Positions 1 through 64,000 of a stretch of 64,000 nt of DNA are shown in pieces (position 1 is the stretch's first letter; each line of letters starts with the position of its first letter). This stretch comes from an uncultured Gemmiger sp. (lineage in GTDB: Bacteria; Bacillota; Clostridia; Oscillospirales; Ruminococcaceae). The position numbers and the translations under genes were made by a program. Under the pieces are notes generated by a model. The model was not told the origin of the DNA, ran no database searches, and worked only from the letters and a program-made list of their open reading frames with translations. The DNA lies in the NCBI GenBank assembly GCA_944388215.1, contig CALXHT010000005.1, positions 1 to 64,000 of the forward strand. The letters are read 5' to 3'.

Positions 1-2
1 CC

Positions 3-65
3 CTGGAAGAAGCCATGCAGAAATGGCAGACCGTCGATCAGCTGCCTGAACAGTATCGCGTCTGA
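3..65 (+). CDS. C-terminal end of an unidentified protein (gene cut by window start)
   Basis: An open frame enters from the left edge and ends at a TGA at 63-65, giving 20 residues that end in EQYRV. A strong Rho-independent terminator follows 32 bases later on the same strand, which supports this being a real gene end. The tail has no recognisable domain, so the product cannot be named. Confidence 0.6.
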   Translation: MEEAMQKWQTVDQLPEQYRV

Positions 66-97
66 TCAAAGGGCCTGACCTCGAATCCGTAAACAGA

Positions 98-143
98 CAC
101 CGCCGCGGAGGCTGCCTCCGCGGCGGTGCTTTTTGTGTTTTTT
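98..143 (+). terminator. Rho-independent terminator of the left-edge gene
   Basis: Perfect 14-bp GC-rich inverted repeat (98-111 and 115-128) with a 3-base loop, followed by an interrupted T run to 143. Confidence 0.9.
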
Positions 144-162
144 CAGAGACAGAACCACGCAG

Positions 163-197
163 GAAAAGCGGCTGCCCGCAGAGGGCAGCCGCTTTTT
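163..197 (-). terminator. Terminator of the beta-helix surface protein (works on both strands)
   Basis: Perfect 10-bp stem (168-177 with 183-192) and 5-base loop, flanked by an A run on the left and a T run on the right. It can end the minus-strand gene that stops at 238 and also back up the plus-strand terminator. Confidence 0.8.
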
Positions 198-237
198 AAG
201 TTGGCGTTATCTTTTGGCGGCAGGCAGCGGCCCCGGT

Positions 238-2943
238 TTACCGGGTGTACTTTTGCCGGAAGCGGCAGACCGCGGCGGCCGCCAGGCCGGCACCCGACAG
301 GCAGAAGAGCACCCACCACAGCATGGGATGGCTGGGGTCGGAAGTCTGCGGGATCCCGGAAGAACCGACAGGGGAGGCCGGCGCGGAGGCGGGCTGTGCA
401 GGCGCTGCCGCCCGGGACGTGGCGGTGGCCGCCGTACTGCCGGAAGAAGCGCTGGCAGTACTGGCGGAGACATTGCCGGAAGAACCGCCGCTGGCAGCAT
501 TATCGGAAGCGGTGCCGGAGGAACTGCCGGAAGAGCCGTTGGCGGAACTGTCGGTGGGATCGGAGGAACTGCCGCCGGAGCCGGAAGGCGGCGCCTCCTC
601 CGCGGGTTGGGGAGCCGGGGGATCGGTGTAGCCCAGGGCGTAGGTGGAGAACCGGTCGGTGTCGAAGGTCAGCGCGGCGCTGGCGGCGTCAAAGGCTGCG
701 GGCAGCTTTTCCGCCACACCCTCATGGACACGGACGAGGAAGAAGGTACGGTCGGCCTGCACCAGCGATTCCGGGAGGAAAACGCTGATGCGCAGCGGGC
801 TGGCCAGTCGGGTCAGCTTGCCCAGTTCGGTGTCGCCGGATTTCAGCACAAGGGAGAGATCGAAGAACCGGGCCAGGGTATCCCCGTCCTCCAGGATCTT
901 CTGTGCGGCGGTTTTGTCCTCCGGGGAGATCCCCTCCTTAGAAAACCGCACTTCCACCGTGATGGGCTGCAGCTGCCGGATGGCGTCCTCCACCCGGGCG
1001 GCGGTTTCTTGGGCCACGCCGGCGGGGGTCTGGCTGCCCAGCATGTCCACAAGCAGCTGTTCGGTCTGTGCAGCCAGCAGCGCTTCGCCGTCGGAAGTCA
1101 TGCCGGCCTGCACTTCCTCCCGGTCAGGGTCAACGGGAGGCAGCCCGGAGAGCAGCACATCCGGCTCGTAGGTCTGCACCCGGAAAAGCCCGTCCGCAGG
1201 CACCGCAATGAGGCCCGCGCCCAGGTAATCGCTGGGGTCTTCGCTGTAAGCGCCGCCGTCGATGGTCAGGGCGGGGGTGTTTCCCGGGGTGGGCACATCT
1301 GCCTCGGGGCCATACACGCCGAGGGTGCCGCGGATGACGTGGTCCCCGGTGTTGTGGATGGCCAGCGTGGGGACCGTGCCTTCCGAGAGGGTGTCCGGGC
1401 GGCGTACCAGCGCCACAGCCGCCAGATCACTGGCGGTGCCGTCCGCGCTGACACGGCTCATCACCATCTCGCCGGAATCGCCGGAAAGCAGGCACCGGGT
1501 ACTGCCGGCACCCTGCAGGTTCAGGTCCTGCAGCGTCAGGTTGGAGGAATTCGCAATCAGGGTGGTAATATCCGCGGCCTTCTGCGAAACGGCAACCGTA
1601 CCGTTTTGCAGCGTTACGGTGTTGCCCGCCTCCAGGCGGAAGCCCGGATTTTCAGCGCCGCCGGAGCTCCCGGCCGGAGTGGTACAGGTGTAGGTGTGCC
1701 CGCCGAAATCGATGGTCAGGTTCACATCCCGGGCGCCGTCCGCCTGGAACAGGCCGACACCGCTGCCGGCAGCATCCTTCAGCAGGGTGACCGTGCCGGT
1801 CTTGATTTGGGAGCTCACCACTGCCTGCACGGCGTCCGTCAGGGCGGGGTAGGCGTAACCGGCCGCTTCGGCCACCAGGTCCAGCTCATGACCCTGCCCG
1901 GTGTCGGTGGCACCGTCGTAGAACAGGGCGGTGGCGGAGGCGTTCAGCGCGCCGCCGTAGTATTGCGCCCCTGTGACGGGATCGAGGGCGCAGGCGCTGC
2001 TGTCCTGTTCCGATATGTGGATGGTGTTGCGGGCCAGCCTGATGCCGCTGACTTCCACCTGGTCGGACTTGGCGTATCCCACGATGGGCGCTGCCATGAA
2101 GTAGGCGGAGATGCGGCTGTCCGAAATTTCGCACTGGCTGACCTTCAGCGTGGCGTTGCCCGCCAGATCGCCCACCAGGGCGGCGGCCTTCTGCATGGCC
2201 AGGACGCTGGCCCCGCGGACCGCCACATTCTGCAGCGTCAGGCTGCCGCCATTCTGGCGGCCCACCACCACGGCCAGCATGCTGCTGCCATAGATCTGGG
2301 TGATCTCTTCCCAGGGCTGGCTGATGGCGATGCGGGCGCCGGCAAAGGTCAGGTTCTCAAGGGTCAGGTCGCAGCAGTTATAGCCGATGAAGGCGGCATC
2401 GCTGTAGCTGTTCTGCCCGTCGCCGGGGCGGCTGTCCTGCTGGGCGCCGCGCACCCCGGTCTGGGTGGTCAGGCCGGTGATGGTGTGTCCGTTGCCGTTG
2501 AAGATCACGCCTTCCAGCGTCTGGCTGTCTGCAATGTTGCAGTCCCCGGCGGCGGTGTAGCTGACCGTGCCGGTGCAGATGGGGGTCCAGTAATGGGCGG
2601 ACAGGTCCGCATCGGCCGTCAGATTGACGGTATACCCCGCAAAGGAAGTGCCCTGGTTCACCAGCCGGGCCCACCAGACCAGCGCAGCGGCATCCCCCAG
2701 GGAAACCGTTCGGGCGCTGTCGTCCGCCACATAGGTGGAAGGTGCTTCGGTTACCTGGTCATTCCAGAAGGAGTCCAGCGTGTCACAGGCGGTGGTCTGG
2801 TCACCGTACCAGGTGGCGGCATCCGCAACGCTTTCCACGGTGGAGCCGCCCGTACCGGCGGCATCTGCCCATGCGGTGGCGGGCAGCAGCGCCATCAGCA
2901 TACAGACCACAGCGAGAACAGAAACCCATTTTGCCTTTTTCAA
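238..2943 (-). CDS. Sortase-anchored surface protein with parallel beta-helix region
   Basis: Predicted secreted, wall-anchored protein of 901 residues. I chose the TTG at 2941-2943 because a GGAGG lies 9 bases upstream and it directly precedes the KK of a clear signal peptide ending near ATAWA (about residue 26). The central part has short repeating strand-turn units (for example LTLENLTF, LTLQNVAV, LTLQDLNL) typical of right-handed parallel beta-helix proteins. A C-terminal domain containing FSTYALGY is common in Clostridia surface proteins. A Ser/Gly/Ala-rich linker then leads to IPQTSD (residues 864-869), a hydrophobic segment and a basic tail. Glycan or host-surface binding is only an inference. 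No catalytic residues were recognised. It is transcribed alone from a promoter at 3042-3070. Confidence 0.8.
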   Translation of the reverse strand: MKKAKWVSVLAVVCMLMALLPATAWADAAGTGGSTVESVADAATWYGDQTTACDTLDSFWNDQVTEAPSTYVADDSARTVSLGDAAALVWWARLVNQGTSFAGYTVNLTADADLSAHYWTPICTGTVSYTAAGDCNIADSQTLEGVIFNGNGHTITGLTTQTGVRGAQQDSRPGDGQNSYSDAAFIGYNCCDLTLENLTFAGARIAISQPWEEITQIYGSSMLAVVVGRQNGGSLTLQNVAVRGASVLAMQKAAALVGDLAGNATLKVSQCEISDSRISAYFMAAPIVGYAKSDQVEVSGIRLARNTIHISEQDSSACALDPVTGAQYYGGALNASATALFYDGATDTGQGHELDLVAEAAGYAYPALTDAVQAVVSSQIKTGTVTLLKDAAGSGVGLFQADGARDVNLTIDFGGHTYTCTTPAGSSGGAENPGFRLEAGNTVTLQNGTVAVSQKAADITTLIANSSNLTLQDLNLQGAGSTRCLLSGDSGEMVMSRVSADGTASDLAAVALVRRPDTLSEGTVPTLAIHNTGDHVIRGTLGVYGPEADVPTPGNTPALTIDGGAYSEDPSDYLGAGLIAVPADGLFRVQTYEPDVLLSGLPPVDPDREEVQAGMTSDGEALLAAQTEQLLVDMLGSQTPAGVAQETAARVEDAIRQLQPITVEVRFSKEGISPEDKTAAQKILEDGDTLARFFDLSLVLKSGDTELGKLTRLASPLRISVFLPESLVQADRTFFLVRVHEGVAEKLPAAFDAASAALTFDTDRFSTYALGYTDPPAPQPAEEAPPSGSGGSSSDPTDSSANGSSGSSSGTASDNAASGGSSGNVSASTASASSGSTAATATSRAAAPAQPASAPASPVGSSGIPQTSDPSHPMLWWVLFCLSGAGLAAAAVCRFRQKYTR

Positions 2944-3041
2944 ACCGCAACGCCTCCTTTTATAGCCATCGGACTCCGCCGCCGCAGCAATCCGGCGGTG
3001 CATTTCCGTTGGATTGCATCACGCGGAGTTGTAATATAATC

Positions 3042-3070
3042 ATTATATGGGTTTTCGACAAAATTCGCAA
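3042..3070 (-). promoter_or_regulatory. SigA-type promoter for the beta-helix surface protein
   Basis: Minus strand: TTGCGA, 17-base spacer, TATAAT. The start codon is about 100 bases downstream. The intervening leader has a GC-rich hairpin but no riboswitch I recognise. Confidence 0.7.
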
Positions 3071-3174
3071 CAAAAAAATTGTCGGTCATTCGAAAAAATA
3101 TGGCGTTTCGGTAAATGTAAGGAAAAATAGCATCTGTGCAGAGAATGTATATTGCCTCGGCCCTGTTCTACCAT

Positions 3175-3218
3175 GAAAAAATCCCCGGTATCCTGCGCGG
3201 TGCAGGATACCGGGGATT
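3175..3218 (-). terminator. Terminator of the Thr/Pro-rich lipoprotein gene
   Basis: Perfect 17-bp inverted repeat (3180-3196 with 3202-3218), 5-base loop, then six Ts on the minus strand. It begins 26 bases after the stop at 3244. Confidence 0.9.
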
Positions 3219-3243
3219 CCATAAAACCGTTTTGGTGGGGAAA

Positions 3244-3966
3244 TCACACGGAATTGCCGGTGGGCGAGAAACAGGCCAGCAGCGGGGCCAGCTCCACGGT
3301 GTCGGGGTAGGAGATGGTGATGGCATACATGCGGTCATCCACCTTTTTCAGCAGCATGAGCTGGTTCATCCGGGCACCGTTGGCCTCCACAGAGTAGCTC
3401 AGGCAGGTGAACTCGGTGCTGCCCAGCGTGTAGGGCTCCGGATCGCCGAAATCGATGGACATGGTGGTCCGGGAGAGCTGCTGTTCCATGGCGGCAATGT
3501 ACTGGTCCACGGTCATGGCGGCCAAAGGCAGCTTTTCGCTCATGACGATGACGTTGCTGCCGTTGGTCACATCGATGGCCATCATCTCATAGACGGTGTT
3601 CAGCTGGGAATAGTCCAGGATCATTTCGCCGGTATCGGGGTCCTCGTACAGCATGTCGGTGGTGACCTGCATCATCTGGTTGATCTCGTCGTCGCTGGCC
3701 ATGACCATGGTCTCCGGCAGGGCAAAGTGCAGTCCCAGTGTGGTGCTGGTGTAGTCCGTGTCGGTGCGCTCACCTGGCTGGTATTCCTCCGGCGGTTCCT
3801 CGGTGGGCGCCGGGGTGGGCGTGGCCGGTTCCGGCGTGGGGGTGGCGGTGGACGCCGGCGAAGGGGCGGGCGTCGCGGCGGTCTCGCTGGCGGCGGGCTG
3901 GCTGCAGCCGCTGAGCAGCGCGGCCAGCAGCAGTGCGGACAGATACAAAGCAATCCCTTTTCTCAT
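3244..3966 (-). CDS. Predicted lipoprotein with Thr/Pro-rich linker, function unknown
   Basis: 240-residue protein. The ATG at 3964-3966 follows AGGAGGAG by 5 bases, so it is preferred over an in-frame start seven codons upstream. A lipoprotein signal ends in LLSGC with Cys21 as the lipidated residue. A low-complexity stretch rich in Thr, Pro, Ala and Glu (about residues 25-65) follows as a tether. The remaining 170-residue globular part has no motif I can name. It may be a small substrate-binding or surface-sensing lipoprotein, but nothing in its neighbours (a wall protein and a cation ATPase) fixes the role. It has its own terminator and is probably monocistronic. Confidence 0.75.
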   Translation of the reverse strand: MRKGIALYLSALLLAALLSGCSQPAASETAATPAPSPASTATPTPEPATPTPAPTEEPPEEYQPGERTDTDYTSTTLGLHFALPETMVMASDDEINQMMQVTTDMLYEDPDTGEMILDYSQLNTVYEMMAIDVTNGSNVIVMSEKLPLAAMTVDQYIAAMEQQLSRTTMSIDFGDPEPYTLGSTEFTCLSYSVEANGARMNQLMLLKKVDDRMYAITISYPDTVELAPLLACFSPTGNSV

Positions 3967-4111
3967 GGTACTCCTCCTGACGGGCAAGATTGGCGGTGCG
4001 GCAGGGAAACGGGCACCGCCGGCCTCTTATATAATCAGTGTACAGGGCAGGCGGGGGTGGCCGCAAGTGGCGTTTTCCCCAAAAAGTCGTAAATATTTTG
4101 TACATCCGACG

Positions 4112-4139
4112 AAAAATGGCGGCACCCGAAGGTGCCGCC
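4112..4139 (-). terminator. Terminator of the P-type ATPase gene
   Basis: Perfect 9-bp stem (4118-4126 with 4131-4139) with a 4-base loop, followed by a T run on the minus strand. It starts 14 bases after the stop at 4153. Confidence 0.9.
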
Positions 4140-4152
4140 GGAAGACGGAAAC

Positions 4153-6765
4153 TTATTTGCCGCGGATCACGCGGGAGAGCTGGATGAGCAGGGTGGGCAG
4201 GAAGGCCAGCACCACGATGCAGAGCACCTGGAAGCCGTTGACGGGGGCCACCAGGAACAGTCCCTCCAGCGCGGGAACAAAGAGCACGAAGGCCAGCAGC
4301 AACACGCCGGTGCCGAAGGCCATGAGGGAATAGGGGTTGCCGGACAGCCCCAGCCGGAAGATGGACTCGGTGCCGCGGCAGTTGAAGCCGTGGAACAGCC
4401 GGGCCAGCGTCAGGGTGGCAAAGGCCATGGTGCTGGCCAGCGCGGCGCCGCCCTGGGCAAGACCGATGTAGAAGGCGATCATGGCCGCCACACCGATCAT
4501 CAGGCCCTGGCCGAAGACGTGGGTCAGCATGGGTTTGTCCATCATGGAGGCGTTGGGGTCACGGGGCTTCTGGTCCATCAGACCGGGGCGGGCGGGCTCC
4601 ATGCCCAGGGCGATGGCGGGCAGACTGTCGGTGAGCAGGTTGATGAAGAGCAGATGCACCGGCTGGAAGGGCACGCTCAACCCCGCCAGCGAGGCGTAGA
4701 TGACCGCCAGGATGGCGCCCATGTTGCCGGACAGCAGAAACTGGATGGCGTTGCGGATGTTGGCGTAGACGCTGCGGCCGTTGAGCACCGCCTTGACGAT
4801 GGTGGCGAAGTTGTCGTCGGCCAGGATCATGGCGGCGGCATCCTTGCTGACCTCGGTGCCGGTGATGCCCATGGCCACGCCCACATCGGCTTTCTTCAAG
4901 GCGGGGGCGTCGTTGACGCCGTCGCCGGTCATGGCCGCAATGCAGCCACGGCGCTGCCAGGCCGTCACGATGCGGATCTTGTGCTCGGGGCTGACCCGGG
5001 CGTACACCGCGATGTGGGGCAGCTTCTCGTCCAGTTCGGCGTCGGACATGTTCTCCAGCTCCACGCCGTCCACCGCCATGTCGCCCTCCGAGAAGATGCC
5101 GATCTGTTTGGCGATGGCGGTGGCGGTGACCTTGTGGTCGCCGGTGATCATGACGGTGCGGATGCCGGCCTTCCTGGCCTCGGCCACCGCCTTGATGCTC
5201 TCGGGACGGGGCGGGTCGATCATGGAGATCAGACCCACGAAGGTGTAGTCCTTTTCGTCGTCCAGCGTGAGCAGCCGGGCTTCGGGCAGGGGACGCTGGG
5301 CAAAGGCCAGCACCCGCAGGCCGTTCTCGGACAGTTCCCGGTTGACCTTTTCGATCTCGGCACGGCGCTCCGGCGTCATGGGCACCACGCCGTTGCCGGT
5401 GAGCAGATGGGTGGAGCGGTCCAGCAGCACGTCGATGGCGCCCTTGGTGTAGAGCATGGGACCCTCATCGGTGTTGTGCAGGGTGCTCATCAGCTTGCGG
5501 TCCGAGTCAAAAGCCAGCTCGGCCAGACGGGGATGCTGGCTGCGGTAGACCGGCGCATCCACATAGAAATAGTTGCCCAGCTGGACCAGGGCCACCTCGG
5601 TGGGGTCGCCCACGCCGGTGCCGCTCTCGGTGTTCATGGTGGCGTCGCTGTCCAGCACGGCAATCTTCAAAAGGGTGCGCTGGGCGTCGTTCTCCAGCTC
5701 CAGGTCGGTGCCGGGGGTCAGGGTGCCGTCGGCCCAGATCTGCTGGACCGTCATACGGTTCTGGGTCAGGGTGCCGGTCTTGTCGGAGCAAATCACCTGC
5801 ACCGAGCCCAGGCTCTCCACGGCCTTCAGTTCCTTGATGATGGCGTGCTGCCGGGCCATCTTCTGGGTGCCCATGGCCAGCACGATGGTGACGATGGAGC
5901 TCAGCGCCTCGGGGATGGCAGCCACGGCCAGCGCCACGGCGAACATCAGGGCATCCAGCACGCCCATGCCGTTGCGGAACACCGACAGCAGGAAGACCGC
6001 CGCGCAGATCACCATGATGACCACGGCCAGCTTGCCGGAGAAGTCGTCCAGGTTCTTCTGCAGCGGCGTCTTGCGCTGCTGGGTCTCGTTCATCAGGCCG
6101 GCGATGCGGCCCAGCTGGGTGTCCATGCCGGTGCCGGTCACCACCATGGTGGCGCGGCCGTAGGTCACCAGCGACCCGGAGAACGCCATGTTCTTCTGGT
6201 CGCCCAGGGCCACCTCGGCGCCGGAGATGGCGTCACGGCTCTTTTCCACCGCCTCGGACTCGCCGGTGAGGGAACTCTCGTTCACCTTCAGCGACCAGCT
6301 GTTGAGGATGCGGCCGTCCGCCACGATCAGGTCGCCGGCCTCCAGCTCCACGATGTCGCCGGGCACCACCTGGTCGCCGGGCACCTCCACCCGCTGACCG
6401 TTGCGCAGCACCTTGGCGGAGGGGGCGCTCATGGCCTTCAGGCTTTCCAGGGATTTCTCGGCCTTGAAGTACTGCACGGTGCCCAGCACGGCGTTGAGGA
6501 TCAGCACCGCAAAGATGACCAGTGTGCTCTCCAGATTGCCCGAGAACATGGAAATGATGGCCGCCACAATGAGGATGGCCACCAGCAGGTCCTTGAACTG
6601 CTCGGCAAAGACGGCCAGCCAGCTCTTTTTTTCGCCTTCGGCCAGCCGGTTGGGGCCGTACTGCTCCAGCCGCTGGGCCGCCTGCTGGTCGGTCAGGCCG
6701 CCGGCCGTGACGCCCAGCTGCTTGAGGGCTTCCTGGGGGGATAGATTGAAATAGGGTTTCTGCAT
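4153..6765 (-). CDS. P2-type cation-transporting ATPase (Ca2+/Mn2+ efflux)
   Basis: 870-residue membrane pump that couples ATP hydrolysis to cation export. It has the N-terminal cation-ATPase domain, the actuator loop TGES, the phosphorylation site DKTGTLT with Asp328, the hinge TGDGVNDAPAL and a C-terminal membrane block. In M4 the motif PEAL keeps the liganding Glu, and in M6 NLLTD keeps the Asn and Asp used by SERCA-type Ca2+ site II. In M5 SGNMGA keeps Asn but has Ala where SERCA has the site-I Glu, suggesting one ion per cycle as in PMCA-like pumps. A yybP-ykoY riboswitch in its leader points to Mn2+ as inducer and likely cargo, as for Lactococcus YoaB. The ion is therefore inferred from the regulator, the fold is certain. 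It stands alone as a transcription unit. Confidence 0.92.
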   Translation of the reverse strand: MQKPYFNLSPQEALKQLGVTAGGLTDQQAAQRLEQYGPNRLAEGEKKSWLAVFAEQFKDLLVAILIVAAIISMFSGNLESTLVIFAVLILNAVLGTVQYFKAEKSLESLKAMSAPSAKVLRNGQRVEVPGDQVVPGDIVELEAGDLIVADGRILNSWSLKVNESSLTGESEAVEKSRDAISGAEVALGDQKNMAFSGSLVTYGRATMVVTGTGMDTQLGRIAGLMNETQQRKTPLQKNLDDFSGKLAVVIMVICAAVFLLSVFRNGMGVLDALMFAVALAVAAIPEALSSIVTIVLAMGTQKMARQHAIIKELKAVESLGSVQVICSDKTGTLTQNRMTVQQIWADGTLTPGTDLELENDAQRTLLKIAVLDSDATMNTESGTGVGDPTEVALVQLGNYFYVDAPVYRSQHPRLAELAFDSDRKLMSTLHNTDEGPMLYTKGAIDVLLDRSTHLLTGNGVVPMTPERRAEIEKVNRELSENGLRVLAFAQRPLPEARLLTLDDEKDYTFVGLISMIDPPRPESIKAVAEARKAGIRTVMITGDHKVTATAIAKQIGIFSEGDMAVDGVELENMSDAELDEKLPHIAVYARVSPEHKIRIVTAWQRRGCIAAMTGDGVNDAPALKKADVGVAMGITGTEVSKDAAAMILADDNFATIVKAVLNGRSVYANIRNAIQFLLSGNMGAILAVIYASLAGLSVPFQPVHLLFINLLTDSLPAIALGMEPARPGLMDQKPRDPNASMMDKPMLTHVFGQGLMIGVAAMIAFYIGLAQGGAALASTMAFATLTLARLFHGFNCRGTESIFRLGLSGNPYSLMAFGTGVLLLAFVLFVPALEGLFLVAPVNGFQVLCIVVLAFLPTLLIQLSRVIRGK

Positions 6766-6820
6766 ACTTTCTTCTCGCCTCTCCTGTTATCAATGTACCG
6801 GGCCGACCCGGCCGGGAAAA

Positions 6821-6868
6821 GAAAAAAGACTTCCCGGCCTGTGGGACTGCTCCCGGCCGAAAAGTCTT
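6821..6868 (-). terminator. Riboswitch-controlled intrinsic terminator (expression platform)
   Basis: On the minus strand AAGACTT pairs with AAGTCTT around a GC-rich inner stem (GGCCGGGA region), followed by six Ts. The 5' arm overlaps the 3' strand of the aptamer's closing helix. Ligand-stabilised aptamer would therefore prevent this terminator, an ON-switch arrangement. Confidence 0.8.
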
Positions 6869-6951
6869 GTTACCACCTACGGGGCGCGCTCCGCCAGATT
6901 CCAGTTGCGGAATCGGGATGTTGACGGTGCGACTTACAACTACTCCCTTTT
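6860..6951 (-). promoter_or_regulatory. yybP-ykoY manganese riboswitch aptamer
   Basis: The minus-strand leader contains the family hallmarks in order: AAAAGGGAGTAG at the 5' side, CCGTCAACATCC in the first internal loop region, a hairpin, TCTGGCGGAGC on the return strand, and TAACAAGACTTTT at the 3' side, where CTTTT pairs with the initial AAAAG. This family senses Mn2+ and often precedes MntP or P-type ATPase genes. Here it lies between a strong promoter and a P2-type ATPase. Confidence 0.87.
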
Positions 6952-6960
6952 CAACGAGAA

Positions 6961-6989
6961 ACTATACCATGATTTTGCCCCGAATGCAA
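6961..6989 (-). promoter_or_regulatory. SigA-type promoter for the riboswitch/ATPase transcript
   Basis: Minus strand: TTGCAT, 17-base spacer, TATAGT. Transcription would begin just before the riboswitch aptamer. Confidence 0.8.
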
Positions 6990-7065
6990 GCAAAAGTTGG
7001 AAAATCCCGAAAAAAATCTATGTGAAAAAAACAACAAAAAAAACGATGCGCACCGCCGCCGTTTG

Positions 7066-7074
7066 TGTTATAAT
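7066..7074 (+). promoter_or_regulatory. Extended -10 promoter for the fructokinase gene
   Basis: TGT followed by a consensus TATAAT at 7069-7074. The -35 region is poor, so the TG extension probably compensates. The start codon is 77 bases downstream. Confidence 0.65.
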
Positions 7075-7150
7075 ACAAAAAAGCCGACATCACGGACCGT
7101 TCCGGCGTCCATGCGGCCCCATATAAAAGGAACATCCCGGGAGGTTTGTT

Positions 7151-8101
7151 ATGAAAGACGTTGTAGCATTGGGCGAACTGCTCATTGACTTTGCACCCGT
7201 TTCCACCGACGAGGCGGGCTATCCCACCCTGAAAGCCCAGCCCGGCGGTGCGCCCGGCAACTTCCTGGCGGCGCTGCAGAAGTACGGCTGCACCACGGCG
7301 CTCATCGGCAAGGTGGGCGACGATGCCTTCGGGCATCTTTTGAAGGGCACGCTGGACGAGATCGGTATCGACACCACCGGTCTCGTGGTGGACCCGGCGG
7401 TCTTCACCACGCTGGCCTTTGTCACGCTGGATGCCACCGGCAACCGGTCCTTCAGCTTTGCCCGCAAGCCCGGCGCCGACACCTGCCTGACCGGCGACGA
7501 GGTGGATAAAACCCTGCTGGACGACTGCAAGGTCTTTCACTTCGGCACCTTGAGCCTCACCAGTGAACCGGCCCGCTCCGCTACGCAGGCAGCGGTGGCC
7601 TACGCCAAGGAGCAGGGCAAGCTCATCAGCTTTGACCCCAACCTGCGCAAGCCCCTGTGGCCCAGCGACGAGGCGGCCAAGGAGCAGATCGAGTGGGGCC
7701 TGCGCCAGGCGGATATCGTCAAGATCAGCGACGAGGAGATCGAGTTCCTGTGGGGCATCTCCCCCGAGGAGGGTGCCCAGAAGCTGCTGAAAGAGTACGG
7801 CGTGCGTCTGGTCTACGCGACCTTAGGCCCCAAGGGCTGCCATGTGGCCAACCGCAACGGCAGCTGTGAGGTGCCCTCTCCCACGGGGCTGCATGTCATC
7901 GATACCACCGGCGCCGGGGATATCTTCGGCGGCAGCGCCATGAGCCAGTTCCTGCGGCTGGGCAAGGCCCCCGAGGAGCTGACGGTGGAGGAACTGCGCG
8001 CCATCACCCGGTTCGCCTGCTGCGCGGCCAGCCTGTCTACCCAGACCCACGGCGGCATCAACAGCGTGGTTCCCGAGGCGGAAGTCCGGGCCATCTTCTG
8101 A
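7151..8101 (+). CDS. PfkB-family carbohydrate kinase, probable fructokinase
   Basis: 316-residue ribokinase/PfkB-family enzyme, cytoplasmic, transferring phosphate from ATP to a sugar, most likely D-fructose to fructose 6-phosphate. The N-terminal GGAPGN signature (substrate side) and the C-terminal DTTGAGDIFGG signature with the catalytic Asp and anion hole are both intact, and length matches the family. GGGAGG sits 6 bases before the ATG. It has its own promoter and terminator, so it is monocistronic. Fructose specificity is inferred from overall resemblance to ScrK-type kinases. A different hexose or a nucleoside is possible. Confidence 0.88.
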   Translation: MKDVVALGELLIDFAPVSTDEAGYPTLKAQPGGAPGNFLAALQKYGCTTALIGKVGDDAFGHLLKGTLDEIGIDTTGLVVDPAVFTTLAFVTLDATGNRSFSFARKPGADTCLTGDEVDKTLLDDCKVFHFGTLSLTSEPARSATQAAVAYAKEQGKLISFDPNLRKPLWPSDEAAKEQIEWGLRQADIVKISDEEIEFLWGISPEEGAQKLLKEYGVRLVYATLGPKGCHVANRNGSCEVPSPTGLHVIDTTGAGDIFGGSAMSQFLRLGKAPEELTVEELRAITRFACCAASLSTQTHGGINSVVPEAEVRAIF

Positions 8102-8119
8102 GCCATCGAAAACCATCAG

Positions 8120-8156
8120 GCGGGACCGTTCCCTGCGGGGAACGGTCCCGCTTTTT
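8120..8156 (+). terminator. Terminator of the fructokinase gene
   Basis: Perfect 14-bp stem (8120-8133 with 8138-8151), 4-base loop, then five Ts. Confidence 0.95.
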
Positions 8157-8217
8157 GTCTTTACAGGGCGGGAAAAATCTGCCATAATGAAGAAAAATGG
8201 GACAGGAGGGACCGTCC

Positions 8218-8466
8218 ATGAAAAAACTGTTTGCACTGGCCGACCGGTATCTGCAGGAGTCCGACTGGAAGACGATGGCAATGCTCAAATTCTGCCTGCT
8301 GGGGCTGGGCATCGCCGTGGGGGCGATGGTGCCGCCCAAATACAAAAAGACGGCGGTGGCCGTGGGGCTGCCCCTCTTCTTTGTGACCTACCTGCCCCTG
8401 ATGGCCAAGCTCATCCATCTGGCGGCGGAACAGAAGGCGGAGGACCTGGAGGAGGACTACGTATGA
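8218..8466 (+). CDS. Small conserved two-helix membrane protein
   Basis: 82-residue protein starting at the ATG that follows GGAGGG by 7 bases; an in-frame start 21 bases earlier has no such site. After a short amphipathic N-terminus (FALADRYLQESDW) there are two hydrophobic segments, about residues 20-37 and 43-62, then an acidic C-terminus. Similar small proteins in Clostridia are sometimes labelled phosphate ABC permease, but nothing here supports transport. The stop overlaps the next start (ATGA), so it is translationally coupled to the O-acetyltransferase. Function unknown. Confidence 0.75.
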   Translation: MKKLFALADRYLQESDWKTMAMLKFCLLGLGIAVGAMVPPKYKKTAVAVGLPLFFVTYLPLMAKLIHLAAEQKAEDLEEDYV

Positions 8467-9077
8467 CCGTACAGGAAAAGATGCACAATGTATCGCTGTA
8501 TCTGCCCAACGACCCGTCCATCGTGGAGGAGCAGACCCGGTGCCTGGAAAAACTCTATGACTATAACCAGACCCGCCCCAGGGAAGGGGCCAGGCGCACG
8601 GCGCTGCTGAAAGAGATGTTTGCCGAGTTCGGCGAGGGCAGCTACATCGAACCGCCGCTGCACGCCAACTTCGGGGGCAAGTTTGTCCATTTCGGCAAAA
8701 ATGTCTATGCCAACTTCAACCTGACCCTGGTGGATGACACCCACATCTATGTGGGGGACTGCACGATGTTCGGCCCCAACGTGACGGTGGCCACGGCGGG
8801 TCATCCCATTCTGCCCCAGCTGCGGGCCCAGGGCTATCAGTACAACGCGGCGGTGCACATCGGCAAAAACTGCTGGATCGGCGCCGGGGCCATTCTCCTG
8901 CCGGGGGTCACGCTGGGTGACAACGTGGTGGTGGGCGCCGGCAGTGTGGTGACGAAGGATCTGCCCGACAATGTGGTGGCGGTGGGCAATCCCTGCCGGG
9001 TGCTGCGGCCCATCACCGACAACGACCGGGAATACTACTTCAAACAGCATCCCATCGACCCGGCGCTTCTGCGATAA
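8463..9077 (+). CDS. Maltose/galactoside-type O-acetyltransferase (hexapeptide repeat)
   Basis: 204-residue left-handed beta-helix acetyltransferase of the LacA/Maa family, which moves acetyl from acetyl-CoA to a sugar hydroxyl in the cytoplasm. Seen: the Maa-type N-terminal helical region, then hexapeptide-repeat coils including IGKNCWIGAGAIL and VVVGAGSVV, and the catalytic His in TAGHPI. Length is normal. Start is the ATG at 8463, which overlaps the upstream stop by four bases. The natural acceptor (maltose, galactoside or another glycan) cannot be told from sequence. Acetylating non-metabolised sugars is the proposed role of the family. Confidence 0.88.
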   Translation: MTVQEKMHNVSLYLPNDPSIVEEQTRCLEKLYDYNQTRPREGARRTALLKEMFAEFGEGSYIEPPLHANFGGKFVHFGKNVYANFNLTLVDDTHIYVGDCTMFGPNVTVATAGHPILPQLRAQGYQYNAAVHIGKNCWIGAGAILLPGVTLGDNVVVGAGSVVTKDLPDNVVAVGNPCRVLRPITDNDREYYFKQHPIDPALLR

Positions 9078-9083
9078 CCCGAC

Positions 9084-9121
9084 AAAAAAGACCTGCTTTC
9101 CTCTGGGAAAGCAGGTCTTTT
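9084..9121 (+). terminator. Bidirectional terminator between convergent genes
   Basis: Stem of about 15 bp (9087-9101 with 9105-9119), 3-base loop, with an A run before and a short T run after. It serves the acetyltransferase on the plus strand and the dehydratase/activase operon on the minus strand. Confidence 0.85.
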
Positions 9122-9140
9122 GGTATGTTACGGCAAACTT

Positions 9141-10802
9141 TTAGTGAGTGTCCACCATGTCCATGGCGAAGAGGGCAGCGCCCAGGGCGCCGCAGAGCTG
9201 GGCCTTGTCGCTGACCACCAGGGTGGTGCCCAGCTTTTCTTCCAGCGTCTTGACCAGACCCTGGTTCTTGGAGACGCCGCCCGTCATCATGTAGCGCTCC
9301 GCACCGCCCACGCGCTTGGCCAGGGCGGCGGTCTTGGAGGCTACCGCCTTGTTCAGGCCGTGGACAATATCGTCGGTGGGCTTGTTCTGGGCGATCAGCG
9401 AGACCACCTCGGATTCCGCAAACACCGTGCACATGCTGGAGATGGTGATGTCTTCCTTATAATGCAGGCCGGCCTTGCTCATCTCGTCCAGGTTCATCTC
9501 CATGGTGCGGGCCATCATCTCCAGGAAACGGCCGGTGCCGGCGGCACACTTGTCGTTCATGACGAAGTTCTCCACGGCGCCGTTCTCATCCAGCCGGATG
9601 ACCTTGCTGTCCTGGCCGCCGATGTCGATGACGGTGCGCACGCTGGGGTCCAGGTAATGGGCGCCCCGGGCATGGCAGGTGATCTCGGTGATGCTCTTGT
9701 CGCCGTCCTGGATGGCCGTGCGGCCGTAGCCGGTGGTGACGATGGCGTCGATGTCCTCCCGCTTGAGGCCGGCCTGCTCCAGCGCCTGCTCCAGGGCGCG
9801 CTCGGCGCCCACGGCGGCACCGGCACCGGTGGGCAGGATCACGCCGGTGACCATCTTCTTGTCCTTGTCCAGAATCACCACGTCGGTGCTGGTGGAACCG
9901 CTGTCAATGCCTGCAAAATAGCCTTTTCCCATCTTGATCTCCTTTTCCTCACCCTGGCTGGGGTCCATGCTCTCGGCAAAGGCCTCCAGACGGGTCAGCA
10001 GCTGACCGCTGCTCTGCAGCGTGTAGTCCGATTCAATCTTCAGCAGCGGCACCGCCACGCTCTGCTTGACCTGGGCGTACTCGAAGCTGTAAAAATCACA
10101 GAATTTCACCGTGTGGTAGATGATCCCCTTCAGGTCGGGATCGTTGAAGAGCCGCTTGCGGCCGGTGTTGTCCATCATCCGCATGCAGGGGATCTGGCCC
10201 AGCAGCTCGGCGGCATACCACTCCATCAGGGCGTCAAAATCGGCGTCCTCCGGCGGCAGCACTTCGCCCACCGACCGGTTGTGCACACAGGTCTCGTTCT
10301 CCACGGGGTAGGGCATGGCACCCTGCACCATCTCGAAGAGCTCCTTGCCCATCCGGGCGCCCAGCACACTGATGTGGGGTCCGCGGGTCTTCTCGGGGGC
10401 GTGGAAGGCTGCCCGGAAGGCCTTGGCATCAAAGGTGGTGCCCTTGTAGGCCGCGTAGGCCTTGGCCAGCCCCTTCAGCTGGGCTGCCGTGCGCTCCCGG
10501 CTGCACTCGCCGCCGCTGTGCAGCATGTCCACGATGTAAAGGAAGTCCAGCTTGCCGCTCTCCTCCAGCACGTCGTAGACGCTGCGGATGGTGTCGCAGC
10601 AGTTCACCAGCACCAGCTCGTGGACCTGACCGCTCATGACGGCTTCCAGCAGCGACTTGCCGAAGCCGCAGATGTTGGAATGGGCCAGCTGGTCGGCTTT
10701 GTCAAATCCCTCCTGCATGCCGTTCAGGTTCTCACACTGAGCGCCCAGGGCGGTCAGCAGTTCAATGGGGGTGTATTTGCAGACGTAATAGGTCTTGTTC
10801 AT
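9141..10802 (-). CDS. 2-hydroxyacyl-CoA dehydratase-type subunit fused to its ATP-dependent activase
   Basis: 553-residue two-part protein. Residues 1 to about 285 resemble the HgdB/D subunit of 2-hydroxyacyl-CoA dehydratases and the related double-cubane proteins, with Cys in SNICGFG, NCCDT and QIPCM as candidate cluster ligands. From about residue 290 it is a complete HgdC-type (BadF/BcrA-like) activase: ASKHA ATPase motif GIDSGSTSTD, IDIGGQDSK, and the two bridging [4Fe-4S] cysteines, Cys419 in NDKCAAGTGRF and Cys458 in ISSMCTVFAESE. Activases inject a low-potential electron at the cost of ATP. Normally they are a separate homodimer. The ATG overlaps the upstream gene by four bases, so the two are coupled. 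The substrate is unknown, and no CoA transferase or acyl-CoA dehydrogenase lies nearby. Confidence 0.9.
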   Translation of the reverse strand: MNKTYYVCKYTPIELLTALGAQCENLNGMQEGFDKADQLAHSNICGFGKSLLEAVMSGQVHELVLVNCCDTIRSVYDVLEESGKLDFLYIVDMLHSGGECSRERTAAQLKGLAKAYAAYKGTTFDAKAFRAAFHAPEKTRGPHISVLGARMGKELFEMVQGAMPYPVENETCVHNRSVGEVLPPEDADFDALMEWYAAELLGQIPCMRMMDNTGRKRLFNDPDLKGIIYHTVKFCDFYSFEYAQVKQSVAVPLLKIESDYTLQSSGQLLTRLEAFAESMDPSQGEEKEIKMGKGYFAGIDSGSTSTDVVILDKDKKMVTGVILPTGAGAAVGAERALEQALEQAGLKREDIDAIVTTGYGRTAIQDGDKSITEITCHARGAHYLDPSVRTVIDIGGQDSKVIRLDENGAVENFVMNDKCAAGTGRFLEMMARTMEMNLDEMSKAGLHYKEDITISSMCTVFAESEVVSLIAQNKPTDDIVHGLNKAVASKTAALAKRVGGAERYMMTGGVSKNQGLVKTLEEKLGTTLVVSDKAQLCGALGAALFAMDMVDTH

Positions 10803-12088
10803 GCCTTGGCTCCTTCCTCGGTGCGACCCGGTTCGTTCAGCATCTCCAGGAAAGCGCCCAGGCGGGTGGAGGTCTGGCCCTCGCCGCCGTGGCTGCGGTC
10901 GCAGCCGTCGCCGTCCAGAATCAGCAGCGGCAGACCCGCTTCCTCAAACTTCTTTTTGGCCAGCTGAGCCGCGCCCAGGGTGTGCTTGCAGCCCCAGTGG
11001 TCGAACCACACCACGCCGTCGGCCTTGACCTGCTTGGCGTGGCGGATGCCCGCCTCGATGCGGCGCACCGCGCTGCCGTTGAGGGCATGGTAGACCATCC
11101 GGTGGGCCATGGCCTCGTAGGGATGCTCGGGGTCAAAGTCCGGCTCGGACACTTCGCTGAGCTCGCATCCCACGATCTGGGCATCCTCCCGGAAGAGCAG
11201 GTCCTCCTTGATGGCGTCCGACCAGAAGGGGATGGTGTGCATCCAGTAGATGCGCTTGCCTTTGGCGGCGGGAGCGAGCTCCACATCTTTCAGCAGCTCG
11301 TCCACATAGGCTTCCACCTGGGGAGTGCCCAGCAGGATGTTGTTGGTCATACCGCAGTACAGCGGCGTCACCAGATCGGTAGGCACATACCGGTCGGCCC
11401 GCTTCTGCTGATAGGTGCGGTATTTTTCCAGGGTGCGCTTGGAACGGCGCAGCCGCTCCTTCAGCGATTCCTCGTCGATGGTGCGGCCGGTCTGCTGTTC
11501 CAGGAAGGAGGCCAGCGCCCGCAGCTGGGCAGCCACGTATTCCACGTTGTCCTCGTTCTGCTGCATGGGCACGTCGATGGCAAAGGGCTGCACATGGTAC
11601 AGCTGGCTCAGCGTGCGGAAGGTCAGCAGGTTGGCGTCACAGGTCAGGTTGGTGTAGACGATGCACTTCGGCTTGGGCAGCACGCCCTTCTGCGCCGCAC
11701 CCAGAAAGGTTTTGTGGTAGCTGCACAGCGTCTCGGAAATGCCGGTGTTCTCGGCCTGCTGCAGAAAGCCGCGCTCCGCCTGGGAGCCCGACAGATAGCA
11801 GGAAAACGCCTCCACATTGTAGGGGTTGAGGCCCACTTCCTGGAGCATCTCGCAGGGGGTGAAGACGCTGACCATGGCCGAGTGTTCGGGGTCCTGCAGC
11901 GGGGCCAGCATGGCGTCCATCATGATGCGGGCCAGCTTGCGGTCGGCGGGCTGCAGGCGTTTGTCGGGGCTGAACCGGTTTTTCAGGTTCTGGGCTTCCC
12001 ACCCGGTGCGCAGCAGTGTGCGCGCACGCTGGGGGTTCTGGTTGCTCCAGGCCTCCACGGTCCGCCCGAAAGTCTCTACTACTTGCAT
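10799..12088 (-). CDS. 2-hydroxyacyl-CoA dehydratase-family subunit (HgdA-like)
   Basis: 429-residue protein of the dehydratase/double-cubane family, partner of the downstream fusion protein. Conserved-looking cysteines are in FTPCEML, TNLTCDAN, LYCGMTN and DHWGCKH and could bind an Fe-S cluster in the cytoplasm. The HWGCKHT segment resembles the end of HgdA-type subunits. Start ATG is preceded by AGAGG. It is the first gene of a two-gene operon with its own promoter at 12221-12249. By analogy the pair could dehydrate a 2-hydroxyacyl-CoA or carry out another very low-potential reduction, as proposed for YjiM/YjiL and DCCP-type systems. The reaction cannot be settled from sequence. Confidence 0.85.
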   Translation of the reverse strand: MQVVETFGRTVEAWSNQNPQRARTLLRTGWEAQNLKNRFSPDKRLQPADRKLARIMMDAMLAPLQDPEHSAMVSVFTPCEMLQEVGLNPYNVEAFSCYLSGSQAERGFLQQAENTGISETLCSYHKTFLGAAQKGVLPKPKCIVYTNLTCDANLLTFRTLSQLYHVQPFAIDVPMQQNEDNVEYVAAQLRALASFLEQQTGRTIDEESLKERLRRSKRTLEKYRTYQQKRADRYVPTDLVTPLYCGMTNNILLGTPQVEAYVDELLKDVELAPAAKGKRIYWMHTIPFWSDAIKEDLLFREDAQIVGCELSEVSEPDFDPEHPYEAMAHRMVYHALNGSAVRRIEAGIRHAKQVKADGVVWFDHWGCKHTLGAAQLAKKKFEEAGLPLLILDGDGCDRSHGGEGQTSTRLGAFLEMLNEPGRTEEGAKA

Positions 12089-12220
12089 ATTTTGTCCTCT
12101 CTCTACTCTCCGCGCCGGTTCCTGTGCAAAAAAACAGCGGGGCCCCCGGCCGGATACCGACCGGAAAACCCTCGCCCGTTTTCATCGTTACGGTGCTGCT
12201 GTACAGGATGCGCTCATCCT

Positions 12221-12249
12221 ATAATACACCCGCTGCAGCGTAAAATCAA
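12221..12249 (-). promoter_or_regulatory. SigA-type promoter for the dehydratase/activase operon
   Basis: Minus strand: TTGATT, 17-base spacer, TATTAT, ending about 130 bases before the first start codon. Confidence 0.75.
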
Positions 12250-12291
12250 TGGATTTTTTGTACAGTTCTTGTGGTTGTGTCTGTCGAAAAA

Positions 12292-13665
12292 TTAGGCCGG
12301 ATGCTGCTGTGCCCCGCCGCCGGGAGCGGGCATGGGGCAGTGGGTCAGGTGCCAGGCGAACAGCAGCGAGCTGATGGCCCAGGTGATGGGGTAGGCCCAG
12401 AAGACCACCGAAATCTGGGGGATAAAGTGCACCGTGATGGTGATGTAGGTGATGCGCAGGGCACACCATATGGCCAGCATGATGACCATGGGCACCACGG
12501 GGCGGCCCAGGCCCCGCAGGATGCCGGCGCAGCAGTGACTGAAGGCCAGCAGGCAGTAGAACAGCGAGACGGTGCGCGCCTGCTGCACGCCGAAGGCGAC
12601 CACGTCTGCCTCGCCGCTGAAGGCGCCGATGAAGATGGGGGCCATGGTGAACATGGCCAGACCCACGCATTCTGCCAGCAGGCAGGAACAGACGATGCCG
12701 AACCGCATGCCGCGGCGCACCCGGGGCAGCTGCCCGGCGCCGATGTTCTGGCTGACGAAGGTGGCCAGCGCCATGGAGAAGCAGGTCACCGGCAGGAAGA
12801 CGAAGCCCTCCACCTTGCTGTAGGCGCCACAGCCGGCCATGGCGTTGGCGCCGAAGGCGTTGATATTGGCCTGGACGATGACGTTGGCGATGGAGATTAC
12901 CGAGTTCTGCACGCCGGAGGGCACGCCCTGGGCCACCACGGCCCGCAGGGTGGCGGGATGGAAGCGCACCTGGCGCCACCGCACGCCGTAGGCCTCCTTG
13001 GTCAGGGTCAGCTTGCGGAAGGCCAGCCCGGCGCTGACCGTCTGGGAGATAATGGTGGCGAAGGCCGCGCCGCCCACCCCCATATGGAGCCCTGCGATGA
13101 ACCACAGGTCCAGGATGACGTTGAGGATGGAGGCGATGATGAGGTAGCGCATGGGACTGCGGCTGTCGCCCACCGACTGCAGGATGCTGGCGCCCATGTT
13201 GTACATGACCACGGCCAGCGAGCCCATGAAGTAGACCCGGAAATAGATGATGGAGTTGGGCAGGACGTTTTCGGGGGTGTCCATCCAGCGCAGGATCTGG
13301 GGGGTGAGCAGCACGCCCACCACGCTGAGCACCACGCCGGCGGTGATTCCCAGGGCCACCGTGGTGTGGACGGCCCGGTGAAGGGCGGCGTCGTCCTTGG
13401 CACCGTAGTGGCGGGCCACCAGCACGCCGGCGCCCAGGCTGACGCCGTTCACAAAGCCGGTGAGCAGAAAAATCAGGCTGCCGGAGGAACCCACGGCCGC
13501 CAGGGCGTCGCCGCCCAGGAAGTTGCCCACGATCAGCGAATCCACCGCGTTGTAGAGCTGCTGGAACAGATTGCTGAAAAAGATGGGCACCGCAAACACA
13601 AGCATACCCCTGGCCACGCTGCCGCTGGTCAGGGAAACGTTTTTCTCAAACACGCTTTTTCCCAC
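12292..13665 (-). CDS. MATE-family multidrug/metabolite efflux transporter
   Basis: 457-residue integral membrane protein with about 12 hydrophobic segments in two six-helix halves, the usual MATE length and topology. Typical features are the N-terminal PIFFSNLFQQLYNAVDSLIVG segment, whose NAVDS/VG part is a MATE hallmark, and its echo in the second half. These exporters use an inward Na+ or H+ gradient to expel amphiphilic compounds. The GTG at 13665 is kept as start, but a GTG at 13653 has a better-spaced AAAGGTG and may be the true one. No drug specificity is evident. It is transcribed alone from a promoter divergent from the ABC operon. Confidence 0.88.
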   Translation of the reverse strand: MGKSVFEKNVSLTSGSVARGMLVFAVPIFFSNLFQQLYNAVDSLIVGNFLGGDALAAVGSSGSLIFLLTGFVNGVSLGAGVLVARHYGAKDDAALHRAVHTTVALGITAGVVLSVVGVLLTPQILRWMDTPENVLPNSIIYFRVYFMGSLAVVMYNMGASILQSVGDSRSPMRYLIIASILNVILDLWFIAGLHMGVGGAAFATIISQTVSAGLAFRKLTLTKEAYGVRWRQVRFHPATLRAVVAQGVPSGVQNSVISIANVIVQANINAFGANAMAGCGAYSKVEGFVFLPVTCFSMALATFVSQNIGAGQLPRVRRGMRFGIVCSCLLAECVGLAMFTMAPIFIGAFSGEADVVAFGVQQARTVSLFYCLLAFSHCCAGILRGLGRPVVPMVIMLAIWCALRITYITITVHFIPQISVVFWAYPITWAISSLLFAWHLTHCPMPAPGGGAQQHPA

Positions 13666-13692
13666 ACCTTTGTCTTGTATAATTTCTCTCCT

Positions 13693-13721
13693 ATCCTACG
13701 CGCCCGGGGGCGCAGTGTCAA
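13693..13721 (-). promoter_or_regulatory. SigA-type promoter for the MATE gene
   Basis: Minus strand: consensus TTGACA, 17-base spacer, TAGGAT, ending 28 bases before the GTG start at 13665. Confidence 0.75.
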
Positions 13722-13752
13722 GGAGGGAAGAGGGCAAAAACAGGACAAAGCC

Positions 13753-13781
13753 TTGTGGAACGGCTCGAAACCCTGTATAAT
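13753..13781 (+). promoter_or_regulatory. SigA-type promoter for the sugar ABC operon
   Basis: TTGTGG, 17-base spacer, consensus TATAAT, 39 bases before the chosen start of the ATPase gene and divergent from the MATE promoter. Confidence 0.85.
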
Positions 13782-13819
13782 AAAGGCTAAAATGCAAAAG
13801 CACAGGGGAGATGGAGTGC

Positions 13820-14926
13820 ATGAATATTCAGTTGCAGGACCTCACCAAGCGCTTCCCGGCCCGGGGCCGGAAAGCCCGCGGCGAAGTCACGGCGGTGGAC
13901 AAACTCACCTTTGAAGTGCCGGACGGGCTGCTGGTGGGTCTGCTGGGGCCGTCGGGCTGCGGCAAGAGCACGACGCTGAACATGATCTGCGGGCTGGAAA
14001 CCCCCACCGAGGGTAAGATCCTCTTCGGCGGGGAGGACGTGACCGGCCTGCCGCCCGAGCTGCGTGGGGTGGGCATGGTCTTCCAGAACTACGCCCTCTA
14101 CCCGCATCTGACGGTATTGCAGAACATCACCTTCCCGCTGGAAAACCTGAAGGGCGCCCAGAAACTCTCCAGGGCCGAGATGCGCCGCCGTGCCCAGGAG
14201 GCCGCGGCCCTCGTCCAGATCGAGGAGCTGCTGGACCGCAAGCCGAAGGAACTTTCGGGCGGTCAGCAGCAGCGTGTGGCCATCGCCCGGGCGCTGGTCA
14301 AGATGCCCAAGGTGCTGCTGCTGGACGAGCCCCTCTCCAACCTGGACGCCCGGCTGCGGCTGCAGACCCGGGAGGAGATCTGCAAGATCCAGAAAAAGAC
14401 CGGCATCACCACGCTGTTCGTCACCCATGACCAGGAGGAGGCTATGAGCATCTCGGACCGCATCGTGGTGATGAAGGACGGCCTGCTCATGCAGCAGGGC
14501 AAACCCCAGCAGGTCTACGACGACCCGGCCAACCTGTTTGTGGCCAAATTCCTGGGCACGCCGCCCATCGATGTCTTTGAGGGCAATGTTCAGAAAGGCC
14601 GGCTGCTGCTGGCCGGCCAGGACGTGCTGGCGGTGCCCGGTGCGCCGGACGGTACCGTCTGGGTGGGCATCCGACCCGAGGGCTTCACCCCCGACCCCAA
14701 CGGCCCGGTGGTGTGCGGGCTCTCCCGGGTGGAGGTGCTGGGCCGGGATGTGAGCATCGTCTGCACCCACCCCGCCTGCGTGACCGACACGCTGCGGGCC
14801 ATCGTCAACGCCCGCCACGACGTGGACGGCACCTCCGATACCGTCCGTTTTGCCCTGCACCCCGACAAGGTGTTCCTCTTCGACCATGACACCGAGGCGC
14901 GCATCCGCTTCGGCGCCGGGGTCTGA
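13820..14926 (+). CDS. Carbohydrate ABC importer ATPase (MalK/MsmK/UgpC type)
   Basis: 368-residue ATPase subunit that powers the adjacent importer from the cytoplasmic face. Walker A GPSGCGKST, Q-loop VFQNYALYPH, signature LSGGQQQR, Walker B VLLLDEPLSN and switch His in VTHDQEEA are all intact. The C-terminal 120 residues form the OB-type regulatory domain of MalK-like proteins. The ATG at 13820 is chosen because a GGGGAG lies 9 bases upstream, while the ATG at 13811 would abut it. It is first in a four-gene operon that also encodes both permeases and the binding protein. Confidence 0.93.
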   Translation: MNIQLQDLTKRFPARGRKARGEVTAVDKLTFEVPDGLLVGLLGPSGCGKSTTLNMICGLETPTEGKILFGGEDVTGLPPELRGVGMVFQNYALYPHLTVLQNITFPLENLKGAQKLSRAEMRRRAQEAAALVQIEELLDRKPKELSGGQQQRVAIARALVKMPKVLLLDEPLSNLDARLRLQTREEICKIQKKTGITTLFVTHDQEEAMSISDRIVVMKDGLLMQQGKPQQVYDDPANLFVAKFLGTPPIDVFEGNVQKGRLLLAGQDVLAVPGAPDGTVWVGIRPEGFTPDPNGPVVCGLSRVEVLGRDVSIVCTHPACVTDTLRAIVNARHDVDGTSDTVRFALHPDKVFLFDHDTEARIRFGAGV

Positions 14927-14949
14927 GTGCCGGAAGGAGGGAACTGTCC

Positions 14950-15840
14950 ATGCATCGCAAACTCAACAAGGCGTGGCTTTACCTGCTGCCGTCCCTGGTG
15001 CTGCTGGCGGCGTTTCTGGTCTACCCCCTCATCGACGTGCTGGTCTACTCGGGGGAGGAGGGCTTCAACTTCGCCTCCCAGACCTACTTCGGGGTGGGCC
15101 TGTATAACTACAGCTATGTGCTCCACGACCCCTACTTCCTGCAGGCGGTGGAGAATACCTTTGTCCTGGTCATCATCACGGTGCCCGTCTCCACCTGTCT
15201 GGCGCTGCTGATCTCGGCGGGGCTAAGCTCGATAAAACCCCTGCGCAAACTCTACCAGACCGTCTACTTCCTGCCCTACGTCACCAATACGCTGGCGGTG
15301 GGCCTTGTCTTCATGGTGCTCTTCCAGAAGACCGAGTACACCGACGGTCTTGTGAACCTGATGCTCCGCTGGTTCGGCGCCGGGCCCATCGACTTCATCA
15401 ACGGTCCCCACTGGGCCAAGATGTTCGTGCTCTGCTTCTACACCATCTGGGTGGTCATGCCCTTCAAGATTCTCGTGCTCACCGGTGCGCTGGCCTCGGT
15501 GAACCAGGACTACTACAAGGCCGCCCGGGTGGACGGCACCTCCCGGCGGCGGATCTTCTTCCGCATCACGCTGCCGCTGATCTCCCCCATGATCGTCTAC
15601 CTGGTCATCACCGGCTTCATCGGCGCCTTCAAGGCCTACAGCGACGCGGTGGCCCTCTTCGGCACCGACCTGAACGCTGCGGGCATGAACACCATCGTGG
15701 GCTATGTCTACGACATGCTCTACGGCGACAGCGGCGGCTACCCGTCCTACGCTTCGGCGGCGGCCATCATCCTCTTCGTCATCGTCCTCACCATCACCTG
15801 CATCAACCTGCTGGTCACCCGCCGGCAGCTGCGCGACTAA
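14950..15840 (+). CDS. Carbohydrate ABC importer permease 1 (MalF/UgpA type)
   Basis: 296-residue membrane protein with about six transmembrane helices and the cytoplasmic coupling (EAA) loop around YYKAARVDGTS followed by FFRITLPLISP. The N-terminus begins with a positively charged segment and a hydrophobic helix (LLPSLVLLAAFLVYPLI) typical of MalF/UgpA permeases. AAGGAGGG precedes the ATG by 8 bases, and the gene starts 23 bases after the ATPase stop. It would form the translocation channel with the next gene product. The cargo is probably an oligosaccharide or glycerol-phosphate-type solute, judged only by family. Confidence 0.93.
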   Translation: MHRKLNKAWLYLLPSLVLLAAFLVYPLIDVLVYSGEEGFNFASQTYFGVGLYNYSYVLHDPYFLQAVENTFVLVIITVPVSTCLALLISAGLSSIKPLRKLYQTVYFLPYVTNTLAVGLVFMVLFQKTEYTDGLVNLMLRWFGAGPIDFINGPHWAKMFVLCFYTIWVVMPFKILVLTGALASVNQDYYKAARVDGTSRRRIFFRITLPLISPMIVYLVITGFIGAFKAYSDAVALFGTDLNAAGMNTIVGYVYDMLYGDSGGYPSYASAAAIILFVIVLTITCINLLVTRRQLRD

Positions 15841-15853
15841 GGAGGCTTTCCCT

Positions 15854-16723
15854 ATGTCGGAAGATTTTGAAGCCAGGCGCCGCGCGGCGGACCGCAAAGC
15901 GGGGCTGCGCAAGGCGCTGACCTACCTGGGACTCAGCATCTGGGCCGTGGTGGTGCTCTTTCCCTTTTACTGGATGGTGCTCACCTCGCTGAAAAGCTAC
16001 GGCGCCTACAACTCGGAGCACACGCCCCGGTTCTTTACGCTGGCCCCTACTCTCGAAAACTACCAGCAGGCCTTCACGGCGGTGCCGCTGGGGGGCTATC
16101 TGCTCAATACGCTGATCTTCGCCCTCATCACCACGGCGGCCATGGTGGTTGTCAGCACGCTGGCGGCCTACGCCTTCGCCCGGCTGGAATTCCGGGGCAA
16201 GAACCTGCTCTTCGGGGCCTTCCTGTCCCTGATGATGATCCCCAGCGAACTGGTGGTCATCACCAACTATGTGACCATCACCAACCTGGACCTGCGCAAC
16301 ACCTTCACCGGCCTGATCCTGCCCTCCATCACCTCCATCTTCTATATCTACCTGCTGAAAGAAAGCTTCGAGCAGGTGCCCGATGAACTCTACCGGGCGG
16401 CCAAGGTGGACGGCACCTCGGATCTCAAATACCTGTGGAAGGTGATGATTCCCATCTGCCGGCCCACCATCGTCACGGTGACGATCTTAAAGCTCATCGA
16501 GTGCTGGAACTCCTATGTCTGGCCGCGGCTTGTCACCGACGACCAGGCCTACTTCCTGGTCTCCAACGGCATCCAGCAGATCCGGGAGGAGGGCTTCGGC
16601 CGGGAGAACATCCCCGCCATGATGGCCGCCGTGGTGGTCATCTCGGTGCCGCTGGTGGCGCTCTTCCTGGCGTTCCGCAACAAGATCATGGAGGGCGCGT
16701 CCCGGGGAGGCATCAAAGGATGA
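15854..16723 (+). CDS. Carbohydrate ABC importer permease 2 (MalG/UgpE type)
   Basis: 289-residue permease with about six helices. The coupling loop is at ELYRAAKVDGTSD, and the start of the first helix has the MalG-like FPFYWMVLTSLK. The ATG at 15854 follows AGGAGG by 9 bases, and an in-frame reading upstream is only the other frame of permease 1. It overlaps the binding-protein start by four bases (ATGA), which indicates coupled translation. Confidence 0.93.
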   Translation: MSEDFEARRRAADRKAGLRKALTYLGLSIWAVVVLFPFYWMVLTSLKSYGAYNSEHTPRFFTLAPTLENYQQAFTAVPLGGYLLNTLIFALITTAAMVVVSTLAAYAFARLEFRGKNLLFGAFLSLMMIPSELVVITNYVTITNLDLRNTFTGLILPSITSIFYIYLLKESFEQVPDELYRAAKVDGTSDLKYLWKVMIPICRPTIVTVTILKLIECWNSYVWPRLVTDDQAYFLVSNGIQQIREEGFGRENIPAMMAAVVVISVPLVALFLAFRNKIMEGASRGGIKG

Positions 16724-18348
16724 AAAAGTTTGTATCCCTCTGCGCGGCGGTGCTGCTGGCGGGTTCGCTGGTGCTCTCGGGCTGCCACGGCCGCCGGGAA
16801 CAGGCGGCCTTCGCGGTGCCGGATTCCTTCGACACCTCCAAAAACTACGAGGTGGTCTTCTGGGCCAAGAACGATACCAACAAGACCCAGACCGATATCT
16901 ACAAACAGGCCATCGAGGACTTCCAGCAGCTTTACCCCAACATCACGGTGACGCTGCGCCTCTACACCGACTACGGCGACATCTATAACGATGTCATCAC
17001 CAACATTTCCACCGGCACCACCCCCAACGTCTGCATCACCTACCCCGACCACATCGCCACCTACCTAACCGGCAACAACGTGGTGGTGCCGCTGGACGAC
17101 CTCTTCGCCGACGAGCACTACGGCCTGGGCGGCGATGAGCTGCTCTACGACGGGCCCTCCCGGGAGGAGATGGTGTCCCAGTTCCTGGAGGAATGCCGGC
17201 TGGGCGGGTCCTACTACGCCATTCCCTACATGCGCTCCACCGAGGCCTGCTACATCAACAAGGACTTTGTGGAGGCCCTGGGGTATGAGGTGCCCGACGT
17301 GCTGACCTGGGATTTCGTCTGGGAAGTGTCCGAGGCGGCGGCCGCCACCAAGGGCGCCGACGGCGTCTACAGCCTCAACGGCCAGAAGGTGCTGATCCCC
17401 TTCCTCTACAAATCTACCGACAACATGATGATCCAGATGCTGCGCCAGAAGGGGGCGGGTTACTCCACCTCCACCGGCGACATCCAGCTCTTCAACGACA
17501 CGACGACCCAGCTGCTGGAGGGCATCGCCGCCCACACGGCCAGCGGGGCCTTCTCCACCTTCAAAATTTCCGGCTATCCGGCCAACTTCCTCAACGCCGG
17601 ACAGTGCGTCTTTGCGGTGGACTCCACCGCCGGCTCCACCTGGATGGGCAGCGATGCGCCGCTGATGGACATTGCCGCCGACGAGGTGGTTTCCTTTGAC
17701 ACCGAGGTGCGGATGATTCCCCAGTTTGACCCCGACCATCCCCAGATGATCTCCCAGGGCCCCTCCATCTGCATCTTCAACAAGGACGACCCCCAGGAGG
17801 TGCTGGCCTCCTGGCTGTTCGCCCAGTATCTGCTCACCAATGATGTGCAGATCGCCTACTCCGAGACGGAGGGCTACGTGCCGGTGACCACCAAGGCCCA
17901 GGCCGACCCCGCCTACCAGGACTACCTGAGCCGGGCAGGGGAGGACAACAACACCCACTACCAGGTGAAGATGGACGCCGTGCAGCTGCTGCTGGACCAT
18001 CTGGACGACACCTTTGTGACGGCGGTCTTCAACGGGTCGGCCTCGCTGCGGGATGCGGCTGGCCAGCTCATCGAGGATGTGACCAAGTCGGTGCGGCGCA
18101 GCCAGACGGTGGATGACGCCTACATCCAGGCGCTCTACGCCGACACCCAGTCGCTGTACCATCTGGACGCAGTTTCGCCCTCGGGGGGCAAGGCCGATCT
18201 GGGCCCGCTGCCCGGCACCGCCGTGGCGCTGCTGGCGGGCCTGGCCGCCGCCTGGATCCTCATGCTGGCCTATGTGGCCTGGCAGGCGGTGCGCCGCCGC
18301 AGCGCCCAAAAGGCGCAAAAACGCCTTGATGAGGGCAAAAAAGGTTGA
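16720..18348 (+). CDS. Extracellular solute-binding lipoprotein with extra C-terminal membrane anchor
   Basis: 542-residue family-1 binding protein for the adjacent importer. A lipoprotein signal ends in VLSGC with Cys22 as the lipidated residue. The mature part has the alternating alpha/beta pattern of carbohydrate-binding proteins (for example VVFWAKNDTNKT and the ITVTLRLYTDY strand). Unusually, the C-terminus has a second anchor: from about residue 500, AVALLAGLAAAWILMLAYVAW forms a transmembrane helix, here quoted in two parts as AVALLAGLAAAW and ILMLAYVAW, followed by a basic cytoplasmic tail. The protein is also about 100 residues longer than typical. The start is fixed by GGGGAGG about 9 bases upstream and the ATGA overlap with permease 2. 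Confidence 0.88.
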   Translation: MKKFVSLCAAVLLAGSLVLSGCHGRREQAAFAVPDSFDTSKNYEVVFWAKNDTNKTQTDIYKQAIEDFQQLYPNITVTLRLYTDYGDIYNDVITNISTGTTPNVCITYPDHIATYLTGNNVVVPLDDLFADEHYGLGGDELLYDGPSREEMVSQFLEECRLGGSYYAIPYMRSTEACYINKDFVEALGYEVPDVLTWDFVWEVSEAAAATKGADGVYSLNGQKVLIPFLYKSTDNMMIQMLRQKGAGYSTSTGDIQLFNDTTTQLLEGIAAHTASGAFSTFKISGYPANFLNAGQCVFAVDSTAGSTWMGSDAPLMDIAADEVVSFDTEVRMIPQFDPDHPQMISQGPSICIFNKDDPQEVLASWLFAQYLLTNDVQIAYSETEGYVPVTTKAQADPAYQDYLSRAGEDNNTHYQVKMDAVQLLLDHLDDTFVTAVFNGSASLRDAAGQLIEDVTKSVRRSQTVDDAYIQALYADTQSLYHLDAVSPSGGKADLGPLPGTAVALLAGLAAAWILMLAYVAWQAVRRRSAQKAQKRLDEGKKG

Positions 18349-18372
18349 TTTTCCGGCCCGTTGCGGTATAAT
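18345..18372 (+). promoter_or_regulatory. Internal promoter for the OB-fold-like lipoprotein
   Basis: TTGATT, 16-base spacer, consensus TATAAT, placed across the stop codon of the binding protein and 49 bases before the next ATG. Confidence 0.75.
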
Positions 18373-18421
18373 AGCTAGGAGGTTGCGCCTGAACGCAACC
18401 CGTTTAAGGAGGATATTGAAC

Positions 18422-19252
18422 ATGAAAAAAATTCTGTCTGTGCTGATGGCACTGGGCATGACCTTCTCGCTCGCCGCCTGTGCGGGCAGCACTTCGTCTT
18501 CCAGCGAAGCTGCTTCCGAGTCTGCGTCTGCCTCCTCTGCCGTCGAGTCCGAGGCTGTTTCTTCCGAAGCCGCCACTTCCGAGGCCGCCGCTTCCGGCAC
18601 CGTGCTGAGCCATGAGGAGTACATGGCCGCCGATCTGGACACCGAGGTCACCATCGAAGCCTACGTCCAGGCCAAGCAGTCCTGGTACGCCGAGCAGGCC
18701 ACCGCCACCGTCTATCTGCAGGATCAGGACGGCGCCTACTTCGCCTACGACATGGCCTGCTCCGAGGAGGACTACGACAAGCTGACCCCTGGCACCTGCA
18801 TCCGCGTCACCGGCTACAAGAGCGAGTGGAGCGGTGAGGTGGAGATCACCGACGGCACCTTCGAGTTCGTGGACGGCGCCGACACCTTCGTGGCCGAGCC
18901 CCTGGATGTCACCGAGCTGCTGGGCAGCGATGAACTCATCGACCATCAGAACGAGCTGGTCAGCTTCAAGGGCCTGACCGTGGAGCCCAGCACCGACGCC
19001 AACGGCGCCGAGGCTGCCTTCCTGTACAACTACGACGGTTCCGGCACGGACGGCGATGACCTGTACTTCAACGCCTCCTACAATGGCCAGACCTACACCT
19101 TCACCATCGAGAGCTACCTCTGCGACAACACCACCGAGGTCTACCAGGCGGTGAAGAACCTGCAGGTGGGCCAGACCATCGACATGGAAGGCTTCCTGTA
19201 CTGGTACGAGGGCGTCAACCCCCACATCACTTCGGTCACCGTCACCGGCTGA
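18422..19252 (+). CDS. Lipoprotein with two OB-fold-like modules, function unknown
   Basis: 276-residue secreted lipoprotein. The signal ends in SLAAC with Cys20, followed by a Ser/Ala/Glu-rich spacer (to about residue 60). The mature part holds two similar beta-rich units: the first around VTIEAYVQAKQSW to CIRVTGYKSEW, the second around LVSFKGLTVEP to TIDMEGFLYWYEG. Each resembles the beta-barrel layout of small OB-fold surface domains with G-Y/G-F strand ends. AAGGAGG lies 9 bases before the ATG. Although it follows the ABC operon, its own promoter and terminator suggest separate expression. The ligand is unknown. Confidence 0.75.
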   Translation: MKKILSVLMALGMTFSLAACAGSTSSSSEAASESASASSAVESEAVSSEAATSEAAASGTVLSHEEYMAADLDTEVTIEAYVQAKQSWYAEQATATVYLQDQDGAYFAYDMACSEEDYDKLTPGTCIRVTGYKSEWSGEVEITDGTFEFVDGADTFVAEPLDVTELLGSDELIDHQNELVSFKGLTVEPSTDANGAEAAFLYNYDGSGTDGDDLYFNASYNGQTYTFTIESYLCDNTTEVYQAVKNLQVGQTIDMEGFLYWYEGVNPHITSVTVTG

Positions 19253-19275
19253 TCGGAAAAAAGCGCGATCTTTCG

Positions 19276-19306
19276 GGCGGCACAGCTTGGGCTGTGCCGC
19301 CTTTTG
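19276..19306 (+). terminator. Terminator of the OB-fold-like lipoprotein gene
   Basis: Perfect 11-bp stem (19276-19286 with 19291-19301), 4-base loop, then TTTT. It partly overlaps the -35 of the next promoter. Confidence 0.9.
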
Positions 19307-19315
19307 TGCTATACT
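19287..19315 (+). promoter_or_regulatory. SigA-type promoter for the MBL-fold hydrolase
   Basis: TTGGGC, 17-base spacer, TATACT with an upstream TG (extended -10). It is embedded in the preceding terminator and lies 27 bases before the ATG. Confidence 0.7.
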
Positions 19316-19341
19316 GGAACCAAAAACGGGAGGAAAGGACC

Positions 19342-20154
19342 ATGCGGATCATCACGCTCATCGAGAACACCCCCGGCGCGCCGGGGTGCACCCATGAACA
19401 CGGGCTGAGTCTCTACATCGAGACCGCCCGCCACAGACTGCTGCTGGACACCGGTGCCACCGGCGCCTTTGCGGACAATGCCGCCGCCCTGGGACTGGAC
19501 CTCTCCCGGGTGGACACGGTGGTGCTCAGCCACGGCCACTACGACCACGCCGGGGGCCTCTTGCGCCTGGCGGAACTGGCGCCCCGGGCGCAGATCTATA
19601 TGCAGCGGGGGGCAGCGGGGGACTTCTACCACGGCGACCGCTATATCGGCATCGACAAAGCCATCCTGCAGCTGCCCAACCTGCATCTGCTGGAGGGCGA
19701 CTGCCGTCTGGATGAGGAGCTTTTCCTCTTCACCGGCATTACGGGGCGGCGCTTCTGGCCGGAAAGCAACCGGGAACTGCAGGCAGCGGCCCCCGACGGC
19801 CGCCTGGTGCAGGACGATTTTTCCCACGAACAGTGCCTGGTCATCTCCCTGAACGGGCAGCATGTCCTGCTGTCGGGCTGCGCCCACAACGGCATCCTCA
19901 ACATTCTGGACCGCCACCGGGAACTGTTCGGCGGCGACCCCGATGTGGCGGTCAGCGGTTTTCATATGAAGCAGGCCGACCCCTACACGCCGGAACAGTG
20001 GCAGATCATCGAGGCCACCGGCCGGGCGCTGCAAGGGTATCACACCCGGTTCTTCACCGGCCACTGCACCGGCAAGCCCGCCCAGGAGCGGCTGCTGGAA
20101 ATTCTGGGGGATCAGCTGCAGCCGCTGCACAGCGGGATGCCGCTGGACCTGTGA
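19342..20154 (+). CDS. MBL-fold metallo-hydrolase (MptA/RFAP-synthase-like COG group)
   Basis: 270-residue cytoplasmic metallo-beta-lactamase-fold protein. The di-metal motif is LSHGHYDHAGG, and further ligands are expected at SGCAHNG and FTGHCTG. It fits the group often annotated 7,8-dihydropterin-6-methyl-4-(beta-D-ribofuranosyl)-aminobenzene-phosphate synthase in archaea. In bacteria that reaction is not established, so the substrate is left open. The start follows GGGAGGAAAGG. It is probably monocistronic. Confidence 0.85.
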   Translation: MRIITLIENTPGAPGCTHEHGLSLYIETARHRLLLDTGATGAFADNAAALGLDLSRVDTVVLSHGHYDHAGGLLRLAELAPRAQIYMQRGAAGDFYHGDRYIGIDKAILQLPNLHLLEGDCRLDEELFLFTGITGRRFWPESNRELQAAAPDGRLVQDDFSHEQCLVISLNGQHVLLSGCAHNGILNILDRHRELFGGDPDVAVSGFHMKQADPYTPEQWQIIEATGRALQGYHTRFFTGHCTGKPAQERLLEILGDQLQPLHSGMPLDL

Positions 20155-20194
20155 GCCAGCGGAGCAAATAGACCGCCCCAGGACCCAATGACCC

Positions 20195-20231
20195 CGGCAG
20201 GACCTTCCCCCAAAGGCCCTGTCGCTTTTTT
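20195..20231 (+). terminator. Terminator of the MBL-fold hydrolase gene
   Basis: Stem CGGCAGG with CCTGTCG plus inner CCTT with AAGG, one internal mismatch, followed by TTTTTT. Confidence 0.7.
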
Positions 20232-20265
20232 GTTGTAAAAATTCGCGGCATGGGCAAAATTTTTG

Positions 20266-20293
20266 TTGCTTTTTTAACAGGGCGTGGTACAAT
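20266..20293 (+). promoter_or_regulatory. SigA-type promoter for the TetR operon
   Basis: TTGCTT, 16-base spacer, TACAAT, 39 bases before the tetR ATG. Confidence 0.65.
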
Positions 20294-20305
20294 GGAATCA
20301 TAAAA

Positions 20306-20317
20306 TAACACTTGTTA
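20306..20317 (+). promoter_or_regulatory. Palindrome, candidate TetR operator
   Basis: TAACA and TGTTA are perfect inverted arms separated by two bases. It lies just downstream of the -10 of the tetR promoter, where an autorepressor would block transcription. Binding is an inference from position only. Confidence 0.45.
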
Positions 20318-20331
20318 CAAAAGGAGAGCCC

Positions 20332-20922
20332 ATGCCCCGTTCCAAGCAGATCGAAAAAGAGGATATTCTGCGTGCCGCCGCCCAGGTCATCCGGCAGAAA
20401 GGGGAGGGGGCCCTCACGGTGCGCAGCATCGCGGGGGAGCTGGGGTGTTCCACCCAGCCGCTCTACTATGAATTCACCAATATGGAGCAGCTGCGGGCGG
20501 CGCTGCTGCCCTATGTGCGTAAGGAATACCTGCAGTTCCGGTGCACCAACTACAAGGAATTCGGGCAGCATTTTTTACAGTTTGCCCGGCAGGAAAAGGA
20601 ACTGTTCCGGTTTGTCTATCTGCGGCGCCGGGCGCCGGGGGAAACGCTGCTGGACGATATCAACCAGGACGAGACCATCCGGCTGCTCAGCCAGAACCTG
20701 GAGATGGACCCCGAGACCGCCCGGCGGATGCACCACCAGATGCAGTACCGCTGTTACGGCATGGGGGTCATGCTGGCCACCGATTACTGCGACCTCACCG
20801 AGGCCCAGATCGATGCTGAACTGACCGAGTTCTACAAGGTCATTCTGCGCTATTACAAGAATGTCACCGACGACGCCCAGCTGCAGTACTGGCTGGGGCG
20901 GTCCCGCCATCTGATCCTGTGA
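20332..20922 (+). CDS. TetR/AcrR-family transcriptional regulator
   Basis: 196-residue DNA-binding repressor. The N-terminal helix-turn-helix spans about residues 9-50 (ILRAAAQVIRQKGEGALTVR, then IAGELGCSTQPLYYEF), the conserved TetR signature. The C-terminal ligand domain is divergent, so the effector is unknown. The start is the ATG after AGGAGAGCC. It is the first gene of a cluster with two redox proteins, separated from the flavoprotein by only 17 bases, so it probably controls them and itself. Confidence 0.88.
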   Translation: MPRSKQIEKEDILRAAAQVIRQKGEGALTVRSIAGELGCSTQPLYYEFTNMEQLRAALLPYVRKEYLQFRCTNYKEFGQHFLQFARQEKELFRFVYLRRRAPGETLLDDINQDETIRLLSQNLEMDPETARRMHHQMQYRCYGMGVMLATDYCDLTEAQIDAELTEFYKVILRYYKNVTDDAQLQYWLGRSRHLIL

Positions 20923-20939
20923 TTTGCAAGGAGGTCTTT

Positions 20940-22490
20940 ATGGAAACGCAAAACACAAAACGCTATGACGTGGTGGTCATCGGCGCCGGCAACGGCGGTC
21001 TGACCGCCGCCATCCGTGTGCTGCAGGGGGGCTATTCCTGCCTGCTGCTGGAAAAGCACAATCTGCCCGGCGGCTTTGCCACCAGCTTCAAGCGGGGCCG
21101 CTTCGAGTTCGAGGCCAGCCTGCACGAGCTCAACGACTTTGGTTCGCCCACCGAACCCGGTGATATCCGCACCCTCTTCCGGGAGCTGGGGGTGGAGGAC
21201 AAGATCAACTGGATCCGCATCCCCGAGGCCTACCACCTGATCACCACCGACAAGAAATATGACTGCGAGATGCCCTTCGGCGTGGAGGCCTTCATCGACA
21301 GGATGGAGCAGTATGTGCCGGGCTCCCGCAAATCCATGACGGAATTCTTCCAGCTCTGCAACGAGGTGCGGGACGCCCAGACCTACTCCAACGCGGTGAA
21401 CGGCAACACCGATTCGGACTATATGAAGTCCCATTTCCCCAACTTCATCAAGGCGGGCAGCTACTCGGTGAATGAGGTGCTGGAAGCCCTCAAAATGCCC
21501 CAGGCGGCCCGGGATATCCTCAATGCCTACTGGTGCTATCTGGGTGTGGACTGCGACCGGCTGAGCTTTTTGCACTACGGCTCGATGGTCATCCGCTACA
21601 TCACCCGGGACGCCTGGATGCCCAAGATGCGCTCCCACGAGATCAGCCTGGCCATGGACGCCCGCATCCGGGAACTGGGCGGCGATATCTGGTATCATTC
21701 CGAGGCCGCGTCCATCCTCACCGATGACAACCGGGCCATCACCGGCGTGCAGCTCACCGACGGCACCGTCATCGAGACCCGCCACGTCATCGCCAACTGT
21801 GCCCCGCACCTGGTTTTCGGCAAGATGCTGGACAAGAAGTCCGTCACCGAGGCCCAGATCCGCGCCACCAACGCCCGGACCTTCGCGGGCCGCGGCTTCA
21901 CCCTCTTCCTGGGACTCAACAAATCCGCCCAGGAACTGGGCATCAGGAGCCACAACTACTTCATCTACGATACCGCCGACACCGTCAAACAGTACGACCT
22001 GATGCGCAAGGTCTCCACCAACCATGCCCAGGCCACCGTCTGTCTGAACAACGCCTACCCCGAGTGCTCCCCCGAAGGCACCTGCATGATGTATTTCACC
22101 ACCCTCATCATGTCGGATGACTGGGGCAACGTCTCCGAGACCGACTATTTCAAGGCCAAGGACCGTCTGGCCGAGGACATGATCAACGTCTTTGAGAGGG
22201 AGACCGGCTGTAAAATCCGCGATGCCATCGAGGAGATCGCGGTGGCCTCTCCCACCACCTATGCCCGGTACTGCGGCCATCCCGAGGGCGTCATCTACGG
22301 CTACGAGACCGCCGGCTGGGACAGCCTGATGCCCCGCATGATGATGATGAAGGAGGACGCCGCCCTCTGTCCGGGGCTGCGGTTTGCCGGCGGCTACGCC
22401 ATGCGTTCCAGCGGCTATTCCAGCGCCTATGTGTCGGGCGATCTGTCCGGCCGCCAGACGGTGGGCGATCTCAAGAAGGAGGCGCAGTGA
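20940..22490 (+). CDS. CrtI/retinol-saturase-like FAD-dependent oxidoreductase
   Basis: 516-residue flavoprotein. The N-terminal dinucleotide-binding site VVVIGAGNGGLTAA is followed by the phytoene-desaturase-type LLEKHNLPGGFATSF. A C-terminal FAD-contact segment RFAGGYAMRSSGYSSAYVSG is also present. The start follows AAGGAGG by 7 bases. Family members desaturate, isomerise or saturate polyene lipids such as phytoene or retinol. There is no carotenoid pathway here, so a saturase or isomerase acting on a dietary or bile-derived lipid is only a guess. The next gene, one base after the stop, supplies a likely electron donor. Confidence 0.85.
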   Translation: METQNTKRYDVVVIGAGNGGLTAAIRVLQGGYSCLLLEKHNLPGGFATSFKRGRFEFEASLHELNDFGSPTEPGDIRTLFRELGVEDKINWIRIPEAYHLITTDKKYDCEMPFGVEAFIDRMEQYVPGSRKSMTEFFQLCNEVRDAQTYSNAVNGNTDSDYMKSHFPNFIKAGSYSVNEVLEALKMPQAARDILNAYWCYLGVDCDRLSFLHYGSMVIRYITRDAWMPKMRSHEISLAMDARIRELGGDIWYHSEAASILTDDNRAITGVQLTDGTVIETRHVIANCAPHLVFGKMLDKKSVTEAQIRATNARTFAGRGFTLFLGLNKSAQELGIRSHNYFIYDTADTVKQYDLMRKVSTNHAQATVCLNNAYPECSPEGTCMMYFTTLIMSDDWGNVSETDYFKAKDRLAEDMINVFERETGCKIRDAIEEIAVASPTTYARYCGHPEGVIYGYETAGWDSLMPRMMMMKEDAALCPGLRFAGGYAMRSSGYSSAYVSGDLSGRQTVGDLKKEAQ

Positions 22491-22491
22491 T

Positions 22492-23655
22492 ATGAACTTC
22501 AAAAAACAGATCTTCGGATTCATGGATATGCTCCGCTTCACCAAGTTGGTGCCCAACCGCCGCAAGGAGCTGGCCTCCGGTGCCGATACGCCGCTGCCCC
22601 AGCATTACCGTGTGAACGAGATGGCCAAGGCGCTGCATCCCGGCCGCATGGAGGTGGAGGTCACCGCCGTGCGCGCCCTCACCGACCGGATGACCGAGCT
22701 GACCTTCCGCCGCACCGATGCCGATGCCTTCCCCTTCTTCCGGGCAGGGCAGTATGTCTCGCTGCAGGGCACCGTGGAGGGCAGCGTGGTCAGCCGTCCT
22801 TACTCCATCTCCTCCAGCCCCCGGGAAGCCCTGCAAAACAAGCTGACCCTGGGCATCGAGGATGCCGGATTCTTCTCGGACTACCTCAACCGCCAGGCCA
22901 AGGTGGGGGACCGGTTCCTCATGACCGAGCCCGCCGGCGAATTCCACTACGAGACGCTGCGGGATCACAAGAAGATCGTCTGCGTGGCAGGCGGCAGCGG
23001 CATCACGCCCTTCCTCTCGATGGCCAAGAGCCGGAAGGAGGGGGATGAGCCCTACGAGATGCTGCTTTTCTACGGCGCCCGTGACGAAGCCCATCTGGCC
23101 TACAAGGCCGAACTGGACGCCCTGGCGGCGGAAGGGGCTCTGAAGGTGGTCTACGTTCTCAGCGACGAAACGCGGCAAGGCTACGAGCATGGTTTCGTCT
23201 CGGCGGAACTGATGAAAAAATATGCCGATCTGCAGGATGTTACCTTCTTCCTCTGCGGCCCGGCGGCCATGTATGCCTTTATCCAGAAGGAGCTGGAACC
23301 CCTGCAGCTGCCGGTGAAGGCGGTGCGCAAGGACGCCACCTGCTGCGGTGCCCGCGCGGTGGAAAATCCCCGCACCTTCACCCTCACCGTCCATATCCGG
23401 GACAAGGTCTGTACGGTGCCTGCCCGGGAGGACGAGACGCTGCTGGTGTCCATGGAGCGGGGCGGCATCCAGGCGCCCAACAAGTGCCGGGCCGGCGGCT
23501 GCGGCTACTGCCACAGCAAGTGGCTGGGCGGCGACTATCTGGTGGCGGACGGCCGGGACGGCCGCCGTGCAGCAGACCGCAAGTTCGGCTGGATTCATCC
23601 CTGTGTGACCTATCCCCAGGCGGATATGGAGATCGACGTACCGCCTGCTGAGTAA
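22492..23655 (+). CDS. Ferredoxin reductase with C-terminal [2Fe-2S] ferredoxin domain
   Basis: 387-residue NAD(P)H-dependent flavin reductase fused to a plant-type ferredoxin. The FAD/FMN motif is RPYSISS, the pyridine-nucleotide part has VAGGSGITPFLSM, and CGPAAMY completes the FNR fold. The C-terminal cluster ligands are Cys332, Cys337 and Cys340 (C-x4-C-x2-C) plus Cys371. About 60 residues before the FNR domain are extra. It starts one base after the CrtI-like flavoprotein, so the two are co-translated, and it very likely passes electrons from NAD(P)H to that enzyme. Confidence 0.88.
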   Translation: MNFKKQIFGFMDMLRFTKLVPNRRKELASGADTPLPQHYRVNEMAKALHPGRMEVEVTAVRALTDRMTELTFRRTDADAFPFFRAGQYVSLQGTVEGSVVSRPYSISSSPREALQNKLTLGIEDAGFFSDYLNRQAKVGDRFLMTEPAGEFHYETLRDHKKIVCVAGGSGITPFLSMAKSRKEGDEPYEMLLFYGARDEAHLAYKAELDALAAEGALKVVYVLSDETRQGYEHGFVSAELMKKYADLQDVTFFLCGPAAMYAFIQKELEPLQLPVKAVRKDATCCGARAVENPRTFTLTVHIRDKVCTVPAREDETLLVSMERGGIQAPNKCRAGGCGYCHSKWLGGDYLVADGRDGRRAADRKFGWIHPCVTYPQADMEIDVPPAE

Positions 23656-23670
23656 TCCTCCCTAACCCGA

Positions 23671-23704
23671 ATCCTGCCGGGCCTTTGCGCCCGGCGGGAT
23701 TTTT
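23671..23704 (+). terminator. Terminator of the TetR/flavoprotein operon
   Basis: 12-bp stem with one G-T pair (23671-23682 with 23689-23700), 6-base loop, then TTTT. Confidence 0.88.
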
Positions 23705-23718
23705 GTGTAAAAAGAGAA

Positions 23719-23747
23719 TTGACAGTCCGCCGCCCGTTTTCTATAAT
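23719..23747 (+). promoter_or_regulatory. Perfect consensus SigA promoter for the permease gene
   Basis: TTGACA, 17-base spacer, TATAAT. It predicts strong constitutive transcription. Confidence 0.9.
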
Positions 23748-23784
23748 ACCGTAGGAAATTTGGTTGAAAATGAGGCATAGGAAA

Positions 23785-24903
23785 ATGAAAAGCGGATTCG
23801 GGCAGCGGTGTGCTGCCTTTTTCAAACAGGAAACGGTATTGTGCATTGCAGCGGTGCTGGCCATCGTGTCGGTGGCCTTCAATCCGCCCAGCGCAGCGTA
23901 TGCGGAGTACATCGACTGGGATACCCTGGCCATGCTCTTCAGCCTGATGGCGGTGATGAAGGGCTTCCAGAAGGCCGGGCTGTTCGTCTGGCTGGGCAAC
24001 TGCCTGCTGCGCCGCACCGACACCACCCGCAAGATGCTCTTTGTGCTGGTGTTCCTGCCCTTCTTCTGCAGCATGGTCATCACCAACGATGTCTCCCTCA
24101 TCACCTTTGTGCCCTTCGCGCTGGTGGTGCTCCACATGGCCGGACAGGACTGGCTGGTGGTGCCGCTGGTCATCCTGCAGACGGTGGCGGCCAACCTGGG
24201 CAGTATGCTCACCCCCATGGGCAATCCCCAGAACCTCTACCTGTACACCAAATCCGGCATGTCCTTCTTTGAGCTGGTGGGCCTCATGCTGCCCTACGCA
24301 CTGCTGTCGGCGGTCTGCCTGGTGCTGCTGATCCTGCGGTGCGAGTCTGTGCCGGTGCAGGCTGCCACCGTCCAGAGCAAACTGGCCCCGCCCCGCACGC
24401 TGGCGGTCTACGGCGCCGGGTTTGTGCTCTGTCTGCTGGGCATCTTCGATGTGCTGCCGCCGCTGGTCATCGCGGCCATCGCCGCCGTCTTCCTGGTCTT
24501 CTACGACCGCGGCGTGCTGGCCAAAGTGGACTACTCGCTGCTGGGCACCTTCATCGCCTTCTTCATTTTTATCGGCAACCTGGGGGGTGTCGGCTGGTTC
24601 AAGGACTTCATCGCTTCGGTGCTGGAAGGCCATGTGGTGGCCGTCTCGGTGCTGGCCAGCCAGGTCATCAGCAACGTGCCCGCCGCGCTGCTTCTCTCCG
24701 GCTTCACCGAAAACTGGAAGGATCTGCTCATCGGCTGCAACCTGGGGGGCCTCGGCACCCTCATCGCGTCCATGGCCAGCCTGATCTCCTACAAGCTGGT
24801 GGCCCAGAACAGCCCCGAACGCCGCAACACCTACCTTGTCTGGTTCACGGTGTGCAACGTGGGGATGCTGGCGCTGCTGCTGATCCTCAACTGGATTCTG
24901 TAA
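23785..24903 (+). CDS. ArsB/CitM-type (SLC13-like) anion permease
   Basis: 372-residue integral membrane protein with about 10-11 hydrophobic segments. The ion-transporter-superfamily features are FLPFFCSMVITNDVSLI in the first half and SQVISNVPAALLLSG in the second, paired re-entrant hairpins with NDV and SNVP motifs. Homologues carry citrate, dicarboxylates or arsenite. Which anion is moved here is not readable. The ATG at 23785 has GAGG 9 bases upstream, and in-frame TTG 23764 and ATG 23770 are alternatives. It is monocistronic with a consensus promoter. A CitA/CitB-type sensor system lies 7 kb away, but a link is speculative. Confidence 0.82.
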   Translation: MKSGFGQRCAAFFKQETVLCIAAVLAIVSVAFNPPSAAYAEYIDWDTLAMLFSLMAVMKGFQKAGLFVWLGNCLLRRTDTTRKMLFVLVFLPFFCSMVITNDVSLITFVPFALVVLHMAGQDWLVVPLVILQTVAANLGSMLTPMGNPQNLYLYTKSGMSFFELVGLMLPYALLSAVCLVLLILRCESVPVQAATVQSKLAPPRTLAVYGAGFVLCLLGIFDVLPPLVIAAIAAVFLVFYDRGVLAKVDYSLLGTFIAFFIFIGNLGGVGWFKDFIASVLEGHVVAVSVLASQVISNVPAALLLSGFTENWKDLLIGCNLGGLGTLIASMASLISYKLVAQNSPERRNTYLVWFTVCNVGMLALLLILNWIL

Positions 24904-24915
24904 GTATGTAAAGAA

Positions 24916-24945
24916 AACTCCCGGACCGTACGGCCCGGGAGTTTT
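24916..24945 (+). terminator. Terminator of the permease gene
   Basis: 9-bp stem (24916-24924 with 24935-24943) and a self-complementary CCGTACGG in the loop, then TTTT. Confidence 0.85.
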
Positions 24946-25055
24946 GTGTGTCCCGCAGGCTTTTGCGGTGCCGGTTTATCACACGTTTTGCATAAAAATG
25001 CGGGCAATCTGCCTGCTTTGGCCGTGATCTGACGCATTTTCAACAAAAAATATCT

Positions 25056-25121
25056 GGAAAAGTGTGCACTTTATCTATTCCGCGGTCACCGGAAAAGTGG
25101 TACAATATAAAAGATTATTAG
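25056..25121 (+). promoter_or_regulatory. Promoter region of the giant surface protein with 9-bp direct repeats
   Basis: In the 302-base gap 24904-25205 after the terminator, GGAAAAGTG occurs twice (25056-25064 and 25091-25099, 35 bases apart). The second copy ends right before TACAATATAA, the likely -10. There is no good -35, so an activator binding the repeats is plausible. The leader to the ATG is about 95 bases. Confidence 0.4.
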
Positions 25122-25205
25122 TGGTAATGGGATGAAATCTTCCGGTTTGTTGCCTGCATGGGGATGCGGAAGAGGAAGTCTTTACAACACAAAGGGGAGA
25201 GTGCC

Positions 25206-28200
25206 ATGAAAAAACGTTTGCTCAGTGCGCTGCTGGCTCTGTCGGTCCTGCTGGGATCGATGCCGGTCTACGCACTGGAAGATACGACACCTGCAACGCC
25301 GGACCCCGCCACAGTGTCCACCACGGAAACTGCGGCGAACGCGGCAGCGAGTGCTGCGGAGAGCTCTGCGGCGGATTCTGCCGCAGAGGCCCCGGCGGAG
25401 AACACCGAAACCCAGATGACTGAAGAAGTCACGGTGGATACCTCCGACGCGGACCTGCCCAGTAACGACGAGCTGTTTGCCCTCTACATGCAGCAGCTGA
25501 TGTACCCCGGCCAGGTGCCTTCCACCATGGCCAACTGGGGCCAGGAAGAAAATGTTCTGAATGAGAAGGAAAAGGCCGTCTATGATACCCTGAAGCGCTT
25601 CATACAAAGTGTGGCCAAGGGTGAAAATGCGGAGAATGGTATCATTAAAACTGAAGCGATTGCCATTCCGGTATCCGGTACTTTTACCTATGAACAAGTG
25701 AACGCAACTGGCCCGGATGATGCTGAGTTGAGCAGTAAAGTAATCGCTGCGTTGGGTAAAGAAATTGATCTTGGCAAGGTTCTGGACTGCCTGTTGGTGG
25801 ACTGCCCGGCGGAGTTGTACTGGTATGACAAGGTGGCCGGCATTACCTATGGCTATTCCTTTACGCTGACTACCGAGAAAGTGTCGGTAGTCTGTACTGC
25901 CAGCATGTCTGTGGCAGGCGCCTACAGTACCGGCGCGCGTTATGAGGTGGATGCGTCCAAGGTCCAAAGTGCCTATGCTGCCTTGGATAAGGCGCAAGAG
26001 ATCGTAAATGAATACCAGAGCGATTCCACCTACGAAAAACTTCTGGCGTACAAAAATGAAATCTGCAATCTGACGAGCTATAACGACGCTGCAGCCGGAG
26101 AGTCCAACAACACCCCCTACGGTGACCCCTGGCAGCTGATCTATGTCTTTGATGAAGACCCCAACACCACCGTTGTCTGCGAGGGCTATGCCAAAGCCTT
26201 CCAGTATCTGTGCGATCTGTCCGGGATTGACTGCTATACGGTCACCGGCACCATGGGCGGCGGCAAAGGGGCGGGCGCCCACATGTGGAATATCGTTCCC
26301 ATGGATGGCCAGAATTATCTGGTGGATGTGACCAACTGCGATGAGGGCACCATCGGCAATCCCGATAAGCTGTTCATGGTGGGTACCGCCGGCACGGTTA
26401 AAGGCGGATACACCTTTGCCATCAGCAGTTCCGACATTACTTATAAATATGATCCGACTGAGACCATTGGCTTTTATCCGGATTCTATTCTGACCCTGGC
26501 CTCCAGCAAGTATACCCCGCCGGCGCCGAAACTGACTATCACCGGTCTTCCGAAAACGGTTACCTACGGGGACCGCTTTACGTTGACGGCTGCGAATGCC
26601 GCTGATCCTGTGGTCTGGAAGGCCGATGGTGCTGCCTCGGTGGATACAGACGGTAACGTAACTGTGACCGACGTGGGCGACTTCACCATCACCGCCACGG
26701 CGGGGGACCAGCAGGATGCGGTTTCGGGCCAGGCGATGCCCAGAGTGCTGACGGTTGGCGCGGTCTACGTAAACGATAAAATCTACGATGGCACCGCGAA
26801 TGTAGGAGTGACCAGCATTACCCTGGAGGGGATCGTGTCTGGCGACGGGGTGTCCGTTGACCTCAGTGCGGTCACCGGCACGGTGTCCAGCGCGAATGCC
26901 AATACCTACAAGACCATCTCGCTGCAGAATCTTGTCCTGACCGGTGACAAGGCAGACTGCTATACGCTGGCTGACACAGCCGACAATGTGCCGACGACGG
27001 TTACGATTGAAAAAGCCACACCGACGGCGCCCGCAGGCCCGTTCAAAGCAACCTACGGCCAGAAGCTGGGTGATATTGAGCTGCCGGAAGGCTGGAACTG
27101 GGCAGTGCCCGAAACTGTGCTGAACCAGCTCGGTGACCATACTTATGAGGCACGGTATGCCGCGACCACCAACTATACCGGCGCCACCGCAACCCTGACG
27201 GTGACAGTCACCGCCAAGACGGTTGTACCCACGGTGACGGTGGCCGACAAGGTTACCTTTACCGGCGCTGCCATTCAGCCCGAAGTCACGGTCCAGGTGG
27301 ATGGCGTGACGCTGACAGAAAGTACACAATATACCGTCTCCTACAGCGACAATACCAATGCCGGCACCGCCACGGTCACCGTGCAGGCCATCGCAGGCGG
27401 CGGATATGCCTTCGAAGATGTGGTCAAAACCTTCATCATCGAAAAGGCAGCGGCTCCCGCGGCAACCCCGCAGACCGTATCCCACCGTTATATGGAGACC
27501 GGCGAGCAGCAGGCCACGGTGCAGAACCCGATGCCTGCTGATGCGGGCACGGTCACTTACAGTAAAGGTGCCGTGGCGGACGCAAAGGGCATCGTCAGCA
27601 GATGGTCGGTGCAGGCGGATGGCACCGTAGTGTATACGCTGTCCGGCAATGGTGCTGCGGGCGATACCGCCACGCTGCCGGTGATTGTCAGCTCCCAGAA
27701 CTATGAGGATGCTACCATCAATCTTGTGATTACGCTGACCGACCGCGAAGTGCCCGAGGTTACGGTGCAGCCCTATACCAAGACCTACAACGGCCAGCCG
27801 GTGGATATCAATGCCATCACCAAGAATTCCGGCAGCATCGAAGGCACCTGGAGTTGGAAAGATAGCACTACGGCGCCCGTCAATGTGGCGGATTCCGGTA
27901 CTTACCAGCTGGTCTTCACGCCGAACGATACGACCAACTACGCCCCTGTGGAAGTGAGCGTCTCGGTGATGATTACGAAGGCCGCGTCCAGCGTGAGCCA
28001 GAAACCGACGGTTGTGACCGGTCTTACCTACAACAAACAGCCCCAGGAACTGGTCACGGCGGGCACCGCCACGGGCGGCACCATGATGTATGCCCTTTCC
28101 CAGAGCGGCCCCTTCGAGGAGACGCTGCCCACCGCCACCGATGCAGACACCTACACGGTGTGGTACATGGTGAAGGGCGATGACAACCATGAATACCTTC

Positions 28201-30569
28201 AGCCGCAGGAGCTGGGCACTGTCACCATTGCCAAGGCAGATCCCACGCCCGAAATCCCTGCCGGTCTGACGGCAACCTACGGCGATACGCTGGCCGATAT
28301 GCAGCTGCCGCAGGGCTGGACCTGGGACGATGCCTCCACGACTTCGGTGGGAGATGCCGGAACGCGAACCTTCTCGGCTACCTACGCCGAAACCGACAAT
28401 TACAACGCCTATACTACGAAGCTCACCGTGATGGTGAACCCCAAGGATCTGTCCGGTGCAACAGCCCAGACGAGCGGGACCGAGTTTACGTATAACGGTT
28501 CTGAGCAGAGGCCCACGGTCACCGGGGTGACGCTGGACAATACCGCACTGAGCGCCAATGACTATACCGTCAGCGGAGCAAAAACCGCCGATGCAGGCAA
28601 TTATGAGCTGGCAGTGACCGGCCAGGGCAACTATACGGGCAGTTTCACGGTTCCGTACACTATTGCGAAAAAGCAGGTCACGGCCACCGTTACCGCCCAG
28701 GACAAGGTCTATGACGGTACCACGCAGGCCACAGTGGCGGCTACTGTACCGGGCGAAAGTCTGACCATCACCGGGCTGACGGGCACCTTTGCCCGGAAGG
28801 ACGTGGGCGAAAACCTGACTGTCACGGTGGATGCCACCGGGGTCTCCTGGAGCGACATGAACAATTACCAGGTCGCCATTCCCGGCTCTACCACTGCTTC
28901 TATTACGGTCGCTCCCTACGCCTATACCGACGTGGCTGATCAGTTGGTGAAGATCGGCAATGGCTTGGATACGGTCAACGCGGCGGCCACTGCGTCCGGC
29001 ATCCCGGGCGAACAGGTGGAAGGCACGCTGACCTGGTATGGGGACAGTGCCCGTACCCAGGCTTTGGGTGACAGCTACCTCTTCCAGGGATCGGACGGTG
29101 CCACGGTAACGCTGTACTGGACGTTTACGCCCGATGAAAGCGCCACCAACTACGACCGTACGCCTGTAAATGGCAGCACGGAGTTTACCCTCACTGAGAA
29201 ACTGATCCCGACTCTGCAAGTGGAACCTCTGTCCAAGACCTATGACGGCAAGGCTGTGGTACTGGACGATCTGCAGAAGAAGGCCGATGTGGCCGGCAGC
29301 TGGTCCTTTGACGAAGGTACGCCGGCACTGGAAGACGCCGGCATCTATACGGTGACGCTGCGCTTTGCGCCGGAGGACACCAAGGATTACACGGAGGCAA
29401 CCTGTTCGGTGACGGTCACCGTTGAACCCAGGCCGGTTACCGTATCGATGGTCCTGACCGGCAGCAATCGGATCAAGGAAGGCGAAACGCTGCCTCAGCC
29501 GAAGCTGAGCTACAGCGGCGTGCTGGCAGGCGAAAGCCTGACGCCGTCTGTGGAGCCGGTGTTTGCGGGAATGCCCGCCGCATCGGAAGCCGGTACTTAT
29601 ACGATCAGCTGGACCAACGGGGCAGAAATGCAGACCGCCATCGAGGCCTTGCCGGCGGCGAAGAACTATGCCGTGACGGTCGTGGATACCCAGGTAGAGC
29701 TGGTGATCCTGAAGGAAAACGTGACGGTTCAGCCGGAGATTCAGGTGGAAGACGGCAAGACCTACCGCCTGGAAGCGGCAACCGGCATCGAGACGAACCA
29801 AATTCCCCAGTCGCTGCAAGACAAAGGATATGACAGCGCAGAAAAGATTCAGAAGACGATGTACAAGACGGCTTCTGAGAAGGTGGAAGGTCTGAGCGAG
29901 GAAAACACCGCGCTGTACGATGTGAATCTCTACTACAGGACCGGTGAGGATGAGCCCTGGCAGGAAGCCACCGAGGATAACTTCCCCGAAGAGGGCATCA
30001 CGGTTACGCTGCCCTATCCCGATGGTACCAACGCCGCCGACTTTGACTTTGTGGTCACCCACATGCTGACGGTGGCGGGCAAGGCCGGCCAGGTGGAAAC
30101 CCCGGCCGTGACCAAGACGGAAAAGGGACTGCAGTTCACCGTCCACAGCCTGTCGCCCATCGCCATCAGCTGGAAGGCTGTGCCGAAGGCCACTGTGACG
30201 GAGGACACCGTAACGGAGGAACAGACCATCACGAAGGAACCCATCAGTGGTACAGTCGTCCCGGCACCGTCGGGCAGCAGCATCAGCTACTACACCTGCC
30301 CGGCCTGTGGTTACCATGACTGGACCGCCACCGATGAGGGCTACCGCTGTGACGAATGCGGCTATCTGGAATCGGTGAAGCAGCTGTCCGGCTACGGTAA
30401 CGTCAAGGGCGTCTATGAACCCAAGGCTGGCGGCGCCACCGCCGCGGCTGCCGAAGCCATCCCCCAGACCGGCGACGAGAGCCAGCCGGTGCTGTGGGCG
30501 GTGCTGATGTTCGCCAGCGCGCTGACGCTGGGCGGACTGCTGGTCAGCCGCCGTAAGCGCAACCGCTGA
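25206..30569 (+). CDS. Giant sortase-anchored protein: transglutaminase domain, MBG/YDG-like repeats, zinc-ribbon-like tail
   Basis: 1787-residue secreted wall protein. The ATG at 25206 follows AAAGGGGAG and begins a signal peptide ending near PVYA. Next come an Ala/Thr/Glu-rich spacer and a transglutaminase-like domain (about 100-430) with the triad Cys325 (VVCEGYAKAF), His359 (AHMWN) and Asp374 (YLVDVTNCD). About 1200 residues of extracellular repeats follow: YDG-type units (KIYDGTANV, KVYDGTTQA) and MBG-type units (ATYGQKLGDI, ATYGDTLADM, KTYDGKAVV). Near the end a C-x2-C pair of pairs (Cys1698/1701 and Cys1715/1718) looks like a zinc ribbon. It ends in IPQTGD (1752-1757), a membrane helix and RRKRNR. 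The catalytic domain could crosslink or cleave peptides at the surface, while the repeats act as a stalk. Confidence 0.88.
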   Translation: MKKRLLSALLALSVLLGSMPVYALEDTTPATPDPATVSTTETAANAAASAAESSAADSAAEAPAENTETQMTEEVTVDTSDADLPSNDELFALYMQQLMYPGQVPSTMANWGQEENVLNEKEKAVYDTLKRFIQSVAKGENAENGIIKTEAIAIPVSGTFTYEQVNATGPDDAELSSKVIAALGKEIDLGKVLDCLLVDCPAELYWYDKVAGITYGYSFTLTTEKVSVVCTASMSVAGAYSTGARYEVDASKVQSAYAALDKAQEIVNEYQSDSTYEKLLAYKNEICNLTSYNDAAAGESNNTPYGDPWQLIYVFDEDPNTTVVCEGYAKAFQYLCDLSGIDCYTVTGTMGGGKGAGAHMWNIVPMDGQNYLVDVTNCDEGTIGNPDKLFMVGTAGTVKGGYTFAISSSDITYKYDPTETIGFYPDSILTLASSKYTPPAPKLTITGLPKTVTYGDRFTLTAANAADPVVWKADGAASVDTDGNVTVTDVGDFTITATAGDQQDAVSGQAMPRVLTVGAVYVNDKIYDGTANVGVTSITLEGIVSGDGVSVDLSAVTGTVSSANANTYKTISLQNLVLTGDKADCYTLADTADNVPTTVTIEKATPTAPAGPFKATYGQKLGDIELPEGWNWAVPETVLNQLGDHTYEARYAATTNYTGATATLTVTVTAKTVVPTVTVADKVTFTGAAIQPEVTVQVDGVTLTESTQYTVSYSDNTNAGTATVTVQAIAGGGYAFEDVVKTFIIEKAAAPAATPQTVSHRYMETGEQQATVQNPMPADAGTVTYSKGAVADAKGIVSRWSVQADGTVVYTLSGNGAAGDTATLPVIVSSQNYEDATINLVITLTDREVPEVTVQPYTKTYNGQPVDINAITKNSGSIEGTWSWKDSTTAPVNVADSGTYQLVFTPNDTTNYAPVEVSVSVMITKAASSVSQKPTVVTGLTYNKQPQELVTAGTATGGTMMYALSQSGPFEETLPTATDADTYTVWYMVKGDDNHEYLQPQELGTVTIAKADPTPEIPAGLTATYGDTLADMQLPQGWTWDDASTTSVGDAGTRTFSATYAETDNYNAYTTKLTVMVNPKDLSGATAQTSGTEFTYNGSEQRPTVTGVTLDNTALSANDYTVSGAKTADAGNYELAVTGQGNYTGSFTVPYTIAKKQVTATVTAQDKVYDGTTQATVAATVPGESLTITGLTGTFARKDVGENLTVTVDATGVSWSDMNNYQVAIPGSTTASITVAPYAYTDVADQLVKIGNGLDTVNAAATASGIPGEQVEGTLTWYGDSARTQALGDSYLFQGSDGATVTLYWTFTPDESATNYDRTPVNGSTEFTLTEKLIPTLQVEPLSKTYDGKAVVLDDLQKKADVAGSWSFDEGTPALEDAGIYTVTLRFAPEDTKDYTEATCSVTVTVEPRPVTVSMVLTGSNRIKEGETLPQPKLSYSGVLAGESLTPSVEPVFAGMPAASEAGTYTISWTNGAEMQTAIEALPAAKNYAVTVVDTQVELVILKENVTVQPEIQVEDGKTYRLEAATGIETNQIPQSLQDKGYDSAEKIQKTMYKTASEKVEGLSEENTALYDVNLYYRTGEDEPWQEATEDNFPEEGITVTLPYPDGTNAADFDFVVTHMLTVAGKAGQVETPAVTKTEKGLQFTVHSLSPIAISWKAVPKATVTEDTVTEEQTITKEPISGTVVPAPSGSSISYYTCPACGYHDWTATDEGYRCDECGYLESVKQLSGYGNVKGVYEPKAGGATAAAAEAIPQTGDESQPVLWAVLMFASALTLGGLLVSRRKRNR

Positions 30570-30587
30570 TCGGCTCGCAACCATAAC

Positions 30588-30627
30588 AAAAGGGACGCAG
30601 ATCCTCACGAATCTGCGTCCCTTTTTT
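30588..30627 (+). terminator. Bidirectional terminator after the giant surface protein
   Basis: About 15-bp near-perfect stem (30588-30602 with 30611-30625), 8-base loop, A run before and T run after. It also serves the minus-strand gtrA-like gene ending at 30639. Confidence 0.9.
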
Positions 30628-30638
30628 GCGGACAAAAA

Positions 30639-31049
30639 TCAGTAGACAAAGGCTTTCTGGGCCAGGTAGTTCAGGAAGAAGAGGGCCACATCCACCGGGA
30701 TTTTCACGGCCAGTTCGGGCACCCCGGCGGGCAGCAGCCCTGCCAGGAAGGCCACCAGCAGGGCGCTGGCCATCGTTTTCACCACCGTGATGACGGTGTA
30801 GAGGCTGGCGGATTTTCCGTGGGCGGTGTGGCTGTGGAAGACAAGGAAGTAGTTCAGCAGATAGTTGCACAGCGAGGAGAGCACCCGCGCCAGAATGGTG
30901 GCGGCCACGATGGCCAGTCCCTCCTGCAGATAGGGCCGCAGCAGGGCGCACAGCACCGTGAAGGCAGCCAGGTCCACCACGCTGGAGGAGAGGGACGAGG
31001 CGGAAAACTTCCCGAAGGAGCGCACCGCCGCGGCTTTGCCGGAACTCAT
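30639..31049 (-). CDS. GtrA-family membrane protein
   Basis: 136-residue protein with four hydrophobic segments, the usual size and topology of GtrA (PF04138) proteins, which are thought to flip or hand over polyprenyl-linked sugars for cell-surface glycosylation. Family-like segments are FGKFSASSLSSSVVDLAAF and CNYLLNYFLVF. The ATG at 31049 with AAAGGA upstream is preferred over a GTG at 31067 that would overlap that site. No glycosyltransferase is adjacent, so the partner is unknown. Confidence 0.82.
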   Translation of the reverse strand: MSSGKAAAVRSFGKFSASSLSSSVVDLAAFTVLCALLRPYLQEGLAIVAATILARVLSSLCNYLLNYFLVFHSHTAHGKSASLYTVITVVKTMASALLVAFLAGLLPAGVPELAVKIPVDVALFFLNYLAQKAFVY

Positions 31050-31135
31050 AGGAAACATCCTTTCCACAAGACAACGCGGGGCAGGTCCTGCGAGAGGTCC
31101 CGGCCCCGACGATAGAAAAACAACGTACAGCAGTC

Positions 31136-31164
31136 AGTATAAAACTTTTTGACCCAAAAGTCAA
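31136..31164 (-). promoter_or_regulatory. SigA-type promoter for the GtrA gene
   Basis: Minus strand: TTGACT, 17-base spacer, TATACT. The -35 sits at the end of the preceding gene's terminator hairpin. Confidence 0.8.
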
Positions 31165-31194
31165 CCGCCGCGCCCTGCAAAAGGCGCGGCGGTT
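31163..31194 (-). terminator. Terminator hairpin of the two-component operon
   Basis: Perfect 12-bp stem (31163-31174 with 31183-31194) and 8-base loop. The T run is short and interrupted, so it may leak into gtrA. Confidence 0.65.
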
Positions 31195-31205
31195 CTTCTG
31201 TATCT

Positions 31206-31871
31206 TCAGCCCATCAGCCGGTAGACCAGGCAGGGGCGGCCGCCGGTGCCGTAGTTCATATCCCCGGATACCTGCCCCTGCTGGGCCAGAAAACTCATAT
31301 AGCGGCGCACCGTCACCACCGAAAGTCCCGACGCGGCGGCGATCTCCTCGCAGGTGAAGGCGTGGCCGGGATTCTGCCGCATGCAGGCCAGCACCCGCTC
31401 CTGGGTCTGGGGCTGCATGCCCTTGGGTAGGGCGGCGGGGGCAGGAGGGACCGCGTGGAGCAGATTGTCCAGGGCGTTCTGGTCGAGACTTCCCCGCATG
31501 GCGCTGCGCCGGCGGCAGAAGGCGTCCAGCGCCCGGCAGAACCGCTCGTAGGCGAAAGGCTTCACCAGATAGTCCACCACCCCCAGCCGGGTCAGCGCCT
31601 CCACGGTGGCGGCGTCGTTGGCGGCGGTGATCATGATCACGTCGGACTCCACCCCGGCGGCCCGCACCGCCCGCAGGAATTCCAGCCCGTTCATCTGGGG
31701 CATGTAGAAATCCAGGATCACCAGGTCGGCGGGGTTGTGCCGCAGCCAGTCCAGCGCCCGGCGGGGCTGGCTGAAGGTCTGGGTCACGGTGAACCGCCCG
31801 TCCTTCTCGGCGTAGCGGCGGTTCAGTTCGGTGATCATGGGATCGTCTTCCACAATGACAACGGTATACAT
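31206..31871 (-). CDS. CitB/DcuR-type response regulator
   Basis: 221-residue regulator. The receiver domain (1-120) has VEDD, the phosphoacceptor Asp54 in VILDFYMPQMNG, the Thr in MITAAND and Lys in LVKPF. A C-terminal helix-turn-helix (about 165-190, FTCEEIAAASGLSVVTVRRY) is of the CitB/DcuR type. It follows the sensor kinase by 14 bases in the same operon. Such pairs usually switch on carboxylate uptake or fermentation genes. The target is not adjacent here. Confidence 0.88.
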   Translation of the reverse strand: MYTVVIVEDDPMITELNRRYAEKDGRFTVTQTFSQPRRALDWLRHNPADLVILDFYMPQMNGLEFLRAVRAAGVESDVIMITAANDAATVEALTRLGVVDYLVKPFAYERFCRALDAFCRRRSAMRGSLDQNALDNLLHAVPPAPAALPKGMQPQTQERVLACMRQNPGHAFTCEEIAAASGLSVVTVRRYMSFLAQQGQVSGDMNYGTGGRPCLVYRLMG

Positions 31872-31885
31872 GAATGACCTCTTTC

Positions 31886-33508
31886 TCAGGTGTCCGCCTG
31901 CTGGGGCGGACGGAAGGTGATGATGAAGGAACTGCCCACACCCTGGGTGGACTCCACCCGGATCTCGCCGCCGTAGGCATCCACCACGCTTTTCACCAGG
32001 AACAGTCCGGTGCCGTGGCCCTCCCCCTTGGAGGTGCTGCCCCGCTCAAAGATGTGCTCGCGGATCTCCTCCGGCATGCCGCAGGCGTTGTCGTCCACGC
32101 TCAGGATCAGGCCGCGGTCGCTCTCCCGCACCGAGACATCGATCTCGTGGAGGGTGTCGGAGGGGGCGTTGCCGAAGGCGTCAAAGGCGTTCTCGATCAG
32201 GTTGCCCAGAATGGTGATCATCCCCGAGGCGGGCAGGTAGTGGGTGTCGGCGCTGAGATGGCTCTCGGGGTCCAGCGTCAGCCGTACGCCCAGTTCCGCC
32301 GCCCGGCAGCTCTTGCCGATGAGCAGGGCGGCCACCGACGGTTCGGCGATGCTCTGGGAGATCCGCCCCACCGACAGCGCCTTGGTCTGGGTCAGCTGGA
32401 GCACGTAGTCCTCGGCCTGCTTGGCCTCGCCCAGCTGCAAAAGGCCCAGGATGACGTGGAGCTTGTTCATGAATTCGTGGGTGTAGGCGCGCATGGCCTC
32501 CACCATGTGCTGCACGCCGGTGAGCTCCCGGGCCAGGTGAGCCACTTCGGTGCGGTTGCGGAAGATGGCCACGGCGCCCACGATCTGGCCGTCCCGGCGC
32601 ACCGGCATCCGGTCGGAGAGGATCCGCACATGGTGCAGCGATTCCAGACCGATGTTGTACTCCGGCTGTTCGGTGTGGATGACCCGGGGGATGGTGGACT
32701 GGGGATAGACCTCGGACAGCGCCTTGCCGATGACGGCGCTCTTGTCGAAGGAGAGCATCTCGGCGGCGGCGCGGTTGATGTAGATGATGCGCTCCTCCCG
32801 GTCGATGGCCAGAAGACCTTCGTCCAGGGCGTCCAGCAGCTCCATCCGGCGCAGGAACAAATCCCGGAAGGCGTCCGGCTCATAGCCCAGCAGGTCGCTC
32901 TTGATGCGCTGGGCCAGCCGCAGGCTCAGAAAGGCGCCCACGCCCAGGGCCGCCGCCCCAATGAGCAGATACACCCCCAGTGTGCGCAGGCCGGTGGAGC
33001 GGATGGAACTGAGATACAGCCCCGCCATCACATAGCCCTTGACGGTGCCGTCCGTCCGGTAGACCGCGGCGTAGGCACAGTGGTCGGCCCCCTGGGGGGC
33101 GCGGGCGTCGTCCAGCAGGGCATTCTCCGAGGCGGACAGCTTGCCCATGAGGGTCTCATCCAGCGGTTCCAGCGCGTCAACGCCGTCGGTGCTGCCGGTG
33201 ACATCCTGCAGGTAGACGGGCTGCCCCTCGGCGTCGTAGACGGCGAACAGGTCGATGCCCGAGATGCCCTGCACCGTGCGGTTGACATACTCCGTAAGGC
33301 GTCCCGGGTCGTCGCCGTCGGTGATGGTCAGCGTGTGGGATACCGCCTGCACAGCGGTGATGAGGGTATCGTTGCGGGAGCGCCGCTCCTGCATGAGGTT
33401 GAGGGACAGGCCGGCGCCGGTGGCCAGCACCATGGCCACCAGGATGCCCAGCACCGATACGCGGCGGATCTGATGGTAGACGGTATGGCCGGTCGACTTC
33501 TTTTCCAT
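31886..33508 (-). CDS. CitA/DcuS-type sensor histidine kinase
   Basis: 540-residue membrane sensor. TM1 is at about residues 17-38, then an extracytoplasmic sCache/PAS-like domain (about 45-165), TM2, and a cytoplasmic PAS (around LDALDEGLLAIDREERIIYIN). The phosphoacceptor region is YTHEFMNKLHVILGL with SpoOB-type dimerisation, and the ATPase has NLIENAFDAFG and GHGTGLFLVKS. The ATG at 33508 has AAAGGAGG upstream. The layout is that of citrate or C4-dicarboxylate sensors, but residues that bind the ligand could not be verified, so the signal is unknown. Confidence 0.88.
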   Translation of the reverse strand: MEKKSTGHTVYHQIRRVSVLGILVAMVLATGAGLSLNLMQERRSRNDTLITAVQAVSHTLTITDGDDPGRLTEYVNRTVQGISGIDLFAVYDAEGQPVYLQDVTGSTDGVDALEPLDETLMGKLSASENALLDDARAPQGADHCAYAAVYRTDGTVKGYVMAGLYLSSIRSTGLRTLGVYLLIGAAALGVGAFLSLRLAQRIKSDLLGYEPDAFRDLFLRRMELLDALDEGLLAIDREERIIYINRAAAEMLSFDKSAVIGKALSEVYPQSTIPRVIHTEQPEYNIGLESLHHVRILSDRMPVRRDGQIVGAVAIFRNRTEVAHLARELTGVQHMVEAMRAYTHEFMNKLHVILGLLQLGEAKQAEDYVLQLTQTKALSVGRISQSIAEPSVAALLIGKSCRAAELGVRLTLDPESHLSADTHYLPASGMITILGNLIENAFDAFGNAPSDTLHEIDVSVRESDRGLILSVDDNACGMPEEIREHIFERGSTSKGEGHGTGLFLVKSVVDAYGGEIRVESTQGVGSSFIITFRPPQQADT

Positions 33509-33546
33509 ACGGCCCTCCTTTATAGAATAGGACAGATTCTGCGGTA

Positions 33547-33575
33547 ATGATACCACCTTCCCACAGAATCGTCAA
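33547..33575 (-). promoter_or_regulatory. SigA-type promoter for the sensor kinase/regulator operon
   Basis: Minus strand: TTGACG, 17-base spacer, TATCAT, about 40 bases before the kinase ATG. Confidence 0.8.
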
Positions 33576-33653
33576 TCTTGCACAAAGTTTCTCCGCGGCC
33601 GGGCGGGAAATGTGACCCTTTGCACGGTTTTGTTTTTTTTATTTTCGTAAGCC

Positions 33654-33682
33654 TTACCACGGCGCACCGCCCGGCGTAAGAT
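33654..33682 (+). promoter_or_regulatory. Probable promoter of the ATP synthase operon
   Basis: TTACCA, 17-base spacer, TAAGAT, 25 bases before the atpB start. The match is modest. Confidence 0.5.
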
Positions 33683-33707
33683 AAAGACGAAAAAGAGGTG
33701 AACAAGT

Positions 33708-34403
33708 TTGGAAGGTTTTAAAGAAGCCCTGGTTGATGCGCTTGCCAACGAAACCGCGTTTACGATCCCGGTCCTCGGCGGCATCCCCATCAGCTCGGCC
33801 GTGCTGGTGACCTGGATCATTATGGCGTTCTGGATCATCTTCACGCTGCTGGCCACCCGCAATCTGAAGGTCAGCAACCCCGGCAAGCTGCAGATCGTGC
33901 TGGAATCCGCCGTGGAGTTCCTCAACGGATTCGTCAAGGATACGATCGGCCCCCACTGGCGGCCCTTTGCCCCCTATCTGGGCAGCGTGGCGCTCTACAT
34001 CGGCCTGGCAAACATCATCAGCATTTTCGGTCTGACGCCCCCCACCAAGGATGTCAGCGTGACCGCCGCCCTGGCGTTCATGAGCCTGGTGCTGATCTAC
34101 GGTGCGCAGTTCCGCTATAACGGTCTGCGCGGCGGCCTGAAGCGTTTTGCCGACCCCATGCCCGTGCTGGTCCCCATCAACCTGATGGAAATCGCCATCC
34201 GTCCGCTGGCGCTCTGCATGCGACTGTTCGGCAACGTCCTGGGCGCATTCATCATCATGGAGATCATCAAGTACCTGGTACCCGCCGTGGTACCCGCCGT
34301 CTTCTGCATCTACTTTGATCTGTTCGACGGCCTCATCCAGACCATTGTCTTTGTCTTTTTGACCGCTCTGTTCGCAGGCGAGGGCATCAAGGAAGAAGAG
34401 TAA
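33708..34403 (+). CDS. atpB: ATP synthase F0 subunit a
   Basis: 231-residue membrane subunit forming the proton half-channels beside the c-ring. The essential Arg lies in IRPLALCMRLFGN. About five hydrophobic helices are seen, and the size matches short Gram-positive a subunits. The start is TTG at 33708, with AGAGGTG 7 bases upstream. It is the first gene of the atp operon. No atpI precedes it. Confidence 0.95.
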   Translation: MEGFKEALVDALANETAFTIPVLGGIPISSAVLVTWIIMAFWIIFTLLATRNLKVSNPGKLQIVLESAVEFLNGFVKDTIGPHWRPFAPYLGSVALYIGLANIISIFGLTPPTKDVSVTAALAFMSLVLIYGAQFRYNGLRGGLKRFADPMPVLVPINLMEIAIRPLALCMRLFGNVLGAFIIMEIIKYLVPAVVPAVFCIYFDLFDGLIQTIVFVFLTALFAGEGIKEEE

Positions 34404-34428
34404 GCCCCGCCCCCACCCGCGCGGCGTT

Positions 34429-34446
34429 TGCCGCGCTCCCATGAAA
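34429..34446 (+). other. Hairpin between atpB and atpE
   Basis: Perfect 7-bp GC stem with a GTTT loop and no T run, so not a terminator. It may protect mRNA or aid the high translation that subunit c needs. Confidence 0.5.
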
Positions 34447-34469
34447 AGAACTTTCAGGAGGAAACTACT

Positions 34470-34688
34470 ATGTCTATCGGAATCATCGCCGCAGGTCTCG
34501 CAGTTCTCACCGGTTTTGGTGCCGGTATCGGCATCGGCATCGCCACCGGCCACGCCAGCGACGCCATCGCCCGTCAGCCCGAAGCTTCCGGCAAGATCAA
34601 CAGCACCCTGCTGCTGGGCTGCGCCATGGCAGAAGGTACTGCCATCTTCGGTTTTATCACCGCGCTGATCATCATCTTCGTGGGTTAA
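34470..34688 (+). CDS. atpE: ATP synthase F0 subunit c (proton type)
   Basis: 72-residue hairpin of two transmembrane helices joined by the ARQPEA loop that contacts F1. The ion-binding Glu is in AMAEGTAIFGF. Compared with Na+ rings (Gln32, Glu65, Ser66), the positions here are Ile in GIGIGI, Glu, and Gly, so the Na+ ligands are missing and H+ coupling is expected. A perfect AGGAGG lies 10 bases upstream. Confidence 0.95.
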   Translation: MSIGIIAAGLAVLTGFGAGIGIGIATGHASDAIARQPEASGKINSTLLLGCAMAEGTAIFGFITALIIIFVG

Positions 34689-34704
34689 AAGGAGGTGTGC
34701 CCAA

Positions 34705-35193
34705 ATGCTGGATTTCCAGCCGTGGACGATCTTTTTTACCATCGTCAACCTGTTGATTTTGTATTTCTTTTTCCGCAAATTCCTGTTTGGGCGCATCAAT
34801 GCCGTGCTGGAGCAGCGTGAACAGCTGATCCGCAGCCAGGTGGAAGAGGCCGCGAAGAACAACGCCGAGGCCCAGAAGAGCAAACAGGAATATGAGACGA
34901 AACTGGCCGGTGCCCGGCAGGAAGCCGCCGAGCTGGTGGCGGACGCCAAGCGCCGTGCCGATGTGGCCTACGCCGATCGTCTGGCGCAGGCCGAAGCCGA
35001 CGCCAAGCAGACGGCGGCGGAAGCCGAGGCCCGCATTGCGGCCGAGCGCAGCGAGATGCTGCGTACGGCCCGCGGTGAGGTGGCCCATCTGGCCGTGATG
35101 GCCGCCACCGAGGTGGCCGGCAAGCGGCTGGATACCGACTCCGACCGTGCGCTGGCGGAGGAATTCTTGGCAAAGGTGGGTGAGCAGGCATGA
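34705..35193 (+). CDS. atpF: ATP synthase F0 subunit b
   Basis: 162-residue peripheral-stalk subunit: one N-terminal transmembrane helix ([13 protein letters not shown]) followed by a long charged Ala/Glu/Arg-rich helix that dimerises as a right-handed coiled coil. AAAGGAGG precedes the ATG. The stop overlaps the next gene's start by four bases. Confidence 0.94.
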
Positions 35194-37232
35194 GCGAAGC
35201 GACCGAGCGTTACGCTGCGGCCCTGTTCGGGGCTGCCCAGGGCGACGCGGGGGCCGTGCGCGCTGCCGCCGATGCCCTGATGGCGGATACCCAGCGCTGG
35301 AATGTGCTGCTGAGCGACGCCACCACCGACGCCGAGAAGAAAGAGCTGCTGGCCGGTGCGCCGCAGCTGGACGGTCAGGACGCCCTGAAAGCCTTCCTGC
35401 AGCTGCTGCTGGCGGAAGGCCATCTGAACGCCCTGCCGGAGATCCTGCCGGAATTTTCCCGCCTGGCGCTGAACGCCCAGGGCGGTATGGAATGTGTGAT
35501 GACCTGCGCCCGCCAGCCGGACCAGGCCACCCAGGAGGCCGTGCGCAAGGCGGCCTGCAAGCTGCGCGGTGCCGACAACGTGGTGCTGCAGATCAAGATC
35601 GATCCCAGCCTGCTGGGCGGTTTTGTGCTGGACATCGACGGCGTGACCTATGACCGCAGTGTCAAGGGCCGTCTGGACCGTCTGGCCCGCGGTATCGAGA
35701 GCACCAACAGCAGCGACGACACGCTGGATCAGCTGGCTGCCCAGATGAAGGAAGCCCTCTCCGGTTCTGCCGGCGATACCATGGCCACCGAGACCGGCCG
35801 CGTGCTGGAGATCGGCGACGGCATCGCCAACGTCAGCGGCCTGCGCCACGCCGTCTACGGCGAGCGCGTGGAGTTCGAGAACGGCACCGCCGGTCTGATC
35901 CTGGACCTGCGCCGCAAGCGCACCGGCGTGGTGCTGCTGGGCAGCGCCGAGGGCCTGACCGAGGGCAGCCTGGTGCGCCGCACCGGCCGTCCCGCCGACG
36001 TGCCGGTGGGCGAAGCCCTCATCGGCCGTACCGTCAACGCCCTGGGCCAGCCCATCGACGGCCTGGGCCCTGTCAACTGCACCGAGACCCGCCCCATCGA
36101 GCATGAGGCGTCCGGCGTAGTCAGCCGTGAACCGGTCACCCAGCCCATGCAGACCGGCATCCTGGCCATCGACGCCATGGTGCCCATCGGCCGCGGCCAG
36201 CGTGAACTGATCATCGGCGACCGCCAGACCGGCAAGACCTCCATCGCCACCGATGCCATTCTGAACCAGAAGGGTCAGAACATGATCTGCATCTACGTGG
36301 CCATCGGCCAGAAGGCTTCCACCGTCGCCCGCCTGCGGGAGACCCTGAAGAAGCACGGCGCCATGGAGTACAGCATCATCGTGTCGGCCCCCGCCGCCGA
36401 GGGTGCCTCCATGCAGTACATCGCCCCCTACGCGGGCGCTGCCATGGGCGAGTACTTCATGTCCAAGGGCAAGGACGTGCTCATCGTCTACGATGACCTT
36501 TCCAAGCACGCGGTGGCCTACCGTACGCTGTCCTTGCTGCTGCGCCGTTCCCCCGGCCGTGAAGCCTATCCCGGCGACGTTTTCTATCTGCATTCCCGTC
36601 TGCTGGAGCGCGCCTGCCGCCTGACCAAGGAGTACGGCGGCGGTTCCATGACGGCCCTGCCCATCGTCGAGACCCAGGCCGGCGACGTTTCGGCCTACAT
36701 TCCCACCAACGTCATTTCCATCACCGACGGCCAGATCTACCTGGAAAGCGGCCTGTTCTTCTCGGGCCAGCGCCCGGCCGTCAACGTGGGTCTGTCGGTG
36801 TCCCGTGTGGGCGGCGCCGCCCAGACCCGGGCCATCAAGAAGACCGCCGGTACCCTGCGTATCGACCTGGCCCGGTACCGTGAACTGGAAGTCTTCACCC
36901 AGTTCAGCTCCGACCTGGACGCCGAGACCCGCCAGGCCCTGGATCACGGCAAGCGGATGATGGCGCTGCTGCGCCAGCCCCTCTGCACGCCCATGACGGT
37001 GGCCCGTCAGGCGGTCATCCTGTACATCGCCACCAACGGCCTGCTGAACGACGTGCCGGTGGAGAAGTCCGCCGCCTTCGCCAAGGATTTTGCCGACCTG
37101 CTGGAGCGCGAGCAGGCTGACCTGATGAAGGAGATCAACGAGACCGGTGCTTTGTCCGGTACCGCCACCGAGCAGATCCGCACCACGCTGCAGAGCTACA
37201 AAGAGCAGGTGAGCGCCACATGGAAAGCATAA
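35190..37232 (+). CDS. atpHA: ATP synthase F1 delta-alpha fusion protein
   Basis: One uninterrupted 680-codon frame encodes both subunits. Residues 1 to about 168 are a full-length delta (OSCP) subunit, ending in the family's [14 protein letters not shown] and [10 protein letters not shown]. Then without stop, start or ribosome-binding site comes alpha, including its N-terminal helix ([13 protein letters not shown]), [11 protein letters not shown] at residue 203, the P-loop GDRQTGKT at 343-350 and the VGGAAQT region with the Arg-finger-containing segment SVSRVGG. The alpha part is about 510 residues, the normal length. Internal ATGs in the junction lack Shine-Dalgarno sites. Delta normally occurs once and alpha three times per F1, so the fusion poses a stoichiometry problem. 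Gamma starts 13 bases before its end. Confidence 0.9.
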
Positions 37233-38143
37233 AGGAGATCCGCACCCACATCGACAGCGTGCAGCAGACCCTCAAGATCACCAACGCCATGTATCTGATC
37301 TCCTCCTCCAAGCTGCGCAAGGCCCGCCGTCAGCTGACCGACGTGCAGCCCTACTTTGAGAAGATCACCCGTACCATTTCCGACATCCTGCACCGCACGG
37401 CCGGCGTGGACCATGTCTACTTCGACACCCGTTCGGACCATCCCCACAAGGTGGGCTACATCGTCATCACCGGCGACAAAGGCCTGGCGGGTGCCTACAA
37501 CCACAACGTGCTGCGCCTGGTGGAAGAGGAAATGGCCAAGGTGGAGAACCCCACGCTGTTTCTGATCGGCCAGTCCGGCCGCAACTACTTCCAGCACAAG
37601 GGTGTCAACATCGACGGCGAGTTCATGTACACCGCCCAGGACCCCACGGTCTACCGTGCCCGGGAGATCGGCGATACCTTCATCGAGCTGTTCCGCAAGG
37701 GACATCTGGATGAGGTGTACGTGGTCTACACCGAGATGGTCACCCCCATGCAGATGGAGCCCAAGATCGTCAAGCTGCTGCCCCTGGACCGCGACGCCTT
37801 CCCCTGGAAGCCCCGCCACAGCGCCGACGGCAGTGAGCGGCACGTGGTGACCTATGTGCCGTCCCCCGAGCATGTGCTCAACCACATCGTGCCCTCCTAC
37901 CTGAAAGGGTTGCTGTTCGGTACGCTGGTGGAGTCCTTCTGCTCCGAGCAGAACGCCCGCATGAACGCCATGGATACCGCCACCGACAACGCCCGGTCCC
38001 TGCTGAAGGAACTGTCGCTGCACTACAACCGTGCCCGCCAGTCCGCCATCACCCAGGAGATCACCGAGATCGTGGGCGGCGCGCAGCCGGGCGGCGATGA
38101 CTGGGAGGACGACGACTGGGCCGACGAGGAAGCCGACCTGTAA
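37220..38143 (+). CDS. atpG: ATP synthase F1 gamma subunit
   Basis: 307-residue central rotor shaft. The N-terminal helix motif [18 protein letters not shown] and the C-terminal helix with [14 protein letters not shown] and [14 protein letters not shown] are typical. The ATG overlaps the end of the delta-alpha gene by 13 bases, with AGGTG 8 bases upstream. The C-terminus carries an extra acidic tail ([13 protein letters not shown]), not usual for gamma. Confidence 0.93.
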
Positions 38144-39585
<1,442 letters not shown>

Positions 39586-39586
<1 letters not shown>

Positions 39587-39993
39587 TGGGAAAGACCTTT
39601 CAGCTGGAAATCATCACGCCGGAGCGCCAGTTCTACACCGGCCCGGTGGAAAGCCTGGTGCTGCCCGCCCTGGACGGCGAATACGGTGTGCTGCCCGGCC
39701 ATGAGCCGGTGGTCACCGCGGTGGAGCCCGGAGAGGCCCGCTTCAAGGCGGACGGCGTGTGGCACAACGTCATCGTGACCCAGGGCTTTGCCGAGATCAC
39801 CTCGGAGTATGCCGTGGTGCTGGTCTCCACGGCGGAAAAGCCGGAGGAGATCGATGCGGCCCGTGCCGAACGCGCCAAGGAACGCGCCGAGGAGCGTCTG
39901 CGTCAGCACGGCAGCCAGCAGGAATATTTCCGCAGCAAGGCGGCCCTGGCCCGCGCCACGGCCCGTCTGCGCGCCACCTCCCACAGAGGCTGA
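39586..39993 (+). CDS. atpC: ATP synthase F1 epsilon subunit
   Basis: 135-residue subunit with the N-terminal beta-sandwich (EIITPERQFYTG, GEYGVLPGHEP) and C-terminal helical hairpin rich in Arg, Glu and Ala. It links gamma to the c-ring and can act as an inhibitor. It is the last gene of the operon, followed by a strong terminator. Confidence 0.95.
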
Positions 39994-40004
39994 TACAACA
40001 AAGC

Positions 40005-40042
40005 AAGCGTCCCCGGACCTTTTGGGTCCGGGGACGCTTTTT
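40005..40042 (+). terminator. Bidirectional terminator after the atp operon
   Basis: Perfect 15-bp stem (40005-40019 with 40025-40039), 5-base loop, T run. It also serves the minus-strand glycosyltransferase gene ending at 40049. Confidence 0.93.
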
Positions 40043-40048
40043 GTCGTT

Positions 40049-41092
40049 TCAGGCGGTGCGGCGCTGCGGGGCGGGACGGGCATTCCGCTGGGGCGCGGGC
40101 AGCGTGGCGTGGAACTGCTGCAATGCCTGGCCGATGCGGGGCAGACTGCGGGCTTCAGCCACCCGGCGCCCGGCGCCGGTCAGGTCGGGCAGCTGTTTTG
40201 TGAGGATGCCCCGCAGCTTTTCCTCCAGCCGGGCCAGGTCGCGGCCCTTCCATACGTTGACGCCGTCGGTGAGCCAGTCCTGGTAGACCGGGATGTCCCG
40301 CAGCAGGGTGGGGGTGCCGCAGGCCAGCGCCTCCAGCACCACAATGCCCTCGGTCTCCTCGTGGCTGCAGAACAGGAAGGCGTCGGCGCCGCAGTAGGCG
40401 TCCCGCAGCGCTTCCTGGGAGAGGAATCCCGGGAAGGAGACATTGTCCGGGGCGGCGGCCATGGCCTTGCGGATCTTCCGGGGCACCAGGGCCGGGTCGG
40501 TGTAGCCGAACCAGAAGAACCGCACATCCGGCATGCGGCGGGCAAGCTGGATAAAGTCCAGAATGCCCTTGCGCTCCATGAAATGCCCCACACTGATGAC
40601 CGCCCTGTCGGTATCCTTCAGGCCGTAGGCCTGCCGGAAGGCCAGACGCCGGGCAGGGTCGGGGGCGAAGAAGTCGGTGTCCACCCCGTTGGAGAGGGGC
40701 TGCACCGGCGGACGCAGCCCGTAGCCTCGCAGGATGGCGGCGGCGTAGGGGGTGGGGGTGAGGATCAGATCGGCCTGGTTGTAGCACAGACAGAGCCACC
40801 GTTTGAAGAGGGGGGCCAGCAGGTCGGACCCCACGAAGGAATGGCGGAAATCCGCCTCGGTGGAATGGCCGTACCAGATCACCGGGATGCCCTCCCGCCG
40901 GGCGCGGCGGGCTGCCCGGAAGGAGCAGGGCAGCACGGTGTTGATGTGGATCACGTCGGCCCGGGGCTGCCAGTCCTCCACCACCGACACCCCGGTGCGT
41001 TCCAGCGCCGCCCGCTGGTGGCGGGCCGCCTGGCCCACGCCGCTTTTGCCCACCAGGGCCAGCGAACCCGTATAGATATGAACACGAAACAT
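40049..41092 (-). CDS. GT4 glycosyltransferase, probable second glycolipid transferase
   Basis: 347-residue GT-B retaining enzyme. The N-terminal GKSGVGQAARHQRAAL resembles transferases that add a second hexose to monoglycosyl-diacylglycerol (LafB-like). The C-lobe has SNGVDTDFF, VGHFMERKG and the E-x7-E signature in EETEGIVVLEALACG. The ATG at 41092 has GGAGGTG 6 bases upstream; longer in-frame readings lack support. It follows the TVP38-like gene by 5 bases in a three-gene operon whose first gene resembles a diacylglycerol glucosyltransferase. A role in the glycolipid anchor of lipoteichoic acid is inferred. Confidence 0.8.
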   Translation of the reverse strand: MFRVHIYTGSLALVGKSGVGQAARHQRAALERTGVSVVEDWQPRADVIHINTVLPCSFRAARRARREGIPVIWYGHSTEADFRHSFVGSDLLAPLFKRWLCLCYNQADLILTPTPYAAAILRGYGLRPPVQPLSNGVDTDFFAPDPARRLAFRQAYGLKDTDRAVISVGHFMERKGILDFIQLARRMPDVRFFWFGYTDPALVPRKIRKAMAAAPDNVSFPGFLSQEALRDAYCGADAFLFCSHEETEGIVVLEALACGTPTLLRDIPVYQDWLTDGVNVWKGRDLARLEEKLRGILTKQLPDLTGAGRRVAEARSLPRIGQALQQFHATLPAPQRNARPAPQRRTA

Positions 41093-41097
41093 CTCTG

Positions 41098-41682
41098 TCA
41101 CCTCCAAAGACCCAGCACGTTCTGGGCGATCACGGTCAGCCCCAGGCTGTACATTGCGATGGCTGCCGGTTTGCACAGAAAGATGATGGCGGTGTAGAGC
41201 CGCCAGTCCATGCGGGTGGTCCCGGCGAGGAAGCAGAGGTAATCGTCGGGAGCCACCGGCAGAAAGATCAGCAGGGCGAACCACCGGGCAAACCGGTTGC
41301 CGGTGCCCATCCAGCGGTCGTATTTTTCGATGAGTTTGGGCGGAAAGAGGGATTCCAGCAGCGGCCGTCCGCAGGCCCGGGCGATGGCAAAGGCGGCCAG
41401 CGACCCCACGCAGATGCCGAGGTAGTTGTACCAGAATCCCTGCCAGCCGCCGAACAGGACGACCCCCGCCAGGCACCCCAACCCGCCGGGCAGGATGGGA
41501 ATGACCACCTGCACGGCCTGGAACGCCATGAAGACCACCGGCCCGGCCCAGCCGAACTGGCCGATGTAGGCGGTCAGCGCCTCCCGGGAGTCAAACAGGC
41601 CGGCCCGCCAGAAGGAATAGGCCAGCACACAGCAGAGCACCAGCCCCAGCACCGAGGCTGCGCGGTTGATGGTTTTTACCAT
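41098..41682 (-). CDS. TVP38/TMEM64 (VTT-domain) membrane protein
   Basis: 194-residue protein with about five hydrophobic segments. The VTT/SNARE-associated signature is seen in VVIPILPGGLGCLAGVVLFGG-type residues (quoted here as VVIPILPGG) and GICVGSLAAFAIARACGRP. This superfamily (DedA, TVP38, TMEM64) includes lipid scramblases and undecaprenyl- or phospholipid-flipping proteins. The ATG at 41682 lies 7 bases inside the upstream glycosyltransferase gene, and the next transferase begins 5 bases after its stop. It could flip the glycolipid made by the two enzymes, an inference from position. Confidence 0.82.
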   Translation of the reverse strand: MVKTINRAASVLGLVLCCVLAYSFWRAGLFDSREALTAYIGQFGWAGPVVFMAFQAVQVVIPILPGGLGCLAGVVLFGGWQGFWYNYLGICVGSLAAFAIARACGRPLLESLFPPKLIEKYDRWMGTGNRFARWFALLIFLPVAPDDYLCFLAGTTRMDWRLYTAIIFLCKPAAIAMYSLGLTVIAQNVLGLWR

Positions 41683-42848
41683 AGGATCACACTCCTTGTG
41701 CGGGCGGTGCGGGGCACCGCGGGTTTGTCCAGGATGGCGCGCCGGTAGAGGGCTTCCACCGAGGCACCGAAGGCCTGCCGGGTGTAGGGGGCAGCGGCCT
41801 GCCGGGCCTTCCGGCGCAAAGGTTCTGCTGCACCGCCCGTCGGCAGCGCGTTGACCAGGGCGGCCAGCTCGCCGGGGGTGTGGTAGATCCAGCCATCCTG
41901 CCCCGGCGTGATGAGGCTCCGCACACAGGGGTCGTCCCGGCAGAGCAGCGGCAGCCCGGCGGCCAGTGCCTCGATGTAGGTCAGCCCCTGGGCCTCGCTG
42001 GTGGAGGCACTCACAAAGGCGTCGGCCAGGGCATAGTAGCGGGGGACCTCGGCGGGGGCCACCATCCCGGCAAACCGCACCCGGTGGGCTACCCCCAGCG
42101 CTTCGGCCCGGGCTTCCAGGGCGGCGCGCTCGGGGCCGTCCCCCACAATGAGCAGCACGCCCCGGGCCATGCCGGGCAGGGCTTCCAGCAGTTCGGTGAT
42201 GTTTTTCTCCTTGGCCAGCCGCCCCAGGTAGAGCAGCACCGGCTCCTCCGCCGGCAGGTCCAGGGCCGCCCGCAGGGCCGGGTCGGGTGCCGCGGCAAAG
42301 CGGTCCAGGTCCAGGCCGGTGGGAATGACGGTCACCGGGCAGTGCACCCCGTAGCCGGTGAGCAGCCACTGGATTTTGGGGGTGGGCGCAATGACGGCGT
42401 CACAGGCATCGCAGATGCTGCGGGTGAACAGCTGGGCCAGGCAGCGGCCCATCCGGCGGCTGGGGGAAAAGTAGTGGGTATAGTCCTCGTAGACGGTGTG
42501 GTAGGTGTGGATCAGCGGAGCTCCGGCGGCTTTGGCCAGCTGCCGGGCGGGGGCAAAGGTGCTGAACTCGCACTGGGAATGCACCACGTCGGGCTGCCAG
42601 GCGGCCAGGGCGCGCAGTGCCCCGTGGAGGGCGGGCGTCCGCAGCCGGGCGCCGGGGTAGATGAGCCCCGCATCCAGGGAACCCAGATAGGTCACGCCGT
42701 CCTCGGTGTAGGTGCGGCCGCTGCCTGCCAGCGTCAGCACCCGAACCTCATGGCCCCGGGCCTGCAGTTCGGTGCGCAGCGCCACCGTGGAGGTTACCAC
42801 CCCGTTGACGGTGGGGGTCCAGGTATCGGTCGTCAGTAAGATTTTCAT
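41676..42848 (-). CDS. GT4 glycosyltransferase, probable 1,2-diacylglycerol 3-glucosyltransferase
   Basis: 390-residue GT-B enzyme. The N-terminus TTDTWTPTVNGVVTS is typical of diacylglycerol glycosyltransferases and PimB-like enzymes, as is HTYHTVYEDYTHYF. The C-lobe has VIPTGLDLDRF, LLYLGRLAKEKN and the acceptor signature SEAQGLTYIEALAAG with both Glu residues. It would transfer glucose from UDP-glucose to diacylglycerol at the membrane. AGGAGG precedes the ATG. It is the first gene of the operon with the TVP38-like protein and a second transferase. Confidence 0.83.
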   Translation of the reverse strand: MKILLTTDTWTPTVNGVVTSTVALRTELQARGHEVRVLTLAGSGRTYTEDGVTYLGSLDAGLIYPGARLRTPALHGALRALAAWQPDVVHSQCEFSTFAPARQLAKAAGAPLIHTYHTVYEDYTHYFSPSRRMGRCLAQLFTRSICDACDAVIAPTPKIQWLLTGYGVHCPVTVIPTGLDLDRFAAAPDPALRAALDLPAEEPVLLYLGRLAKEKNITELLEALPGMARGVLLIVGDGPERAALEARAEALGVAHRVRFAGMVAPAEVPRYYALADAFVSASTSEAQGLTYIEALAAGLPLLCRDDPCVRSLITPGQDGWIYHTPGELAALVNALPTGGAAEPLRRKARQAAAPYTRQAFGASVEALYRRAILDKPAVPRTARTRSVILW

Positions 42849-42935
42849 AGAGAAAAGCCTCCTTGGAGAAGAGGAATCATTGGTTCTTTGCTTATACTAA
42901 CGATCGAAGCAATTGTTTTTTTGCAACAATTTCCC

Positions 42936-42976
42936 AAAAAATCCCGGAAATTTCCAGCAGCGGAAATTTCCGGGAT
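42936..42976 (-). terminator. Terminator of the DUF1835/DUF3658 gene
   Basis: Perfect 15-bp stem (42941-42955 with 42962-42976), 6-base loop, then six Ts on the minus strand. Confidence 0.93.
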
Positions 42977-42991
42977 CTTGGCTTTTATGGA

Positions 42992-43939
42992 TCAGATGCT
43001 GACCTTGCGCAGCATCCTGTGATACAGCGGGCTGTCAGGCTCCGGAGTGCTCACCACCTGCAGCTTGCCGTCGGCAATCCAGCGCTCCACCCGCAGGGCC
43101 AGCCAGGCATCGCCGAAGCCCAGCTGAAAGCGCACCAGCGTCCGTCCGATAAGGATGGCTTCGCTGAAGGTTTCAGGCAGTTCGTCCAGCACCCGCCGCA
43201 GATAGGGGTCATACAGACTTTCGTCGGCGCTGACCAGCACACCGTTCAGCACCGCCCGCAGGGGGGCGTTTTCCGATTGCAGCATCCGCCACTGGGTGAC
43301 CAGGGCGGCGGCCTGACCGGCGGGCAAAACGCGGGCCTCCCGGGCCAGACGACCCCATTCACCGGGATGCAGTTCCCCCAGGTTGCGCAGCACAAGGCCG
43401 CCCTCCCCGTGGGGGGCCAGGGCAGGGAGCTCCACCACCCGCAGGTCGAGCTTTTCAAGGCCCAGGGGCTGCAGCTGCGCCAGCACCCAGCGCAACCCGC
43501 AGGCGGCGTCGGGGGTGTGATCCACCCAGAGACGCACCGGCTCCTGGGGCGCCCGGGTCAGAAGCGTGTCCAGCCGGCGGCGGGCGTTGGCCAGAATCTC
43601 GGCGGCGGTCTGCTGTCCCTCGGGATAGATGGAGAGCAGCCGCGTGAGGGTCTCTTCCCGCAGCGGCCCGATGCCCTCCTCGTCGATGGGCCCCACGCTC
43701 AGCGCCAGGGAAAGGGGCAGAATGTCCCGGGGATCTCCCTCCATAGGCAGGGCTTCCGCCCAGCGGCGCCGCTCCTTCTCTTCCGTTTCCCGCTGCAGCC
43801 GGGCTGTCTCTTCCGGGGGAATGGGCCGCCCCTTTTCATCGGTGGCGATGACGCCGACACAGCCGCCGATCTCCGAACCGCGGCACATCCCCACCTTCAT
43901 ACTCCCGGCGGCGCTGTCGCTGAACAACACTTCCAGCAT
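42992..43939 (-). CDS. DUF1835 and DUF3658 domain protein
   Basis: 315-residue cytoplasmic protein. The N-terminal LEVLFSDSAAGSMK matches the start of DUF1835 proteins, and the C-terminal part from about residue 235 (ESLYDPYLRRVLDELPE, then DAWLALRVERWIADGKLQV) matches DUF3658. Both domains commonly occur together in Firmicutes, with no known activity. GGGAGG precedes the ATG by 9 bases. It has its own extended -10 promoter and terminator. No neighbour hints at a role. Confidence 0.8.
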   Translation of the reverse strand: MLEVLFSDSAAGSMKVGMCRGSEIGGCVGVIATDEKGRPIPPEETARLQRETEEKERRRWAEALPMEGDPRDILPLSLALSVGPIDEEGIGPLREETLTRLLSIYPEGQQTAAEILANARRRLDTLLTRAPQEPVRLWVDHTPDAACGLRWVLAQLQPLGLEKLDLRVVELPALAPHGEGGLVLRNLGELHPGEWGRLAREARVLPAGQAAALVTQWRMLQSENAPLRAVLNGVLVSADESLYDPYLRRVLDELPETFSEAILIGRTLVRFQLGFGDAWLALRVERWIADGKLQVVSTPEPDSPLYHRMLRKVSI

Positions 43940-43968
43940 GGGAAATCCCTCCCTTGTGTTTTTTCTTC

Positions 43969-43977
43969 ATTATAGCA
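43969..43977 (-). promoter_or_regulatory. Extended -10 promoter for the DUF1835 gene
   Basis: Minus strand: TGC directly followed by TATAAT, about 30 bases before the ATG. The -35 is weak. Confidence 0.65.
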
Positions 43978-44019
43978 TACAATTTAAAGGAACGCACTGC
44001 CGAATTCTTCTCTGCCCGG

Positions 44020-44070
44020 TTGCGGAAACGCCGCCCGCTGTGGTATCATACGGCCATGTGATAACATCAC
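44020..44070 (+). promoter_or_regulatory. Promoter of ccdA with downstream palindrome
   Basis: TTGCGG, 18-base spacer, TATCAT at 44044-44049. At 44058-44070 GTGAT and ATCAC form a perfect palindrome around AAC, placed near the expected transcription start, a possible operator. Confidence 0.45.
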
Positions 44071-44179
44071 GGAAGAATTTCCGGCGCGGTTGTATACTGT
44101 CTGTGATCCTGAAATTCACCCTTTGCGTAACCGCTGAAAAATGGCCGTGCTCCGGCACGTCCGGGAAAGGTTGTGACCC

Positions 44180-44842
44180 ATGCAATATGTGATCTCATTC
44201 CTGGAGGGCATCATCACCTTTGTGTCGCCCTGTCTGTTGCCCATGCTGCCCGTCTACCTCTCCTACTTTGCGGGCGGCGGGGAACACTCCACCCGCAAGA
44301 CTCTCACCGGTGCCGCCGGCTTTGTCACCGGCTTTACGGTGGTGTTCGTGCTGCTGGGCGCACTGGCCGGCACGCTGGGCAGCTTCCTGCAGCACCATCA
44401 GACGGCGGTCAACATCATCTCCGGCCTCGTCGTCATCTTCTTTGGCCTCAACTTCCTGGGGGTCATCCGGCTGACCCTCTTCAAGGGCAGCAGTCACGCC
44501 GTCCGGGCCGACAACATGAACTTCTTCTCGGCGATGCTGTTCGGCGTCATCTTCTCGGTGGGCTGGACGCCCTGCGTGGGTGCTTTCCTGGGCTCGGCGC
44601 TGGCGCTGGCCTCCCAGCAGGGCCATGTGCTGGAAGGCATGCTGCTGCTTTTCATCTACTCCCTGGGCCTGGGCGTGCCCTTCGTGCTCAGCGCCGTGCT
44701 CATCGACCGTCTGAAGACGGCCTTTGACTGGATCAAACGCCACTATGCCATCATCAACGGGGTCAGCGGCGGTTTTCTCATCCTGGTGGGTGTGCTGATG
44801 GCCACCGGCCTGATGGGCCGTTTCCTGAACCTGCTCAGCTAA
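44180..44842 (+). CDS. ccdA: CcdA-type transmembrane thiol electron carrier
   Basis: 220-residue six-helix protein of the CcdA/DsbD-beta family. It carries reducing electrons from cytoplasmic thioredoxin across the membrane through Cys18 (SPCLLPMLP) and Cys132 (WTPCVGA), both in the conserved Pro-rich contexts. AAAGG lies upstream of the ATG. The partner thioredoxin-like gene starts 10 bases after its stop, so the two form a redox relay for extracytoplasmic disulfides. Confidence 0.93.
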   Translation: MQYVISFLEGIITFVSPCLLPMLPVYLSYFAGGGEHSTRKTLTGAAGFVTGFTVVFVLLGALAGTLGSFLQHHQTAVNIISGLVVIFFGLNFLGVIRLTLFKGSSHAVRADNMNFFSAMLFGVIFSVGWTPCVGAFLGSALALASQQGHVLEGMLLLFIYSLGLGVPFVLSAVLIDRLKTAFDWIKRHYAIINGVSGGFLILVGVLMATGLMGRFLNLLS

Positions 44843-44852
44843 GGAGGACCTT

Positions 44853-45464
44853 ATGCGCAACAAAAAGACCGCCATTCTGGTGATCCTGCTCGTCGTGATT
44901 ATTGCAGGGGCGGGCATCCTGTACAAGACCCTGGGCAGCCGGTACGCCCCCGATCAGCTGACGGTGGAAGAGACCCCCGCGCCCACCGCCGCACCGCAAA
45001 GCCAGGACGCCACCGCGGAAAAGGCGGACGAGGCCACCGAGGAAACCGCCCAGGCGGCGCCGGATTTCACGGCCTATGACGCCGAGGGCAACGCGGTGAA
45101 GCTGTCGGACTATTTCGGCAAGCCGCTGGTGCTGAACTTCTGGGCCAGCTGGTGCGGCCCCTGCAAGAGCGAGATGCCGGAGTTCCAGGCAAAGTACGAG
45201 GAACTGTCCGACGTGCAGTTCCTGATGGTGAACATGACCACCGGCCGGGAGACCAAGGAGGACGCCCAGGCGCTTCTCGAGCAGGAGGGCTACACCTTCC
45301 CGGTGCTCTTTGACACCGACGCCGACGCGGCAAACACCTACAGCGTCTACTCGCTGCCCACCACCTACTTCATTGCGTCGGACGGCACCATCACGGCCTG
45401 GGCCCGGGGCGCCATCGACGGCGATACCCTGCAGAAAGGCATCGACATGATCGCCGGTTCCTGA
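44853..45464 (+). CDS. TlpA/ResA-like membrane-anchored thioredoxin
   Basis: 203-residue extracytoplasmic thiol reductase. An N-terminal membrane anchor (about 8-25) is followed by an Ala/Thr/Glu-rich linker to about residue 68 and a thioredoxin fold with active site WCGPC (Cys101, Cys104) and the cis-Pro in SLPTTYF. It receives electrons from CcdA. With no cytochrome c genes visible here, the clients are probably other secreted Cys-containing proteins. AAGGAGG precedes the ATG. Confidence 0.92.
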   Translation: MRNKKTAILVILLVVIIAGAGILYKTLGSRYAPDQLTVEETPAPTAAPQSQDATAEKADEATEETAQAAPDFTAYDAEGNAVKLSDYFGKPLVLNFWASWCGPCKSEMPEFQAKYEELSDVQFLMVNMTTGRETKEDAQALLEQEGYTFPVLFDTDADAANTYSVYSLPTTYFIASDGTITAWARGAIDGDTLQKGIDMIAGS

Positions 45465-45478
45465 CCGGCATATAAACC

Positions 45479-45513
45479 AAGACGGCGGCTCCTTAGGAGC
45501 CGCTGTCTTTTTT
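45479..45513 (+). terminator. Terminator of the ccdA-tlpA operon
   Basis: 14-bp stem with one mismatch and a TTA loop, followed by six Ts. Confidence 0.9.
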
Positions 45514-45571
45514 GCATGGCTGCACCCCCGCCGGGCCATCCTGCATACAGTGGGGCAGGGAGGTGCAGAGT

Positions 45572-46036
45572 ATGAAAAAATGGGGATTTCTGGTGTTTCC
45601 CATCCTGGCGCTGGCGGTGGGCGGCCTGGCGGGCTATTTGTCGCGCACAGGGCTGGAAACCGTCTATCCGCAGCTGGAAAAGTCTCCCCTCACACCGCCG
45701 GGGGCGGTGTTTCCCATCGTCTGGGTGGTGCTGTACATCCTGATGGGGGTGGGACTGGCGCTGGTGGTATACCGGGGCGGCCCCGGCGTAAAGCAGGCGG
45801 CCCTGCTCTGGGGATTGCAGTTGGCGCTCAACTTCAGCTGGAGCCTGCTCTTTTTCGCCGGCGGTCATTACCTGGCAGCCCTGTTCTGCCTGGTGATCCT
45901 CTGGCTGGCCATCCTGGCCATGACTGCGGCCTTTGCGGTCGTCAGCCGCCCGGCGGCCTGGCTGCAGATCCCCTATCTTATGTGGGTGGCCTTTGCGGGC
46001 TACCTCAACGGCGCCGTCTGGTTGCTCAACCGGTAA
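45572..46036 (+). CDS. tspO: TspO/MBR-family membrane protein
   Basis: 154-residue protein with five transmembrane helices. Conserved TspO features are seen: SPLTPPGAVFPIVWVVLYILMG-type residues (quoted in part as PPGAVFPIVW), LNFSWSLLFF and PYLMWVAFAGYLN. Homologues bind porphyrins and may degrade or transport them or respond to oxidative stress. The ATG at 45572 follows GGGAGG by 9 bases. It is a single gene between two terminators. In an anaerobe its ligand is unclear. Confidence 0.92.
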   Translation: MKKWGFLVFPILALAVGGLAGYLSRTGLETVYPQLEKSPLTPPGAVFPIVWVVLYILMGVGLALVVYRGGPGVKQAALLWGLQLALNFSWSLLFFAGGHYLAALFCLVILWLAILAMTAAFAVVSRPAAWLQIPYLMWVAFAGYLNGAVWLLNR

Positions 46037-46042
46037 CAACCC

Positions 46043-46091
46043 AAAAAATCCCGCGGCGGATTGCCTTACCAGCGTCCGTCGCGGGATTTTT
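46043..46091 (+). terminator. Bidirectional terminator between tspO and the GH3 gene
   Basis: Outer stem of about 15 bp with one bulged pair (46043-46060 with 46075-46091), flanked by A and T runs on opposite sides, so usable in both directions. Confidence 0.88.
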
Positions 46092-46148
46092 ATGGAGTTT
46101 CTGTCACAGGATTTTCCGGCACGGTCTTTCGGGATCTTTCAGAAAGAT

Positions 46149-48419
46149 TCAGGACTGCACCGCCCGGCGCAGCGTATCCAGCAGGGCGGGCAGGGCAGCG
46201 GCCGCTTCGGGACCGCCGAAGTTCACCAGTCCCCGCAGCGGCATGGCGTCCAGCATCTGGGCCATGGCATCGGGGGGCATCAGACCGTCCCCGCCGCCGT
46301 TGGCCATGGCCTGGGCGTTGGATTCCAGCATGCGGCGCACCGGCTCCGCCGTGCGCGGGTCGGCCAGCAGGATGCCCAGTGGTGTGTTCTCGTCCACCGT
46401 CAGCGGCAGATGCCGGCGGGTGGAAAATTCCAGCGGCACCGTCATGCGGATGTCCCGGCTGGAATGGCCCAGACGCAGTTCGTACCGGCCCGGGGCAGCA
46501 TACCAGTCGTGGAGCTCGGCACTGTAGTGGCTCAGGTCCCGGGCGGTGATGGCAAAGCTGACTTCGCATTCCTGGCCCGGCTCCAGCCACACTTTCTGGA
46601 AGCCCCGCAGCGACTGCACCACCCGGCCGCCGGCCACCGGTGCGCCGGTGGCGTCGCTGACATAGAGCTGCACCACCTCGGCTCCGGCCAGGGCGCCGCT
46701 GTTGCGCACCTTCACCCGCAGGGTGACGCTGCCCTCGTCGGTGAGGGTGTCAGCGTCCAGGGCGGCATCCCGGTAGACAAACCCCGTATAGCTCAGCCCG
46801 TGGCCGAAGGGCCAGCGCACCGGCATCCGGCGCCCGTCGTACCAGCGGTAGCCCACATACACGCCCTCCCGGTAGTCGGCGGTGACGCCGTCGCCGGGAT
46901 AGTCCAGGTAGCAGGGGGTGTCCTCCAGCCGCAGCGGCCAGGTCTCGGGCAGGCGGCCGCAGGGATTGGCCTCGCCCCACAGCAGGGCGTCGGTGGCTTC
47001 GCCGATGCCCTCGCCGGCCAGATACATGCACAGCACTGCCGAAACATCCCCCGCCCAGGGGCATTCCACCGGCGCGCCGGTGTGCAGCACCACCACGGTG
47101 TTCTTCTGCACGGCCGCCACCCGGGCGATCAGGTTGTTCTGGCAGTCGGGCAGCCGCATGTGGCGGCGGTCGGCGCCCTCGCTCTCGAAAATCTCCGGCA
47201 GTCCCGCAAAGATGACCGCCACATCGGCCTCCTCGGCCAGATTGACCGCCCGCAAAAATTCATCCTCGTCCCGCTGGTCCCGGTCGGCGGGGAAGCCCTC
47301 CACATAGGAGACCTTCCGTCCCTTGGCCCGGGCAACGGCCAGCGCGCCTACGGCCGCATGGGTGTTCACATGGCTGGAACCGCCGCCCTGATAGCGCGGG
47401 GTCTCGGCAAAGGCGCCGATGTAGGCCACCTTCCGGCCCGGGTGCAGCGGCAGCGCACCCAGGTTCTGCACCAGCACGGCACTCTCCCTGGCCAGGTCCA
47501 CCGCCAGTGCATGGTCGGCGGCCCGGTTAAACACCGCCGGCGTTCTGGCAAGATCACAGGCCCGCAGCACGATGTTCAGGATGCGGGTCACCGCCCTGTC
47601 CAGCACCGCCTCGTCCAGCGCGCCGCTGCGCACCGCCTGGACCAGCTTTTCGTCGTTCACGCCGCCCGAACCCGGCATCTCCAGGTCCAGCCCGGCCGCC
47701 ACGCCGCGCACCCGGTCATTGACGGCACCCCAGTCCGACATGGTAAAGCCGGTGAAGCCCCATTCGTCCCGCAGGATCTCGTTGAGCAGCAGGGAATTTT
47801 CGCTGGCGTAGGTTCCGTTCACCCGGTTGTAGCTGCACATCAGCGTCCAGGGACGGCCCTCCCGCACCGCCGTCTCAAAGGCGGGCAGGTAGATTTCCCG
47901 CAGGGTGCGCTCGTCCATCCGGCTGTCCGCCGTCATGCGGCGGGTTTCCTGGCTGTTGGCGGCAAAATGCTTGGGACAGGCTCCCACGCCTTCGCTCTGC
48001 ACGCCCTGGATGAACCCGGCGGCCAGTTCTCCGGCCAGGAAGGGGTCCTCGCTGTAATACTCGAAGTTGCGGCCGCACAGCGGACTGCGCTTGATGTTGA
48101 TGGCGGGCCCCAGCACCACGCCCACCCCCGAAGCCCGGGCTTCCCGGCCCAGGGCGGCGCCCATCCGGCGGGTCAGGGTGGGGTCAAAGCTGGCGGCTGC
48201 CGCGCATCCGGCGGGAAAACAGACCGCCTCGATGCTCTCGTTGGGGTTGTCGCTGCCCGGCTTCTGGGTGCGCAGGCCGTGGGGACCGTCCGACACCATC
48301 ATGGCCGGAATGCCCAGCCGTTCCACCGCCTTGGTACGCCAGAAATCCGCGCCGGAACACAGGCCGGCCTTTTCCTCCAGGGTCAGGGCCTGCACCAGCT
48401 CTTCCACCGTAGCGCTCAT
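46149..48419 (-). CDS. Glycoside hydrolase family 3 beta-glucosidase
   Basis: 756-residue retaining glycosidase without signal peptide, so cytoplasmic. The TIM-barrel domain has DGPHGLR, the substrate segment KHFAANSQE and the catalytic nucleophile Asp229 in GFTMSDWGAV. The second alpha/beta sandwich domain follows, and a fibronectin-III-like domain (RVKVRNSGALAGAEVVQLY) is near the C-terminus. About 100 extra residues end the protein. It would release glucose or a related sugar from imported beta-linked oligosaccharides. AAGGAG lies 9 bases before the ATG. Confidence 0.93.
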   Translation of the reverse strand: MSATVEELVQALTLEEKAGLCSGADFWRTKAVERLGIPAMMVSDGPHGLRTQKPGSDNPNESIEAVCFPAGCAAAASFDPTLTRRMGAALGREARASGVGVVLGPAINIKRSPLCGRNFEYYSEDPFLAGELAAGFIQGVQSEGVGACPKHFAANSQETRRMTADSRMDERTLREIYLPAFETAVREGRPWTLMCSYNRVNGTYASENSLLLNEILRDEWGFTGFTMSDWGAVNDRVRGVAAGLDLEMPGSGGVNDEKLVQAVRSGALDEAVLDRAVTRILNIVLRACDLARTPAVFNRAADHALAVDLARESAVLVQNLGALPLHPGRKVAYIGAFAETPRYQGGGSSHVNTHAAVGALAVARAKGRKVSYVEGFPADRDQRDEDEFLRAVNLAEEADVAVIFAGLPEIFESEGADRRHMRLPDCQNNLIARVAAVQKNTVVVLHTGAPVECPWAGDVSAVLCMYLAGEGIGEATDALLWGEANPCGRLPETWPLRLEDTPCYLDYPGDGVTADYREGVYVGYRWYDGRRMPVRWPFGHGLSYTGFVYRDAALDADTLTDEGSVTLRVKVRNSGALAGAEVVQLYVSDATGAPVAGGRVVQSLRGFQKVWLEPGQECEVSFAITARDLSHYSAELHDWYAAPGRYELRLGHSSRDIRMTVPLEFSTRRHLPLTVDENTPLGILLADPRTAEPVRRMLESNAQAMANGGGDGLMPPDAMAQMLDAMPLRGLVNFGGPEAAAALPALLDTLRRAVQS

Positions 48420-48460
48420 CTTCGTAGACTCCTTTTTTACATTTTTCGTTGCTTTGATAC

Positions 48461-48489
48461 ATTATACCACGGCATCTATGTTAAAATAA
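48461..48489 (-). promoter_or_regulatory. Promoter of the GH3 gene
   Basis: Minus strand: TTATTT, 17-base spacer, consensus TATAAT, about 40 bases before the ATG. The -35 is weak. Confidence 0.6.
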
Positions 48490-48504
48490 AGGAAATTGTG
48501 TAAA

Positions 48505-48533
48505 TTTACAACAGGCTTTGTTACAACTACGAT
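48505..48533 (+). promoter_or_regulatory. Probable promoter of the two-component/lipoprotein cassette
   Basis: TTTACA, 17-base spacer, TACGAT. TTACAAC occurs twice here (48506 and 48521, 15 bases apart), a possible OmpR-type direct repeat for autoregulation. Confidence 0.5.
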
Positions 48534-48578
48534 ACAAACGGGATGTAGGATACAGGAGAACAGAAAAGGAGTCATGGG

Positions 48579-49235
48579 ATGACACAGGTTTTGATTGTGG
48601 AGGATGAACACCTCATTGCGCGGCTCATCGAGATGAGCCTGACGCGGGCCGGGTACGCCTGCACGGCGGCGGGGGACGGCCGCACCGCCGCCGATCTGAT
48701 CGAAGAGAAGGACTACGACCTGGCCCTGCTGGACATCATGCTGCCGGGGCTGGACGGCTACGAACTGCTGGACTATCTGCGGCCCCAGGGAGTGCCGGTG
48801 ATCTTCATCACGGCCAAGGGCACCGTGAAGGAGCGGGTGGAGGGCCTGCGCCGGGGGGCGGACGACTACATCGTCAAGCCCTTTGTGGTGGAGGAACTGC
48901 TGGCCCGGGTGGAATCGGTGTTACGGCGGGCCGGACGGGGCAATGTGATGCAGGCCTTCGACGTGGTGCTGGACGTGGGGGAACACACGGTGACCCAGAA
49001 CGGCAAGCCGGTGGACCTGACCCCCAACGAGTTTGAACTGCTGGAACAGCTCATGCGCAACCGCGGGGCGGCGCTCTACCGGGACACGCTCTATGAGCGG
49101 GTGTGGGGCGGCGACCGGGCCGAGACCGACACCCGCACGCTGGATCTGCACATCATGCGGCTGCGGCGCAAGCTGCACTGGTATGACCATATCGAGACCG
49201 TTTACCGCATCGGCTACCGCTTAAAGAAGGAGTAA
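48579..49235 (+). CDS. OmpR/PhoB-family response regulator
   Basis: 218-residue regulator. The receiver (1-120) has VEDE, phosphoacceptor Asp52 in LLDIMLPGLDG, FITAKG and IVKPF. The C-terminal winged helix has LTPNEFELLEQLMRN and TLDLHIMRLRRKL, the recognition region. It is first in a cassette of six genes, with the kinase beginning 4 bases after its stop. It likely controls the cassette and perhaps other envelope genes. Confidence 0.93.
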   Translation: MTQVLIVEDEHLIARLIEMSLTRAGYACTAAGDGRTAADLIEEKDYDLALLDIMLPGLDGYELLDYLRPQGVPVIFITAKGTVKERVEGLRRGADDYIVKPFVVEELLARVESVLRRAGRGNVMQAFDVVLDVGEHTVTQNGKPVDLTPNEFELLEQLMRNRGAALYRDTLYERVWGGDRAETDTRTLDLHIMRLRRKLHWYDHIETVYRIGYRLKKE

Positions 49236-49239
49236 CCCC

Positions 49240-50586
49240 ATGCGCTACGCACAAAAACTGATCTGTCTGTTGCTGCTGGTTCTCAGCGCCTCCTTTGGCG
49301 TTGGGGGCTGTTATCTGTTGTACAGCGACTTCGGCGTCCAGCTGGAGCGCACCGGCACGGCCAACGCCGCGGCCCATGCCCAGACCTGCACGCTGCTGCA
49401 GACCGAGATCCTCGATCTGCAGCGCCGTGGCGACGACACCGGCGACGAGACGGTGGCCGCTTTGCTGGAAGCCCAGGGGACGAAGGCGGCGCTGTGGCGG
49501 GGCCAGACACTTTTGTACAGCGCGCTGTCGGCGCCCTGTGACGCCCCGCTGGAAAACGGCACGATGCGCACAGTGCGCAGCGGCGACGGGGTGACGGCGC
49601 TCTACGGCAGCGATCTGCAGGGAGACCTGCACCTGGTCAGCTCTTTTGATCTGACGGGATTGTACCGGGATCGGGACGCCAGTCTGCGGCGGTTCCTGGG
49701 CCTGGAAGTGGTGGTGCTGGCGGCGGGCGCCGCGGTGATGGCGCTGCTGGCCCGCCAGGTGACGCGGCCGCTGCGGGTGCTCACCACCACCAGTGCCGAG
49801 ATCGCGGGGGGCGACTATGCCCGGCGCACGGCGCTGCACACGGGGGACGAGATCGAACAGGTGAGCCGCAGCTTTGACAAGATGGCGGACGCCGTGCAGG
49901 AAAAAATCGCCGACCTGGAGGCGGATGTGCAGAAGCGGGAGGACTTCATGGGTGCCTTCACCCATGAGCTGAAGACCCCCATGACCAGCATCATCGGCTA
50001 TGCCGACGTGCTGCGCAACCTGCAGACCGACCCGGAGGAACAGCGGGAGGCGGCGGCCGCCATCTACCACGAGGGACGGCGGCTGGAATCGCTGAGCCAG
50101 AAACTGCTGGCTCTGCTGGCGCTGGGCGGCGAGACGCTGGAACTCACGGCGGTGGACCTGGCATCGCTGTGGCGGCCGCTGCGGGCGGCCTGCCCGTCGG
50201 TGACGGTGCAGACCCCTGCGGGGCACTGGGTGGTGCGGGGTGACGCCGACCTTTTGCTGGACCTGCTCTGCAATCTGGTGCAGAACAGCGCCAAGGCCAG
50301 CGCCCCCGGCACGCCGGTGGAGGTACACTGCCGGGATGACGGCCCTGCCGTGACCCTGGCGGTGGAGGACCAGGGCTGCGGCATCCCCCAGTCGGAGATC
50401 GACCGGGTCACCGAGCCCTTTTACATGGTGGACAAATCCCGCGCCCGCAAGCAGGGGGGCAGCGGTTTGGGGCTGGCGCTCTGCAAGCGGATCGCGGCGG
50501 CCCACGGCAGTGACCTGGTCATCGAGAGCACGCCGGGCCGCGGCACCACGGTGCGGGTGACCCTGCAGAAAGGAGGCACCCTATGA
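49240..50586 (+). CDS. HAMP-containing sensor histidine kinase
   Basis: 448-residue kinase with two transmembrane helices (about 7-29 and 152-172) around a 120-residue extracytoplasmic domain that has no domain I recognise. A HAMP linker follows (RPLRVLTTTSAEIAGGDY), then His242 in FTHELKTPM, NLVQNSAKAS and GSGLGLALCK. It phosphorylates the preceding regulator. Its stop overlaps the next start by four bases, tying the kinase to the following membrane protein, which may be a sensing partner. Confidence 0.92.
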   Translation: MRYAQKLICLLLLVLSASFGVGGCYLLYSDFGVQLERTGTANAAAHAQTCTLLQTEILDLQRRGDDTGDETVAALLEAQGTKAALWRGQTLLYSALSAPCDAPLENGTMRTVRSGDGVTALYGSDLQGDLHLVSSFDLTGLYRDRDASLRRFLGLEVVVLAAGAAVMALLARQVTRPLRVLTTTSAEIAGGDYARRTALHTGDEIEQVSRSFDKMADAVQEKIADLEADVQKREDFMGAFTHELKTPMTSIIGYADVLRNLQTDPEEQREAAAAIYHEGRRLESLSQKLLALLALGGETLELTAVDLASLWRPLRAACPSVTVQTPAGHWVVRGDADLLLDLLCNLVQNSAKASAPGTPVEVHCRDDGPAVTLAVEDQGCGIPQSEIDRVTEPFYMVDKSRARKQGGSGLGLALCKRIAAAHGSDLVIESTPGRGTTVRVTLQKGGTL

Positions 50587-51455
50587 ACCTTGCACGGCAT
50601 CCCCGCGTTGTAGCGGGGCTTTGCACGGCGGCGGTGCTGGCCTGTGCGTCGGTGCCGGCGGTGTTCCTGACGGCGGTGGACGCGGCCGTGCTGGGCCGCA
50701 GTGCAGCGGTACAGAATGCCTATACGGCGCCCACCCCCAAGGGGGAGGACTACTACATTCTGAGCCAGCTGACAGCCCGGCAGCGCCAGAGCAGCTGGGC
50801 CTACACGCCGCCCTCCGAGGGGGATGCCTCCCTGGCGCTGAAAATGTACATCGCTGCCCAGAACAGTCTGGAGAGCATGCTCAACGGCTATGACTACCGG
50901 GATACGGTGAACGCGGCGCTGCAAAGCCTGGCGGACCAGGGAGTGATCGATGCCTCCTGGGCCCAGTGGGCCACCGACTGGGAGGAGAGCGAATACTACC
51001 AGGCCTACAACGGGCAGTCCTATGCGCTGGACGTGCCCTACTATACCACCGACAGTCTGGGCTTTGTCACCCTCAAGCGGTTTGCGCTGGAACAGGGGTC
51101 GCTGTACACCGTGTTCAGCCTGACCATGGACAGCCGCACCGGCGTGATGACCCAGGTGTGGATTTCGGCGCCGCGGCAGGGGGAGGAGGCACCGCCCGCC
51201 CCCGACGAGGCCGGTCTGCGGGCCTTTGCGGCCCAGGCCGGGCTGGAAAGCCTGGGCGACTGGGCGGTGCCCGACGAGACGCCCTATTCCCATGCACTGT
51301 ACAGCCAGAACGGACAGGCGCTCATCACCGCCGCTGTAAGCCCCTACCAGTATTCCGGGTGGGCCAACAACACCACGATTACCGGGGACCGCTGGTTCCT
51401 CAGCCTGAGCCTGGAACCCTGCTCCCCGGAGGAACTGCCCACCCTGGTATCCTGA
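50583..51455 (+). CDS. Membrane-anchored extracytoplasmic protein of the two-component cassette
   Basis: 290-residue protein of unknown family. A signal anchor or uncleaved signal spans about residues 9-34 (VVAGLCTAAVLACASVPAVF). The rest is predicted outside the cell, rich in Tyr, Ser and Gln, with no motif I can name. It overlaps the kinase stop (ATGA) and is followed within 30 bases by three lipoprotein genes. The tight coupling to the kinase suggests an accessory sensor or inhibitor, similar in position to YycH/YycI-like partners, but no homology is claimed. Confidence 0.7.
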   Translation: MNLARHPRVVAGLCTAAVLACASVPAVFLTAVDAAVLGRSAAVQNAYTAPTPKGEDYYILSQLTARQRQSSWAYTPPSEGDASLALKMYIAAQNSLESMLNGYDYRDTVNAALQSLADQGVIDASWAQWATDWEESEYYQAYNGQSYALDVPYYTTDSLGFVTLKRFALEQGSLYTVFSLTMDSRTGVMTQVWISAPRQGEEAPPAPDEAGLRAFAAQAGLESLGDWAVPDETPYSHALYSQNGQALITAAVSPYQYSGWANNTTITGDRWFLSLSLEPCSPEELPTLVS

Positions 51456-51481
51456 CTGTGTTTTGAACAGGAGGATTTTGT

Positions 51482-52912
51482 ATGAAACGCTTTGCCTCTT
51501 TTGGTCTGACGGCAGTGCTGGCTCTTACGCTGACAGCCTGCGCCGCCGCGCCCCGAACCCCGGAGCCGGAAACTGCCCGGACACCCGAGACGGCCACCGC
51601 AGAAACCGCGGCGGAACCGTCCGGTTTTTACAGGACAGGGACCACCTTCAACACAGGGGCGCGTTTCTACTCTTTGCAGCCCCATAGCCCGGGCTATGTC
51701 CTGGTCACCGAGACCGACTATGCCGCTGCCAGCTGTCGGGTCCTCTGCAGCATACCGGGTTGTTCCCACGATTCCCCGGATTGCCCTGCCTGGTTCCCCG
51801 GAACGGGACTGGAATACAGCCTTTTCACCGCGGGGGAGGATGTCTACCTCTACCACAGCACACCGGCCTTGGCCTACGACGGCAGCTGGGAACAATACCG
51901 TGCCGAGGTGGTGGAACCTGCGCTGGAAGATCCGAACGGCCATACCGAGGAGGAACTCATCCGCTATTACCAGAACTGTTACCGGGAAGCCGTCACGCCG
52001 GCCTGCCTGTACCGGATCAGGGAGGGCGGTATGACCCGGGAGACCATCGGGCTGTCCCGTCAGATCCCCAATATCGGGCTCTCCTGGTGTGACGGCGTTG
52101 CGCTGTACGGCCAGTACAGCGCACAAAACGGCGATACCGAGGGGTGCCGCATCAGTCTGGCAGACGGACAGGTGTCCACCTTCCCCATGATGGAAAATGA
52201 ACTGATCCGCGGCGCGGAGAAGGACCGGCTGCTGACCAGCCGGATCGTCACCGACGCGCCGCTGCCCGACCCGGCGGTGGTCGGCTGGGATATCTACGAA
52301 GCGGCCATGCAGAATACCGTGGTGGAATTTGACTGGCTGAACCCGTCCACCGGGGCGCGGAGCAAGGTGCTGGAACAGCCGGGGGACGGCACGACGGACG
52401 GCACAGCGTCCTTCCGCGGTCTGGTCAACGGGATGCTCTGTTTTGTGGGCTACGGCGAGGAAGACGAGGCCGCCGTGCGGGTGCTGGACAGTGCCACCGG
52501 GCAGTGGCAGACGGTCCTGCAGACCTTTCCGGACCCGTCGGCGCAGCTGCGCAGCGAACCCATGGCGGCGCTGCCGGCAGCGGCAGAGCGGCAGGCAAGG
52601 TATCTCCGCCTGGAGGGCTCGGATGTCTGGCAGGGACTGAACCTGGGTTGGATTCTGGACAGTGAGAACGGCGAACTCTATCCCGTTTCCCAGAAAGTGG
52701 AGGGCGCGCTCTATGAGACGGCCGTGATGCCGCTGGCACTGACGGACGACGGACGCTTTCTGCTCTGTACGGCCCAGAAGGACAGCGGGGAGGAACCCAT
52801 CTCGGCCTATGGCATTGCGGACCTTCGTGTGGAGGACTGTTACAGTCTGCAGCCTGTGGAGGATTTTCTCCAGGGGCGCACAAACTATACCCCGGTGACG
52901 ATGCCGGAGTGA
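51482..52912 (+). CDS. Paralogous CCHC-motif lipoprotein 1
   Basis: 476-residue lipoprotein, first of three tandem paralogues. The signal ends in LTLTAC with Cys20. A Thr/Pro/Glu-rich linker leads to a large beta-rich domain. Near its start is Cys89-x4-Cys94-x-His96-x4-Cys101 (LCSIPGCSHDSPDCPAW), shared by all three copies. Repeated strand patterns (LADGQVSTF, STGARSKVLE, SATGQWQTV, DDGRFLL) suggest a beta-propeller. The C-terminus FLQGRTNYTPV is also shared. AGGAGG precedes the ATG. Function unknown, perhaps a surface ligand or metal-sensing module for the kinase. Confidence 0.75.
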   Translation: MKRFASFGLTAVLALTLTACAAAPRTPEPETARTPETATAETAAEPSGFYRTGTTFNTGARFYSLQPHSPGYVLVTETDYAAASCRVLCSIPGCSHDSPDCPAWFPGTGLEYSLFTAGEDVYLYHSTPALAYDGSWEQYRAEVVEPALEDPNGHTEEELIRYYQNCYREAVTPACLYRIREGGMTRETIGLSRQIPNIGLSWCDGVALYGQYSAQNGDTEGCRISLADGQVSTFPMMENELIRGAEKDRLLTSRIVTDAPLPDPAVVGWDIYEAAMQNTVVEFDWLNPSTGARSKVLEQPGDGTTDGTASFRGLVNGMLCFVGYGEEDEAAVRVLDSATGQWQTVLQTFPDPSAQLRSEPMAALPAAAERQARYLRLEGSDVWQGLNLGWILDSENGELYPVSQKVEGALYETAVMPLALTDDGRFLLCTAQKDSGEEPISAYGIADLRVEDCYSLQPVEDFLQGRTNYTPVTMPE

Positions 52913-52931
52913 TCGGACAGGAGAATTCTGT

Positions 52932-54398
52932 ATGAAACAACGTGTTTTCCCGGGCCTGACGCGGGCCCTTTTCCTGGCGGGCGCGCTGGCCTTCGGTCTT
53001 GCCGCCTGCGGTACACCGGCCGATGTGGTGTCCACCCCGCAGCCCACCCGGACACCCGAAACCGCCCCCGCAGAGGCCACCCCGGCGGGGGACTTCTACA
53101 CCATCAGTTCCCGCTATCTCGCCGACTTCGGCTTCAACACGGGGGATGCCTGGTACTCTCTGGAGGGGCATCTCGGGTATGCCCTGGTTATGAAAACCGA
53201 CTATGCCACCGCCACCCGGCAGGTGCTCTGCAGCGTGCCGGGCTGCACCCATGATTCGGAATCCTGCCCGGCCTGGCTGCCGGGGCATGGAAACGAGGTA
53301 AGGATCTTCACGGCGGGAGACACGGTCTGTGTCTACCACCCGGTGGCCACCATGCACTACACAGGCAGCTGGGAGGACTATTACGCCGAGATCGTGGAAC
53401 GCTGGCTGAAAGAGCGTCCCCAGGGCTGGGAGGACCTGACCGATGAGGAACTGGTGGCATGCTGCCGCGGCCAGTATGAGGAGCGTTCCGCCCCGGCGGG
53501 CCTCTATTGCATCGAGGGGGACGGCGCCTCCCGGCGGGATATCCCGGTGTCCCAGGACCTGGCCAATGTGGTCGTGGGCTGGTGCGACGGCACGGCGCTG
53601 TACGGTTATGAGTTGTCGCAACCCGCAACCGGCAATTCCACCGGGTATAGGATCTCCCTGGCGGACGGCAGCGTGACCACCTTCCCCCTGCAGCAGCAGG
53701 AGGAGATTCTCGGCGCCGAGGGTACCCGGCTGCTCACGTCCCATACGGTCACCGAGATACCACTGCCCGACTACAACGCCGAAGGCTGGGATGCCTACCG
53801 GGCGGTCCTGCAGAACGCCACGGTGGAATATGACTGGCTGGACCCGGCCACCGGTGCCCGCACCAAGGTGCTGGAACGCCCCCATGATGGTTCTACCTTT
53901 GGCAATGCGGATTTCTTCGGCCTGCTGGACGGCAAGCTCTATTTTGAAGATCGGACGCCGTTGGAGAACGGAGACTTCCAACGCGAGGCCTTCTGTGCCT
54001 ACGACACCGCCACCGGCCAGTGGCAGGACCTGCTGCGGCCCATTCCCAACGAGAGCATGCAGCTGGGCAATGTGACGGTGGCGGCATTGCCCGGCAGCGC
54101 CGAACAGCAGGGGCGGTATCTCTGGATCAGCGGCTCCGACAATGTCAGCGGTGAAAACCTGGGCTGGATGCTGGATACCCAGAGCGGAAAACTCTTCCCG
54201 GTGACCCAGAAGATGGAGGGGGAGGAAGTCTCCAACTGGGTCGCGGGGGTCGTCGCCCTCACGGACGACGGACGCTTCCTGGTCCGGACCGCACGGCAGC
54301 AGGACGAATACGGTGGTCCGGTGTACGTCTACGGTCTTATCGACGCCGAAGCCTATTTGCAGGGCAGCACCGACTATACGCCCGTTGCGGCGTCCTGA
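52932..54398 (+). CDS. Paralogous CCHC-motif lipoprotein 2
   Basis: 488-residue copy starting 19 bases after copy 1. Lipobox FGLAAC with Cys26, then a Thr/Pro/Ala linker. The signature is Cys100-x4-Cys105-x-His107-x4-Cys112 (LCSVPGCTHDSESCPAW). Propeller-like strands (LADGSVTTF, ATGARTKVLE, TATGQWQDL, DDGRFLV) align with those of its neighbours, and the end is YLQGSTDYTPV. It has an AGGAGA site before the ATG. The copies have diverged considerably in between, so the duplication is not recent. Confidence 0.75.
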   Translation: MKQRVFPGLTRALFLAGALAFGLAACGTPADVVSTPQPTRTPETAPAEATPAGDFYTISSRYLADFGFNTGDAWYSLEGHLGYALVMKTDYATATRQVLCSVPGCTHDSESCPAWLPGHGNEVRIFTAGDTVCVYHPVATMHYTGSWEDYYAEIVERWLKERPQGWEDLTDEELVACCRGQYEERSAPAGLYCIEGDGASRRDIPVSQDLANVVVGWCDGTALYGYELSQPATGNSTGYRISLADGSVTTFPLQQQEEILGAEGTRLLTSHTVTEIPLPDYNAEGWDAYRAVLQNATVEYDWLDPATGARTKVLERPHDGSTFGNADFFGLLDGKLYFEDRTPLENGDFQREAFCAYDTATGQWQDLLRPIPNESMQLGNVTVAALPGSAEQQGRYLWISGSDNVSGENLGWMLDTQSGKLFPVTQKMEGEEVSNWVAGVVALTDDGRFLVRTARQQDEYGGPVYVYGLIDAEAYLQGSTDYTPVAAS

Positions 54399-54423
54399 TA
54401 TATCCATACCGGAGGTGTAGCGT

Positions 54424-55860
54424 ATGAAACGGCTTCTTTCCCTCGCCCTGACGGCGGCGCTGGCGCTGGAACTGGTTGCCTGCAGCGGCCAGTCCCAAAC
54501 CGCCGACACCCCGGAAACGGCTGCGACGCCCCAGACCGTGGAGACTGCCGAGACTGCGGCAATCCCGGTGGCCGGGGACTTCTATGCCGTACAGCCGGTA
54601 TTTGGCATGAATACCCTGTTCAACGCCGGCGATGTGTTCTATGAACTGCGGCCGCGAAGCGGATACTGTCTGCTGTTCCGGATCGACTGCGATACCGCCA
54701 CCCGTGGCGTGCTCTGCAGTGTACCGGGCTGTACCCACGATTCCGACGCCTGCCCGGCCTGGCTGCCGGGGCAGATCTGGGATTACACCACCTTTGCCAC
54801 AGCGGATACCGTCTATGTCTACAAAGCCCGCTCGTACGAGGAGGTCACGGACTGGGACAGCTACTATGAGCAGAATGTGGCGCCCTATCTGAACGACGAA
54901 GATATGTTGCAGGGCCGGACGCCCCAGGAATTTGAAATCTCCTATTACAATCGGTTCGTTCAGCTCCGTCAGCCCGCCTGTCTGTATGCGGTGGCGCGGG
55001 ACGGCAGTGAACAACGGCGCATCGACCTGTCGGAGAATCTGGAACGGAACACTGCGCTGTCCTGGTGTGACGGTACGGCGCTCTACGGCTGCTTGTCCCT
55101 CGACGCCTTGGATACCCCGGTGCAGGGTTTCCGGGTGGAACTTGCCACCGGCCAGGTGACGACCTTTTCCATGCTGGCGGGGGAGGGGATTGTGGCTGCC
55201 GAGGGGCGGTTGCTGCTGACGGCCCGGGTGGTGTCGGACGTTCCTTTTCCCGATCCGCAGACCGAGTGGGAGGCCTACCAGGCCATCCTGCAAAATGCCA
55301 CGCTGGAATGTTACAGTCTGGACCCGGCCAGCGGCAAGCGGAAAAAACTGCTGGAACTGCCGGGCAGCCTGATCGCCCAAAATGGGGATTTCAGCGGTAT
55401 CGCAGGCGGGCAGCTCTACTTTCTGGAGCGGCAGACCCAGCCCGAGGGTGATGTCCTCATGACGATTCTTGCCTTCGACACGACCACCGGGCAGCAGGAA
55501 CTGGAGTACCATCTGCCCCGCAAGAGTGTCTGGATGAATGATCCCACCGTGGTGGGACTGCCGGATGTTGCCCAGCAGGAGGGGCGGTACCTGTGGCTTA
55601 TACACAGCGGTGACGGTGGCTTGCTGTCCATGCAGATTCTGGACCGGCTTTCCGGCATGTTATATGAACCCGCGATGCCCTCCGAGCAGGTCCGGCTCCA
55701 GCAGGATCTGGGCAGTCCGCCCCTCACCGATGACGGGCGGTTCCTGCTCTGTGTGGGACGGAGCGACGACTTTTATGACTATCACTACGCCCTCGTCGAC
55801 GCCGAGGCCTTTTTGCAGGGCAGCACCGACTATACTCCGGTGACGGCCCCTGACCTTTAA
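54424..55860 (+). CDS. Paralogous CCHC-motif lipoprotein 3
   Basis: 478-residue third copy, 25 bases after copy 2. Lipobox ELVAC with Cys20. Signature Cys98-x4-Cys103-x-His105-x4-Cys110 (LCSVPGCTHDSDACPAW). Matching strands include LATGQVTTF, PASGKRKKLLE, TTTGQQELEY and DDGRFLL, with the shared ending FLQGSTDYTPV. CGGAGG precedes the ATG. It is the last gene of the cassette. No clear terminator follows, and gdhA has its own promoter 70 bases later. Confidence 0.75.
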   Translation: MKRLLSLALTAALALELVACSGQSQTADTPETAATPQTVETAETAAIPVAGDFYAVQPVFGMNTLFNAGDVFYELRPRSGYCLLFRIDCDTATRGVLCSVPGCTHDSDACPAWLPGQIWDYTTFATADTVYVYKARSYEEVTDWDSYYEQNVAPYLNDEDMLQGRTPQEFEISYYNRFVQLRQPACLYAVARDGSEQRRIDLSENLERNTALSWCDGTALYGCLSLDALDTPVQGFRVELATGQVTTFSMLAGEGIVAAEGRLLLTARVVSDVPFPDPQTEWEAYQAILQNATLECYSLDPASGKRKKLLELPGSLIAQNGDFSGIAGGQLYFLERQTQPEGDVLMTILAFDTTTGQQELEYHLPRKSVWMNDPTVVGLPDVAQQEGRYLWLIHSGDGGLLSMQILDRLSGMLYEPAMPSEQVRLQQDLGSPPLTDDGRFLLCVGRSDDFYDYHYALVDAEAFLQGSTDYTPVTAPDL

Positions 55861-55871
55861 ATTGTTTTTGA

Positions 55872-57344
<1,473 letters not shown>

Positions 57345-57364
57345 TCCCGTACATTCTCCATAAA

Positions 57365-57405
57365 AACCAACAGGCACCCGCCATTGCGGCGGATGCCTGT
57401 TTTTT
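57365..57405 (+). terminator. Bidirectional terminator between gdhA and the GTPase-NYN gene
   Basis: 14-bp stem with one mismatch (57369-57382 with 57388-57401) followed by TTTT, and an A run on the other side for the minus-strand gene. Confidence 0.9.
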
Positions 57406-60013
57406 ACTGCTGCAAAAATTCCCGGATCTCCTTTTCCACGGCGGCCACTTCCTCGGCAAAGGCCCGGGCCGACACCCGCAGCGCACCGTGACCCAGCACG
57501 ATGACCTGCTCGGCGCCGTCGCTGCTCACCACCCGGGTGCGGCGCTCCTTGGCCAGCTCGTGGGTGGCCCGCTCGATGTACATGTCGGCGGTCTCGGCCT
57601 CCTTGGTGTAGACCACATACAGGTTGTGGTATTTCTCCACCTCCCGCACGCCGCCCCGCACCTTGTAGGCGTCAAAGACGAGAATGGGCACGCACTGCTT
57701 GTACCCGGCGTAGTTGCACAGAATGTCCATCAGCCGGCGGCGGGCGGCGTCCAGGTTGCTCTCGGCCAGGCGGCGCAGGTCCTCCCAGGCAAAGATCACG
57801 TTGTACCCGTCCACCAGCAGGTAATCCGGCCCGGTGGGCTGGGGCCTGGCCGGCACCTGCACGCTGGCGGGGGCGGTGTGCAGCGCCGCCCGGGCTGCCT
57901 TCTTGGCGTCGGTGCCGTTCTCGCCCCGGTGCTTGATCTTGCCGTAGGTGCGCTCAAAGATGGCCAGCAGTTCCTTGTCCTGCTCCAGCGTGCCCCGGTA
58001 GGCGTCGGCCCGGCGGCGACGGGCATTGCTGTCCGCCTCGTCGTCCTCCTCCGTCTGCCCGGCGGGGGCCAGCCGGCGGGACAGTCCGCTGTCCACATGG
58101 GCTTTGGCGGGCACTTCATCCCACTTGACCACATACCCCGCCCCGTGGGAACAGAACACCGAATCGGCGGGGTTCTCCACATCGGCGTCGGCGTCATACC
58201 CGGCCGCCGCGATGACCTCCTCGGCGTTGTGGCAGGCGTCGTACCCGGCGGGCAGCACGGTCCAGCGGCCTAGCCCGTGGGTGTAGGCGGCAATCTCCCG
58301 GGCGTAGCCCCGGGCGGTGGCCACCGGCAGCCGTCCGGTGAGCCGGGCGGTGTCCCCCAGCGTCTCGGGGGCCTCAAAGCTGCCGCACATCCGCTGGATG
58401 TCCGCCATGGCACGGCCGATGGCATCGGCGGGCACCTCCAGCGTGAAATCATACCAGGGCTCCAGCAGCACCACAGCGTTCTTGCTCCGGGCTGTCTGAA
58501 GCCCCTGCCGCACGGCGCGGTAGGTGGCCTGCCGGAAATCGCCTCCCTCGGTGTGTTTCAGGTGGGCCTTGCCCGCCGCCAGCGTGATCTTCACATCGGT
58601 GAGCGGCGCCCCGGTGAGCACGCCGGGGTGGGTGCGCTCCGCCAGATGGGTCAGCACCAGCCGCTGCCAGTTTTCCGCCAGCGTGTCGGGCGGACAGTCC
58701 GCCGCCAGCTGGACGCCGCTGCCCCGGGGCCCCGGCTCCAGCAGCAGATGCACCTCGGCATAGTGGCGCAGCGGCTCATAGTGGCCGATGCCCTCCACCG
58801 CCGCAGTGATGGTTTCCTTATACAGAATGCCGCCCTCGCTGAAGGTGACCTGCAGCCCGAACCGGCTGGCCAGCAGTGTCTGCAGAATTTCCAGCTGTAC
58901 CTCGCCCATGAGCTGGACGTGCACCTCGGCCAGATCGTCCCGCCAGGCCACATGGAGCTGGGGGTCCTCGTCCTCCAGCGTCTGCAACGCTTTCAGCAGG
59001 GTGTGGGGGTCGGCGTCGGGGCAGTCCGCCCGGTAGTTGAGCACCGGCTCCAGCAGCGGTGCGTCGGCGTCCGCCTCGGCGCCCAACCCCTGGCCGGGCC
59101 GGGTGGCGGCAGGACCCGCCACCGCCACCACCATGCCGGGGTAGGCCGTGCTCACCAGCCGGAACTTGCTGCCGTTATACAGCCGCAGGGCGTCGGCCTT
59201 TTCCCCGTTGGGCAGCACCGCCTTCACCGGCAGCTCGCCGCCCGTGACCTTCAGCCAGCTCAGCCGGGTGCCGGCGTCGTCCTGGCTGATCTTGAACACC
59301 CGGGCGCCGAACTCCGGCCAGACCGGCGGCATCCGGGTCAGCGTCTGCAAGCCCTGCAGCAGCCGGTCCAGCCCGTCCAGCCGCAGCGCCGCGCCGAAAA
59401 AGCAGGGGAACACCTGCCGCCGGGCGATGGCCGTCACCAGCGTGTCGGGATGGGGAGTGCCTTCGGACAGCACCTCCTCCATCAGCGGCTCGCTGCAGAG
59501 CGCCAGCGCCTCGGGGTCGGGCGCGGCGGTAAAGTCCACGCAGCCGTCCCCGAACCGCCCCCGCAGCTCCCGCAGCCGCACGGCTGCATCGGCTCCCGGC
59601 AGGTCCATCTTGTTCACGAACACAAAGGTGGGCACCCGGTAGCGGGCCAGCAGCTTCCAGAGGGTCTCGGTGTGGGCCTGCACGCCGTCGGTGCCGCTGA
59701 CCACCAGTACCGCGTAATCCAGTACCCGCAGGGCCCGCTCCGCCTCGGCGGAAAAATCCACGTGGCCCGGCGTGTCCAGCAGCGTCAGTTCGGTCTCCTC
59801 GGCATCCTCCGCCGCGGGCAGCGTCAGCACCGCCTGCTTGGCAAAAATCGTGATGCCCCGTGCCCGCTCCTGGGCGTCGGTATCCAGAAAGGCGTCCCGG
59901 TGGTCCACACGGCCCAGCTTGCGCAGCACCCCCGCGCGGTAGAGAAGCCCCTCGGCCAGCGTTGTCTTGCCGCTGTCCACATGGGCCAGCAGCCCAACCA
60001 CCAAACGTTTCAT
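57404..60013 (-). CDS. TetM/EF-G-like ribosomal GTPase fused to a NYN (YacP/Rae1-like) nuclease domain
   Basis: 869-residue fusion. Residues 1 to about 650 are a translational GTPase: G1 AHVDSGKTTL, G3 DTPGHVDF, G4 NKMD, then EF-G-like domains II-V with the TetM/TetO-type arrangement (EVQLEILQTLL, YEPLRHYAEVHL). A charged linker (EEDDEADSNARRRRAD) leads to a NYN domain from about residue 730: LLVDGYNVIFAWEDLR with Asp735, LVFDAYK, DMYIERATHEL and VVSSDGAEQVI, the acidic residues expected for YacP/Rae1-type RNases. Ribosome protection proteins bind the A site, and Rae1 cuts mRNA in the A site. The start at 60013 has AAAGGGG 7 bases upstream. A role in rescue or surveillance of ribosomes is inferred; tetracycline resistance is not shown. 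Confidence 0.9.
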   Translation of the reverse strand: MKRLVVGLLAHVDSGKTTLAEGLLYRAGVLRKLGRVDHRDAFLDTDAQERARGITIFAKQAVLTLPAAEDAEETELTLLDTPGHVDFSAEAERALRVLDYAVLVVSGTDGVQAHTETLWKLLARYRVPTFVFVNKMDLPGADAAVRLRELRGRFGDGCVDFTAAPDPEALALCSEPLMEEVLSEGTPHPDTLVTAIARRQVFPCFFGAALRLDGLDRLLQGLQTLTRMPPVWPEFGARVFKISQDDAGTRLSWLKVTGGELPVKAVLPNGEKADALRLYNGSKFRLVSTAYPGMVVAVAGPAATRPGQGLGAEADADAPLLEPVLNYRADCPDADPHTLLKALQTLEDEDPQLHVAWRDDLAEVHVQLMGEVQLEILQTLLASRFGLQVTFSEGGILYKETITAAVEGIGHYEPLRHYAEVHLLLEPGPRGSGVQLAADCPPDTLAENWQRLVLTHLAERTHPGVLTGAPLTDVKITLAAGKAHLKHTEGGDFRQATYRAVRQGLQTARSKNAVVLLEPWYDFTLEVPADAIGRAMADIQRMCGSFEAPETLGDTARLTGRLPVATARGYAREIAAYTHGLGRWTVLPAGYDACHNAEEVIAAAGYDADADVENPADSVFCSHGAGYVVKWDEVPAKAHVDSGLSRRLAPAGQTEEDDEADSNARRRRADAYRGTLEQDKELLAIFERTYGKIKHRGENGTDAKKAARAALHTAPASVQVPARPQPTGPDYLLVDGYNVIFAWEDLRRLAESNLDAARRRLMDILCNYAGYKQCVPILVFDAYKVRGGVREVEKYHNLYVVYTKEAETADMYIERATHELAKERRTRVVSSDGAEQVIVLGHGALRVSARAFAEEVAAVEKEIREFLQQ

Positions 60014-60062
60014 AGCCATTCCCCTTTGTGCAGAATGCTATTATTGTACCTTTTTTCGCCCA

Positions 60063-60087
60063 AATTGTACAGGGCAGCTGTACAATT
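60063..60087 (-). promoter_or_regulatory. Perfect 10-bp inverted repeat, candidate operator
   Basis: AATTGTACAG and CTGTACAATT flank a 5-base spacer. It lies between the divergent GTPase-NYN and superoxide reductase genes, just upstream of the likely minus-strand -10 (TACAAT). Neither arm is followed by a T run, so it is unlikely to be a terminator. Confidence 0.6.
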
Positions 60088-60119
60088 CGAAAAAATTAGT
60101 ATTAAATCTTAAAAAGGCC

Positions 60120-60147
60120 TTTACAAAGTGAAATAGTATGATATAAT
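60120..60147 (+). promoter_or_regulatory. SigA-type promoter for superoxide reductase
   Basis: TTTACA, 16-base spacer, TATAAT with upstream TG (extended -10), 78 bases before the ATG. Confidence 0.8.
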
Positions 60148-60225
60148 AATGCCAGAGCCGGAGATACCGGCAAAAGTCAAGAAACAATCTTATTTATATA
60201 CAGAGCAAACCCAAGGAGGCAAGCT

Positions 60226-60600
60226 ATGGAACTGAAGTACTTTATCTGCGAGCACTGCGGCAATATCATCACCATGGTGGAGGACAAGGGCGTGCCCGTG
60301 TTCTGCTGCGGTCAGAAGATGACCCCGCTGGTGCCCGGCACCGTGGAGGCCGCCCATGAGAAGCACATCCCCGTCTACACCGTGGAGAACGGTGTGGTCC
60401 ATGTGACGGTGGGCAGCGTGGAGCATCCCATGCTGGACGAGCACTACATCACCTGGATTTCGCTGCAGACCAAGCAGGGCAGCCAGATCAAGCATCTGAA
60501 GCCCGGCGAGGCCCCCAAGGCGGATTTCGCCCTGACGGCCGGCGACGAGGTCGTGGCGGTGTATGCCTACTGCAACCTGCACGGTCTGTGGAAGGCCTGA
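60226..60600 (+). CDS. dfx: Superoxide reductase (desulfoferrodoxin)
   Basis: 124-residue two-domain iron protein that reduces superoxide to hydrogen peroxide without making oxygen, cytoplasmic, an anaerobe defence. The N-terminal desulforedoxin domain has Cys8, Cys11 and the Cys27-Cys28 pair for the FeS4 centre. The active-site iron ligands are His47 (HEKHIP, with the adjacent Glu-Lys), His68 and His74, plus Cys116 and His119 in YCNLHG. AAGGAGG precedes the ATG. Rubredoxin, its usual electron donor, follows 45 bases later. Confidence 0.97.
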   Translation: MELKYFICEHCGNIITMVEDKGVPVFCCGQKMTPLVPGTVEAAHEKHIPVYTVENGVVHVTVGSVEHPMLDEHYITWISLQTKQGSQIKHLKPGEAPKADFALTAGDEVVAVYAYCNLHGLWKA

Positions 60601-60645
60601 TTTCCCAGTTTTCCAAATTTTTACGATAAGAGGAGCGTTTTCATC

Positions 60646-60801
60646 ATGAAGAAGTATGTCTGCCCCTGTGGCTATGAGTATGATCCCGCCGTCGGTGATC
60701 CCGACAATGGCATCGCCCCCGGCACTGCCTGGGAGGATGTCCCCGCTGATTGGGTTTGCCCCGTCTGCGGTCTGGGCAAGGATTCCTTCGTCGAGGAATA
60801 A
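60646..60801 (+). CDS. Rubredoxin with an unusual C-x-C first knuckle
   Basis: 51-residue iron-sulfur electron carrier that would pass electrons to the adjacent superoxide reductase. Most of the family pattern is intact ([33 protein letters not shown]). The second knuckle is the usual Cys38-x2-Cys41. The first knuckle reads YVCPCGYEY, so Cys6 and Cys8 are separated by one residue rather than two. The base sequence confirms no missing codon in frame. GAGGAG lies 10 bases before the ATG. Confidence 0.93.
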
Positions 60802-60811
60802 ATGAAACAGC

Positions 60812-60846
60812 AAACCGGGGTGCCCTGCGGGGCACCCCGGTTTTCT
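60812..60846 (+). terminator. Terminator of the superoxide reductase/rubredoxin operon
   Basis: Perfect 14-bp stem (60812-60825 with 60830-60843), 4-base loop, T-rich tail. A second weaker hairpin with TTTT follows at 60852-60885. Confidence 0.93.
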
Positions 60847-60962
60847 TTGTGCGGCAGGTTTCGCGGGGGCGGGACCTGCCGTTTTGCTTCGCAGAACACA
60901 CAAAAATATACCTGAATTTTTGTGCAAGCGTACAAAGCGTATTAAACGTGAATTATTTTCAC

Positions 60963-60991
60963 TTTACAAATTAGAAATGCTCAACTATAAT
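60963..60991 (+). promoter_or_regulatory. SigA-type promoter for threonine ammonia-lyase
   Basis: TTTACA, 17-base spacer, consensus TATAAT, about 100 bases before the ATG. Confidence 0.85.
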
Positions 60992-61027
60992 CATACAAGC
61001 GCCACAGATTGCAACGGAGCAATCCGA

Positions 61028-61059
61028 AGCCCGGTCCGGAAGGCTTTCCGGATCGGGCT
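61028..61059 (+). promoter_or_regulatory. Leader hairpin upstream of threonine ammonia-lyase
   Basis: AGCCCG and TCCGGAA pair with TTCCGGA and CGGGCT, a 13-bp stem with one mismatch and a 4-base loop, 31 bases before the ATG. No T run follows, so it is not a plain terminator. It matches no riboswitch family I know. Confidence 0.55.
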
Positions 61060-61090
61060 GTGCTATTTGTCAAATGAGGGGGAGACGTTC

Positions 61091-62296
61091 ATGCTCACAC
61101 TGGACAAGATCTATCACGCCAAATTCATTCTCAAGCAGATCGCGCGCAAGACCGACCTCATCGCCGCCCCGCAGCTTTGCCCCGGCACCGATCTGTACCT
61201 AAAGACCGAGAATCTGCAGGTGACCGGCAGTTTCAAGGTGCGCGGCGCCTACTACAAGATCAGCCAGCTCACCGAGGAAGAGCGGTCCAGGGGTGTCATT
61301 GCCTGTTCGGCGGGCAATCATGCCCAGGGCGTGGCGCTGGCGGCCACCCGGATGGGTATCCGCAGCGTGGTCTGCATGCCGGACGGCGCCCCCATCATGA
61401 AGGTGGAGAGCACCAAGCGGCTGGGGGCCGAGGTGGAACTGGTGAAGGGCACCTACGACGACGCCCACGACCGGGCGGTGGAGCTCCAGCAGGAGACCGG
61501 CATGACCTTCATCCACCCCTACGACGACGAACTGGTCATCGCGGGGCAGGGGACCATCGGCCTGGAGATCCTCGACCAGCTGCCCGATGTGGATGCGGTC
61601 ATCGTGCCGGTGGGGGGCGGCGGCCTGATCTCCGGCGTGGCCTTTGCCATCAAGAGCCTGCGCCCCGATGTAAAGGTCTACGGCGTTCAGGCGGCGGGAG
61701 CCCCCAGCATGGAGAGGGCCTTCCACGACCACCACTATGAGACGCTGGACCGGGTGGACACTTTCGCGGACGGCATTGCCGTCAAGACCCCCGGGGAAAT
61801 CACCTACCAGATGGTGGAAAACTGCGTGGACGACATCGTCACGGTGAGCGAGGACGAGATCGCCGCGGCCATCCTCTCGCTGATGGAGAACCAGAAGCTG
61901 GTGGCGGAGGGCGCCGGGGCCACGCCGGTGGCGGCGGCCCTCTTCGGCAAGCTGCCGCTGGCGGGCAAAAAGGTGGTCTGCCTGATCTCGGGCGGCAACA
62001 TCGATGTGAACATCCTCAACCGGGTCATCACCCGCGGTCTGGTCATGAGCGGCCGCAAGGCCAACCTGATGATCGCCCTGGAGGACAAGCCCGGCCAGCT
62101 GACGCTGGTCAGCGATATCATCTCGGAATGCGGCGCCAACGTGGTCAGCGTCCACCACGACCGGTCGGACGCCAACATGGCCATCACCAGCTGCTTCCTC
62201 AAGCTGGGGCTGGAGACCCGCAACGCCGCCCAGATCGAGGAGATCAAACAGCGGCTCACCCAGGCCGGTTTTGAACTGGTCAGCGAGCGCGTATAA
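61091..62296 (+). CDS. ilvA: Threonine ammonia-lyase (threonine dehydratase) with ACT domain
   Basis: 401-residue PLP enzyme turning threonine into 2-oxobutyrate and ammonia, the first step of isoleucine synthesis or of threonine catabolism. Lys49 in [12 protein letters not shown] binds [11 protein letters not shown] and the phosphate loop GGGGLISG are intact. A C-terminal ACT domain (about 330-401, [21 protein letters not shown]) suggests allosteric control by an amino acid or nucleotide. Size and single ACT domain resemble the tdcB/short ilvA type. GAGGGGGAG precedes the ATG. It is unlinked in transcription to the acetolactate synthase gene 1.6 kb later, but belongs to the same pathway. Confidence 0.93.
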
Positions 62297-62322
62297 AAAG
62301 AACAGGGGCCCCAGGGCCCCTG
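62295..62322 (-). terminator. Terminator of the DUF815 ATPase gene
   Basis: 9-bp GC stem (62303-62311 with 62314-62322) followed on the minus strand by TTCTTTTT. The loop is minimal. Confidence 0.75.
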
Positions 62323-62337
62323 CCGTGAATTTGGGTA

Positions 62338-63513
62338 TTACACTTTGATGCCGCCGGCCAGCATCTCGATGAACTGCTTGGCCACCCGGGGGCTGCGGCC
62401 CCCCGCCCGCAGGGCGAAGGCGGAACCCTTGATGAAGAGCTGATCGCTGGGCATCTGCACGCCGTACTGGCGGGCCAGCTCCAGCAAAATGGCATCGAAC
62501 CGCTCCTTGTCGGGCTGCTGGAAGGTGACCGTCAGGCCGAACCGGGCCGACAGGCTCATCAGTTCCTGGCGGGTGTCCGAGGCGTGCAGGTCGTCGCCGC
62601 TGCGGTCGGTCATGGATTCCTTGACCAGGTGCCGCCGGTTGCTGGTGGCGTAGACCACCACGTTGTGGCTGCGGCCGCCCACGCTGCCCTCCAGAATGGC
62701 CTTCAGCGCCGCAAAGTTGTCGTCGTTGGCGGCAAAGCTCAGATCGTCGATGAAGAGGATGAACTTCAGGGGATTCTTGGCCAGTTCGTCCATCAGAGCG
62801 GGGATCTGGTAGAGCTGGTTTTTCTTCACCTCAATGAGGCGCAGCCCGTCGGGGGCAAACTCGTTGGCGATGGCCTTCACGGTGCTGGACTTGCCGGTGC
62901 CCGCGTCGCCGTAGAGCAGCACGTTGTTGGTAGGCTTTCCCTCCAGCAGCGCCCGGGTGTTGGCGATGACCTTCTCCCGCTCCCGCTCGTAGCCCGGCAG
63001 CTCGCTGAGCCGCTGGGGGTCGGGGTAGCGCACCGGCACCAAGTGCCCGTCCTCCAGCGTGAAGACGTGGTGCCGGGCAAAGATGCCGTAGCCCTTCTGG
63101 CCCACCGCCGCCCGCCGTGCGGCGTAGGCGGCGTGGAAGTCGGCGTCCGGGGTGATCTCCCACCGGGGCAGATACTCCGGCGCGCCGTGGCACAGGTCGT
63201 CAAGACCCGCCCGGCCCAGCGCCTGGAGAAAATCCAGCTCCCCGGCCAGGGCCTTTTCCAGCACCGGGCCCGCATCGCCCCCCGCCGCCGTGCGCAGACA
63301 GAGGTTTTCATCCTCCAGCACGGCGTCCAGCAGGGCGTCGGTCCAGTTGGTGCCCCGGACAAACAATACGGCCTCAAAGGCGGCCACGGCGCCGCCCAGG
63401 TCACATTCCTCGGCGGCCAGGGCCGCCCGCAGCGCACGCAGCAGCGCGGTGTCCAGCAGATTGCGGAACACCACCAGCGCATCCAGGCGTGCCAGCCATT
63501 CCATACGTTGCAT
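62338..63513 (-). CDS. DUF815-family AAA-type ATPase
   Basis: 391-residue cytoplasmic ATPase. The P-loop is LLYGDAGTGKSS, Walker B is FILFIDDLSF and a sensor-like VVVYATSNRRH follows, the hallmark of DUF815 proteins. The first 170 residues are helical and variable. The DUF815 family is widespread in bacteria with no settled function. The ATG at 63513 has AAAGGA upstream, and longer in-frame starts run through the promoter. It is divergent from the T-box leader of acetolactate synthase. Confidence 0.88.
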   Translation of the reverse strand: MQRMEWLARLDALVVFRNLLDTALLRALRAALAAEECDLGGAVAAFEAVLFVRGTNWTDALLDAVLEDENLCLRTAAGGDAGPVLEKALAGELDFLQALGRAGLDDLCHGAPEYLPRWEITPDADFHAAYAARRAAVGQKGYGIFARHHVFTLEDGHLVPVRYPDPQRLSELPGYEREREKVIANTRALLEGKPTNNVLLYGDAGTGKSSTVKAIANEFAPDGLRLIEVKKNQLYQIPALMDELAKNPLKFILFIDDLSFAANDDNFAALKAILEGSVGGRSHNVVVYATSNRRHLVKESMTDRSGDDLHASDTRQELMSLSARFGLTVTFQQPDKERFDAILLELARQYGVQMPSDQLFIKGSAFALRAGGRSPRVAKQFIEMLAGGIKV

Positions 63514-63547
63514 ATATGATCGATCCTTTCCCAAGAAAACTACTCTC

Positions 63548-63576
63548 AGTATAAACAGTACCGCATAAAGTTGCAA
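63548..63576 (-). promoter_or_regulatory. SigA-type promoter for the DUF815 gene
   Basis: Minus strand: TTGCAA, 17-base spacer, TATACT, 35 bases before the ATG. Confidence 0.8.
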
Positions 63577-63593
63577 GATTTTCACAAAAAAAC

Positions 63594-63622
63594 TTGACAA
63601 ACCAGTAAAACTGCGGTATAGT
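63594..63622 (+). promoter_or_regulatory. SigA-type promoter for the T-box/ilvB transcript
   Basis: Consensus TTGACA, 17-base spacer, TATAGT. Transcription would start just before the T-box leader. Confidence 0.88.
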
Positions 63623-63629
63623 TTAACAC

Positions 63630-63909
63630 AAATTCAGCAAATGCTTGGATGGGAACTAGTAACGGTCTGAACATAGCCCCCAGAGAACTGCCGGTTGGTG
63701 CGAGGCAGCAGGGTGAGCGGACCGCGAACTGATCCCGGAGCAGATTCACTGAACGCTTCGGCCAGTAAGGGGATACGGGTGCACCCGTTACAGTGCAGGA
63801 CTTTGTTGGAAGTCCGGTGAGTGGGGACGCATCGTCCCAATAAGAGTGGTACCGCAGAGCGCTTACACAGCCTTTGTCTCTTGGGTTCAAGGGGCAAAGG
63901 CTGTTTTTC
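63630..63909 (+). promoter_or_regulatory. T-box leader controlling acetolactate synthase
   Basis: A leader of about 280 bases fills the gap before ilvB. Stem I features are AGAGAACTG and the distal GGTTGGTGCGAGGC. The antiterminator T-box is at 63842-63855 (AAGAGTGGTACCGC), where the base after TGG is T, fitting tRNAs with A73. The Specifier region reads GAACTGATCCCGGAG: CTG (Leu) fits best, with ATC (Ile) as the alternative. Uncharged tRNA would favour read-through. Confidence 0.9.
63867..63909 (+). terminator. T-box regulated terminator
   Basis: ACAGCCTTTG pairs with CAAAGGCTGT (63867-63876 with 63895-63904) across an 18-base loop and is followed by five Ts. It competes with the T-box antiterminator. 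Confidence 0.88.
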
Positions 63910-63960
63910 TTTGCGCACTCCCCAGCCGGCGCAGCACAAGACAGGAAGGAGAACAAGCAG

Positions 63961-64000
63961 ATGAAACTCAACGGTTCGCAGATCTTTGTGGAAGTCCTGG
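63961..64000 (+). CDS. ilvB: Acetolactate synthase large subunit, N-terminal start (cut by window end)
   Basis: Only the first 13 codons are present (MKLNGSQIFVEVL). This opening is typical of acetolactate synthase large subunits, and AAGGAG lies 9 bases upstream. The T-box leader, of a kind common on branched-chain amino acid genes, supports the call. The enzyme makes acetolactate or acetohydroxybutyrate for Val, Leu and Ile synthesis. Confidence 0.75.
   Translation, partial: MKLNGSQIFVEVL

Follow-up and report, generated by a model that had tools for sequence, protein, structure and literature searches.

An in-frame fusion of the ATP synthase delta and alpha subunits in Gemmiger, its conservation in the genus and its relatives across the order, class and phylum

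Background

F-type ATP synthases are, as a rule, treated as enzymes with one outer stalk and one delta subunit per F1, and in the known enzymes it is the C-terminal domain of delta (CTD) that binds the b subunit. Where delta is joined to b, no conflict with the ratio of three alpha to one delta arises, the partner being b. V/A-type ATPases possess several peripheral stalks, with EG placed on the non-catalytic subunit B.

The one-stalk rule was broken in 2025 by an engineered enzyme, described in PMC12229609 (Nat Commun 2025), where the position of the delta N-terminal domain on the threefold axis is argued to limit the enzyme to one stalk. In the FoF1 of Bacillus PS3 this domain was removed and the C-terminal domain was fused to alpha, which according to that report yielded an enzyme with as many as three stalks and three a-subunits and an H+/ATP ratio of 5.8 compared to 3.0, in which the fused C-domain binds b2 canonically and of which three-stalk particles were few in cryo-EM (PMC12229609). 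The structure deposited as PDB 9jc1 (chain I, a delta-alpha chain of 580 residues) is probably that of this engineered PS3 enzyme. The same source mentions a natural fusion without the delta N-domain in Acidaminococcus fermentans, with 'similar features' in UniProt entries G4Q3K6 and A0A1I2C5T3 (PMC12229609). In Mycobacterium and Gordonia delta is joined to b instead (PMC5709465; PDB 7jg5_d), and the N-ATPases are described as lacking delta, with an operon that opens with beta-epsilon (PMC5709465, PMC5706428).

Here we describe a delta-alpha fusion encoded in the window, by which we mean the whole 64,000-nucleotide stretch that was analysed, from contig CALXHT010000005.1 of an uncultured Gemmiger sp. 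(GCA_944388215.1). Like the engineered PS3 enzyme (deltaDeltaN-alpha), it joins the delta C-domain in frame to the alpha N-terminus through a short linker, the head to which b2 binds in the engineered protein; it differs in being natural and in having kept the N-domain, the absence of which marks the engineered type. The fusion of A. fermentans is natural and encoded by one gene, as in the window, but the N-domain is missing there. The first-pass annotation of this DNA knew of no described delta-alpha fusion, a claim overtaken by both the engineered and the natural Acidaminococcus case in PMC12229609; relatives of the window fusion that contain the C-domain only look like the Acidaminococcus kind, beside which they are set by its published description, and are a kind already in print. 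The b-delta type likewise joins delta to a neighbouring subunit, the partner being b rather than alpha, while a triple fusion presented below joins a b-like segment, the delta C-domain and alpha. With the V/A-type stalks, a fused head on every alpha would share a functional parallel and not kinship, since the window operon encodes F-type subunits only. A search of open PubMed Central papers found no full-length delta-alpha fusion, no tandem or triple fusion and no distribution of the breadth reported here.

Results and discussion

Delta and alpha occupy one frame of a complete F1Fo operon

Direct reading of the sequence gave a single frame of 680 amino acids at 35190-37232 on the forward strand, running from ATG to TAA with no internal stop. 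Pfam OSCP (PF00213) covers residues 6-167 with 96.8 bits against a cut-off of 22.3 (profile positions 3-170 of 172), so that both domains of a two-domain delta are present, and phmmer pairs residues 5-168 with positions 7-175 of Bacillus PS3 delta (6n2y_I, 178 residues); a separate delta-CTD profile matches the window frame at positions 99-171, which correspond to residues 97-169. After a spacer of about 11 residues follows an F1 alpha, recognized by TIGR00962 (atpA) over residues 180-674 well above the cut-off (Table 1) and by the Pfam domains ATP-synt_ab_N (201-266), ATP-synt_ab (323-538) and ATP-synt_ab_C (545-669). Residue 180 pairs with residue 6 of PS3 alpha, where the phmmer alignment begins, and the N-terminal region of alpha is therefore present in the fusion. 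These matches bear out what the first-pass annotation had read from the letters, namely a full delta and a full alpha with its N-terminal region in one frame and a junction free of stops: the delta-alpha fusion in the window is genuine. Two AlphaFold2 models reached a mean pLDDT of 37.2 (6 rows) and 44.8 (7 rows), too low for use.

The fusion is part of a complete operon with the order a-c-b-(delta-alpha)-gamma-beta-epsilon, at 33708-39993 on the forward strand (Table 1). The b stop and the fusion start overlap (ATGA), and gamma starts within the 3' end of alpha. Presence of delta, this gene order and a TIGR03324 score of 603.2 bits, below the cut-off of 750.5, set the operon apart from the N-ATPases, and b, a separate gene with its end at 35193, sets it apart from the mycobacterial b-delta type. 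The operon is flanked, both on the reverse strand, by a gene for a PAS and SpoOB-type sensor kinase (31886-33556) and one for a group 1 glycosyltransferase (40049-41476).

Table 1. Features of the fused operon (window positions)
Feature	Position	Strand	Evidence and remarks
F0 subunit a, TTG start	33708..34403	+	PF00119 142.8 bits; NF004486 297.1 bits, cut-off 272
F0 subunit c, ATG at 34470	34470..34688	+	PF00137 63.1 bits
F0 subunit b	34705..35193	+	PF00430 91.9 bits
Delta/OSCP N-terminal domain, fusion residues 1-100	35190..35489	+	PF00213, 6n2y_I alignment; boundary approximate, mapped via PS3 delta
Delta/OSCP C-terminal domain, fusion residues 101-168	35490..35693	+	PF00213; delta-CTD profile
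Linker, fusion residues 169-179	35694..35726	+	without stop, without Shine-Dalgarno sequence
F1 alpha, fusion residues 180-680 and stop	35727..37232	+	TIGR00962 743.8 bits, cut-off 484.45; PS3 alpha alignment; P-loop GDRQTGKT
F1 gamma	37220..38143	+	PF00231 319.9 bits
F1 beta	38189..39586	+	TIGR01039 794.6 bits, cut-off 462.85
F1 epsilon	39586..39993	+	TIGR01216 107.6 bits, cut-off 67.25

The fusion is conserved within the genus

A full-length, stop-free fusion was present in 15 of 35 genomes of the genus, each with one terminal stop only. Two of these come from single-contig genomes, G026 (the same species as the window) and G034, and none of the 15 orthologs, from independent assemblies, showed the stop codon or frameshift between the domains by which the first-pass annotation would have been overturned. 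In G009, fusion residues 1-218 are followed by the contig end, and the fusion also occurs in three genomes assigned other genus codes (G288, G221, G143). Scanning named genomes with a 250-residue query gave 8 loci: the full query span was matched in 4 Gemmiger MAGs and 1 Clostridia MAG, G. formicilis An723 matched query residues 1-218, and two Oscillospiraceae MAGs carried the CTD-only kind. In each of 9 chosen pairs dN/dS (NG86) was below 1 for the N-domain, the C-domain, the linker and alpha alike, and mean pairwise identity was lowest in residues 169-200 (0.43), compared to 0.71 in the N-domain, 0.82 in the C-domain and 0.88 in alpha.

Fusions recur in several architectures across the order, class and phylum

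The fusion is no isolated oddity: many families across the order, class and phylum have it, in several architectures. Residues 1-250 of the window protein, used as a query, retrieved close and distant fusions among 396 family genomes. With a junction profile built from 41 rows, and counting by hand as a match any hit that starts at or before position 10, ends at or after position 160 and has no stop, fusions were found in at least 50 of 295 genomes of the order, at least 29 of 291 of the class and 17 of 249 of the phylum, in draws that overlap and with matches in G556, G771 and G1160 whose frames are too short for a whole fusion. The match in G771 (L175) is a CTD-only frame of 509 amino acids with a stop inside alpha, away from the contig end. 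Single-contig genomes with a fusion outside the genus include G395, G716, G763, G960 and G992.

The 94 fused rows of our tree set were picked by hand, so that the following counts are not frequencies: 26 are full delta-alpha fusions (stop-to-stop frames of 671-753), 58 are CTD-only delta-alpha fusions (573-671), 9 are triple fusions (737-784) and 1 is a tandem fusion, L159 (G515), in which two delta C-domains precede alpha in one frame and Pfam finds two OSCP stretches. The triple fusions (L099, L100 and L146-L152, from G153, G276, G441, G479, G533, G684, G665, G442 and G509) consist of a hydrophobic N-terminal segment, a charged stretch, the delta C-domain and alpha. Inspection by eye located a separate b-like gene directly upstream in all seven triple loci checked (L146-L152). 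As the N-terminal segment of L099 gave no match to the Pfam b family at E 0.001, the label 'b-like' for the fused segment follows from its position and composition.

The idea that only fused deltas lose their N-domain was rejected, since four order genomes (G438, G477, G449 and G478; L200-L203) possess stand-alone CTD-only delta genes of 74-78 amino acids beside a separate alpha; the short match in G427 is a longer delta, a frame of 161 amino acids with an N-domain that, by eye, has diverged. Two further loci drew attention. In L176 (G794) a stretch of about 20 residues, NEMSDNEFRSRVASATNGVAM, occurs in about three successive copies ahead of the delta C-domain, and the full-length-fusion operon of L081 contains two near-identical tandem c-subunit frames (1026-1517, reverse-complement coordinates).

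In 18 of 43 chosen fused genomes the fused protein is the sole OSCP match; 8 of these fusions are full-length (G176, G053, G238, G335, G291, G408, G168, G245) and 10 are CTD-only or triple. Of 107 genomes in an order-wide draw, 48 have an OSCP. They yield 51 matches, of which 26 are canonical, 5 are short and unfused, and one is the full-length fusion of the window; the other 19 fall in 18 further fused frames. In this draw, 17 genomes among the 19 with a fusion have no other OSCP, as counted by hand and with G460, G507 and G450 judged from their matches alone. Where the sole OSCP is fused, the fused delta must supply any delta function, unless the genome has another delta that escaped the search or sits in a stretch missing from the assembly. 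One such genome, G108, has the alpha P-loop GERQTGKT in place of GDRQTGKT in its fusion (L091), which is its only OSCP match.

Fusion has been gained or lost repeatedly

On trees of 134 alphas, from which the delta columns were left out, the pattern of fused and split genes needs 7 changes; supported branches force 7 changes of the split label with FastTree and 5 with IQ-TREE quick, each of which may be a gain or a loss of the fusion, and the deeper joins of the trees are unsure because of long branches. The 13 rows of the Gemmiger-type fusion group as a single clade (support 100) nested among split relatives (20 rows, support 100), the nearest split group joining at 85. In all seven split relatives examined, alpha is read in a different frame from delta and begins either directly after the delta stop or overlapping it. 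The triple fusions also form one clade (support 100).

Within one genus (g36), four CTD-only rows group together (support 100), with two full-length rows as their sister group (98), and another full-length row and the split row L056 stand beside those fusions (98). By eye, the CTD-only rows seem to keep the last helix of the N-domain. The simplest reading of this arrangement would be that the delta N-domain was lost after the fusion had formed; separate fusions are a possible alternative, as the split row L056 sits among the fusions.

The fused enzyme stands beside a second, split F-ATPase

The same genome encodes, on contig C42, a second and ordinary split F-ATPase operon, and in the second-operon loci examined stops separate delta and alpha. 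The two enzymes differ in their c subunits. That of the window has I at the Q32 site, G at 66 and F at 70, and thereby presumably lacks the Na+ ligands, and the c subunits of the window and five other Gemmiger fusions share I at the Q32 site and G at 66. In the c subunit of the split C42 operon the Q32 site is E and positions 66/67/70 read S-T...Y, a motif that we take to be of the Na+ type, as in Ilyobacter and Fusobacterium; E occupied the Q32 site in 21 of 21 split operons examined from genomes with both kinds of operon (20 species). Gemmiger thus likely has an H+-type fused enzyme alongside an Na+-type split enzyme, to judge from these residues.

In 33 fused operons whose c subunit was examined, none of them triple, the Q32 site is I or M in 30 and Q or D in 3. 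The exceptions, L160 (G992), L162 (G1092) and L165 (G972), are CTD-only fused operons from outside the class. Together with the I that all 10 split operons examined on the window's side of the tree share, they rule out the notion that fusion goes with an H+-type c subunit; the type of c tracks the lineage of the operon and not the fusion.

The fusion occurs in 16 genomes of the genus, 13 of which have a split delta as well; three (G001, G003, G004) have the fused one only. V-type subunit D was found in none of these 16, compared to 11 of the 19 other genomes of the genus. This non-overlap has a hypergeometric probability of 1.8e-4 when kinship is ignored, but it amounts to 3-4 independent contrasts on the tree, for which a sign test is not significant, and gives no more than a hint that the fused F-type enzyme may have been replacing the V-type one in the genus.

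How many stalks the fused enzyme may carry

As the first-pass annotation pointed out, a chain that joins delta to alpha conflicts with the ratio of three alpha to one delta in F1, and we accept this as a genuine stoichiometry problem. Our preferred reading, to which we give a probability of roughly 60%, is that one of the cell's two F1Fo-ATPases has a delta-alpha fusion maintained by selection, which most likely works as one chain with three delta copies per F1 and mostly one occupied stalk. The fusion would be translated and assembled as a single chain, each F1 thereby receiving three delta copies, one per alpha. The covalent tether would replace the non-covalent docking otherwise provided by the delta N-domain, and the delta C-domain would become a built-in socket for the b-stalk on every alpha. 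In the window type the N-domain would still hold one stalk at the axis, with the other two delta copies displaced or idle; mostly one occupied stalk is expected because only one of the three N-domains fits the threefold axis. Relatives without the N-domain would be likely to carry two or three stalks, as in the engineered PS3 enzyme. We infer the absence of cleavage, the 3:3 stoichiometry and the number of stalks from the genes, and a retained and constrained N-domain would fit a single axial site in a 3:1 enzyme equally well.

A wider proposal, towards which we lean less than towards its opposite, is that ATP synthases with several stalks occur naturally and widely among Clostridia and their relatives and arose more than once, by fusion, then erosion of the N-domain and, in one clade, fusion of a stalk segment. 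Gemmiger would then stand at the first step, its H+-type fused enzyme beside an Na+-type single-stalk one perhaps serving to make ATP at low proton-motive force. As relatives show the joining in several forms, natural ATP synthases may have more than one outer stalk, and these genes suggest that evolution may have broken the one-stalk rule more than once. They would offer its intermediates, with the N-domain kept, the N-domain trimmed, the C-domain only, tandem C-domains and a stalk segment fused on, and would make the number of stalks, and hence the H+/ATP ratio, a testable trait in anaerobic bacteria, some of which are culturable.

That the window enzyme itself is multi-stalk, with a separate b2 and perhaps a separate a subunit bound by each delta-alpha and a higher H+/ATP ratio as the result, seems to us rather unlikely. 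The engineered PS3 CTD-delta-alpha enzyme, with its up to three stalks and raised H+/ATP ratio, speaks for it (PMC12229609), as do the natural fusion of a b-like segment, the delta C-domain and alpha, which would place a stalk segment on every alpha, and the missing V-type subunit D in the fusion genomes of the genus. The same report, however, holds the delta N-domain responsible for the single-stalk limit (PMC12229609), and this is the domain that the window type keeps, while the V-type exclusion comes down to the few non-significant contrasts given above.

Separate production of alpha

An alpha made apart from the fused chain would restore the usual ratio. Among candidate starts in the window (ATGs at residues 186 and 198, GTGs at 205 and 227), Shine-Dalgarno (SD) duplex energies range from -2.4 to -3.1 kcal/mol, compared to -5.9 to -13.1 kcal/mol at six starts of the operon, that of c having been left out of this comparison, which upholds the earlier claim that the junction contains no start with such a signal. 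All 15 orthologs have an ATG at residue 184-186; its SD energy varies from -1.5 to -5.4 and at its strongest comes close to that of the weakest operon start (-5.9). In the tree set we counted ATG, GTG or TTG codons with an SD energy of -6 or lower in the start zone of split alphas, 160-186 residues ahead of the P-loop. Such codons were present in 27 of 40 split alphas, in none of 26 full-length fusions, in none of 9 triple fusions, in 9 of 58 CTD-only fusions and in the single tandem fusion (1/1). An SD-led alpha start is thus absent from the junction of the window type. For the CTD-only linkers, the 9 of 58 with such an NTG codon disprove the view that they hold no internal start. With the zone widened to 130-186 residues before the P-loop, such codons appear in 2 of the 26 full-length fusions, in 26 of the 58 CTD-only ones and in none of the 9 triple ones, but a start in this wider zone would give an alpha without its N-terminal helix.

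SD-independent starts or proteolysis may still act on the fused chain, and if internal initiation or cleavage of the linker freed most of the alpha, one delta per F1 and a normal 3:1 enzyme with a single stalk would result. An N-domain that is retained and constrained in the genus, a junction (residues 169-200) that is the least conserved part of the protein, at 0.43 identity against 0.88 for alpha, and the ATG kept at residues 184-186 in every ortholog are what one would expect from such processing. We nevertheless consider it improbable, less so only than an artefact, because those ATGs lack a strong SD, because a start at 186 would remove much of the alpha N-helix, and because fusions occur in many families and are sometimes the sole OSCP of a genome, which would be odd if cleavage had to undo them. 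The uncleaved chain with three delta copies stays our preferred reading. An assembly or sequencing error or a decaying spare copy, which the fragmented window genome (46 contigs, 88.79% complete) and the second F-ATPase operon beside it might bring to mind, is refuted by the orthologs, as a fusion at this point recurs in independent assemblies, including two single-contig genomes, dN/dS is below 1 and the operon is complete.
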